This document shows positions 1-39,105 of a stretch of 39,105 bases of DNA, piece after piece (position 1 is the first letter of the stretch; each line of letters opens with the position of its first letter). Below the pieces are notes generated by a model. The model was not told the DNA's origin and ran no database searches. It saw only the letters and a list, made by a program, of their open reading frames with translations. Location of the stretch: the NCBI GenBank assembly GCA_016235825.1, contig JACRIL010000125.1, forward strand, positions 1 through 39,105. Direction: 5' to 3'. Source of the DNA: Planctomycetota bacterium (lineage in GTDB: Bacteria; Planctomycetota; Phycisphaerae; SM23-33). Made by a program: the position numbers and the translations under genes.

Positions 1-2
1 CG

Positions 3-128
3 CACAGTTGGCTGTTCTTCTGCCGCAGGCTGCGGGTGCGTTATGAAAAACGGGACGATATTCATCAAGCATTCCTCATCATCGGCTGCATTCTGATCTG
101 CTGGTGCAAGATTCAGAGGTTTTGTTAG
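3..128 (+). pseudogene. C-terminal end of an IS5-like transposase (cut by window edge)
   Basis: An open frame enters from the left edge and stops at TAG 126-128. It reads HSWLFFCRRLRVRYEKRDDI and then about twenty hydrophobic, Cys/Trp-rich residues. The pattern HSWLxxxRRLxVRxEK followed by a hydrophobic helix is typical of the C-terminus of IS5/IS4-group DDE transposases; in intact relatives the Glu of YEK is usually taken as the last acidic residue of the DDE triad. Only 41 codons are visible, so it cannot be told whether the element is intact outside the window. The stop lies 6 bases from the stop of the convergent hydrolase gene, so the element end must lie about here, just downstream of that gene. 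Family assignment rests on the motif alone. Confidence 0.6.
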
Positions 129-134
129 AGTGCC

Positions 135-1304
135 TTAGAGTCCTTTGGGTAAAACCATCGGTTGAAAAATTGCCGGCCTTATCGCCGGGACGGTGGATGC
201 GGGCGGGGGGTTATCCGATTCACCAATCCGCGTTGCCGGGGTTGGCGTGGCGGTGGATGTGGCTGGGGGTTTAACAGGTTCGGAAATATTTGTATCTGGA
301 ACTGGTTCATTACGTTGGGTCGCCGGAGGTTTTGGGGGTTCCGTAATCCATGTGGCCTGCCGCGTGGTGGGGCCGTTGCCGTTGAGTTCGGGGATTCTGC
401 CGGAGATGACATCATCGATCTTTGCGGCGATATAGTCTTCGATGAGCAGGCCCTTCTGGAGCATGTCCTGGAGGAATGGGATGGCGGGCATGTCGAGCTT
501 TTTGGGTCCGGAGGCGGCCTGATATACCAACTGGACGTGCTGCGATGGGATGCTGAATGCGTCAAGCACGCCGAACATGACGAGCATGGGGCATGTGAGT
601 CTTGCGGCGGCGTTGACGGCCGACGCGGCGGCCGGGTCGAATTCGGCGGTCGAGGCGGCTTCGGCCATCACGCCGTAAAAATCCTGGTCGGGCGCCAGCG
701 GCATGGCCAGCCGGACCAGACTGCGGAAATCCATCGCGGGCGTATCGACGATGACGCCCCTGCACCTTTTATCCTCCGCGGCCAGTTCTATCGCCGCCAT
801 CGCGCTGACCATGCTGCCGAAGACGTACACGTTTGGGTTCAGCCCGCACTGTGCGATGCATTCGTCCAGCACAGCCGACAGGTCGGCCCGCTCCCTGACG
901 CCGTAGGTGAAATATTTTCCCGTGCTCCGTCCGTGCGCCCGCAGGTCGGGCAGGATGACGTCGTATCCCATTTTGGCCAACCGCTCGCCGACGCCCAGGA
1001 ACGGGAAGTCCGCCTTGCTGCCCTTGAACGAGTGCAGGACCAGAACGGTCGCGCGGGCGGGTCCGGCCTGCTCTTTTGCCCTGATGACCCAGACATCCAG
1101 CGTAACGCCGCCGGAGTTCACCTGCCTGTGGGCCGAGATTCTGCCCTGCTTTATCAGCTCCTGCGGCTCGGGCAGAAAGAAATACGCCTGCGTGCTGCGG
1201 ACCCTGTCGACCTGGACAAGCTGCGCGGCATGATCGGTCTGCGAACAGCCGGCAGCCAGCGCGGCCGCCGCCGCAACCGTCAACAACCATTTTGTCCGTT
1301 TCAT
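135..1304 (-). CDS. Alpha/beta-hydrolase-fold lipoprotein lacking the nucleophile (paralog 1 of 3)
   Basis: A 389-residue predicted lipoprotein with a basic N-terminus, hydrophobic stretch and lipobox LAAGC (Cys20). The alpha/beta-hydrolase core covers about residues 65-300 and keeps the family landmarks VLHSF (89-93), DLRAHGRSTGK (120-130) and a strand-7 Asp (Asp248 in GVLDAF). At the nucleophile elbow it reads YVFGSMVSA (160-168), where the two neighbouring paralogs have GTSMG and GLSVG, so no GxSxG is present and Met165 aligns with the catalytic Ser. The C-terminal region that supplies the His in paralog 2 has none here. Residues 304-380 form a Pro/Thr-rich tail with repeated EPxKPPAT-like units. 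The start ATG has GGAG 8 bases upstream. It follows paralog 2 by 36 bases and is probably in the same transcript. It is probably non-catalytic, perhaps a binding or scaffold protein; that role is inference. Confidence 0.85.
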   Translation of the reverse strand: MKRTKWLLTVAAAAALAAGCSQTDHAAQLVQVDRVRSTQAYFFLPEPQELIKQGRISAHRQVNSGGVTLDVWVIRAKEQAGPARATVLVLHSFKGSKADFPFLGVGERLAKMGYDVILPDLRAHGRSTGKYFTYGVRERADLSAVLDECIAQCGLNPNVYVFGSMVSAMAAIELAAEDKRCRGVIVDTPAMDFRSLVRLAMPLAPDQDFYGVMAEAASTAEFDPAAASAVNAAARLTCPMLVMFGVLDAFSIPSQHVQLVYQAASGPKKLDMPAIPFLQDMLQKGLLIEDYIAAKIDDVISGRIPELNGNGPTTRQATWITEPPKPPATQRNEPVPDTNISEPVKPPATSTATPTPATRIGESDNPPPASTVPAIRPAIFQPMVLPKGL

Positions 1305-1340
1305 ATAGTTTCTCCATTCCCATCCGTCTGCGGCCGCATT

Positions 1341-2267
1341 TTACAATCCTTTGGCGATCATTTCATCCATCTGTTTTGCGAGCCACGGCTCGCGGCCCCA
1401 CGGCGTAGATGCGTGATCGGCGAAGGGAATCTCGATGAGTTTCTTTGGTCCGGCGGCGGCCTGGCAGATTTCGCGGCTGTGGCGGATCGGCACGACGGTG
1501 TCGGCCGTGCCGTGCACCAGCAGCAGCGGCTTGCCCAGACGGGCCGCGGCGATAATGGCCGATGCGTCGGCCGGCTCGAACCCGGCGATCTGGCCGGCAC
1601 GCGCGACCACCTCGTCGAGCTGCTTTTGCGGCATCCACTGCCAGAGCTGCCGGGCCACGCCCTGTATGTCCCTGGGCGGCTCGACCGCGCAGACGGCCTT
1701 GCACCTCTCGTCGTCCGCGGCGTACATGATCGCGATAGACGCACCCATGCTCGTGCCGTAGGCGTAAAACGGCGTCCGGATCGCTCCCTCGGCCAGCAGG
1801 CGGTCCATGACGGCCTTCACGTCCTTCCGCTCAATCGCGCCCCAGCCGATATATTTTCCGCTGCTCCTGCCGTGCGCCCGGAAATCGACCAGCACGACCT
1901 GGTAGCCCAGGCCGGAAAGCTGCCTTGCGACGGGAAGGTATCGGGCCTTGCTGTCCAGCCAGCCGTGCAGCACCACGACGGCGCCCTTCGCCCCGGCCGG
2001 CGCCGTCTGCGATTGTCCGGCCTCGTCCGGCCCGACCGGGTTTACCAGCCAGACGTTCAGATTCACGCCGTCCCCGACGGCGATGTTGCGGAAACCGCTT
2101 ATCGTCCCCTTGCGAACCATTTCCTCGTCTGACGGGAACGCCATTAAATGCAATCTTCCCATAGCGGCGTCGGGGGCGACAAGCTGGTTGGCGAAGTAAT
2201 CGTTCCCGCAGCCGGCGGCGAGGGCCGGCAGAAGGATCAGAAAACCTATCCTTATTCTCATTTGCAT
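1341..2267 (-). CDS. Alpha/beta-hydrolase lipoprotein with intact catalytic triad (paralog 2 of 3)
   Basis: A 308-residue lipoprotein with signal segment MRIRIGFLILLPALAAGC and lipid-attachment Cys20. All three triad residues are visible: Ser173 in YGTSMG, Asp256 in HGTADTVVP and His285 in FADHAST. The lid region and VDFRAHGRSSGKY motif match esterase/acylaminopeptidase-like serine hydrolases (COG1073-like). The substrate cannot be predicted. The frame is open a further 39 codons upstream to 2384, but that extension reads through repeat-like DNA and would bury the signal peptide, so ATG 2267 (or ATG 2261) was chosen; neither has a strong Shine-Dalgarno. It is the only one of the three tandem paralogs with a complete triad. 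A dispersed repeat oriented the same way ends about 130 bases upstream. Confidence 0.87.
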   Translation of the reverse strand: MQMRIRIGFLILLPALAAGCGNDYFANQLVAPDAAMGRLHLMAFPSDEEMVRKGTISGFRNIAVGDGVNLNVWLVNPVGPDEAGQSQTAPAGAKGAVVVLHGWLDSKARYLPVARQLSGLGYQVVLVDFRAHGRSSGKYIGWGAIERKDVKAVMDRLLAEGAIRTPFYAYGTSMGASIAIMYAADDERCKAVCAVEPPRDIQGVARQLWQWMPQKQLDEVVARAGQIAGFEPADASAIIAAARLGKPLLLVHGTADTVVPIRHSREICQAAAGPKKLIEIPFADHASTPWGREPWLAKQMDEMIAKGL

Positions 2268-2339
2268 TTTCAGGTTCTCATCCCAAAACGTGGTTGGGTA
2301 CTGCTCAGATGCTGAGCCGGACGAGTCCATCTTGTAATC

Positions 2340-2385
2340 CCGGCAGGGCGTCTGACAGTAGCCCCTTCGCGGAGCCAGTCGCAAG
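2340..2385 (-). repeat. Decayed fragment of the dispersed repeat
   Basis: Read on the minus strand, this stretch (GCGAAGGGGCTACTGTCAGA and onward) resembles the right part of the longer repeat copies at 2400-2655, 2718-3005 and 11205-11445, which contain CCCGGGGCTACTATCTGCC followed by CCCTGCGGG. It sits just outside copy A in the same orientation and looks like a degenerate partial copy. Found by eye; the exact ends are uncertain. Confidence 0.35.
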
Positions 2386-2399
2386 GTGAGATAATAGTT

Positions 2400-2655
2400 C
2401 TGCCAGTGCAGGAGTACCTTGTGGATTCATCGCCTCCAATTTCAAGGCCCGCAGGGCCGGCAGATAGTAGCCCCGGGTGCAGCAAGTCCGCCGCCAGGCG
2501 GACGAAGCGGAACCCGGGGTTTAGCGTCATTCGACATGTTCCAAAATCCTGCTCGCGCCACGGCAGATGAAACTGGATATTGGAACAACCCGGCCGACGA
2601 TTCTCAGCGAGGCATTTATTTTTCCTGGGGAAAAGCGATGCCCATCCGAGCATTT
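2400..2655 (-). repeat. Dispersed intergenic repeat, copy A (minus orientation)
   Basis: Its reverse complement aligns over about 250 bases with copy B (2718-3005) and copy C (11205-11445). Shared landmarks in order are CGGATGGG, ATAAATG, TCTGCCGTGGCG, CCCCGGGTTCCGCTTCGTCC, a complementary arm ending ACCCGGGGCTAC, and CTGCCGGCCCTGCGGGCC. The CCCCGGGTTCCGC and CCCGGGGCTAC parts can pair as a hairpin arm. With copy B it forms a large imperfect inverted repeat centred near 2690. No credible coding sequence, so this is probably a non-autonomous or REP-like element; its function is unknown. Confidence 0.7.
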
Positions 2656-2717
2656 TTACCACGACTGGTTTATCTGACGGAGCTTCCAGCTTCGCCAAAG
2701 CTATGCCGGACGATTCA
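2656..2717. other. Centre of the inverted repeat pair (no gene)
   Basis: About 60 bases between the inner ends of copies A and B. The sequence is not obviously palindromic itself, and no start codon with a ribosome binding site was seen. Together with the flanking repeats it makes the whole 2268-3173 stretch gene-free. Confidence 0.4.
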
Positions 2718-3005
2718 GCAAAACCGGATGGGGGTGTTTTTTTCCCCCACGACGGATAAATGTTTCGCCGTAGACCATTGGCTGGGACGGATGAGGAATT
2801 TTGCAGAGTCTGCCGGTGGCGGGATCGGAAATTCGAAACTTCATTGAATGGGCCGGTTTTCCCCGGGTTCCGCTTCGTCCGCCTGGTGGCGGACTCCGCT
2901 TTACCCGGGGCTACTATCTGCCGGCCCTGCGGGCCTCTAATTTGGTGGCGATAAATCCGCAAGTTATCCTTGTCCTTCTGAAAACTCATGCAATGAAGCA
3001 AAACT
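2718..3005 (+). repeat. Dispersed intergenic repeat, copy B (plus orientation)
   Basis: Homologous to copy A in inverted orientation and to copy C in direct orientation. It starts at CCGGATGGGGGTG and runs through TCTGCCGGTGGCGGGATCGG, CCCCGGGTTCCGCTTCGTCC, ACCCGGGGCTACTATCTGCC and a tail matching copy C (GTCCTTCTGAAAA). It points towards the 3' end of hydrolase paralog 3. The remaining 3006-3173 is unique-looking sequence in which no gene can be supported. Confidence 0.7.
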
Positions 3006-3173
3006 GATACCGGTACTGGTCGGTGAAACCGGAACTGTCCGACGAATCCTCTTGTAACCAATTCATTGCCGGTTCCTGTCGGCGGCTGTAACGCGACAAA
3101 CGCAAAGTTGTTCTTCCGCCCGGCCGCCATCTCATTCACCACGTTTTGGCGAGGAGTACCCATTTTCACTTTT

Positions 3174-4208
3174 CTACTCGATGAAATTTCCGGCCGGTTT
3201 ATCGGCGGGCTTTTCGGCCGGTCTGGTAGCCGGGCCGGCGGAAGGTTTGATTTTGCCCGCCTTCTGGGCCATGCGGGCGAACTGCTGCGCCAGCCATTTC
3301 TCATTCTCCGTGTCGAGCATGTTGCGCCCGGCGAACTTCGCCTCGATGAGTTCTTTTGGCCCCTTTGCCGCGGCGAGAATCTCTTTGGACGATTCCATCG
3401 GCATGAACGTGTCCGCCGTGCCGTGCACGATATACAACGGACAGACGAGCTTGCCGGCCGCTTTTATAGCCGAGGCCTGGGCCGGATCGAACGACGCCAT
3501 CATCCCCGCCTTTGCCACCACCGCCTGCACCTGCTCGTCCGTAAGATACGGGAACATCCGTTTTGCGGCGTAATGCACGTCCTTGGGCGGGGCCACTGCC
3601 AGCACGCCCCTGCATCGCGGATCGGCCGCCGCATACTGTATCGCCATAAGCCCGCCGACAGACAGGCCCATCGCGAAGACCGGCGGTTCGATCTCCCCGC
3701 CGTTCATCATGGTGTCGACAATGAGCTTGACGTCCAGACTCTCCTTGATGCCCCAGGTTACATACTCGCCGCCGCTGCGCCCGTGCATCCTGATATCGAT
3801 CAGCAGCACCGAACAACCCAGGCCGGCGATCTCGTGAGCCAGGTCCAGGCAGGACGCCTTGCTGTCGCCCAGGTCGTGAAGCAGAACGACGCATCCCGTT
3901 ATTTCTTCAGCGGTGAAGGTCACGTCAATTTCGACCCCGGCGGTCGGCCTGCCCTTTACCAGCCAGACGTCGATCACGGTATCTTCATCAACCGCGATCC
4001 GGCGAAAATCCTGTATCTGGTTCTCGCGGAACAATTCCTTCTCGGTTCCGGCCAGCCGCATCTTCATCTTTCCGCGCGCGGTGCCCGGCTGGACCAGTTC
4101 CTTGGCGTAATAATCCTGGCCGCAGCCGGCAAGGAAGGCAGCAGCCATGCACGCGGCCGCAACCAGCGATGCTCTCAACCCGTTTTTTCCGGCAATCCCG
4201 CTCATCAT
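3174..4208 (-). CDS. Alpha/beta-hydrolase lipoprotein, catalytic His replaced (paralog 3 of 3)
   Basis: A 344-residue lipoprotein with lipobox LAGC at Cys29. It shares the fold and landmark order of the two downstream paralogs: VLLHDLGDSKAS (108-119), IDIRMHGRSGGEY (137-149), nucleophile elbow AMGLSVGG (Ser183) and HGTADTFMP (Asp266). Where paralog 2 has FADHAST, this protein has FAGRNML, so Arg295 (codon CGC, one base from a His codon) stands in place of the catalytic His. The C-terminal tail (320-344) is Pro/Lys/Ala-rich. Two adjacent ATG codons are possible starts, with AAAGG 6-9 bases upstream. It begins 19 bases after the mutL stop and is probably co-transcribed with it. It may be inactive or use another base; that cannot be decided from the sequence. 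Confidence 0.85.
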   Translation of the reverse strand: MMSGIAGKNGLRASLVAAACMAAAFLAGCGQDYYAKELVQPGTARGKMKMRLAGTEKELFRENQIQDFRRIAVDEDTVIDVWLVKGRPTAGVEIDVTFTAEEITGCVVLLHDLGDSKASCLDLAHEIAGLGCSVLLIDIRMHGRSGGEYVTWGIKESLDVKLIVDTMMNGGEIEPPVFAMGLSVGGLMAIQYAAADPRCRGVLAVAPPKDVHYAAKRMFPYLTDEQVQAVVAKAGMMASFDPAQASAIKAAGKLVCPLYIVHGTADTFMPMESSKEILAAAKGPKELIEAKFAGRNMLDTENEKWLAQQFARMAQKAGKIKPSAGPATRPAEKPADKPAGNFIE

Positions 4209-4227
4209 TCAGGCCTTTCTCCGACAG

Positions 4228-6189
4228 CTACGTCCTTTTAAAAAGTTTGGCAAGCTCCTTGAGCGACAGTTTGACCGTGGTGGGTCTTCCGTGGGGGCAG
4301 GCCGATGATTTTTCCGTGTCATCGCGGGCCGCAAGCAGCTCGGTTATCTCCGACTGTTCGAGCCTCTGGCCGGCCTTTATCGCCGCCTTGCACGCCAGAA
4401 CCTCAAGCACGTCCTCGATCAGCCGTTCCTGCCCTGCGTTTTCATCCTCGGCCAGCATGTCGAGAACCTGCATGAGAAAATCAACGGGCTGGGCGCCCCT
4501 TTCCGTCAGAACCGCCGGAAAACTCTGGACGGCGAAACTGTCCGGCCCGAAGCTCCCGACCTCGATTCCCAGCCGCCCCAGCAGCGCGGCGTGTTCCTTC
4601 AACTGGGCGGCCTCCGATCCGGTTACTTTCAGGACCGGCGGGATAAGCAGCCGCTGGCCTGCCAGCGAACCGTCCGCAAGGCGGCGCTTGAGATCGTTGT
4701 AAAGCATCCGCTCGTGCAGCGCATGCTGATCGACGATAAGCACTCCGTCTTCGCAGGGCGCGACAATATAGCTGTCGTGTATCTGAATGGCCTGCATGGC
4801 CGGACAGGCGGCGGAAGCGGCCGGTCCGATCGGCTGCGGCCTGGCCGCCGCGGTTGGCCATTCGGCAACCTGAACCGCCTGATCCGTGCGCGGGTCGGCG
4901 GCGCTGGCCGCCGGCCGATTCGCCGCAGCGCCTCCGTGCGGGCCAAACGCGGCCATTTCCGGGCGGTTCTGCCACGCCGGACGGGACGGTTCGCCGAATT
5001 GAAGCCCAGGCTGGGGCGGCGGGGCTGATTTGAAAAAATCGGCCAGCGCCTGGCGAAGCGAATCGCGGCGAGTCGCGTCGGCCGCATCCGCCCGCACGGT
5101 CAGATTCCGGTCGGCCTTCCAGCCGGCGATCTCACTGCCCTGCCCGGCAATCTGCGATTGTTCCGTCCTTCCGGCAAGTGCGGCCTCGGGCGTCAGGCTG
5201 GCGCGATTGAGCGTCTCTTTCAGGGCCGCGAGCAACTGGCCGTGCACAAACTGGCTGTCGCGGAACCGCACCTCGACCTTGGCCGGATGAACGTTCACGT
5301 CCACCTCGGCCGGGTCGATTTCGATGAAGATTATCGCCGCCGGCCACAGCGACGGATCGACCAGCCCGCGGTAGGCCTCCTTCAGGGCGTGCGAGAGCAG
5401 GCGGTCGCGGATGCACCGGCCGTTGAGGAAAAAATATTGCCACTTGTTCGACGACCTCGCCCCGGCGGGTCTGCTGACCAGTCCGCTTATCGCGACGGCC
5501 GATTTCCGCGGGCAGATCGAGACCATCTGGCCGGCCATCTCCCTGCCCAGCACCTCGCCGGCCCGCTCCAGCGGCGACTGCCCCGCCGGCATGTCCATGA
5601 TTATCTTGCCGTTGTGCAGCACCCTGAACGCCACCCGCGGATGCGGCAGGGCGAGCCTGGCCGTCTGCTCGGTTGCGTGCCCCAGTTCGGTGGCCGTGCT
5701 CTTGAGGAATTTTCGTCTGGCCGGCGTGTTGTAGAAAAGGTCCATCGCCTGCACCGTGGTCCCGACGTCGCCCGCCCACGGCCGCACCTGGCCCGCCTGC
5801 CCGCCCGACGCCTCGATCTGCCACCCGCCGCCGTCGCCGCCAGCCTGGCGGGTCCGGATCGCCGCGCGGGAGATCGACGCGATCGACGCCAGCGCCTCGC
5901 CACGGAAACCCATCGTGCGAATCGCGAACAGGTCGTCGTCGCCTGCGATCTTGCTTGTGGCGTGCGAAATGAACGCCAGAGCCAGGTCCTCGCGGTCCAT
6001 CCCGCTGCCGTTGTCAGAGACGATAACCGCCTTTTTCCCGCCGTCCTCCAGGTCGATCCGCACGCTGGAGGCCCCGGCGTCCAGCGAATTCTCGACCAGT
6101 TCCTTGACGATGCTGGCCGGACGCTCTATCACCTCGCCGGCCGCGATCTTGTTCACCAGGTGCGTCGGAAGTATCTTGATAAGCGGCAT
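4228..6189 (-). CDS. mutL: DNA mismatch repair protein MutL
   Basis: A 653-residue MutL, the ATPase that links mismatch recognition by MutS to downstream repair. The GHKL ATPase domain is complete: KELVENSLDAG with Glu30 and Asn34, DNGSGM (59-64), SHATSKI (75-81) and GFRGEALASI (94-103). A low-complexity Pro/Ala/Arg linker spans about 335-465. The C-terminal dimerisation domain carries the endonuclease-type motifs DQHALHER (487-494), ACKAAIKAG (599-607) and CPHGRP (631-636). The first normally reads DQHAx2Ex4E; the last Glu is Asn498 here, with Asp499 next to it. The presence of the other motifs argues that this is a nicking-type MutL rather than the E. coli type. No mutS or miaA lies next to it. 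Downstream is hydrolase paralog 3. Confidence 0.96.
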   Translation of the reverse strand: MPLIKILPTHLVNKIAAGEVIERPASIVKELVENSLDAGASSVRIDLEDGGKKAVIVSDNGSGMDREDLALAFISHATSKIAGDDDLFAIRTMGFRGEALASIASISRAAIRTRQAGGDGGGWQIEASGGQAGQVRPWAGDVGTTVQAMDLFYNTPARRKFLKSTATELGHATEQTARLALPHPRVAFRVLHNGKIIMDMPAGQSPLERAGEVLGREMAGQMVSICPRKSAVAISGLVSRPAGARSSNKWQYFFLNGRCIRDRLLSHALKEAYRGLVDPSLWPAAIIFIEIDPAEVDVNVHPAKVEVRFRDSQFVHGQLLAALKETLNRASLTPEAALAGRTEQSQIAGQGSEIAGWKADRNLTVRADAADATRRDSLRQALADFFKSAPPPQPGLQFGEPSRPAWQNRPEMAAFGPHGGAAANRPAASAADPRTDQAVQVAEWPTAAARPQPIGPAASAACPAMQAIQIHDSYIVAPCEDGVLIVDQHALHERMLYNDLKRRLADGSLAGQRLLIPPVLKVTGSEAAQLKEHAALLGRLGIEVGSFGPDSFAVQSFPAVLTERGAQPVDFLMQVLDMLAEDENAGQERLIEDVLEVLACKAAIKAGQRLEQSEITELLAARDDTEKSSACPHGRPTTVKLSLKELAKLFKRT

Positions 6190-6264
6190 CCTGCCTGCTC
6201 TCCGGGGCCTTTTCCATTCAGGCTCGCCTGCGGCAAAACCGGAACTTTCAATGTCGCGTCCGAA

Positions 6265-7485
6265 TCAGCTTTTTTCCGCGTCTATCCGCTTGGACAACTG
6301 CTGCTCGACCGTCGGGAAGGTCGCCGTCCGCGGCCCTTCGTCCAGGTCGCCGAACTCCAGCCGGGGTTTCTCAAGCCGGACGAACTGCATGCCCGTCAGG
6401 TTGGCCACCGCCCAGGCCGCCTTGCGGGCCAGCTCGACGGGGCCGACCTGATAATAGAAGACGTGGATCGGCACTTCGCGCCCCTTGCGGGTTACCAATG
6501 CCAGCAGCGGCACTTCCCTTATCATCATCTGGAAGAACGGCAGACGTCTGTTGGCCACGTAGCGTATCTTCCAGCACTGGACCTGGTCGAAAGGCAGTTC
6601 CACTCTCCGCTCGCCTGCCGACAGCCGGATGCTCCGCAAAACCGTGTTGATCTCCACCCTGAGCCGGTCTTTCTTGCGCCACAACAGCCCGATCACCACC
6701 GCCAGGTCGACCGCGATGATTGTCGTTACCGCAAAAACCATTTCCTCAATCCTGCCGGAAAGCTGCGGATATATCGCCCGGACGAAAAGGCTCAGGATGC
6801 ACGCCAGAACGCATGGAACCGACAGCGAAATGAATATCGCCCGCATTATCCGGGACGACGAGCCTATTACCGCCACGCCCTCGGCCTGCCTCAATACCCC
6901 CCAGCCCGGAATGTGCCATTCGGTCGTCGGCGTGCTGGCCAGAAACTTCCTGAGACGAACCACCTGCCACGGCAACTTGATCAGCGGCATAATCAGGAAA
7001 ATCCCCACGCCCAGCATCGGCGGGACCAGCAGCGACAAAATGTAATAGATCGGAGGAGCCGAGAGTATCAGGGCCGACTTTTTCGGATTTTCCGGGTCGT
7101 AATGCACTGGCACAGTCATCCCATTTGTGAACTGGGCCACGATTTTCATCGCGTCTATGTGGTTGAGCGAGCGGGGGTTCGTGAAAACGCTGGACGATTC
7201 ATATTCGCGCCCGTTGACATTGTACGTATAGACCACTTTCGGATTGAATACGGCGCCCTCGACCGATATCTGGGTGTCCAGATCGGCCGACTTGATGACC
7301 CCGCTTTTCGTGTCCAGGTTCCAACTGTCGGCGAAACTGTTGAGGACGGGCATTAACAAAAGCATGATCGTCAGCACCGTCGCCGACCACCACACGACGA
7401 CGTACAGGACCTGGAGCAAAAGCGGCCTGACGGGCAGGATGACCTGATCCGCAACGTTTTTATCCATCGGTGGCATATGGGGCAT
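6265..7485 (-). CDS. DUF3592-type membrane protein
   Basis: A 406-residue integral membrane protein. Hydrophobic segments lie near residues 22-47, 147-175 and two between about 225 and 275. Between the first two is a DUF3592-like extracytoplasmic domain with VVYTYNVNGREYESS, a conserved PVHYDPENPKKSAL and a beta-strand pattern; this domain is of unknown function. A cytoplasmic C-terminal part (280-406) has a pleckstrin-like pattern of strands and no catalytic motif that I recognise. ATGs at 7485, 7476 and 7467 are all possible starts; none has a strong ribosome site. It lies 75 bases upstream of mutL and 78 bases downstream of the response regulator on the same strand. Confidence 0.8.
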   Translation of the reverse strand: MPHMPPMDKNVADQVILPVRPLLLQVLYVVVWWSATVLTIMLLLMPVLNSFADSWNLDTKSGVIKSADLDTQISVEGAVFNPKVVYTYNVNGREYESSSVFTNPRSLNHIDAMKIVAQFTNGMTVPVHYDPENPKKSALILSAPPIYYILSLLVPPMLGVGIFLIMPLIKLPWQVVRLRKFLASTPTTEWHIPGWGVLRQAEGVAVIGSSSRIMRAIFISLSVPCVLACILSLFVRAIYPQLSGRIEEMVFAVTTIIAVDLAVVIGLLWRKKDRLRVEINTVLRSIRLSAGERRVELPFDQVQCWKIRYVANRRLPFFQMMIREVPLLALVTRKGREVPIHVFYYQVGPVELARKAAWAVANLTGMQFVRLEKPRLEFGDLDEGPRTATFPTVEQQLSKRIDAEKS

Positions 7486-7563
7486 TGTACCGTGTCATTT
7501 CCGGATTTCAAACAACACTTGGCGGCTTTCGTGGGCCGCTTTCGGCCTTTCCGCCCGGCCTTT

Positions 7564-8943
7564 TCAGCCTTCCAGATTGTATTCCTTTATCTTCCTGTAA
7601 AGCGTGCGCTCGCCGATGCCGAGTATGGCCGCCGCCTGCTCGCGGTTGCCGCCGACCATCTTGAGCGTGTTGCGGATCAGCTCTTTCTCGGCCTCTTGAA
7701 GGCTTATGCCCGCCAGCCCGCTCAACTGCTCGCTGCGCAACTCGCCTGCGGGGCGATTGACGTCCTCCGGCACGTCGGCAAGCGTCAGCCTGGGCTGGGC
7801 CGCCATAACCACCATGTTCTCGACCACGTTGCGAAGCTGCCTGACGTTGCCCGGCCAGGGGTACGTCGCCAGAGCCCGCCTGGCGTCCGGCTCGATGCCC
7901 TTTACGCTCTTGCCGTGAACTTCATCTGCCCGGCGGATGAAATGATCGATCAGCAGCGGAATGTCGTCGGGCCTCTGGCGAAGAGGCGGGATCTCGATCG
8001 TCGCGCCCTTGACCCGGAAATACAGGTCCTCGCGGAACGTCTTGTCCTTGACCTTCTGCTCCAGATCGCTGTTGGTGGCGCTGATGATCCGCACGTTGAC
8101 CCGTTTTGGCTCGTTGGAGCCGACCCGGACGACCTCGCCGTTCTCCAGCACCCGCAGCAGCTTGGCTTGCATGGCCAGCGGCATGTCGCCGACCTCGTCG
8201 AGGAACATCGTCCCGCCGTCGGCGTGCTCGAACCGCCCCGGCCGGTCGCCGGCGGCGCCAGTGAACGCCCCCTTGACGTGCCCGAAAAGCTCATCCTCCA
8301 GCAGCGACTCGCTCAAGCCGGCGCAGTTGATGGCCGCAAACCGCATCTGCGACCGGCTGGAGTTCTGGTGGATCGCGTTGGCCAGCAGTTCCTTGCCCGT
8401 GCCGCTCTCGCCGAGGATCAGGACCGGGATGTTCGAGCCGGCGATCCGGCGGATGGTGTCGAGCACCTTGAGCATCGCCGGACTCCTGCCGATGATGCTC
8501 CCGAAGCCGAACTGCTCGTCCAGCCGGCCTTTCAACTCGGTTATTATCTTCTTCTGGTCGGCCATCTCCGCCGCCCGCGCGACGACCGCGCGAAGCTCGT
8601 CGATGTCCAGCGGCTTTTCGATGTAGTCGAACGCGCCCTTCTGGAGCGCCTCGCGGCAGGTCTGCACGGTCGAGTGGGCCGTGATGAGAATGACCTTGCA
8701 GGCTGGGTCGGCTTTAAGCGCCTCCTCCAGCACGCCGATGCCGTCGATCTGCCCGCCAAGACGCAGGTCCGTCAGGACGATGTCGAACCGCTTTTTGCCG
8801 ATCTGATCGAGGGCCGACTTGCCGTCGTGAACCATCGTGCATGTGTGGCCCGCCCGCGACAGGCCCTCGGATATCGCCTCCGCGTGCGCCCGTTCGTCCT
8901 CGACGATCAGTATCTCCGCTACAGGTTTCGCTGATGGTTCCAT
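7564..8943 (-). CDS. Sigma-54-dependent response regulator, NtrC family
   Basis: A 459-residue three-domain regulator. The receiver domain (about 8-125) has acidic-pocket residues Glu15 and Asp16, phosphoacceptor Asp59 (VLTDLRLGG) and Lys110 in YIEKPLD. The AAA+ domain has Walker A GESGTGK (178-184), the sigma-54 contact loop GAFTGA (225-230), Walker B TMFLDEVGD and the arginine-finger region FREDLYFRV. The C-terminal Fis-type HTH reads NREQAAAILGIGERTLYRK. It would activate sigma-54 promoters after phosphorylation. No sensor kinase gene is adjacent, so it is an orphan here. The frame extends 17 codons upstream to a TTG at 8994, but ATG 8943 places the receiver domain correctly and is preferred; a Shine-Dalgarno is weak at both. 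Confidence 0.95.
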   Translation of the reverse strand: MEPSAKPVAEILIVEDERAHAEAISEGLSRAGHTCTMVHDGKSALDQIGKKRFDIVLTDLRLGGQIDGIGVLEEALKADPACKVILITAHSTVQTCREALQKGAFDYIEKPLDIDELRAVVARAAEMADQKKIITELKGRLDEQFGFGSIIGRSPAMLKVLDTIRRIAGSNIPVLILGESGTGKELLANAIHQNSSRSQMRFAAINCAGLSESLLEDELFGHVKGAFTGAAGDRPGRFEHADGGTMFLDEVGDMPLAMQAKLLRVLENGEVVRVGSNEPKRVNVRIISATNSDLEQKVKDKTFREDLYFRVKGATIEIPPLRQRPDDIPLLIDHFIRRADEVHGKSVKGIEPDARRALATYPWPGNVRQLRNVVENMVVMAAQPRLTLADVPEDVNRPAGELRSEQLSGLAGISLQEAEKELIRNTLKMVGGNREQAAAILGIGERTLYRKIKEYNLEG

Positions 8944-9060
8944 TGAGCCGACCAAAGTAATGCCCCCAAGCCCGGAAGTCAATTCAGACCGCAACTTTGT
9001 GTGTTATGGAAGACGATTTGATTGGTGCGTTGTGGCCCAGCCGCCCTTTGTGTAATCTCA

Positions 9061-9080
9061 AATTTGAAATATCAAATTTC
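9061..9080. promoter_or_regulatory. Perfect 8-base inverted repeat upstream of the response regulator
   Basis: AAATTTGA and TCAAATTT separated by AATA form a perfect AT-rich palindrome in otherwise GC-rich DNA. It lies 118 bases upstream of the response-regulator start and 116 bases upstream (on the minus strand) of nothing but that gene; GNAT coding ends at 9196. It could be an operator or a weak hairpin. No T-run follows on either strand, so it is not a typical terminator. Confidence 0.35.
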
Positions 9081-9195
9081 TGTCCAGCCAGATTTGCCTC
9101 AGGCGAGTTGGGGCGACTGGCGAGCGTTTGAACCGCGTCAGTTATTCTGTCGCCCTATATCCCATGCTTGTTGGCGCCCCTCGAACCAGCAATTC

Positions 9196-9726
9196 TTATG
9201 ATCTGCCGTCTGGTGCCACGTCTCGGTCCTTTCCTCTGTTGCATCTCCATTCCATAAGAAAATGATGTTCGCTTTCGCCCGTCAATTGAAATCCAAGACG
9301 TTTATAAAGCTCGCGTGCCCGATCATTGGCTTTAAGGACTTGAAGTCGAACGGGGATACCACGGCGGATCGCTCCGTTCAGTTGACGCTTTATTATCTCA
9401 CTTCCGATACCACGTTCTTGAAATTCAGGCATCAATTGGATTTCCTCAATCCATATGTGGTCCGGCAGCACCTTTCGACAGATACATCCTGCCGATTTCC
9501 CATTTACTTGGATCATATCAAGATCGGCTGGGGCCCACTTCTTTTCAAAAAACATATTCTGGAGGGGTTCATCCCATGCTCCAAATTGCCGAACGACGAC
9601 ATCCCGATAGGCTGCATGGTGAACCCTTCTGCAGAACTCTTTATCCTCCTGTGTTGCTGAACTCAGTGAAAGAAACATGTTCCCAAACTGCCAAGATCTT
9701 TCAGATTTTTCGTGTCGAATAGCCAT
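9196..9726 (-). CDS. GNAT-family N-acetyltransferase
   Basis: A 176-residue single-domain GNAT protein that would transfer an acetyl group from acetyl-CoA to an unknown amine. The acetyl-CoA pyrophosphate-binding loop is QERGIG (103-108), preceded by the beta-4 strand IWIEEIQLMPEF. Motif B follows with NDRARELYKRLGF (134-146), where Tyr141 is the usual general acid position. The ATG at 9726 has AAGGA 9 bases upstream; an ATG at 9783 gives a longer frame with a poly-Lys leader and no ribosome site, so it was not used. The last 15 residues are polar and may be disordered. Confidence 0.85.
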   Translation of the reverse strand: MAIRHEKSERSWQFGNMFLSLSSATQEDKEFCRRVHHAAYRDVVVRQFGAWDEPLQNMFFEKKWAPADLDMIQVNGKSAGCICRKVLPDHIWIEEIQLMPEFQERGIGSEIIKRQLNGAIRRGIPVRLQVLKANDRARELYKRLGFQLTGESEHHFLMEWRCNRGKDRDVAPDGRS

Positions 9727-9817
9727 CCCGTTCGGTCCTTTTTTCTTCTTTTTTATGTCAATCATCATCCAACCAAAACACATTTGGCGCCTGGGCCGCT
9801 CATCAGTTCATGCCCGC

Positions 9818-10096
9818 CTATTTCTTTTTGGCCTTGGGCCGGCGAGGCGGGAGGCTGACCAATTTATTGGTCTTCGCGTGGCCAAAGTAACACACGGAGA
9901 CACCCGAACCGCCAAAATGGGCATTTTCGGCCCATATACGTTTTGCATTGACGATGCGAAGAGCAATAAAACCCTTCTTCTGCAATTCCTTTTCGCGTTT
10001 GCGGATGTCTGCGAATATCGCATGGATGTCGTAGTTGAATTTGGCGGCATGTTCCTGCCGGTGCTTGTGGATTTCTTCAACAATCGGGGCTTTCAT
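9818..10096 (-). CDS. Small conserved-looking protein of unknown function
   Basis: A 92-residue basic protein with a good ribosome site (GAGGT 6 bases before ATG). The N-terminal half (MKAPIVEEIHKHRQEHAAKF and FNYDIHAIFADIRKREKE) is helical and resembles small proteins, often annotated as hypothetical or antitoxin-like, that begin with IVEEIRxxRxxHAxxFNYD. The C-terminal half is rich in Gly, Lys and Arg and ends with RRPKAKKK. No toxin gene can be seen beside it, so an antitoxin role is only a possibility. Confidence 0.7.
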   Translation of the reverse strand: MKAPIVEEIHKHRQEHAAKFNYDIHAIFADIRKREKELQKKGFIALRIVNAKRIWAENAHFGGSGVSVCYFGHAKTNKLVSLPPRRPKAKKK

Positions 10097-10124
10097 GGTT
10101 ATACCTCAGCCTCAACAATCGCTT

Positions 10125-11057
10125 TCAGATTTCCGCCAGGGCGGCCTGCTGTTTGAGATACCAGGTTCGGAATTCATCGCTGAGCTGCCTGCTGCGCGGG
10201 GTTTCGACGAAGATGGCGTTGGTCCAGGCCTTCCGTCCGCCGCAGCCCAGCAGTTCGGCCCGGACGAATATGTCGGCCTCGCCGATCTCGTAGGTTGCCG
10301 AGGGGCCTTCCTGGCGGCTCCGCACGCAGCCGCGGTCGGCATAGAAGCGTATCTCGCCGGCGTTTTCCGACTCGACCGTCAGTCGGCCGCCCTCCAGCCG
10401 GATGTCGCGGACGACCACGCCGGTGGATGAGTAGAACCGCCCCGCCTTGAGGGCCTCGACCACGGCCGGGGCCTGCCGGGCTGAATCGACCATGACCCAC
10501 CCCTTGTCGCGCTGGTCGGGATGGTGTGCGTCGTCGGTTGCGATGCCGTGGACGCGATAGCCGCTGGTGAGCAGCCGGTCCCATTTGTCGGTGCATTCGG
10601 CCGGGCCGGGCAGCCACTCCACCACGGCATTGTAAACCTCCAGCGCGTGGGCCGTGCGGAGCTTGAGCATATACCAGATCGGCCAGTGGTGGATGTGCCA
10701 CGTGGGATGATTGTAAACCACGAATCCGCCGCTTTCGACCGCGGCATCCAGGCATTGCCGGACGTCCTGCCCCAGCGGCAGAGCCGCCCGCACGCCGATC
10801 ACGCCCAGTTCGCTGTCCCTGTTTCCTCGATACTCGCAGCCGGGCAGGACGATCGCGTCGCAGTCTGGCACGGCCATCTGCTCGGCCGTCGGCACGGCAT
10901 TGTGGTCCGTCAGGGCCACGACATCGAACCCCCTGGCCCGATAGTCGCGGACGACCTCGTGCGGGTGCTGCGAGCCGTCGGAATTAATGGTGTGGACATG
11001 CAGGGCGCACTTGAGCCATCGCCCGCCCAGGCCGGAATAGGGATTGGTCAGTTCCAT
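10125..11057 (-). CDS. PHP-domain metal-dependent hydrolase
   Basis: A 310-residue protein of the PHP superfamily, metal-dependent phosphoesterases. Metal ligands are visible in order: His20 and His22 in LHVHTINSDG, Asp51-His52 in LTDHN, Glu75 in GCEYRG, His117 in YNHPTW, and Asp175/Asp176 with His178 in ATDDAHH. Residues 215-300 form a beta-rich C-terminal region common in the CehA/McbA-like subgroup of planctomycetes. No signal peptide, so probably cytoplasmic. The substrate is unknown. A GAGG sequence abuts the ATG directly, which is closer than usual for ribosome binding. It ends 28 bases upstream of the 92-residue gene and may share its transcript. Confidence 0.88.
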   Translation of the reverse strand: MELTNPYSGLGGRWLKCALHVHTINSDGSQHPHEVVRDYRARGFDVVALTDHNAVPTAEQMAVPDCDAIVLPGCEYRGNRDSELGVIGVRAALPLGQDVRQCLDAAVESGGFVVYNHPTWHIHHWPIWYMLKLRTAHALEVYNAVVEWLPGPAECTDKWDRLLTSGYRVHGIATDDAHHPDQRDKGWVMVDSARQAPAVVEALKAGRFYSSTGVVVRDIRLEGGRLTVESENAGEIRFYADRGCVRSRQEGPSATYEIGEADIFVRAELLGCGGRKAWTNAIFVETPRSRQLSDEFRTWYLKQQAALAEI

Positions 11058-11204
11058 CCTCGTAAAAATACCAAAACGCCTGCAAATTGTCCATCGTCGG
11101 GTAGTGGGTCAGTTTCAGGGGGTGAATCCAGCAATATTTCGCCATCTTGTGGTGCGGGCGTCTCGCCTGCGAGCAACAAGAGTATTTCGCCGTCGTTTGA
11201 TCCT

Positions 11205-11445
11205 CCCGGAAACAGACTGATGCGTCGACTAAAATCATTGGCCGGCGCATTTGAAAATAACATCGTGTCTGCCAGTGTCGGGAACGAACATCTGATACTT
11301 TCTTAAAGCCGGTTTCCCCGGGTTCCGCGTCGGCCGGCTTCGCCGTCCGCCGTTCCACCCGGGGCTACTTTCTGCCGGCTCTACGAGCCTGCGAACCGGC
11401 AGCCGCCGAACTTGCAAGGTATTATGGTCCTTCTGAAAATTAATG
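11205..11445 (+). repeat. Dispersed intergenic repeat, copy C (plus orientation)
   Basis: A direct homolog of copy B and an inverted homolog of copy A. Shared landmarks are ATTGGCCGG, TCTGCCAGTGTCGGGAACG, CCCCGGGTTCCGC, ACCCGGGGCTAC, TTCTGCCGGC and GTCCTTCTGAAAA. The inner loop differs (GCGTCGGCCGGCTTCGCCGTCC), as expected of an old copy with compensating changes in a hairpin. It ends about 145 bases upstream of the start of the secreted Ser/Thr-rich gene, a position comparable to copy A before hydrolase paralog 2. The rest of the gene-free stretch 11058-11588 holds an unremarkable AT-richer leader. Confidence 0.65.
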
Positions 11446-11588
11446 CAAAAAAACAAAACTTCCGCCCATTCAAAATGTTGCGATAAATTTCCTGAAAATC
11501 TGTAACCGACGCAATATTTTTCCCGTCTACCCCGTTGAGCAGTGCAGGAACCAGGAAAGATCGTAAAAACAAAATCAGGAGATCGGCC

Positions 11589-12920
11589 ATGTTTATAAAG
11601 AATGTCAAATTCAGCCTGTCGGCGGTCGCGGCGGGGATCATCGTTCTGGCCTGGGCAACCCTGCCGGCCAGTGCGGACGGCACGCCTGCCACCCAGCCGG
11701 CCAGGCAATTCACCATCGACAATACCACAACCGGCCAGGACTGGTCGTCGTCCTCACACAGCATTATCGAGGCCGTCAGGACCGAAGGCGGCTACACCTG
11801 GACCCGCGACACCACCGGCTCGAACTCCAACGGCGGAAGCTGGTCCAGCCATTCCGACGGCCAGATGACCAAAAACGGCGACGGCAGCGGAAGCTGGTCG
11901 AGCAGCACCGCCGGCAGCGGCACGACCGGCGGCGGAAAAAGCGGAAGCTGGACAAATGAACGCGCCGGCCAGTATTCAGCCAACGACCGGGGCGGCAGGG
12001 ACTTCTCCAGCACCTCAAGCCTGACCACCAGCACCGGCTACACGGCCAACACCAGCAGGGTCGGCTCGTCCTGGGCCATCGACGACTCGACCAAGGGCTT
12101 CACGGTCGACGGCAACCGGAGCGACAGCAAGGGCAACAGCGCCACATGGCAGACAAATGGCACAAGCACCAGGACCGACTCCGGCAGGACGTGGGACGCC
12201 ACGACCGTCGGCTCCAGCAACAGCGGCCTGAGCTGGACGACGGTTACCGACGGCTCGATCACCAATAACGGCGACGGCACCAGGACGCTCGACGTTACCA
12301 AGACCACCACCAACAGCAAGGGCCAGACCGTTACAGTCGAGAGAGACGGCACGTTCACCAGGACCGACAACGGGTGGAGCTATGTCGGCGACACCACCGT
12401 TACGCGGACCGGGTCGGAAAATCAGGCTGGGACGGCCGAGGCGAAGGCCGCCGCCGCGGCAAAAACGGCGGCAGCCAACAATGCTGCGGCAAAGACGGCT
12501 GCCTCAACTGATGCAAAGGCCACGACTGCAAAACCGACGATTACCAATAATGCCTCCGTGAAATCCGCTGACAAACCGGCCAACACGACTGCGGCACAGA
12601 ACGCCGCCGTTGCAAAGCCCGCCAATACGACTGCAGCGCCGGTCGCCGGCGTCGTCAAACCCGTCGCCGACAAGATCGCCGGGACATCCGTTGCGAACGC
12701 CGCCAATAAAACCACGGAAAATAATTCCAGCCTCTGGGGGAAGATGAAGGATAAGGCAGCCAATAATCCTGTCGCACAGAAAATTACCGCGGCCGGCAAG
12801 TCCTCCGCCGGAAACAAACCCAACAATGCCGCCGCCAAACCGGCCGTCAGCTCCAAGCCGGCCTCAGGCACAAAGACGGCACACGCCGCAAAGGCGACGC
12901 CGAAAGGGCACAAAAAGTAA
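11589..12920 (+). CDS. Secreted Ser/Thr/Gly-rich repetitive protein with basic tail
   Basis: A 443-residue exported protein of unknown function. The signal peptide is MFIKNVKFSLSAVAAGIIVL and onward to a likely cut after ASA (residues 28-30). Residues about 45-275 are a low-complexity repeat region in which a Trp recurs every 12-30 residues inside runs of Ser, Thr, Gly, Asn and Asp (SGSWSSSTAGSG, SGSWTNERAG, SATWQTNGTST, LSWTTVTDG). This suggests a beta-solenoid or fibre; that is inference. Residues 280-443 are Ala/Lys/Asn-rich and end strongly basic (KATPKGHKK). Start chosen at the ATG with AGGAG 7 bases upstream; the frame is open to a TTG at 11535 but that would mask the signal peptide. 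A strong terminator follows. Likely a cell-envelope or matrix protein. Confidence 0.8.
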   Translation: MFIKNVKFSLSAVAAGIIVLAWATLPASADGTPATQPARQFTIDNTTTGQDWSSSSHSIIEAVRTEGGYTWTRDTTGSNSNGGSWSSHSDGQMTKNGDGSGSWSSSTAGSGTTGGGKSGSWTNERAGQYSANDRGGRDFSSTSSLTTSTGYTANTSRVGSSWAIDDSTKGFTVDGNRSDSKGNSATWQTNGTSTRTDSGRTWDATTVGSSNSGLSWTTVTDGSITNNGDGTRTLDVTKTTTNSKGQTVTVERDGTFTRTDNGWSYVGDTTVTRTGSENQAGTAEAKAAAAAKTAAANNAAAKTAASTDAKATTAKPTITNNASVKSADKPANTTAAQNAAVAKPANTTAAPVAGVVKPVADKIAGTSVANAANKTTENNSSLWGKMKDKAANNPVAQKITAAGKSSAGNKPNNAAAKPAVSSKPASGTKTAHAAKATPKGHKK

Positions 12921-12960
12921 GAGTTCTTGACACGAACCACGCATGTTTCCCTTTCAATCT

Positions 12961-12996
12961 CGCGGCGGGTTTCACAGACCCGCCGCGGGATTTTTT
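12961..12996 (+). terminator. Rho-independent terminator of the secreted Ser/Thr-rich gene
   Basis: A perfect 10-base-pair stem CGCGGCGGGT/ACCCGCCGCG with a 7-base loop (TTCACAG) is followed by GGA and six T residues. It begins 41 bases after the stop codon. The T-run is present only in the plus direction, so it does not serve the convergent mreB. Confidence 0.88.
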
Positions 12997-13016
12997 AACC
13001 ATGCGGCCGTGATACT

Positions 13017-13035
13017 CATGGGCGGGACGCCCATG
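13017..13035. repeat. Short palindromic repeat in the mreB 3' region
   Basis: CATGGGCGGGACGCCCATG forms an 8-base-pair hairpin with a 3-base loop. It lies 45 bases beyond the mreB stop and after the terminator of the opposing gene. From memory this hairpin resembles a palindrome dispersed through planctomycete intergenic regions; that is not checked here. No T-run follows, so it is not a standard terminator. Confidence 0.5.
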
Positions 13036-13079
13036 CTCCTGCGGGACACTTGCACCACAAAATCGTCTCGCCCTGAAAA

Positions 13080-14132
13080 TCAGAACTCGTCTTCGTCGGA
13101 TTCGAGCGTGTCTTTCCAATCTTCGAGGTTTTCCAGGTAGACGGCGGTGCCGCGCGCCACGCAGGTGAGCGGGTCGTCGGCGATCCTGACGTTGAGGCCT
13201 GTGGCGTTGGAAAGGACGGTGTCCATGCCGCGGAGCAGCGCGCCTCCGCCGGCCAGGGCGATTCCGTTATCGACCAGGTCTGCGGCCAGTTCCGGCTCGG
13301 TCTTTTCGAGGGTCTTGGTTACACAGTCGATGATGGAGCCGATCGGCTCCTTGAGCGCCTCGCGGATTTCCTCGGATGTGATGGTCGTCTTTCGCGGCAG
13401 GCCGGAAATCAGGTCCCGTCCGCGGACCTCGACGGTCATTTCCTGCTCCAGCGGCGAGGCCGAGCCGATCTCGATCTTGATCTTTTCGGCAGTCTGCTCG
13501 CCGATCATCAGGTTGTATGTCCGCTTCATATGCTGGACGATGGCCTCGTCCATGTCGTCGCCGGCCACGCGGATCGACTCGCAGACGGCGATATCGGCCA
13601 GCGAGAGGATGGCGACCTCCGTCGTGCCGCCGCCGATGTCCACGATCATGCTGGCGGTCGGTTCTGTAACGGGCAGGCCGGCCCCTATGGCCGCCGCCAT
13701 CGGCTCTTCCACGAGGTAGACCCGCCTTGCCCCGGCCCGCTCGGCCGAGTTGAGCACCGCCCGTTTTTCGACGGCCGTTATGCCCGAAGGCACAGAGACG
13801 ACCACTCGCGGCTTGATGAGCGTGCGGCGGCGGTGGACCTTGCGGATGAAATAGCTCAACATCGCCTCGGTTATGTCGAAATCGGCGATGACGCCGTCCT
13901 TCATGGGCCTGATGGCCGTTATCGAACCGGGCGTCTTGCCGAGCATCTCCTTGGCCACAAGCCCGACCGCGTTGCCGTTCTTCAGGACGCGATTTGTGCC
14001 CCTCTTTACCGCCACCACCGAAGGCTCGTTCAGGACGATACCCTGCCCACGGACGCAAACCAGGGTGTTGCACGTGCCCAGGTCTATGCCCATGTCCATC
14101 GAGAACAGGCCGAGTATCGAATCGAAGATCAT
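13080..14132 (-). CDS. mreB: Rod shape-determining protein MreB
   Basis: A 350-residue actin-like protein that polymerises under the membrane and positions elongation machinery. Nucleotide-binding motifs are clear: phosphate-1 [12 protein letters not shown] (about 14-25), phosphate-2 [12 protein letters not shown] and the adenosine motif [11 protein letters not shown] near residue 300. Length fits the family (about 340-350). The N-terminus [11 protein letters not shown] is amphipathic, as in membrane-binding MreBs. The C-terminus ends acidic (LESDEDEF). The gene stands alone: no mreC or mreD is directly adjacent, though an MreC-like protein lies 1.4 kb away on the same strand. No strong Shine-Dalgarno precedes the ATG. 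Confidence 0.96.
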
Positions 14133-14444
14133 GGCACGACGATCCTGTCTGCACGAGCCATCGCGTTCCTATCCCGCGCGCAGCGGCAGACTTATATTGC
14201 TTCCCAGGTTAGATATATCGGCAATTTCGCCGGCACGACTGAAGTTTAATAGCACCCAACCCCGTGCGAACCGGCGTTCAAATGATTCTACGGATTTTTC
14301 GGGAAACATTTTCGGGAATCGGATGTTTAATAGAAAGCCGCCGTCTTGGATGCGCGGTTGTGTCCGGCCGGAAGAATCCGCCCCATTGCCGATCGGGTCG
14401 ATCCGAACCGGCCCGAAAACGGGATTTGGGAAAGGAAAGATTAA
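14133..14444. other. Divergent intergenic region between mreB and a small secreted gene
   Basis: This 312-base stretch separates two divergently read genes and must hold both promoters. TATAAG-like hexamers occur near 14190 on the minus strand and TTTAAT near 14329 on the plus strand, but neither has a convincing -35 element. No ORF, repeat or RNA gene could be supported. Confidence 0.4.
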
Positions 14445-15215
14445 ATGGATATCGGAAGAATTGCAATTGTGTTCCTGAACCTGGCGGCAGCGGCTTTTGG
14501 CGCCGGCGAACCCGCAACCAAACCGGCGCCAGTCCGGCCTGTCGCCACACAACCGGCCGCCAATAACATAAGCAAGGACACGCAGATAGACAGGGTAAGA
14601 CTGCTCGATGTTCAAGGCCTGTGGGGCGGAAGAAACATATTCATGAATGCCGATGGTTCCGCTGTTATCCAGATAGTCGGCAAAGGCATGATGGAGAAAA
14701 GGTACGAAGTCAAACTGGCGCCCGAAAAAATCCGGGAGTTCGAGAAACTGCTGGCCAAGCACGATTTTTTCAACATCAAAATCGATGTCAGACCTGCGAT
14801 ACCCGACGAGGGATGCCCGGCAATAACAGTAAGGTTGTCTTCCGGGCGCAAAGGCTGCATAGCCAAGTTGAGCGGCATCAAAAATCCGGATTTTGACGCG
14901 ATTCTGCAATGGCTTCTTGATCTGGCTCAAACCACCAAGGACGCCAAGGCGGTTTATGAGGGCAAATACGAGGGGAAATGGCGTCCACAAGTCGAGGCCC
15001 GCTCGCCTTCGCCCGAGCAAACTAAAGAGATCGCGGAACTTATCCGGCAACTCGGCGACAATGATTCCAAAGTCCGTGAAGCGGCCACCAAACGCCTCAT
15101 GGAAACAGGCGATATCGCGAAAAAGCAGCTTGAGGAAAAGCTGAAGGAAGAAAACCTGGACCCCGAGGTAAAGGCCCGGGCGAAAGCCATTCTGGCCGAT
15201 ATCAACGACTTTTGA
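14445..15215 (+). CDS. Small secreted protein of unknown function with HEAT-like C-terminus
   Basis: A 256-residue exported protein. The signal peptide (MDIGRIAIVFLNLAAAAFGA) is followed by a Pro/Ala/Thr/Gln linker (about 22-40, with ATKPAP and ATQPAA). A globular part (45-165) begins with RNIFMNADGSAVIQI and alternates strands and a helix (PEKIREFEKLLAKHDFFNI), a layout seen in several small unknown planctomycete domains. Residues 190-256 are helical and HEAT-like (LGDNDSKVREAATKRLMETG), as in the other HEAT proteins of this window. Good ribosome site (GGAAAGGAAAG before ATG). Its stop is 3 bases from the stop of the opposing gene. Confidence 0.72.
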   Translation: MDIGRIAIVFLNLAAAAFGAGEPATKPAPVRPVATQPAANNISKDTQIDRVRLLDVQGLWGGRNIFMNADGSAVIQIVGKGMMEKRYEVKLAPEKIREFEKLLAKHDFFNIKIDVRPAIPDEGCPAITVRLSSGRKGCIAKLSGIKNPDFDAILQWLLDLAQTTKDAKAVYEGKYEGKWRPQVEARSPSPEQTKEIAELIRQLGDNDSKVREAATKRLMETGDIAKKQLEEKLKEENLDPEVKARAKAILADINDF

Positions 15216-15218
15216 GGC

Positions 15219-15467
15219 TTACTTGGAGTCCGCTTTTTTGGCGGCGCCGCCTCCGTCCGCGGAATCGACGCCCGGCGGAGGCTCCCATTTTTTGAACAGT
15301 TGGTCGAATTTCATGCCATAACCGGCCGGTTCGGGACTCATCAGATTCTGCAGGCAAAAGGCGATGCCCGAGCCAAGCGCCAGGATCGCGATGATGACCA
15401 GCACCGTGTAGACGTTGGCCTTGGGCTTGACGGTTGCAACCTGTCCGGATGGCGGCGTCTGACTCAT
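15219..15467 (-). CDS. Small single-TM protein, partner of the MreC-like gene
   Basis: An 82-residue protein with an N-terminal cytoplasmic Pro/Lys-rich segment, one transmembrane helix (about residues 19-39, VYTVLVIIAILALGSGIAFCL) and a periplasmic tail with a short motif YGMKFDQLFKKWEPP and a Gly/Ala/Lys end. Not recognised as a known family. GGAG lies 9 bases before the ATG. It starts 32 bases after the stop of the TM/coiled-coil gene and is almost certainly co-transcribed with it. The two proteins may interact in the membrane; that is inference from the operon. Confidence 0.7.
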   Translation of the reverse strand: MSQTPPSGQVATVKPKANVYTVLVIIAILALGSGIAFCLQNLMSPEPAGYGMKFDQLFKKWEPPPGVDSADGGGAAKKADSK

Positions 15468-15499
15468 TTTGTAAATCTCCCTGAAACCTGAAAAAGGGC

Positions 15500-16345
15500 T
15501 TATTTCAGGCTGGACGTTACCTTGTCGCCCCGCAGCGGCTCAAACTGCTGATCCACGACTATTCCGGCCGCCTCGCTCGGAAATACCTCTTCCACCTTCA
15601 GATAGCCGATGAACTTGTCTTCACGGTAGATAATCAGCTTCTGTCCGACGGCAACCCCGTGCGCTGACCCGATATTGATGCTGGCCATATTGTTGTTGAC
15701 GGCCGTAACCTGTCCGTTCACCACGCCGGCGGGCTTGGCCTCTTCGCCGCCTTCGGCCCCCTTGCCCGGCTGGGCGAGTTGAATCTTATTGGTCAATTCC
15801 TTGACCTTCTCGTCGAGTTCCGCGATCTGAAGCCTCAGGGCCTGATTGACCCGCAGTTCTCTTTCCAGATAGGCCTCGACCTGCTTGAGGTTCTCGGCCG
15901 TCTGGCGGTAGCGGTCTTCGACGTCCTTGAGCGTGCCCCGCAGGCCATCGAGCTGCTCGGACAGTATCTTCCTGGCCGCTTCCGCGCCATCAAGGGTAAG
16001 CTGCTTGGCCCTACTGTCAATACTGGCGGCCTCAAGCTTCCTGTTCAGATCGGCGATAGCCAGTTCCCTGTCTCTGATGGTGCCGACCTTGCTGAGGATA
16101 TCGGTCTGCTTGGCAGCGCTGTCCTGCGCGAAGGCGGCGCGAAGCTCGCCGATCTCCTTTTCCGCACGGGCAAGGGCCAATGAGGTGTGTCTGACACTCT
16201 GCTCGAGCATGGCCGACTTGGCCTGTTCATGCTTCCACAGCCCCATGTAGTTAGCCGGCACCGTCGCCTGCTGAATGAACACTATCGAGCCGAAGACGGC
16301 CACCACCAGCAGCAGTACGATGCTTATTTTAGTTAACAGGTTCAA
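15500..16345 (-). CDS. Membrane-anchored coiled-coil protein with MreC-like architecture
   Basis: A 281-residue protein: one N-terminal TM helix (6-26), a long predicted coiled coil rich in Ala, Glu, Leu, Lys and Arg (about 38-190), a short Gly/Glu linker, and a C-terminal beta domain (208-281). The beta domain reads ASINIGSAHGVAVGQKLIIY, then FIGYLKVEEVFPSEAAGIV, which resembles the beta-barrel of MreC or FlgT-C-type domains (strand, Gly-rich turn, GVxxGxxL, GxVxVxxVxxSxA). The order TM, coiled coil, beta domain is that of MreC, but only one barrel is present instead of two. The start is TTG at 16345 with AAGGAG 7 bases upstream; no in-frame ATG gives the full TM helix. It could be a divergent MreC or an unrelated envelope protein. 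Confidence 0.75.
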   Translation of the reverse strand: MNLLTKISIVLLLVVAVFGSIVFIQQATVPANYMGLWKHEQAKSAMLEQSVRHTSLALARAEKEIGELRAAFAQDSAAKQTDILSKVGTIRDRELAIADLNRKLEAASIDSRAKQLTLDGAEAARKILSEQLDGLRGTLKDVEDRYRQTAENLKQVEAYLERELRVNQALRLQIAELDEKVKELTNKIQLAQPGKGAEGGEEAKPAGVVNGQVTAVNNNMASINIGSAHGVAVGQKLIIYREDKFIGYLKVEEVFPSEAAGIVVDQQFEPLRGDKVTSSLK

Positions 16346-16456
16346 GCGTCATCTCCTTAATTGTAATGGCCAAGGCCGGCCAATTGTCTCACCCTGTTGA
16401 TTCCTGTTTGTTGTTTCCCGCAATCTACTTGTCATATATCGGAAATTAAAGCGGGA

Positions 16457-16484
16457 ATCTTAACACAAAATGCAGACAAGTCAA
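16457..16484 (-). promoter_or_regulatory. Candidate sigma-70-type promoter for the MreC-like operon
   Basis: On the minus strand TTGACT (16484-16479), a 16-base spacer and TAAGAT (16462-16457) lie about 110 bases upstream of the TTG start at 16345. The spacing and the -35 match (5 of 6) are good, the -10 match is fair (4 of 6). It lies in the AT-rich gap after the HEAT lipoprotein gene. Confidence 0.5.
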
Positions 16485-16518
16485 GCATTATAAGTAACCT
16501 ATGAAAAATTCGCGTCAG

Positions 16519-17697
16519 TCAATCTTTGCCCCCCGACGTCTGCATGGTCGAGGGCAAGTCAGTTTCATGTTTCACGTCCCGACCGTTTTGGCCGGTTTTG
16601 TCCGGCTGCTGAGGTCCGCCGTGCCGCAATCGGTCCGCCAAAATCGTAAGAATGCTCATTGCCGCCGCCACCCGCACGCTGCCGTCTCTGGACGCCAGCA
16701 GCGGCGTCAGGCAGTCCACCGCCTGCTGGCGTTTCATCCACCCCAGCGACATGGCCGCCAGCCGCTGAAGCGACGCCGCGGCAGGGTCATCCGGCCTGAC
16801 CTTGCCGGATGATTTTTCCAGCGCTCCGGCCGGGTCGCGAACGCAGCGGATGCAGAACTCATATCCTCCATCGGCACTTTCGCCGATTTTCGACAGCATT
16901 CCCGCCGCACTGACCCGCACGGGCGGCGGATTTTTGGATTCGGCCAGGCCCCTGAGCACCTCGGCGGCATGGGCGCCGCGGACGCGGGCAAGGATCGGAA
17001 TTGCCAGCAGCTTGTCGTCCATGAACGTGCCCTTGGCGAACGCCTCCAGCAGTTCCGCGCTGGCCGAGTCGCCAAGCAGCGCCAGGGCCTCGACGGCGTT
17101 AAGCCGGACCACCGGCTCTTTCTCGTCCCTCAGCAGATCCCGCAACAGCGGTATGGCCGAGCCGTTGCCCATCAGCCCCATCACCATCGCCGCGTTGGAC
17201 CGGACGGATTTGTCGGAATCGAACAACAGTTCCGCCAGCCGGAAGCAGTTTTTCTCGTCTCCGATCCGATAGAGGGCGTAAATGACGGAACACAGGACAT
17301 TCCTTTCCGTCTGCCCGTCGCCCGCCATTTTCAGCAGGTCGGGCAGGGCCGGGGCGTATCTGGTCGCGCCTATCGCCATGGCCGAGGCGAAACAGACTAC
17401 CGCGTACCGGTCCTTGAGGCCCTGGACAAATACGGCGCCGGCTTCATTGCCAAGGGCCTGCCCCAGAGCCTCGATGGCCCTGGAACGGATAAGCGGGTCC
17501 TTTTCCTCCGCCGCCTGAAGCAGCGCCGCCCTGGCGTCAATGACGGCCTTGACGGGATCGGTGCGCATGGAATCGGGCATCTGGCAGCCGGCGAGCGGAA
17601 AAACCGTGCAGACGGTGAAAACAGCGAGATACCGGCCGGCCTTGCGGAAAGGCCCCGGTCCGCGAGCAGCATCCCTGTTGCCGGCAGCAATTCTCAA
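16519..17697 (-). CDS. HEAT-repeat lipoprotein coupled to lnt
   Basis: A 392-residue lipoprotein with a positively charged N-terminus, hydrophobic segment and lipobox FPLAGC (Cys38). Residues about 50-365 are HEAT/PBS-lyase-type helical repeats (IRSRAIEALGQALG, VRSNAAMVMGLMGNGSAIPLLRDLL, VRLNAVEALALLGDSASAELLEAF, VRVAAAMSILT), a protein-protein binding scaffold. The tail (370-392) is polar. The start chosen is TTG 17697: AAGGAG lies 5 bases upstream and the TTG overlaps the lnt stop as TTGA. An upstream ATG at 17766 would overlap lnt by 73 bases and precede the signal peptide by 23 extra residues, so it is less likely. Lnt, made from the same transcript, would acylate it. Confidence 0.82.
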   Translation of the reverse strand: MRIAAGNRDAARGPGPFRKAGRYLAVFTVCTVFPLAGCQMPDSMRTDPVKAVIDARAALLQAAEEKDPLIRSRAIEALGQALGNEAGAVFVQGLKDRYAVVCFASAMAIGATRYAPALPDLLKMAGDGQTERNVLCSVIYALYRIGDEKNCFRLAELLFDSDKSVRSNAAMVMGLMGNGSAIPLLRDLLRDEKEPVVRLNAVEALALLGDSASAELLEAFAKGTFMDDKLLAIPILARVRGAHAAEVLRGLAESKNPPPVRVSAAGMLSKIGESADGGYEFCIRCVRDPAGALEKSSGKVRPDDPAAASLQRLAAMSLGWMKRQQAVDCLTPLLASRDGSVRVAAAMSILTILADRLRHGGPQQPDKTGQNGRDVKHETDLPSTMQTSGGKD

Positions 17698-19562
17698 ACT
17701 TTCTCCTTCGGCCTGGCGAATATCATTATACCAGCCAGGACCGCCCCGATCATGCTGATTGTCCATGCAAATATATCGGCTATCCTGCCGTACATGCTTT
17801 CGCGGCTGTCGATCATTATCAGCGGGCCGTGGGCGAGCGGGCTGCCGGAGCTGCCTTCCCGCCCGACATTCGGCTTGCCGTCCAGCAGCAGGCTGCCGAC
17901 GGCCATCGGCGTTCCCTGATAACGATCCGCCCCGGCCTTCTGGCCGATCATCGCCAGTATCCTGCCATTGGAATCTATCGAGCAGCTTATGCCGGTATTG
18001 ACGGCCCGGACGACCGGGACGCGATTCTCAATCGCCCGGAATACGTAGTGCGACATATGCAGGGCGTTTTCCGTGCTGGCGTGATTTGCCCACTGCCAGT
18101 AGAACCACCCGTCGTTGGATATGTTCGCCAGTATGTCGGCCTTCTTGCGCCCATACTCATAAACCATCCTGCGGCAAACCCGGTCGAACGTGCCCTCATA
18201 GCAGATCGGCGCCGCCATCGACCAGTTTCGGGCGGGCCCTTTGATCGTAAAGCTGGTGAACTGCCTGCCCGGATCGAGCTGCGACATCACGGGCGGAACG
18301 AACGTCCGCAAAAAATTGTGAAAGGCCGGCCAGTCGTCCTTGAACGGAACATACTCGCTGAACGGGACGAGCTGGACCTTCGAATATATCGCGCTGTCGC
18401 GGTCGGACCGGTCAAAGCACAGGACGCTGTTGCGGCTGAGCGTAAAATCGCCCTCGCCGATCGGCTGTGGGTTTTTGTGGTATGAGATCGCGCCTATGAA
18501 GATCGGGCAGTCCAGTTCTCGCGACACTTCGCCGATCTGCCTTGCCGAGTCGAACATATCGGCATATTCGGCCTTGCGGCCGTTCGATTCGATCAAGTCC
18601 AGACATTCGCGGTTGATGCCCGAAGGGAACATGGTCTCCGGCGTCAGGACCAGTTGGCAACCCGCCCCGGCCAGGGTCCTGATCGAGTCGAGATGTCTCT
18701 GCATAACCTTTTCGGAGCTTTCCGATCTGCCGGAAAGCGAGATCGGCACTGCCTGCTGCACCACGCCGATGACCGGGCCGGTCGAGAAGGTTTTCTGCCC
18801 CATGCGAAAATTCCCGTAGCAGACCATGGCAATTAGAGATGCGGCCACGGCCGCGGCGCCAAACGCCAGCCGCCGGAGATTTTGCGGCAGGCCGGCCTGT
18901 CTGCGACGGGCCTCAAGCAGCATATCCATGATCGCCCCGTTGACCATCGCAACGAAGAAACTCACACCATACTGCCCGGTTACGTCGGTTATCTGGATCA
19001 ATTCCGTCTGGGCGTACTGAGTGTGTGCCAGGAAAAACCACGGGAATCCGCTGATGATGTATGACCTGGCGAATTCCAGCGATACCCATACCGTTGGCAG
19101 GACCAGCCAGATCGGCCAGTTCCGTTGCATCGCGGAGCGAATCAGCAGGGCGGCCAGCCAATACGCGCTGAGATAAACGATCATCGGAAAATAGCCAGCC
19201 AGCGTAATCCACCACAGCCAGTAAACATTCATCGCCCAGAAAAACAGACCCAGCAGCAAGCCTGTCAGCGCCGCCCTGCCGCGGCTTTGCCCGGCCAGGC
19301 TCAGGCACCACGGCGCAAGTGCGAAATACGCCAGCCACCACAGGTCAAATGGCGCGAACGACGCAGTCAAAAGGATTATTGTGGCGGCGCACAGGCCGGC
19401 CTGACACAAATATCCCTGCCAGCCGGCGCGCACCGTCGTCTTCACCGGCGACGACGATGTGCCGGCGGCGACAGGCAAACCATGTCCGTCCTCAGGCCGG
19501 TCAGACTGACGGCCGGCCTCGCGCTGGCGCTCTTTTTCTTTTTTCTTTCTGCCCTTGGCCAA
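17694..19562 (-). CDS. lnt: Apolipoprotein N-acyltransferase
   Basis: A 622-residue inner-membrane enzyme that adds the third acyl chain to lipoproteins. Six or more TM helices occupy residues about 50-250, then a periplasmic nitrilase-like domain (260-590) and a last TM helix (597-616). The Glu-Lys-Cys triad is visible: Glu309 in LTPETMFPSG, Lys395 in YSKVQLVPFSEYVPF and Cys454 in PICYEGTFD. Family motifs FPWFFLAHTQYAQ and NISNDGWFYWQWANHAS are present. It is longer than usual (about 500) mainly because of a Lys/Arg-rich N-terminal tail (1-30). The start is TTG with GAGGTG 5-6 bases upstream. It is translationally coupled to the downstream HEAT lipoprotein. Confidence 0.95.
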   Translation of the reverse strand: MAKGRKKKEKERQREAGRQSDRPEDGHGLPVAAGTSSSPVKTTVRAGWQGYLCQAGLCAATIILLTASFAPFDLWWLAYFALAPWCLSLAGQSRGRAALTGLLLGLFFWAMNVYWLWWITLAGYFPMIVYLSAYWLAALLIRSAMQRNWPIWLVLPTVWVSLEFARSYIISGFPWFFLAHTQYAQTELIQITDVTGQYGVSFFVAMVNGAIMDMLLEARRRQAGLPQNLRRLAFGAAAVAASLIAMVCYGNFRMGQKTFSTGPVIGVVQQAVPISLSGRSESSEKVMQRHLDSIRTLAGAGCQLVLTPETMFPSGINRECLDLIESNGRKAEYADMFDSARQIGEVSRELDCPIFIGAISYHKNPQPIGEGDFTLSRNSVLCFDRSDRDSAIYSKVQLVPFSEYVPFKDDWPAFHNFLRTFVPPVMSQLDPGRQFTSFTIKGPARNWSMAAPICYEGTFDRVCRRMVYEYGRKKADILANISNDGWFYWQWANHASTENALHMSHYVFRAIENRVPVVRAVNTGISCSIDSNGRILAMIGQKAGADRYQGTPMAVGSLLLDGKPNVGREGSSGSPLAHGPLIMIDSRESMYGRIADIFAWTISMIGAVLAGIMIFARPKEKV

Positions 19563-19844
19563 CAGGCCACCTCTTGCAGAACTGGAAGTCGCCCCGATAA
19601 CAGCATGAAGCTCGCCGATAGTCTAAGAGCCTGCCCCAATAGATACAAGGGCCGCGACGGACCGAATTTTGCCGCAGGCCAAGGCGCGAGGGCGACGCCG
19701 GACCACGACAAAAGACGGCCCGGATGGTTTTGACGAAAACCGGCCATCCTTATGACTGGCGGACATTTTTAGATGGTCATGGGGCTCCGCTTGAGCGGAA
19801 CGATTGAAGATGTTTATGTCGGTTTATGGGGCCGATTATAAAAA

Positions 19845-20033
19845 TCAGCCCATCCAGACCATGACCATGATGACGTGGCAGAGAGCGGTCCCAAGCGTGG
19901 CAATGCCGGAAATTTTGTGCAGTCGCAGCATTATTCTGGGGCTGAATCTGCGAAAGACCGAGAGTGCTATTGTAACAATGAGCAGGCATATCGCTATCCC
20001 GCCGACTATTCTGATAAGCTCAAAAATCTTCAT
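19845..20033 (-). CDS. 62-residue two-TM membrane protein with two buried His
   Basis: A very small membrane protein: TM helix 1 (about 8-27), a basic loop (VFRRFSPRIMLRLHK) and TM helix 2 (about 42-61). His39 at the helix border and His53 inside helix 2 are 14 residues apart. In cytochrome b561 and ferric-reductase-like proteins His pairs spaced about 13-14 on one helix bind heme, so a heme role is possible but unproven. The ATG has GGGAAAGG just upstream. A longer frame to 20243 runs through hairpin sequence and is not convincing. Directly upstream lies a terminator-like hairpin, which suggests regulated expression. No family could be named. Confidence 0.65.
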   Translation of the reverse strand: MKIFELIRIVGGIAICLLIVTIALSVFRRFSPRIMLRLHKISGIATLGTALCHVIMVMVWMG

Positions 20034-20048
20034 TGCCTTTCCCTTTAT

Positions 20049-20112
20049 AAAAAGTTCCTGACAAAATACCTCGTTATCCGCGTTACTTCCACGAGAATCT
20101 TTTGTCAGGAAC
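20049..20112 (-). promoter_or_regulatory. Terminator-like leader hairpin before the 62-residue gene
   Basis: On the minus strand GTTCCTGACAAAA (20112-20100) pairs perfectly with TTTTGTCAGGAAC (20066-20054). The loop contains an inner CTCGT/ACGAG stem. Five T residues follow at once (20053-20049), then the ribosome site and the ATG at 20033. This is the form of an intrinsic terminator or attenuator within the leader. The T-run is short, and no antiterminator partner was identified by eye. It could also simply terminate an upstream transcript. Confidence 0.55.
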
Positions 20113-20120
20113 CGTTCACA

Positions 20121-20152
20121 TCGGCCGGCCTGATTCCTTCGTAACCGGCCGA
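20121..20152. repeat. 8-base inverted repeat upstream of the leader hairpin
   Basis: TCGGCCGG and CCGGCCGA are perfectly complementary around a 16-base loop. It sits 8 bases from the larger hairpin at 20049-20112 and could form a second stem in the same leader RNA or serve as a protein-binding site. The rest of 20153-20430 is GC-rich with no gene I can support. Confidence 0.4.
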
Positions 20153-20415
20153 ATAATTCAATCTCCTTAAATACGCCTGACGAACTTATTTTTCGGCGTT
20201 CCATTTCTGCCCTTAACCTCAGGCCCTTTTCCAGCCGAAACATTATAGCGTCCGCGCGGCGGGTTTACCCCTCGTCCGCCTCTTTTCTTGGGGCGCCGTG
20301 GCCGGGATGTTCCCCGACATTTCCGCCGGCGAAATCGGCTTTTATCCATCGGGCACGGCCCGGGCCGTTCGCAAGTCGACAAAAAGGCGCCGCGGCATAT
20401 CACAGCCGGGCGGAA

Positions 20416-20444
20416 TAAATAATCATTTTTTGTGTAAATATAAT
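20416..20444 (+). promoter_or_regulatory. Candidate promoter of the histone-like gene
   Basis: A perfect -10 TATAAT (20439-20444) lies in an abrupt AT-rich island (about 20415-20462) 67 bases upstream of the ATG at 20512. The -35 position (TAAATA, 20416-20421) is a poor match. The AT-island and exact -10 make a promoter likely even so. Confidence 0.5.
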
Positions 20445-20511
20445 TTGAATCCTGAATTAAAAAGATTATCATGCCTCTCTTCCGGAATTGACTTTATGAA
20501 AGGAAAGCGCA

Positions 20512-20976
20512 ATGCCCAAGAAAGTGTCGTTGGCAAAACTGGATCTGTCCGTAATCCAGAAAGAGATCAAGCGCCGCATGAAGGTGTACAAAAAGCTGTG
20601 CGCCCAGCGGGCCAAGCTCGATGAAAAAATCGCCGAATTCGAGGCTCTGGCGCCTCTGGCCGGCAAGTTCGGCAAAAAACGGGGAAGAAAACGCGGCAGA
20701 AAACCTGGCCGCAGGAGACGCGGCCCCGGCAGGCCGAAGATGAAGGCCGGGAAAAAGGGCAAACGCGCCCGCCGGAACCCCGCTCCGCTTGCTGAACTCC
20801 TTTACAACAATATGAAGGGCAAGGACAAGGTCAGCATACCCGAAGCCGCCAAATTGGCGATCGGCGCGGGCTACAAAACCAAGGCGAAGAATTTTGATCT
20901 TGTCGTGGGCGTCGCATTCAAAAACAAGAAACTGTTCAAGAAAGTCGCGCGGGGCGTTTATACCGTCAAAGGCTGA
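20512..20976 (+). CDS. Histone H1-like / AT-hook basic DNA-binding protein
   Basis: A 154-residue very basic protein in three parts: an N-terminal helical or coiled-coil segment (about 1-50, LDLSVIQKEIKRRMKVYKK and on), a Lys/Arg/Gly-rich central tract (55-90) containing AT-hook-like cores RKRGRKPGRR and GPGRPKMK, and a C-terminal domain (95-154, PLAELLYNNMKGKDKVSIPE and NFDLVVGVAFKNKKLFKKVA) that fits a small winged-helix of the HARE-HTH type. Such proteins are thought to bind DNA and may act in nucleoid packing; planctomycetes are known for condensed nucleoids, but a direct role here is inference. Strong ribosome site (GAAAGGAAAG) and own terminator, so monocistronic and probably well expressed. 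Confidence 0.78.
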   Translation: MPKKVSLAKLDLSVIQKEIKRRMKVYKKLCAQRAKLDEKIAEFEALAPLAGKFGKKRGRKRGRKPGRRRRGPGRPKMKAGKKGKRARRNPAPLAELLYNNMKGKDKVSIPEAAKLAIGAGYKTKAKNFDLVVGVAFKNKKLFKKVARGVYTVKG

Positions 20977-21001
20977 CGCAGCTCTCGCATGTTTTTCAAA
21001 T

Positions 21002-21034
21002 AAAAGGCGGCCCCTTTCAGGATCCGCCTTTTTG
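21002..21034 (+). terminator. Terminator after the histone-like gene, probably bidirectional
   Basis: AAAAGGCGG pairs with CCGCCTTTT around a 13-base loop and is followed by TTTG TTTT. It begins 26 bases after the stop codon. Because the stem is flanked by A-run and T-run on both sides it could also stop minus-strand transcripts from the efflux operon, whose last gene ends at 21229. Confidence 0.85.
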
Positions 21035-21228
21035 TTTTATTAAGATATTCCTGTATTCGACCCAAAATCGGATCATTCTTTTTGTGTCTCGCCCGGACAG
21101 CAATTGCTATAAACGTGCCGATCTTAAAATATTTCCGTAAAATCGGGAAAGTTTTTATTGATCGCGATGAGAACATTGACTTCATTGATATGCCAGTGTA
21201 TCGCAAATGCGAGTTGCCGGGTCCGGAC

Positions 21229-22509
21229 CTACTCGTGCCGGAGGGCCTCGATGGGGTCGAGATTTGCCGCCCTGATCGCTGGATATATTCCGAAGATTAT
21301 GCCCACGCCCACGCTGATGCCCAGCGATAGTATAATGCTCCATGGCGTAACGACCGTGGCCATGCCGAAGGATGTTTCCACTCCCCATGCCAGGGCCGGC
21401 CCCAGCAGGGCGCCAAGCAGCCCGCCCACCGACGAGAGCACCACCGTCTCGATGAGAAATTGTCCGACGATCTGCCGCCGCTTTGCGCCGATGGCCCGGC
21501 GGATGCCGATTTCCCGCGTCCGCTCGGTAACTGTGGCGAGCATGATGTTCATTATCCCGATGCCGCCGACCAGCAGTCCTATGCCGGCTATCGAGCCAAG
21601 GACAATGTTGAACGTCCGCTTGGTGGCCTCTGCCTGCCGCAGCAGGGCCAGCGGAACGTCGATCCTGTAGTCGGCCTTCTTGTGAAATCGTTCCAGCATT
21701 GTTTTTATGGCGGCGGCGGTATCCTCCACATCCTCAGCCGAATTCACCTCCACGATTATCTGGTGCAGCTCGACCAGGTCTCTTGGAATCTGATTGCCCG
21801 GCCCCATCGTCGACCTGCTGCCCCTTTCTATCCGGTCGCCGTGCCGTTCCCTTGCGACGTTGAGCGGAATATACGCGTCGGTGTCCCTGTCGGGCGTGGC
21901 GATGGCGCCTCCCCCCTGCTCGCTCTGGATAATACCGATAACCTCGTAAGAATTGCTGCCGATCCTGACGGCCTGGCCGATCGTTTTCTTGCCGGCCAGC
22001 AGCTTCCTCGCCCCCGACTCGGTCAGGACGCATACTCCCGCCCGCCCGTTGTAGTCGCGCCATGACATTAATCTTCCGGCGAGCATTTTTCGGCTGACCA
22101 GGTCAAACCATTCCGGCGTCGTACCAACAACCCGCAATTCCATCGCCCTCTCGCCGAGCCTGCCTTCGGCGGGTATGTGCTTGGCGGGGACCGTCCGCCT
22201 GACCGAAGGCATCGTCTGGCGGATCCGCTCGTCGTCCTCGTAAAGCAGGCCGAAGGGAGTGAGCATTGGCGCCTGGCCGGCGTTTTCGTCGGCGGCCATC
22301 TTGACCGATTGAAGGATGATGTTGTTGCTGCCCAGCTTGCGGATTTGTTCCATCGCTTCCTGACTGGCGCCTTCGCCGACCGACAGCATGCTTATCACGC
22401 TTCCCACGCCGCAGACCATGCCCAGCATCGTCAGAAAAGACCGCAGCTTGTGCAGCAGCAGGCTTTTGATGCCCAGGCTCACGTTGCGGGTTATACGCCA
22501 TTGGCGCAT
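21229..22509 (-). CDS. MacB-type ABC transporter permease
   Basis: A 426-residue FtsX/MacB-family permease. TM1 (about 22-45, HKLRSFLTMLGMVCGVGSVI) is followed by a MacB periplasmic domain (46-300) and three C-terminal TM helices (about 303-325, 350-378, 388-412). The cytoplasmic motif TERTREIGIRRAIGAKRRQI between TM2 and TM3 and the ending NLDPIEALRHE are diagnostic for the family. In MacB proper, ATPase and permease are fused; here they are separate genes. The ATG overlaps the ATPase stop codon as TGATG, so translation is coupled. It is the last gene of the tetR-tolC-macA-macB operon. Confidence 0.93.
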   Translation of the reverse strand: MRQWRITRNVSLGIKSLLLHKLRSFLTMLGMVCGVGSVISMLSVGEGASQEAMEQIRKLGSNNIILQSVKMAADENAGQAPMLTPFGLLYEDDERIRQTMPSVRRTVPAKHIPAEGRLGERAMELRVVGTTPEWFDLVSRKMLAGRLMSWRDYNGRAGVCVLTESGARKLLAGKKTIGQAVRIGSNSYEVIGIIQSEQGGGAIATPDRDTDAYIPLNVARERHGDRIERGSRSTMGPGNQIPRDLVELHQIIVEVNSAEDVEDTAAAIKTMLERFHKKADYRIDVPLALLRQAEATKRTFNIVLGSIAGIGLLVGGIGIMNIMLATVTERTREIGIRRAIGAKRRQIVGQFLIETVVLSSVGGLLGALLGPALAWGVETSFGMATVVTPWSIILSLGISVGVGIIFGIYPAIRAANLDPIEALRHE

Positions 22510-23231
22510 CAGGCTGCGCCCTCCACGCGATCAATTATGCCGTCGCGCAGATGCAGGCACGACCTGGCATATGCGGCTATGTCAGGCTCGTGCGTAACCA
22601 TGATGATGGTCTTTCCCTTGCTGTTCAGGTCGACCAGCGTTTCCAATATCTGGACGCTGGTGGCCGAATCGAGGTTTCCGGTCGGTTCGTCAGCCAACAG
22701 CACCGACGGATCGTTTGCCAGGGCCCTGGCGATGGCCGCCCGCTGCTGCTGCCCGCCTGAAAGTTCGCTGGGCCGGTGCGTCAGGCGCTGCTCCAGCCCG
22801 ACCATCTCGGCCAGCTCGCGGGCGCGCCGGGCGCTTTTGCCGGCATCCCAGCCGAGGTAATACAGCGGAAGCTCGATATTCTCCTGAACCGTCAACTGCT
22901 GGATGAGATTGAAACTCTGGAATATGAACCCCAGCGCCCGCAGGCGCAGTTCGCTCAGGCGGTCGTCGTCCAGCATGCCGACGTCGTAGCCTTCGAGAAT
23001 GTAATGCCCCGAAGTCGGCCTGTCCATGCACCCCAGAAGGTTGAGCATGGTGCTCTTGCCCGACCCGCTGGGGCCCATTATGGCCCAGAACGAACCCTTT
23101 CTGAACGTCAGGCTCACGCCGGCAAGGGCGTGCACTTCCTGCGTTCCCATCATGTAAGACTTGTGGACGTCCCGCAGGATGACCAGATCGTCCTGATCCG
23201 TGGAATTATATGTCTGTGAATTCTGAGGCAT
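22509..23231 (-). CDS. MacB/LolD-type ABC transporter ATP-binding protein
   Basis: A 240-residue ATPase that would energise the permease encoded next to it. Motifs: Walker A GPSGSGKST (53-61), Q-loop FQSFNLI, signature LSGGQQQR (157-164), Walker B LLADEPTGNLD (178-188) and H-loop VTHE. This is the MacB/LolD/Lpt-like subgroup. The start at ATG 23231 places RDVHKSYMMG close to the N-terminus as in relatives; the frame extends 25 codons further upstream into leader sequence. A 277-base gap with a complex hairpin separates it from macA, unlike the tight spacing elsewhere in the operon. Confidence 0.94.
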   Translation of the reverse strand: MPQNSQTYNSTDQDDLVILRDVHKSYMMGTQEVHALAGVSLTFRKGSFWAIMGPSGSGKSTMLNLLGCMDRPTSGHYILEGYDVGMLDDDRLSELRLRALGFIFQSFNLIQQLTVQENIELPLYYLGWDAGKSARRARELAEMVGLEQRLTHRPSELSGGQQQRAAIARALANDPSVLLADEPTGNLDSATSVQILETLVDLNSKGKTIIMVTHEPDIAAYARSCLHLRDGIIDRVEGAA

Positions 23232-23352
23232 TATCGTGTTTCGCCAAAGTCCCTGCGCGAACAGTGGGACATTTGTTATTTTTTCCAACCACAGAGACAA
23301 TAGCATCTCCGCATTTACATGCGGGCTTTAAAAAAATAACTCTTCGGCCTGT

Positions 23353-23448
23353 GCCACCCTCAAGCGAAGCTGCATCGCAGCAAGCTTGGGGTGTTCAAAA
23401 ACTGATTTTTCAGACAACAAACCACCCCAAGCTTCGCTTGAGGGCGCC
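23353..23448. repeat. Four-segment inverted repeat between macA and macB
   Basis: Four short segments can pair in more than one way: 23355-23370 (CACCCTCAAGCGAAGC), 23384-23393 (GCTTGGGGTG), 23424-23433 (CACCCCAAGC) and 23431-23445 (GCTTCGCTTGAGGG). Segment 2 is the exact complement of 3; 1 pairs with 4 over 16 of 18 bases; 1 also pairs with 2 and 3 with 4. It lies inside the efflux operon. A separate small hairpin CCGCAT-TTAC-ATGCGG sits at 23309-23324. It may be a dispersed palindromic repeat, or an element that sets relative expression of macA and macB; neither is shown. Confidence 0.6.
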
Positions 23449-23508
23449 GCCAAATCCAGCACGCGATCAGGCTGGCGGCAATTGGAGATGCTCGCTCTCA
23501 TTGCAGAA

Positions 23509-25290
23509 TTATTCCTGTCCGCCCGGGGGCCTGGCTGGCTGGCCGGGGGGTCTCTGCCGGGGCCGCAACTGTTTCTGAACCGCCTCGCGCTTTTCGGGCG
23601 GCAGAGTGTCCAAAAAGGCCTTGCGCTCTTCGGGCGTCATCGACCTGAGCTTGCCGATGTCGATCTCCGGCGCCGACGCCGGCTGGGAATCAGCCGGGCT
23701 GCTCTGGGCGATCCGGTCCGTCGCCGCCGAATCGCCGGGCCTGCTTGCCGGCTGACTGGCCGGCGCCTGATGGTCCTGCGAGGTCTGGTGCAAAGGCGGC
23801 GAAAGAAGAACATTATCTCCTTCTGTCAATCCCGACACGATATGGATCATCTTGCTGTTGTCCATCCCGATCTGCACTTCCCGCTGCTGGGGGCCGTTAA
23901 GGCCGGGAACATACACCACATGCCGCGAATCCATCTGCACCACGCACTGGACAGGCACATACAGCACGTCCTGCAATTGTTTCACAATAACCTCGACCCG
24001 GCAGGTCATCCCCGCCCGCAGTTCCGACGCCGCCTCGTCCAGATACACCTCGGTCGCATAGACCTTCAGGTCCGGGTTCAGAAACGCGGTAGTGGCGTCG
24101 GGCAGCAGGCCTATCTTGCCGACCGTGCCGTTGTAGTCCTTGTCGGGCAAAGCATCGACGTGAATCCTAGCCGCCATTCCAGTCGCGACCTTCTTGAGGC
24201 TGGACTCATGCACCTTGATCTCGGCCATCATCGAGTCGGTCGTCGGCAGGTAGATCAGTTCCTCCCTTTCGCGAACCTCCCGCCCTTCCCCGAGCGGATC
24301 GGCGTTGCCCCGCCATCCCATCTTGCCGGTTGTGGCGTACACCACCATCCCGTCGACGGGCGCCACGATCTTGCATTTGGCGATCTGGATTTTGGTCTTT
24401 TCCAGCTTGGCCTGCTGACGTTGAAACTCCGACTCTTTGGCCTTCAGATCCGCTTCCGCCTGAACGTTGTCGGAAGAGGTTTTCCGTTTGACCCTGTCCA
24501 GCGCCTTGGTCGTCTGCTCGACGTTGCTGTTGAGTTCTTCAAGTTTGCGCTTGTGCGTGTAATCCTGAAGGAGCGCCAGCTTGCCTTTTGCCAGTTCCAG
24601 ATTCAACTGGTAACGCTTGTATGCCAGCTCGTCGCCCTGGAGTTCCGAGCGGGTGATGAATCCCTCGTCGGCCAGCCGCTTGGACCAGACCAGTTTGTCG
24701 GCGGCCCGCTGAAGGTCCTCATTCGCCAGGGTGATTTCGTTCTGGGCCTGCTGGAGTTCCTGCGGATATTCGCCCTCCTCGTATTTCTTCAGGTCAAGCT
24801 GGGCGAATTTGACGTCCTGCTCGGCCTTTGTTACGTCCGATTCGCCCTGGCTTTTCACGACCACCTGGTTTTCCCTGGCGCGTATGAAGGACGCCTCGGC
24901 ATTCTGGACGACAATCTGCTGGACCGCCATGTCGTCGTTCAGCTTGCTGGAATCCAATTCGACCATGAGCTGGCCTTTGGTAACACGGGCGCCTTCGGGT
25001 ATCAGCGTGAGAATCGTCGTCCTTCCCTCGACGGCCGATTTGACGATGGCTTTTTCACGGTTCTGGATCGTTCCCGATTCCATGACGCTGATCGTCAGGG
25101 GCCCGCGCTGGACCTTGAATCTGGCGGAGCCGGCGGTCCCGGAAACGTCTTTAGTGCCATTTCGGATAACCATCACCGCGCCGCCCGCGCAGATCGCGAG
25201 CAACGCGAGGATTGATATGAGCCATCCGCGCTTCCTGGACGAACCGTGCATTGCCGGGGCCTTGCCGGTTTTATTATGGCTTGTACTCAC
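23509..25290 (-). CDS. MacA/HlyD-type periplasmic adaptor protein
   Basis: A 593-residue membrane-fusion protein linking the inner-membrane ABC transporter to the outer-membrane channel. One N-terminal TM helix (about 22-42) precedes a lipoyl half (GTIQNREKAIVKSAVEGRTT), a long coiled-coil hairpin (about 120-305), the second lipoyl half with KIVAPVDGMVVY, a beta-barrel domain and a membrane-proximal domain (VLYVPVQCVVQMDSRHVVYV). Residues about 500-593 are an unusual Pro/Gln/Ser-rich tail with SQPAS linkers and MTPEERKAFLDTLPPEKREA. That makes it about 200 residues longer than typical MacA. The start is GTG 25290, overlapping the tolC-like gene by 17 bases, with AAAGGG 7 bases upstream; ATG 25251 is an alternative. 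Confidence 0.9.
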   Translation of the reverse strand: MSTSHNKTGKAPAMHGSSRKRGWLISILALLAICAGGAVMVIRNGTKDVSGTAGSARFKVQRGPLTISVMESGTIQNREKAIVKSAVEGRTTILTLIPEGARVTKGQLMVELDSSKLNDDMAVQQIVVQNAEASFIRARENQVVVKSQGESDVTKAEQDVKFAQLDLKKYEEGEYPQELQQAQNEITLANEDLQRAADKLVWSKRLADEGFITRSELQGDELAYKRYQLNLELAKGKLALLQDYTHKRKLEELNSNVEQTTKALDRVKRKTSSDNVQAEADLKAKESEFQRQQAKLEKTKIQIAKCKIVAPVDGMVVYATTGKMGWRGNADPLGEGREVREREELIYLPTTDSMMAEIKVHESSLKKVATGMAARIHVDALPDKDYNGTVGKIGLLPDATTAFLNPDLKVYATEVYLDEAASELRAGMTCRVEVIVKQLQDVLYVPVQCVVQMDSRHVVYVPGLNGPQQREVQIGMDNSKMIHIVSGLTEGDNVLLSPPLHQTSQDHQAPASQPASRPGDSAATDRIAQSSPADSQPASAPEIDIGKLRSMTPEERKAFLDTLPPEKREAVQKQLRPRQRPPGQPARPPGGQE

Positions 25291-27220
25291 TGAAAAGCCC
25301 TTTCTCGTCTATCGTCAGCACGCCCATGTCGCGCTGAAGCTGCAGCTCGGCCAATCTGTAATTAACCAGGGACGCCGTCAGGGCGTTCTGGGCCGAGACA
25401 AACGCCTCCTGCGCTTCCAGCACGTCCCTTATTTCGGCCCTGCCGGCCTCCAGCGAAAGCAGCGTGCTGCTGACCCGCCTCTTTGCCAGCCGGACCGCCT
25501 GGAGCTGGATCGTGAAACTCTCCCGATATTGCAGGAGATTGCGAAGCGAGTTGCGGACTTCCAGTTTCACCTGGTCTTCCAGTTTCTGCGAGGCCCGCAC
25601 CGCCCGTTCCATGCTGACGAAGCTTTCGCGGTATGCGTCGCGCTCGGCCGTCCGCTCCCACGGAAGATCAAGCTGCGCTCCGGCGGTGAAAAGCCCCTCG
25701 GCCTTCTCGAACCGGAAGCGGGCGTTATCCTCCGTGGCCGTTCCGCGGGTGCGGCGTTCGCCGGTCTGGGCGGTCCCGTTTATGGTCAGGTCGGCCTGGA
25801 GGGCGTCGGCGGCGACGGCGACGGCTCGCTGGGCGTCGAAGACCTGCCCGTTGACGACCGTCAGGTCCTGCCTGTTTTTCAGGGCCGTCTCGACCGCGCG
25901 GCGGGGGTCCATTTCCATCGGGCCGGCGTGAAGATTTGAAGGCGGCGCCAACACAATTGCGTCCTGGGCCGACAGCGTTGCCGGCTGGCTGCCGGGTTGG
26001 CTGGCCGGCTGGCTGGACGGCACGGCGTCCGGATTTTCCAGCAGCCATGCCGGCTGCGATTCGACCGGCTGGGTGGCGGCCTCCAGCCCCAATCGTTTGA
26101 TAACGTCCGTTGCCAAAGTGTCAAGGGTGTCCTTGTCGAGCTCGACATCGGCGTCAACCGGCAGGCCCAGCGTCATTTTGAACGAATCCAGCCTCTGCTT
26201 TGACTGCTGGCCAGCCGACACCCATCGGTCGCGGGCGCGAAGCTCGTCCTGGCTGGCCTGGTCCACCTGCAGCGACGGCAGGCGGCCGGCGTCGGCGAGC
26301 CTCTTGGCCCGCCTGGTGGCCGAGATCAGGCTGCGATAGTTGCTCTCGGCGTTTTCAAGCTGGTCGTACTGCTGAAGAACTCCCAGGTACTCCGTCGTAA
26401 CCTGCACCGCCAACTGTTGCCTGTAGCGCTCCATCGTGTACAGGGCGTAAACCACGTCGCGCTGGGCCTGCGTGAGCGACTCGGTTACCACGTACATCGC
26501 CGCGCCCCTCATCAGCGGAATCTCCACCGTCGCGTCGGCGTACAGTCCGCGTGAACGGTCGCGATCCTTTTTCACGAGCTGGACCAGATCGATCATGAAC
26601 CGGGCCGAAAGGTTCGCCCCGGTCTTGAGCTTGCGGGACCAACTATCGGTGTTGTTATATTCCATTTCGCGGATCGACTTGGGCGTCGTCCGGTCGATGT
26701 CGTAAATGGTGGATAGCGAACCGGCGAACGTGTTCCGGAACGCCAGGTCCTCCAGGTCAAGCTGCAAGGCCGAAAGGAAAACATCCTCTTTCAGGGTCTG
26801 GTAATCGCGATTGTTGCGGGCCGCTACCTGGAGGCTGTCCAGAAGGTTCAGCCGCAGCGGGCCTTTCCCGTGCCACTGCACGGTCGGCTGGACGAACTCC
26901 GCCGGGGGCTTGGGGTAGCCCTTCTCCGGCCAGTGCTCGATCTCTTCCAGCCGGTCGGAGCCGAACGAGGCCTTGGATGAAATGGGAAGGTCCTGTTCCA
27001 GCAGCAGCCGGCGCCTCAGCGTGTCGCCGGGGCTTTCCACCCTCAGTTGCTTCGCGCTCCCGAAGGTCTGCATCTGGGCATGCCGGATATAGTTGTAGGC
27101 CATCCTGTCAGCCTCTTTGCGATATTCCGCCGGACAGCCGGCCAATGCCAGGCACGCCAGGCAAACCGCCAGGCACGCGCCGGATATCCGCTGATTCAGT
27201 TTTATTGCACAGCCATCCAT
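25274..27220 (-). CDS. TolC-family outer-membrane lipoprotein
   Basis: A 648-residue outer-membrane efflux protein. The signal ends in lipobox LALAGC (Cys29), so it is a lipoprotein as in the NodT/OprM branch. Two OEP repeats with long helices are visible (about 130-390 and 440-640), including EYLGVLQQYDQLENAESNYRS and RVSSTLLSLEAGRAEIRDVL with the typical AGR-xI/L-DVLxAQ pattern. Between them sits a Ser/Gln/Pro linker (about 395-420). Longer than the usual 450-500 because of this linker and an N-terminal segment (30-125). AAGGAG overlaps the tetR stop 11 bases upstream of the ATG. It overlaps macA at its end. Forms the exit duct of the pump. Confidence 0.92.
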   Translation of the reverse strand: MDGCAIKLNQRISGACLAVCLACLALAGCPAEYRKEADRMAYNYIRHAQMQTFGSAKQLRVESPGDTLRRRLLLEQDLPISSKASFGSDRLEEIEHWPEKGYPKPPAEFVQPTVQWHGKGPLRLNLLDSLQVAARNNRDYQTLKEDVFLSALQLDLEDLAFRNTFAGSLSTIYDIDRTTPKSIREMEYNNTDSWSRKLKTGANLSARFMIDLVQLVKKDRDRSRGLYADATVEIPLMRGAAMYVVTESLTQAQRDVVYALYTMERYRQQLAVQVTTEYLGVLQQYDQLENAESNYRSLISATRRAKRLADAGRLPSLQVDQASQDELRARDRWVSAGQQSKQRLDSFKMTLGLPVDADVELDKDTLDTLATDVIKRLGLEAATQPVESQPAWLLENPDAVPSSQPASQPGSQPATLSAQDAIVLAPPSNLHAGPMEMDPRRAVETALKNRQDLTVVNGQVFDAQRAVAVAADALQADLTINGTAQTGERRTRGTATEDNARFRFEKAEGLFTAGAQLDLPWERTAERDAYRESFVSMERAVRASQKLEDQVKLEVRNSLRNLLQYRESFTIQLQAVRLAKRRVSSTLLSLEAGRAEIRDVLEAQEAFVSAQNALTASLVNYRLAELQLQRDMGVLTIDEKGLFSEYKP

Positions 27221-27236
27221 GGCCTATGCGGCTCCT

Positions 27237-27815
27237 TCATGCGGCTTTAATTCCATTCAAAAATATGTCCACTACCGTTTCCAGGCTTCGGACCGGCTCT
27301 GGAACATTGCCAAGTTCCCTCGCCGTCGTGCGAAGCATCCCAAGCAGCAGGGCCGACAAAACGTCGCTGGACAACTCGGTCTTCACGGCCCCCTCGGCCT
27401 TGCCGCGATCCATTATCTCGCCTATCGCACCCACCAGCTTCGATCTCTCATCCATCCATGTCTGGCGAAGGTCGCTCTTGCACCAGTCGATCCGGGCTTC
27501 CTCGCTGTGCATCATCCGCATAAGCTGGCGACGCTTTGTGAAAAATTCCCTGATGTGCCTGCATACCGCCAGCAATTGCGAGCCGAAATCCGCATGCTGC
27601 GGGACGGTTTGCCTTAAAAGCTCGCACAACTGCTCAAATCCGTCGCTGGCAGTCTTGAAAAAGAGGTCATCCTTGTCCTTAAAGTACCGATAGATCGTCC
27701 CCTTGCCGACCTTGGCCACGCGGGCCACGTCGTCGAGCGTGATCTCGTGGAGACGCCGGCTCGTGAAGAGCTCTTCAGCGGCCTGCATGATGGCTGTACG
27801 CTTATCGTCTTGCAT
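27237..27815 (-). CDS. TetR-family repressor of the efflux operon
   Basis: A 192-residue TetR/AcrR regulator. The N-terminal HTH is clear (ITLDDVARVAKVGKGTIYRYFKDKDDLF, about 25-52 in sequence; longest identifying core VAKVGKGTIYRYF). The C-terminal ligand-binding domain (60-192) is all-helical with no recognisable ligand motif. AAAAGG lies 5 bases before the ATG. It is the first gene of the operon, 16 bases upstream of the tolC-like gene, so it should repress itself and the pump until a ligand binds. Two operator-like palindromes lie in its leader. Confidence 0.93.
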   Translation of the reverse strand: MQDDKRTAIMQAAEELFTSRRLHEITLDDVARVAKVGKGTIYRYFKDKDDLFFKTASDGFEQLCELLRQTVPQHADFGSQLLAVCRHIREFFTKRRQLMRMMHSEEARIDWCKSDLRQTWMDERSKLVGAIGEIMDRGKAEGAVKTELSSDVLSALLLGMLRTTARELGNVPEPVRSLETVVDIFLNGIKAA

Positions 27816-27828
27816 TTCTACCTTTTAC

Positions 27829-27887
27829 GCGAGCGTGAGAACTGACCAGTCAGTTTTTTGCGCGAGCGACAGAACTGACCAGTCAGT
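27829..27887 (-). promoter_or_regulatory. Two TetR operators in the efflux-operon leader
   Basis: The palindrome ACTGACCAGTCAGT (arms ACTGAC/GTCAGT) occurs twice, at 27841-27854 and 27874-27887, 33 bases apart centre to centre, i.e. about three helical turns. Each is part of a longer direct repeat (27829-27854 and 27862-27887) that also shares GCGAGCG and AGA. The upstream copy directly abuts the -10 element at 27888-27893. This placement fits autorepression by the TetR protein. Confidence 0.8.
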
Positions 27888-27893
27888 ATTATA
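27888..27893 (-). promoter_or_regulatory. -10 element of the tetR-efflux operon
   Basis: On the minus strand TATAAT is exact (27893-27888), in GTGGTATAATACTGAC. The -35 position about 17 bases upstream (TCCCAG) is poor. Transcription would begin inside the first operator, giving a leader of about 65 bases. Confidence 0.6.
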
Positions 27894-27935
27894 CCACTTT
27901 CTTCGGCCATCTGGGAAAATTTCTGCAACTTTTAC

Positions 27936-30900
27936 TTACGGATTTTTTCCATAGCAGGCCAGGCTGCCGTCGCGGAGGGCGACAATGATCTGGCCGTCGC
28001 GGTCGACGCATAAGCCGTTGAAAATGGGTTCGCAGGACAGCGGGACGGCCCATATCTGTTCGCCGCTGCCGCGATTGAGGGCGACAAGCTGCCACGCCGG
28101 CGGAGCGTTCTTGTCTTTCGCGGATGTTGACTGGGTCGCCAGCAGCGCGTTGGCGGCCAGGGCCGTTGCGCTGAATTCCTGGTTAATCGGCCCCCAGCAT
28201 AACATGGGCAGCGGGGCTGCGGCTGAGGCTGGGGCCGATGTCGGCCTGGTCACCAGTTTCAGGGGCGAGGCGAGCTGCGGCGGCTCGACCCGAATGCCGC
28301 CGCCCTTGTCTATTGTTTCATCAAGGAAGCCGGTCAGTTTCGGGACGCTCCAGCCGGTCAGCAGGCCGTTATTTCCGCGAGCAACGACAATCAGTTCGGA
28401 ATCCCACACGGGCGGCAGAGTCGAATCGGGCAGCGCAAAGACCTCCGGCTTCTGAGCGCCAGTGTCCTTCAGGCCGACGAAGGCGAAGCCGACCCCATGG
28501 CCGGGATTTTTGCGTTCGTCGTATCCGCTGATAAGCCGCCGCCCGCCGTAAAGGATGAACCTGTCGGCGAAGACCGCGATCTCGCAGCCGCGCAGGGGAG
28601 ACTTGCGGTAGTTCTGTACGGGTTTGGCGGCCGGAGATGGTTCGGGCTTGCCCGTCTTGAGGTCGAACGAAACCGGCCAGTCGGTCCCGCCGGCCAGCCA
28701 GAGCCTGCCGCCGGCGACTGTCATCGTCCCGACCGCCCCGCTACCTCCGGTCGGCCCGTCGAACCGCCCGGTGTCGCAATTTTCCCAGCGGACCTGCCCG
28801 CTGGCGGCATCCAGGGCGTAAACGTACACGCCGTTGATGCTCTGGTATCCGGCGGCGGCGTAGGCGACGCCCTCGTGCACCGCCACGCCGGTTACTACCG
28901 GCCAGGTGCTGACAAGATGCCCAAACCACATTGTCCTGCGTTCCAGCGGGGCCGCCCGGAATCGCCAAAGCTGCCGTCCGCTCGCGGCGTCGAGGCAGTA
29001 AATCCATCCGTCGCCGGAACCGAAGAACAGCCGGCCGTCGGCGAGCGCCGGCGGAGCGAACAGCCGGGCTGCTGCGGCGAAACTCCACAACTGCTTGCCG
29101 GAAGCAGCGTCAAGGCAGCGGACGACGCCCGATGCGTCGCCCAGCCACACCTTGCCGGCCGCGGCGATCGGAGGAGTCGGGACAAACTGCGTCTGCGTCG
29201 TCGTCCTGCCCATCTGCTTGTCCAGGACAGAGGTATCGAACTCGACGGATTTTGAAGGCGACCATCGCCATCGCACCGCTGGCGCAGCCTGGAGCACGCT
29301 CACCGACGTTGAGCCGGTCCTGGCGACGTTCGCCCGGCAGGTAGGCCAGTCGGCGGCGGCGGCCGCCAAAACGCCCGGCGGATCCTTCGAGACGGAAACC
29401 AGCCGCGAAGAGGCGTCGGGAATTTTGTTCAGGCCGGCCCCCTGCCCGGACGCCAGAGCGCGGTAGCCCCAGTTCTCAAGGTTGCAGCGGCACATGCTGG
29501 GCGGCGTTACAATAACGCCGTCCGAGACGACCGTGCCCATGTCGCATGGCGATTTTATTTCGCCGCGGGACAGCAGCTTTCCGCCGGCCGTTTCCTTGAT
29601 CTGCCCGAACCCTCCGATCTGAAGGCCCGGGGCCGCAGTGGAAGGCCCGCAGCCGTCAACAACCAGGTTCCCCTTGCCGGCGGATTTGCCCGTGGTCAAA
29701 TCGACCGGCCCAAGGTGACACCACCACTTTCCATCCATCACGTACCCGCGGATCGCCCGCGACCAGCCTGCAGGCGGCAGTTCGCACAGGAGCGAACCTG
29801 TCTGGGGCGAAAGGACGACAAGTTTGTTCGTCCAGTATGTGCCCAGGACAATGCCATCGTTCGTGGCGATCAGACCCCGCTGGGACAGGATGGATTCTTT
29901 CAGTATATTGTCCTTGATCTTGTCCACGGCATCCAGCAGCGGCGGGTCGGAATTGGTCCAGACGCCCTTGCCGGTCTTGAGTTCCAGGCAGAACGCACCG
30001 GCGCCGGCGGCATGAAAGAAGATTTTTCCGGCGTTGACGGCGATCATCCGCTCGTCGATGGGCGATTTTTCCTGCCGGCGCCACAGTTCGCGGCCCGCAG
30101 CAAGGTCGTAGGCCGCCAGCAGAGTGCCGTTGGAATTGGCCGGATAGACCATCAGGGCCGTTTTCATCTCGTCGGGTTCCCCGGCAAGCATGGCCAGGAC
30201 GCCATCGGCCAGGGCGATCCACTTGATCTGCCCGCCGGCCTTGGGACCCGCGATGCGGCCCAGTTCGGCCCCGGTTTCGGCGTCGAGAGTCAACACGCCG
30301 TCGCCGTCGATGAGGTACAGCTTCGGCCCGGCGGCGACCATGCAGCAGCGGGCGGGATTGTAGTTGAGTTTGGCGTTCAACCTGTCGAGTTTGAGTTCGG
30401 CGTTCAGAACCCGCTCCCAGAGCACGCTGCCGTTATACAGGCTGCGGGCGGTCAGGCAGACCCTGTTGGAGGCATATAAGGCTCGGATCGCCCAGATGGT
30501 GAAAATCCTGCCGGCGTCGGAGACGATGGCAGTGCCCCACCAACCGTCGTGCAGAGGCAGGCCCAGCCACTGCGTCAGCAGCGGACCCTTGATATTGGCG
30601 TCGGCGGAGACCGGATTATTGCCCGCCCCGTGATAGCGGTGCGTCCAGCCTTCCGAGCCGGCCAAAGCGGGCTTGCGGACCATGGCCCAGACGCCGGTTT
30701 CGTCGTCCCAGACCTTCGTGTCCAGCAGTGCCAGGCCCTTGACCCATGCGTCCAGCGCCGCCTTGGTGCACTTGCCGTCGGCGGAAAGCGGCTTTGGCCG
30801 GCCTACGATGGCCGTCCCCCGGACCGGCGAGAGCACCCGCATGATCTCTTTGGCCGACAGGCCCGACAGATCGGCGTCGGCCAGGCCGGAGATGACGACA

Positions 30901-31274
30901 AGGTCAACGAGGTTGTCGGCATATGGCATGGCCTCGGCGGGCCCGGCCTCGACGTACAGCCGCCGGGCAAGCAGACCCTCGGCGTCGGCCTGCTTCGCCA
31001 GGCTGTCCACGTTCTTGCTGTCGGCGTCCATCGCATGAACGACCATCCCGCTGTTGCGGGCAATCGCCATCGCCAGCTGCCCGTCGCCGCAGCGGGGAAT
31101 CGAGGCTACACCACGGGATATCCCGGCCCGCGACAACATTTCTTTGGCCAGCGAATCGTGCGGGCCGGCGACCGGCTTGTCCGAAGCGGTCTGCGCCGCG
31201 ACCGGGCGGACAACCAGACCTGCCAGAAAAATTATCCCCGCAACCGAAAACTTCATTCCTGACGTGAAAGACAT
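27936..31274 (-). CDS. Exported methyltransferase-domain / PQQ-like beta-propeller fusion protein
   Basis: A 1112-residue protein starting with a signal peptide (hydrophobic 8-21, likely cut near AAQ 26-28). Residues 55-160 form a class I SAM-methyltransferase-like domain: motif I ASIPRCGDGQLAMAIA, acidic VHAMDAD, AEAMPYADNLVDLVVIS and EIMRVLSPVRGTAIVG. The rest is a large beta-propeller with quinoprotein-type blades, e.g. RCLDAASGKQLWSF near 715-730 and YCLDAASGRQLWRF near 760. PQQ ligands cannot be assigned, and many such propellers bind no cofactor. The architecture is common in planctomycetes; function is unknown. AAGGAG lies 8 bases before the ATG. It is odd for a SAM enzyme to be exported. 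Confidence 0.85.
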   Translation of the reverse strand: MSFTSGMKFSVAGIIFLAGLVVRPVAAQTASDKPVAGPHDSLAKEMLSRAGISRGVASIPRCGDGQLAMAIARNSGMVVHAMDADSKNVDSLAKQADAEGLLARRLYVEAGPAEAMPYADNLVDLVVISGLADADLSGLSAKEIMRVLSPVRGTAIVGRPKPLSADGKCTKAALDAWVKGLALLDTKVWDDETGVWAMVRKPALAGSEGWTHRYHGAGNNPVSADANIKGPLLTQWLGLPLHDGWWGTAIVSDAGRIFTIWAIRALYASNRVCLTARSLYNGSVLWERVLNAELKLDRLNAKLNYNPARCCMVAAGPKLYLIDGDGVLTLDAETGAELGRIAGPKAGGQIKWIALADGVLAMLAGEPDEMKTALMVYPANSNGTLLAAYDLAAGRELWRRQEKSPIDERMIAVNAGKIFFHAAGAGAFCLELKTGKGVWTNSDPPLLDAVDKIKDNILKESILSQRGLIATNDGIVLGTYWTNKLVVLSPQTGSLLCELPPAGWSRAIRGYVMDGKWWCHLGPVDLTTGKSAGKGNLVVDGCGPSTAAPGLQIGGFGQIKETAGGKLLSRGEIKSPCDMGTVVSDGVIVTPPSMCRCNLENWGYRALASGQGAGLNKIPDASSRLVSVSKDPPGVLAAAAADWPTCRANVARTGSTSVSVLQAAPAVRWRWSPSKSVEFDTSVLDKQMGRTTTQTQFVPTPPIAAAGKVWLGDASGVVRCLDAASGKQLWSFAAAARLFAPPALADGRLFFGSGDGWIYCLDAASGRQLWRFRAAPLERRTMWFGHLVSTWPVVTGVAVHEGVAYAAAGYQSINGVYVYALDAASGQVRWENCDTGRFDGPTGGSGAVGTMTVAGGRLWLAGGTDWPVSFDLKTGKPEPSPAAKPVQNYRKSPLRGCEIAVFADRFILYGGRRLISGYDERKNPGHGVGFAFVGLKDTGAQKPEVFALPDSTLPPVWDSELIVVARGNNGLLTGWSVPKLTGFLDETIDKGGGIRVEPPQLASPLKLVTRPTSAPASAAAPLPMLCWGPINQEFSATALAANALLATQSTSAKDKNAPPAWQLVALNRGSGEQIWAVPLSCEPIFNGLCVDRDGQIIVALRDGSLACYGKNP

Positions 31275-31372
31275 GGCCTTTGCTCCTTTGGGAAGCAGGT
31301 TTGTTCCGGCGGACGGCTCGCACGCCCGGCCCGGTCGGACATCGATGAACCCGCAGTCCCGGATTACAGGAT

Positions 31373-31401
31373 ATTATAACAACCCTCCCGGTTTGTGTCT
31401 G
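31373..31401 (-). promoter_or_regulatory. Candidate extended -10 promoter for the MTase/PQQ gene
   Basis: On the minus strand an exact TATAAT (31378-31373) is preceded by TGT, giving an extended -10 (TGTTATAAT). CAGACA, 4 of 6 to consensus, lies 17 bases upstream (31401-31396). The leader would be about 90 bases. It sits between the sigma-factor stop (31510) and the gene. Confidence 0.55.
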
Positions 31402-31509
31402 TTCTTCATTTTTCGGAAATAATACGCCGTCGCAATCCGACTGTCGCTGTGTGCCCGAAAATTGCGCCTTGTTTCAAAACCTGCTCGCTTCCGCGGGGCC
31501 TCGTCGGGG

Positions 31510-32304
31510 TCAGACGGCCTCGAGTTCCCGCTGGCGCCTTGCCAGCATGCTGCGGAGGCGGCCCATGATGGCTGAGTGCATCTGGCTGACGCGGCTTTCG
31601 GAAAGCGCCAGCGTCTGGCCTATTTCCTTCATCGTCATCTCCTCGAAGTAGTAGAGAATGACGATCAGCCGTTCGGCCCGGCTCAGTCCGCGGGTTATCA
31701 GGTCTTTGAGGTCCTTGCGGTGCGCGCTCATGAACGGGTCCTCGCTTCGCCGGTCCTCGAGCACGTCGATCTCCCGCACATCCTTGTGCGAGTCGGTCTC
31801 GAACCACTTTTTGCTGAGCGAGACGACGCTTGCGGCCTTCGAGTCGCGGTTGATCTTGCGGAACTCGCCCATGCCGATGCGGAGCTTTTCGGCCAGTTCG
31901 CGTTCGTTGGGCTTTCGGCCGAGCTGGGCCTCCAGGCTGTGCAGAGCGTTGCCGACCCTGTGCGAGCGGTTCCGGACCAGCCGCGGAACCCAGTCCATCG
32001 ACCGCAGTTCGTCCAGGATGGCGCCCCTGATTCTCTGCGTGCAGTAAGTCTCAAACTTCACTCCCCTGTTCATGTCGAACGCTTTTACCGCGTCCATAAG
32101 CCCGAAGATGCCCGCCGAGATCAAATCGTCCACGTCAACCTCGTCGGGCAGCTTTGTCCGCATCCGCTCGGCCGTGTACTTTACAATCGGCAAGTAGTGC
32201 TCGAGCAGGAGGTTTTTGGCCTCATGGTCGTCCTGCTTCTTGAAATCCATCCACCACTTGGCGACCTGTTCCTTTGCCGCTCTCACGTGCCCGGTCTTCA
32301 TCAT
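31510..32304 (-). CDS. FliA/WhiG-type alternative sigma factor
   Basis: A 264-residue sigma-70-family protein of the sigma-28 group. Region 2 (about 28-105) has the signature LEHYLPIVKYTAERM, DVDDLISAGIFGLMDAVKAF and GVKFETYCTQRIRGAILDEL, followed by DWVPRLVR, a FliA/WhiG hallmark. Region 3 (115-165) and region 4 with its HTH (about 208-255, EEMTMKEIGQTLALSESRVSQ) are intact. Region 1.1 is absent. No flagellar or anti-sigma (FlgM) gene lies nearby, so the regulon may be non-flagellar. GGAG lies 7 bases before the first of two adjacent ATGs. It follows the MerR gene by 146 bases and may be co-transcribed with it. Confidence 0.94.
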   Translation of the reverse strand: MMKTGHVRAAKEQVAKWWMDFKKQDDHEAKNLLLEHYLPIVKYTAERMRTKLPDEVDVDDLISAGIFGLMDAVKAFDMNRGVKFETYCTQRIRGAILDELRSMDWVPRLVRNRSHRVGNALHSLEAQLGRKPNERELAEKLRIGMGEFRKINRDSKAASVVSLSKKWFETDSHKDVREIDVLEDRRSEDPFMSAHRKDLKDLITRGLSRAERLIVILYYFEEMTMKEIGQTLALSESRVSQMHSAIMGRLRSMLARRQRELEAV

Positions 32305-32450
32305 GGTCTGGCTCCTTCCAGGACCCGCTCATTTGCCGGCCTTCCCTGGCCGTCTCGTGCACGGGGTCAGTTCGTAGTTATCGCCTTGCTAACCGCACCA
32401 CCTTCTTTCGGCCGGACTTCGGGCGGCACAGCTTTTCAGCCTTGCCGCCT

Positions 32451-32843
32451 CTAACCCGGATTATTCAGCAGAAATTCGCGAATCTGCTTGAGCGACCTTT
32501 TCTGCGCCTTCAGTTGCGATATCAGGCCCAGCCTGTCGAAAACCGTTTCGTCGTAAAGCCTGTGATCGCCGGCCGAACGCCGGGCCTCGTTGAGCAGGCC
32601 CATGCTCGTGTAGTTGTGGATCGTCTGCCTGCTGAAGCCCGAAAACTCGACGATCTCGCCGATCCTGTAAAACTTCGGGGGCCTGGCCGCCTTCACCTGC
32701 CATGCGGACTGGCCGGTTCCGCTGGATTTGGATTCCGACGCCCCGGCCGGCAAATTGGAACCCGGCTGGCCGGCAGACTGGCCCTGCTGATCCTTCTGGC
32801 CGCCCGCTTCGCCCGAAACGCCGTTTTCGTCGAGGTTCGCCAT
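32451..32843 (-). CDS. MerR-family transcriptional regulator
   Basis: A 130-residue regulator. Residues 1-50 are a disordered Gln/Gly/Ser/Ala-rich extension. Residues about 57-125 are a MerR-type winged HTH (KFYRIGEIVEFSGFSRQTIH, NYTSMGLLNEARRSAGDHRLY, DETVFDRLGLISQLKAQKRS). Only a short helix follows the DNA-binding domain, and there are no Cys residues, so no metal-binding or effector domain is visible; DNA-binding alone or partner-protein sensing is likely. AAGGA lies 5-6 bases before the ATG. It lies upstream of the FliA/WhiG-type sigma gene and may control it. Confidence 0.9.
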   Translation of the reverse strand: MANLDENGVSGEAGGQKDQQGQSAGQPGSNLPAGASESKSSGTGQSAWQVKAARPPKFYRIGEIVEFSGFSRQTIHNYTSMGLLNEARRSAGDHRLYDETVFDRLGLISQLKAQKRSLKQIREFLLNNPG

Positions 32844-32859
32844 CTCAATCCTTTTTATC

Positions 32860-32901
32860 TTTTACAAAACGTAAAATGCAGTATGCCGGCAACAATGTCA
32901 A
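32860..32901 (-). promoter_or_regulatory. Operator palindrome and -35 element of the merR gene
   Basis: TTTTACAAAACGTAAAA (32860-32876) is a perfect inverted repeat with 6-base arms and a 5-base centre, 17 bases upstream of the merR ATG. On the minus strand an exact TTGACA (32901-32896) lies 19 bases before it, but the -10 region under the palindrome is a poor match (CATTTT). A regulator bound at the palindrome would cover the -10 and start site. Autoregulation by the MerR protein is the simplest reading. Confidence 0.5.
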
Positions 32902-32962
32902 AGAAAAAACCGGGAATTTTTCAAAGTTTTTTCCCCACAATGACTTACCTGCACCAATAGAG

Positions 32963-33010
32963 GCCAGGCATACCCCCCGCCCCAATATATGGTGGTATGG
33001 CTATCCTGGC
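32963..33010 (+). other. Bulged hairpin in the merR/glycosidase divergent region
   Basis: GCCAGG pairs with CCTGGC, and inside it CATACC pairs with GGTATG, with a 5-base bulge (GCTAT) on the 3' side and a 19-base loop. CACCA (from 32952) and TGGTG could close a longer outer stem. It could be part of a structured leader RNA of the downstream glycosidase gene or a dispersed repeat. The rest of 32902-33255 is AT-rich and holds the glycosidase promoter, which could not be pinned down. Confidence 0.35.
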
Positions 33011-33255
33011 ATTATTCATCCCAATGGTGAGAATCCAGACAAGATGCTCCCCCACCGACATTTCCTGAAACTGCCGGACGTACAAAGCACCTTACAGGAA
33101 GTCCGGAATTTTGTGGCAATTTGCCGCGGCCGGCAATATTATTTACATCTGACGATCAAAATTTATCAAATCTTATCCTTTTCGGGATTCAACCGGGCGG
33201 TTCGGCGGCGCCGGGCCTGCGGACCTGAAAAATGGAAAGAAGGGAGAAGTTGAAA

Positions 33256-36200
33256 ATGCCAGTCGTCCAAAGGGTTCTTGCGGCTGTTTCGGCGGCGATA
33301 TTCATCACGATGCCCCTTTCTGCCCAGCAGCCGGCGAGCAGCCAGCCGGCCGGCGGCAACGCGGCTGCTGAACTGACGATAACCGAAAAAGTCGTCAGGC
33401 CGGCCGACAAGGTCCCGCCGCTGGGCGCCAACGAATACGGCAAGTCCGGCATCGAATGGGCGGCGAACAATTTCATCAACATGACTTCATGCGGCGAGCC
33501 GATCATCTGGCGGAACCTGCACCGGGCCGCCAACTGCGGAGACGACTGGTTCGAGGCGGACGGCGGAGGAAATAGCTGGTACGATCTGTGGGGGACCGGC
33601 TTTTTGAGCGGCGCGAACGTCCGCATATACCGCATCGTCGACAAGGACGGCAATGCCCTGCCGGAAAAAGACAACTACCTGGACCTCGCCGCGGCCGATC
33701 GCGTCATCCTGGTCGGCCAAACCAGAATTATCCCCGAAGGCGACAAGGATTTCCCCGACGGCGGGTGGATTATCGGCAAGTTCGGCAACGTCAATCGCTA
33801 TACCAGCCTCAAAGGCGAAAACCTCCATTGCACGGACAACCGCGGCACTGAAAACGGCAGGACGTACTGGTACACGCTCCATGCGGTCAGTCCGGACAAC
33901 GTCGAATCCGATGCGTCCAGCGAGGCCAGCGCCTCGCCGCAAAAGGCCCAGGACACTCCCCCCTGTCTGCTCCCTCACAACGAGGCCGACAATCTTAACG
34001 ATCTGAAGGCCAACGCCCCATGGGAATTCAGGCCGTTGGCGACCGGCGGGGCAGAGCCGCTGAAGTGGTCGGTGGTCGATGAAAACGGCGGAGAGTTAAA
34101 GTTGCCCGAGGGGCTTTCTGTCGACCCGGCCACCGGCAAGATATCCGGCAAGGTCGCGGCGGATGTCAAGGCCTTCAAATTCGCAGTCAAGGTCGCCGAC
34201 TCAAAAGACAAATCCGACACGCGGATCTATGTCATCAATCCAGACAAGCCCGCCAGCCAAGGCAAGGACAAGCCCCAGCCGCCCTCGGAACTCAAGGCGA
34301 CGGCCGGCGACGGCTGCGTCATGCTCTCGTGGAAGGCCAGCCAGACGCCCGGCGTCCAATACCGCGTCAAGCGTTCAAACCAGCCCCCCGACAGGCGGTT
34401 CAACCGGGCCTTCATCCCCAAGGACGGCCCGAAGCTCAAAAAGCTCGATTACATCGTGCTGGAAAAAAATTTCGGCCTGGACTTCAACATGAAGTACGTC
34501 CATCCTCGCGTCAGGGGCATCGTCGGCGACTTCAACCTTGTCGGTTCGTCGTCGGCATGGAATGTCTCGGATGCGACCAAGCTCGCGCTTTCGACGGTCG
34601 CGCACCCCAAGCCTCCACCGCCTGAAATGACGGACGCGGGCGGGGCCTGCTTCAAGGCCGCCGCAAAGGATGGTGAAAATTACGTTCACCAGTACGCCTT
34701 CATCGCCGCCGACGTGCCAGGAGAAAACCTCTGGTGGGCCCAGCTCGAACCGGGCAAGCATTACGTCGCCGAGGTCTGGCTGATGCAGGAAGGCCTGGCC
34801 AACGACGGGACGATCAAATTCTCGCTGGGGCAGGGATACCCGGACATCTCGCACGATTTCAAGGTTGGCGGCGAGTGGAAGAAATACGTCTTCGAGTTCG
34901 ACGGCCCGCCGCGTCCGGCCTTGTCGGTGTACAGATGGCATTTCGGACCCAGGCTCACGTTCACGGGACCCGGGACGATATGGATGGACAATTTCAGGTT
35001 CTTCCGCTGCGACAAGCCCGAGGACGCGGCAAAAAAATATGTGCCGAACGCCACGGTCCTCAACGAACTGATCGCCAGCCAGCCGGAAAAAGGCCCCAAG
35101 GGCGCTCATCGGATATGGTTCCTTGCCCGCGACGCCACGATGGCGTCGATCCTGGGCTGGCACGCGAATAACCAGGTGCGGCCGGATTGGCGGACCGGAG
35201 TAAACAGCACGATGAAGATGACCGCTCCGATGGGCCTGAGCTTCGATCTCCTTACCGGCGATTCGCCCCAGACCCGGATGAGGCCGTGGATCGTGCTTCA
35301 GCACATCCTGCACACTGAACAGGACTGGCTGAATTTCATCGAATACATGGCCGCACCCTACGATCCGCAGAAAGACTCGCCCGAACAAAAGCCCTGGGCA
35401 TACAAGCGGTACCAGCAGCGCGGCACGGGCACGCCCTGGACCGACGAGTTCGCGCAGATCGTCATCGAATTCGGCAACGAGACGTGGCATAACGGCGTGT
35501 TCGAGGACTGGCTGGGCTTCAAGACCAGAAACGCCGTGCATCAGGGCGGCACGGAATACGGCCTGTTCACGAAGTATCTCATCGGGAACATCCAGAAAAG
35601 CCCGCACTGGAAACCGCTGAATCTCGACCAGAAGATCAAATTCTGTCTGGGTGCAAATTACGACGGCCGCATGGACACGGATGGCAAACCCCAGTCCTAC
35701 GGCGAGCAGGCGATTTACATGGACAAACTTTCCACCATGCTCGGCCATGCCAATTACGTCGGCCCCAAGTGGGAAAGAGGCGAAGTCTCTTCGACGACCT
35801 TCGACGATCACGGCGTGCAGGGATGCCTGCTGGGCTTTCTGACCTCGATGAAAGATACTCAAACCTCACATCGGCAGGCTCGCGATATGATTGTCAAGTC
35901 CCGGCCTGAATACGACCTGGTCGCCTACGAGGGCGGCCCGAGCGGATACACCCTGCCAGGTTCGGGCACGCCGCCCGAGCAGGTCGCGGTCAACGAGAAG
36001 TACGGCAAGTCGCTGGCACTGGCGGTCGGGACGCTCGACGGCTGGCTGGCCAGCTACGGCCTGGGCTGGACATACCAGAACTACCTGGGCTACGGCCAGG
36101 GCAGATACTGGTCCAGCCACACGCTTTTTTTCCAGGATTTCCGCCCGCATATCGCATGGCTGGCCCTGAAAATGCGGAACCGCTACGCCAGCGGCGACCT

Positions 36201-36612
36201 GATGGACGTGCAGGAGACCGCCATGCCGACGGTCAACTTCGGCAAGAAGACCTACCCGCTGGTCGGCTGCTACGCGATGAGGGACAAGAACCGCTGGTCG
36301 GTCTTCGTGCTCTCCCGCAAGCTGGGCGGCAAACACGACAACGCCGACTTCGGCGACGGCGCCACGCCGGTTGCGCTCACACTGCCGTTCAAAAAATGCG
36401 GCAAGATCACGCTCTACACGCTCACCGGCGACCCGCGGGCCAACAACACCGACTCGATGGCCGTAGATATCAAGACCGCGGAGATACCCGCAAAGGCGCT
36501 ATCGGCCGACGGAAAACTCGTCGTCAACCAGGACAGCGGCGGAGTGGCCGGCGGCCTGCCGCAAGGCTCGATATTCCTCTACGTCTTCGAGGACGCCGCC
36601 GCGGGCGGGTGA
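33256..36612 (+). CDS. Large secreted putative glycoside hydrolase (clan GH-A-like)
   Basis: An 1118-residue exported protein. Signal peptide MPVVQRVLAAVSAAIFITMP ends near SAQ, followed by a SSQPAGG linker. Residues about 60-225 form a beta-rich domain (IWRNLHRAANCGDDWFE); about 235-325 resemble an Ig/cadherin-like putative-Ig domain (LPEGLSVDPATGKISGKVA); a CBM-like beta-sandwich lies about 470-610 (TIWMDNFRFFR). The catalytic part (620-980) has IEFGNETWHNG with Glu742, like the acid/base Asn-Glu of clan GH-A, and VAYEGGPSGY with Glu892 where a nucleophile Glu would be. The C-terminal ~100 residues are a beta-sandwich typical after GH-A barrels. Substrate unknown. ATG chosen at 33256 with GGGAG 9-10 bases upstream; ATG 33232 is possible. 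Confidence 0.75.
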   Translation: MPVVQRVLAAVSAAIFITMPLSAQQPASSQPAGGNAAAELTITEKVVRPADKVPPLGANEYGKSGIEWAANNFINMTSCGEPIIWRNLHRAANCGDDWFEADGGGNSWYDLWGTGFLSGANVRIYRIVDKDGNALPEKDNYLDLAAADRVILVGQTRIIPEGDKDFPDGGWIIGKFGNVNRYTSLKGENLHCTDNRGTENGRTYWYTLHAVSPDNVESDASSEASASPQKAQDTPPCLLPHNEADNLNDLKANAPWEFRPLATGGAEPLKWSVVDENGGELKLPEGLSVDPATGKISGKVAADVKAFKFAVKVADSKDKSDTRIYVINPDKPASQGKDKPQPPSELKATAGDGCVMLSWKASQTPGVQYRVKRSNQPPDRRFNRAFIPKDGPKLKKLDYIVLEKNFGLDFNMKYVHPRVRGIVGDFNLVGSSSAWNVSDATKLALSTVAHPKPPPPEMTDAGGACFKAAAKDGENYVHQYAFIAADVPGENLWWAQLEPGKHYVAEVWLMQEGLANDGTIKFSLGQGYPDISHDFKVGGEWKKYVFEFDGPPRPALSVYRWHFGPRLTFTGPGTIWMDNFRFFRCDKPEDAAKKYVPNATVLNELIASQPEKGPKGAHRIWFLARDATMASILGWHANNQVRPDWRTGVNSTMKMTAPMGLSFDLLTGDSPQTRMRPWIVLQHILHTEQDWLNFIEYMAAPYDPQKDSPEQKPWAYKRYQQRGTGTPWTDEFAQIVIEFGNETWHNGVFEDWLGFKTRNAVHQGGTEYGLFTKYLIGNIQKSPHWKPLNLDQKIKFCLGANYDGRMDTDGKPQSYGEQAIYMDKLSTMLGHANYVGPKWERGEVSSTTFDDHGVQGCLLGFLTSMKDTQTSHRQARDMIVKSRPEYDLVAYEGGPSGYTLPGSGTPPEQVAVNEKYGKSLALAVGTLDGWLASYGLGWTYQNYLGYGQGRYWSSHTLFFQDFRPHIAWLALKMRNRYASGDLMDVQETAMPTVNFGKKTYPLVGCYAMRDKNRWSVFVLSRKLGGKHDNADFGDGATPVALTLPFKKCGKITLYTLTGDPRANNTDSMAVDIKTAEIPAKALSADGKLVVNQDSGGVAGGLPQGSIFLYVFEDAAAGG

Positions 36613-36622
36613 GCGAATTGAT

Positions 36623-36650
36623 ATGACACAACGCCCCGGCGCGGTATAAT
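36623..36650 (+). promoter_or_regulatory. Near-consensus promoter giving a leaderless HEAT-gene transcript
   Basis: ATGACA (5 of 6 to TTGACA, 36623-36628), a 16-base spacer and an exact TATAAT (36645-36650). The start ATG of the next gene lies only 6 bases after the -10, where transcription should begin, and no Shine-Dalgarno is present. Confidence 0.65.
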
Positions 36651-36656
36651 GCTGTC

Positions 36657-39105
36657 ATGTCCCGGAGGCGAAAGATAACCTGGCTGGCCGCCCTGCTGGT
36701 CCTGGCCGGCGGATTCGGCGGCTATTACTGGCACTGGCAATCCACCGCCGTGGACCGCAAGGTCTGTGAACTGGTGGATGAGGCAGCCGACTGGCCTGAA
36801 ACCCGCTTTGAAAAAATCCTCAAGAGTTGCAAGTTGGGATCTCTGATTAAAGACAGACCACCAGCAAGAGAACAGAAAATTATCAAAACAGAACTGATGG
36901 CTATTGGCCCAGCCGCGACGCCTGAACTTATTTTAGCCCTCAATGACGGAAATGAAGACGTTCGCAAGTTTGTCGCTCTGGTTTTTGGCGAACTGGGCGA
37001 TAACAGGGCGGTTGAACCGCTCATCCAAACGCTTCAGAACGACAAAGATTCCAGCGTTCGCGCTGAGGCTGCAAGCGCCCTCGAAAAATTTCACGACGCA
37101 AGGATTTTAGGGACGCTGATTCAAGCCCTGCATGCAGATAGTGATATATTTGTTCATCGCAACATTGTTCACGCTTTAAATTCACTGAAGGATTCAAGGA
37201 CAGTTGAGCCGTTGATATGGATTTTGCGGAAAAGTACTGATGGTTATATACAACGCACGGTTATTAACGCCCTGGAATTTCTTCACGATCCCAGAGCGGT
37301 CGATCCATTGGTTATAATACTACAAAAGGAGACCAATCCTGACATTTGTCAGATGGCGGCTTCGACCCTCGGCGAACTGGGCGATGCAAAAGCAGTTGAA
37401 ACTTTGATCAAGGCGCTTACCAATACAAACTATATTGATGTTCGAATAGCGGCGGCCATTGCACTTGGCAAACTCGGAGATTCAAGGGCAATGGATCCAT
37501 TGATACTTATATTGCAAAATGAGGATGATTTCCAGATTCATGGTGCAGCAGCCGATTCTCTTGGAAGGCTTGGCTATTTAAGGGCGGTTGAGCCATTGAT
37601 AAAAATTGTTGATAAATACAAGGAACACGAGCATTTTATCGACAACCCATGTCTGGCAGCTGTCGGCGCCCTTGGCAGACTTCGCGACAAAAGGGCAGTT
37701 GTTCCAATAATTGAAGTATTGCAAAACAGCGTCAATGATCAGTTTCGCGAATCAGCAGCCGATGCTCTGGGAGAAATTGACGACGCAAGGGCAGTTGAGC
37801 CTTTAATATTGGCCTTGCAGAAGGATAAATATAGATTCGTTCGGTATAATGCGGTTTGGGCACTTTACAAGTTAGATGATAAGCGTGCGGTTGAACCGTT
37901 GTCGCACGCCTTGCAGGAGGACAAGGAGTATTATGTTCGAGAACAAGCAGCTCGCGTATTAGGAATGTTCTGCGATTCCAGAGCAGTCGACGCGTTGATT
38001 GAGGCATTTCAAAAGGATGAAAACGATTCTGTTCGTGCTACGGCGAGTGACTCTCTCGGAAATCTTGGCGACAAAAGGGCGGTTGATCCGCTGATGCATG
38101 CCCTGCAGAAGGATATGAATGCCTGGACCTGCCAGAGAATAGCCCTCGCCCTTGGTAAACTGGGCGACGCAAGAGCCGTCGAGCCGCTGACACACTTGCT
38201 TCAGGATAATAAAGACTATAGTGTTCGTAATAGCGCAGTTTGGGCACTGGGCACATTGGGCGATGATAGAGCTGTTGGACCTCTGATGCAGGCATTGCAG
38301 AACGACCAAAGCCATCAAGTTCGCACATGTGCGGCCGAAGCACTTGGCAGGATCGGCAATATTCGGGCAATAGAACCTTTGAGGCTGACGCTGCAAAACG
38401 ACAAGATGGCTGAAGTTCGGGTTAACGCAATCAAAGCCCTTGATATGCTGAACGACACAAAGGGAGTCGATCCATTGATTCAGGTATTACTGCATGACAC
38501 GGATTATAATGTCAGGGCAGGCTCGGCTGAAGCCCTTGGCAAACTCGGTGATTCCAGGGCGATTGATTCGCTAAAGCAAGTGTGGAATAAAGACAGCCAT
38601 TATCTGGTCCGCCACAAAGCAGCCGCAGCCCTTGGCAAACTCGGCGATAATCAGGCCGTTGTTCCGCTGATACAGACATTGGCGAAAGACCCAGATTTTG
38701 AAGCTCGCGCGAGTGCAGCTAAAACACTTGGCGAACTGGGCGACATAAATGCTGTTGATCCTCTGATACAGGCATCGCAAAAGGATGTAAATCTGCTCGT
38801 TCGCTTTAATGGAACTGAAGCATTAGGAAAGTTCAAGAGCACAAGAGTGGTTGAATTGCTTATACGGACATTGTCAAATGATGCAGACTACGGACTTCGC
38901 GCCGGAGCGGCCAAATCGCTTGGTGAACTGGATGATTCCCGGGCAGTCGAACCATTGATCGAGGCGTTAACACTACAACGAGACTTTAGCTCAAGAAAAT
39001 TCATCCAGCCATCCGATGGTTCCTTACAGGACGCCTTGACAGCAAAGGAGCTACGGCATGGATGTCAAACAGATTCAGCAGTTGCGGCCGATGTTGAACA
39101 CGTAC
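36657..39105 (+). CDS. Membrane-anchored protein with 21 tandem HEAT repeats (3' end open or disrupted)
   Basis: A frame of at least 816 codons with no stop before the window edge. An N-terminal basic segment and TM anchor (9-28, WLAALLVLAGGFGGYYWHW) precede a short linker and then tandem HEAT/PBS-lyase-type repeats from residue 102 to about 772. I count 21 units with consensus VRxxAAxALGxLGDxRAVEPLIQALQxD; all but one (37 residues) of the complete units are exactly 32 residues. Such arrays are protein-binding superhelices. The repeat region uses AT-richer codons than the neighbours, while the first 45 or so codons are GC-rich. The last unit breaks off near 38973 and the frame then runs into a transposase-like start, so the true C-terminus is probably lost. 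No ribosome site; leaderless start likely. Confidence 0.85.
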   Translation, partial: MSRRRKITWLAALLVLAGGFGGYYWHWQSTAVDRKVCELVDEAADWPETRFEKILKSCKLGSLIKDRPPAREQKIIKTELMAIGPAATPELILALNDGNEDVRKFVALVFGELGDNRAVEPLIQTLQNDKDSSVRAEAASALEKFHDARILGTLIQALHADSDIFVHRNIVHALNSLKDSRTVEPLIWILRKSTDGYIQRTVINALEFLHDPRAVDPLVIILQKETNPDICQMAASTLGELGDAKAVETLIKALTNTNYIDVRIAAAIALGKLGDSRAMDPLILILQNEDDFQIHGAAADSLGRLGYLRAVEPLIKIVDKYKEHEHFIDNPCLAAVGALGRLRDKRAVVPIIEVLQNSVNDQFRESAADALGEIDDARAVEPLILALQKDKYRFVRYNAVWALYKLDDKRAVEPLSHALQEDKEYYVREQAARVLGMFCDSRAVDALIEAFQKDENDSVRATASDSLGNLGDKRAVDPLMHALQKDMNAWTCQRIALALGKLGDARAVEPLTHLLQDNKDYSVRNSAVWALGTLGDDRAVGPLMQALQNDQSHQVRTCAAEALGRIGNIRAIEPLRLTLQNDKMAEVRVNAIKALDMLNDTKGVDPLIQVLLHDTDYNVRAGSAEALGKLGDSRAIDSLKQVWNKDSHYLVRHKAAAALGKLGDNQAVVPLIQTLAKDPDFEARASAAKTLGELGDINAVDPLIQASQKDVNLLVRFNGTEALGKFKSTRVVELLIRTLSNDADYGLRAGAAKSLGELDDSRAVEPLIEALTLQRDFSSRKFIQPSDGSLQDALTAKELRHGCQTDSAVAADVEHV
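39058..39105 (+). mobile_element. N-terminus of an IS701-like transposase (cut by window edge)
   Basis: ATG 39058 has AAAGGAG 7 bases upstream and opens the frame MDVKQIQQLRPMLNTY up to the edge. The pattern xxQLRPMLxxY/F matches the N-terminus of IS701-family DDE transposases as I recall them, where LRP(M/L)L..(F/Y)L..FADCF is usual. It lies in a different frame from the HEAT protein, which loses its repeat pattern about 85 bases earlier, so the element's left end probably lies between 38973 and 39058. Only 16 residues are visible. Confidence 0.45.

Follow-up and report, generated by a model that had tools for sequence, protein, structure and literature searches.

Predicted pseudoenzymes that are maintained and arose more than once in a lipoprotein hydrolase family of Phycisphaerae

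The best-known non-catalytic proteins built on the alpha/beta-hydrolase fold, namely neuroligins, NDRG proteins and GID1, are eukaryotic. In the animal neuroligins and NDRG proteins, the residues of the catalytic triad are replaced (PMC5943944, PMC7022630); the gibberellin receptor GID1 derives from an active hydrolase ancestor and has lost the active-site His, with Ser and Asp kept (PMC3531792). For Bacteria, a literature search of partial coverage found no precedent for a non-catalytic family of this fold. The three lipoprotein genes described here, termed A, B and C, are located on a 39,105-nucleotide contig of a Planctomycetota bacterium (JACRIL010000125.1; the whole of this stretch is called the window), which is part of a metagenome-assembled genome of 276 contigs, 94% complete. 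A and C resemble neuroligins and NDRG proteins in the replacement of triad residues on an alpha/beta-hydrolase fold; however, the latter are eukaryotic, are unrelated to them at the family level and have known roles in adhesion or signalling. C is also similar to GID1, since the His is lost while Ser and Asp are retained; this likeness concerns the residues only, as GID1 belongs to the plant hormone-sensitive-lipase family and uses a lid to bind DELLA proteins. With the Hydrolase_4 group of monoacylglycerol lipase and feruloyl esterase-like serine hydrolases (PF12146; PDB 5g59, 2wtm, 7qjm, 7q4h), the three proteins share the fold, the HG oxyanion motif and the D-R-HG-S-G loop, and B also shares the GxSxG elbow and the triad. 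Differently from these enzymes, A, B and C are lipoproteins, with about 13-23% identity to the solved structures, and A and C lack catalytic residues.

All three genes are on the reverse strand. Gene A (135-1304) encodes a 389-residue lipoprotein with an alpha/beta-hydrolase fold, in which the elbow is GSMVS and Met165 (codon ATG) occupies the position of the nucleophile; Asp248 is present, and none of its His residues (25, 59, 91, 124 and 256) falls at the place of the catalytic one, with no other His after residue 256. Gene B (1341-2267; 308 residues) carries in the alignment a complete Ser173-Asp256-His285 triad (Ser AGC, His CAC; elbow GTSMG) and is predicted to be an active esterase or lipase-like serine hydrolase. 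Gene C (3174-4208; 344 residues) encodes a predicted inactive protein with Ser183 (TCT; elbow GLSVG) and Asp266, having Arg295 (CGC) in place of His; thus, the alignment gives a full Ser-Asp-His triad for B and for neither A nor C. An N-terminal signal with a lipobox Cys is found in each sequence (LAAGC, LAAGC and LAGC in A, B and C, respectively), for which lipoprotein processing is predicted, and this residue, Cys20, is conserved at 95-100% throughout the family. The coordinates, residue numbers and lipoboxes given in an earlier note on this DNA all proved right when reading frames and alignment were rechecked; its description of the genes as tandem fits A and B, which are same-strand neighbours separated by 36 bases, and is loose for C, since a 906-base dispersed repeat is found between C and B. 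Matches to Pfam Hydrolase_4 reach 36.7 bits for A, 81.7 for B and 65.7 for C, against a curated cut-off of 27 bits; because all three pass it and similar replacements are seen repeatedly in other family members, the pattern exceeds chance. Matches of the three proteins to named NCBIfam hydrolase families were all far under the cut-offs. A ends with a Pro/Thr-rich tail of about 75 residues (window 135-430, from about residue 311) that is predicted to be disordered; C ends in a short tail rich in Pro, Ala and Lys, and no tail is present in B.

AlphaFold models of A and C were built from a 27-sequence alignment, the triad of B being read from the alignment only. Both proteins are predicted to form complete alpha/beta-hydrolase folds of the canonical type with a nucleophile elbow, as indicated by the models and by Foldseek searches, with mean pLDDT of 83.5 for A and 87.8 for C and values mostly above 90 in the core (residues 21-270 in A). 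In the model of A, strand 159-164 and helix 166-177 set the elbow exactly at Met165; in that of C, strand 177-182 and helix 184-195 set it exactly at Ser183, and Arg295 opens the helix that follows the last strand (285-290). Structure prediction, which the earlier note had suggested as a check, thus has Met165 of A at the nucleophile elbow, and the statement of that note that the landmarks of the fold are retained is borne out by the confident models together with the Hydrolase_4 scores. The nearest solved structures to both models are esterases and monoacylglycerol lipases (5g59, 7qjm, 2wtm), with 5g59 as the best PDB match of A (E 1.5e-14). A shifted register in A, with Ser164 or Ser167 as nucleophile, was discarded, since A and B align without gaps between the elbow and the AAxDxRC motif and the model has Met165 at the elbow; a substitute His elsewhere in A was also discarded, as His256 directly follows the Asp loop and its counterparts in the alignment belong to a non-catalytic region.

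The lipoprotein hydrolase family to which these proteins belong is nearly restricted to one order of Phycisphaerae, probably SM23-33, an order described with two families (PMC11266412). Of the 34 other genomes of the same taxonomic family, 26 contain close relatives, as does one of three genomes from the remainder of the order; among 397 genomes searched in the class, only two more have them. Strong matches in public records are all titled Planctomycetota or Phycisphaerae. Among 40 aligned members, mostly about 35-45% identical to one another, the Ser-Asp-His triad is complete in 21, and the remaining 19 are without Ser, His or both. The states of the latter at the Ser, Asp and His positions are TDQ and GDH (three members each), SDQ and DDH (two each) and, in single members, NDH, DNA, TDE, EDR, KDQ, NDQ, GNY and SDR, the last being C, in addition to A. 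At the Ser position, members without an intact triad can thus have T, G, D, N, E, K or M, and Asp is kept in 17 of the 19; six retain His, two of them with Asp as the nucleophile-position residue. Within the 19, the nucleophile column contains eight residue types and lies at the 94th percentile of entropy, a value that is partly built in because the grouping uses these columns. The glycines flanking this position are near-invariant in the same sequences (Gly171 100%, Gly175 95%), as is the loop D-x-R-x-H-G-x-S-x-G, and D128, R130, H132, G133, H101, K107, W73 and D149 are conserved at 95-100%. Some of these states are shared by separate assemblies, with Gly-Asp-His common to three species of the same genus and Thr-Asp-Gln and Ser-Asp-Gln each occurring in two; the change from His to Gln occurs with a common PGPE[Q/H] or PGIEQ motif kept across divergent members. 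The architecture of some relatives is different. A single 570-residue frame (locus L106, 7961-9670) contains two consecutive hydrolase domains, seen as two Hydrolase_4 stretches, and in one genus frames of about 700 residues (L101, 6066-8165; L102, 7665-9734) carry some 350 extra residues past the hydrolase domain, which in L101 have no Pfam family match.

The inactive members that could be compared in pairs are under purifying selection. Within three genera, comparisons between inactive relatives gave dN/dS values (NG86) of 0.132, 0.115, 0.115, 0.157 and 0.147, similar to those of intact pairs (0.172, 0.184, 0.119, 0.082 and 0.097), which indicates that the inactive members are maintained; moreover, their orthologues are open frames. 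These pairs come from relatives only, since A, B and C are without a close orthologue and no other genome of the same genus as the window is present in the set. In the relatives, therefore, catalytic residues are replaced while fold and purifying selection are kept, as defines a pseudoenzyme; A and C look maintained, by analogy with the relatives as regards selection and from their own sequences as regards fold and replacements. The earlier note had described the proteins as maintained rather than decaying, and this view agrees with the relatives of A, B and C, where low dN/dS and open frames were found instead of random decay with frameshifts, and extends to A and C by analogy.

Phylogenetic analyses, performed on alignments without the catalytic columns, revealed a more complex history than a single loss. 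In the tree without outgroup, a group of 21 members (20 intact and C) is separated from a group of 19 (18 inactive and the intact L095) with support of 93/90; when the outgroup is included, the 21 form a clade (96/91) and the remainder is not resolved as one. An arrangement with all inactive members in one clade, as after a single loss, was rejected (AU p 6e-12), also when C was left out (p 1.5e-4, owing to L095), and loss must therefore have happened more than once; the fewest changes of catalytic state on the trees are three or four. B and C are sisters in three trees (99/95, 98/94 and 99/95), within a mostly intact lineage, and A is a separate deep branch that groups with the inactive set. 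A joins L119 (92/91 and 82/91), its placement being unstable when L119 is removed, and a clade of A, B and C was not rejected (AU p 0.099 and 0.109); long branches lead to A (1.2-1.7) and to C (1.2). B is intact in every arrangement, so that A and C lost their residues separately, unless B regained them. The pairing of B with C speaks against a stepwise loss along the array, and the idea of the earlier note that the triad disappeared step by step gives way to separate losses in A and C.

In the window the family adjoins mutL (4228-6189, reverse strand), upstream of which an NtrC-type response regulator is encoded (7564-8994, reverse strand; Response_reg, Sigma54_activat and HTH_8 domains). Both neighbours are conserved: of 34 loci retrieved from relatives, 17 have mutL next to the family, as does the window, and the usual order is histidine kinase, LarA-like racemase, NtrC-type regulator, MutL and hydrolase, followed in several loci by GMP synthase. 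The old home of the family is best explained as the position directly downstream of mutL, which is held by intact as well as by inactive members. The repeat between C and B (2268-3173; inverted-repeat arms 2415-2483/2898-2966 and 2485-2519/2861-2895) has 130 matching stretches in the genome, this copy included, most of them about 70-91% identical, and looks like a non-coding mobile element family. Elsewhere in the window, a 1126-residue open frame (33232-36612) without Pfam match at 1e-6 adjoins the frame of a HEAT-repeat protein (36657 onward).

The reading that we consider likely is that A and C are lipoproteins that use an esterase-type pocket for binding and not for hydrolysis, in a family that also includes the catalytic B; the loss of chemistry is predicted from their sequences. 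B would be the competent copy, whose fold and triad suggest hydrolysis of an ester-type substrate as its probable role at the envelope. A and C would be folded lipoproteins, presumably at the envelope as well, incapable of Ser-His chemistry; their preserved pocket most likely holds ligands of the class bound by B, or some other component of the envelope, and does not turn them over. Against a role as binders, the replacement residues are very mixed and no single new active-site function is apparent. As for the loss of activity, an Asp at the nucleophile position, found in two members that keep His (L108, GADLGG; L109, GFDLGG; both Asp-Asp-His), can act as nucleophile in other alpha/beta-hydrolases, as established for haloalkane dehalogenases and epoxide hydrolases; some inactive-looking members might thus be enzymes with altered chemistry. 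This appears improbable, since close relatives have at the same position a Gly, which is unable to act, and A combines Met with the absence of His while C has Arg for His. A neutral decay of A and C, as duplicates heading to loss, would agree with their long branches and with the mixed replacements; it is nevertheless unlikely, and more so than altered chemistry, given open frames of 389 and 344 codons, confident folds, dN/dS of 0.12-0.16 in inactive relatives and GC contents at the three codon positions (A 0.63/0.48/0.75, C 0.62/0.44/0.77) that resemble those of intact genes (B 0.66/0.47/0.82). Unlikeliest of all is that the Arg codon of C is a sequencing or assembly error: a single base separates CGC from CAC and the genome is a metagenome-assembled draft, but the whole motif differs (FAGRNML in C, against FADHAST) and L114 also has Arg at this position (CGG).

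The earlier note had also seen in the locus a unit of one active enzyme with two pseudoenzyme partners. Its composition holds, as B is intact and A and C are without a triad, and three other loci (L103, L105 and L111) place an inactive copy side by side with an intact one, the inactive one first; together with the short distance between A and B on one strand, this could suggest that A and C act on B at their common membrane, as regulators or as subunits of one complex. Such a functional unit is doubtful, since the order differs from that of the other pairs, A being distal to B, the element of about 900 bases splits C from B, and two genomes (G007 and G023) carry inactive and active members on different contigs. 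Moreover, four near-complete genomes (G010, G012, G016 and G019; 93-97% complete) have one member each, which is inactive; an obligatory active partner from the family can thus be dismissed in general, while the genome of the window might still have one. Similarly tentative is the proposal that members of the family change from enzyme to pseudoenzyme and back, with catalysis regained, at a single conserved place on the chromosome. L095 (7551-8513) is Ser-Asp-His, yet it is nested among Asp and Gly members (97/98), and single-step codon parsimony around it prefers a GA- ancestor (Asp or Glu), an ancestral serine needing at least two additional steps. The catalytic Ser is encoded by AGC in L095 and B and by TCN in all 19 remaining intact members, and the serine may have passed via a non-serine codon. 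As a relaxed site changes fast, the codons argue only weakly for a regained serine in L095.

More than as a unit or a stepwise series, A and C with their relatives are described as a maintained series of pseudoenzymes, arisen more than once in one bacterial lipoprotein family. Within one bacterial order, 19 apparently inactive members coexist with 21 intact relatives, often at the same chromosomal position and after repeated losses. The family is thus a natural series for asking which role the fold has after its chemistry is lost, and whether lost catalysis can return.
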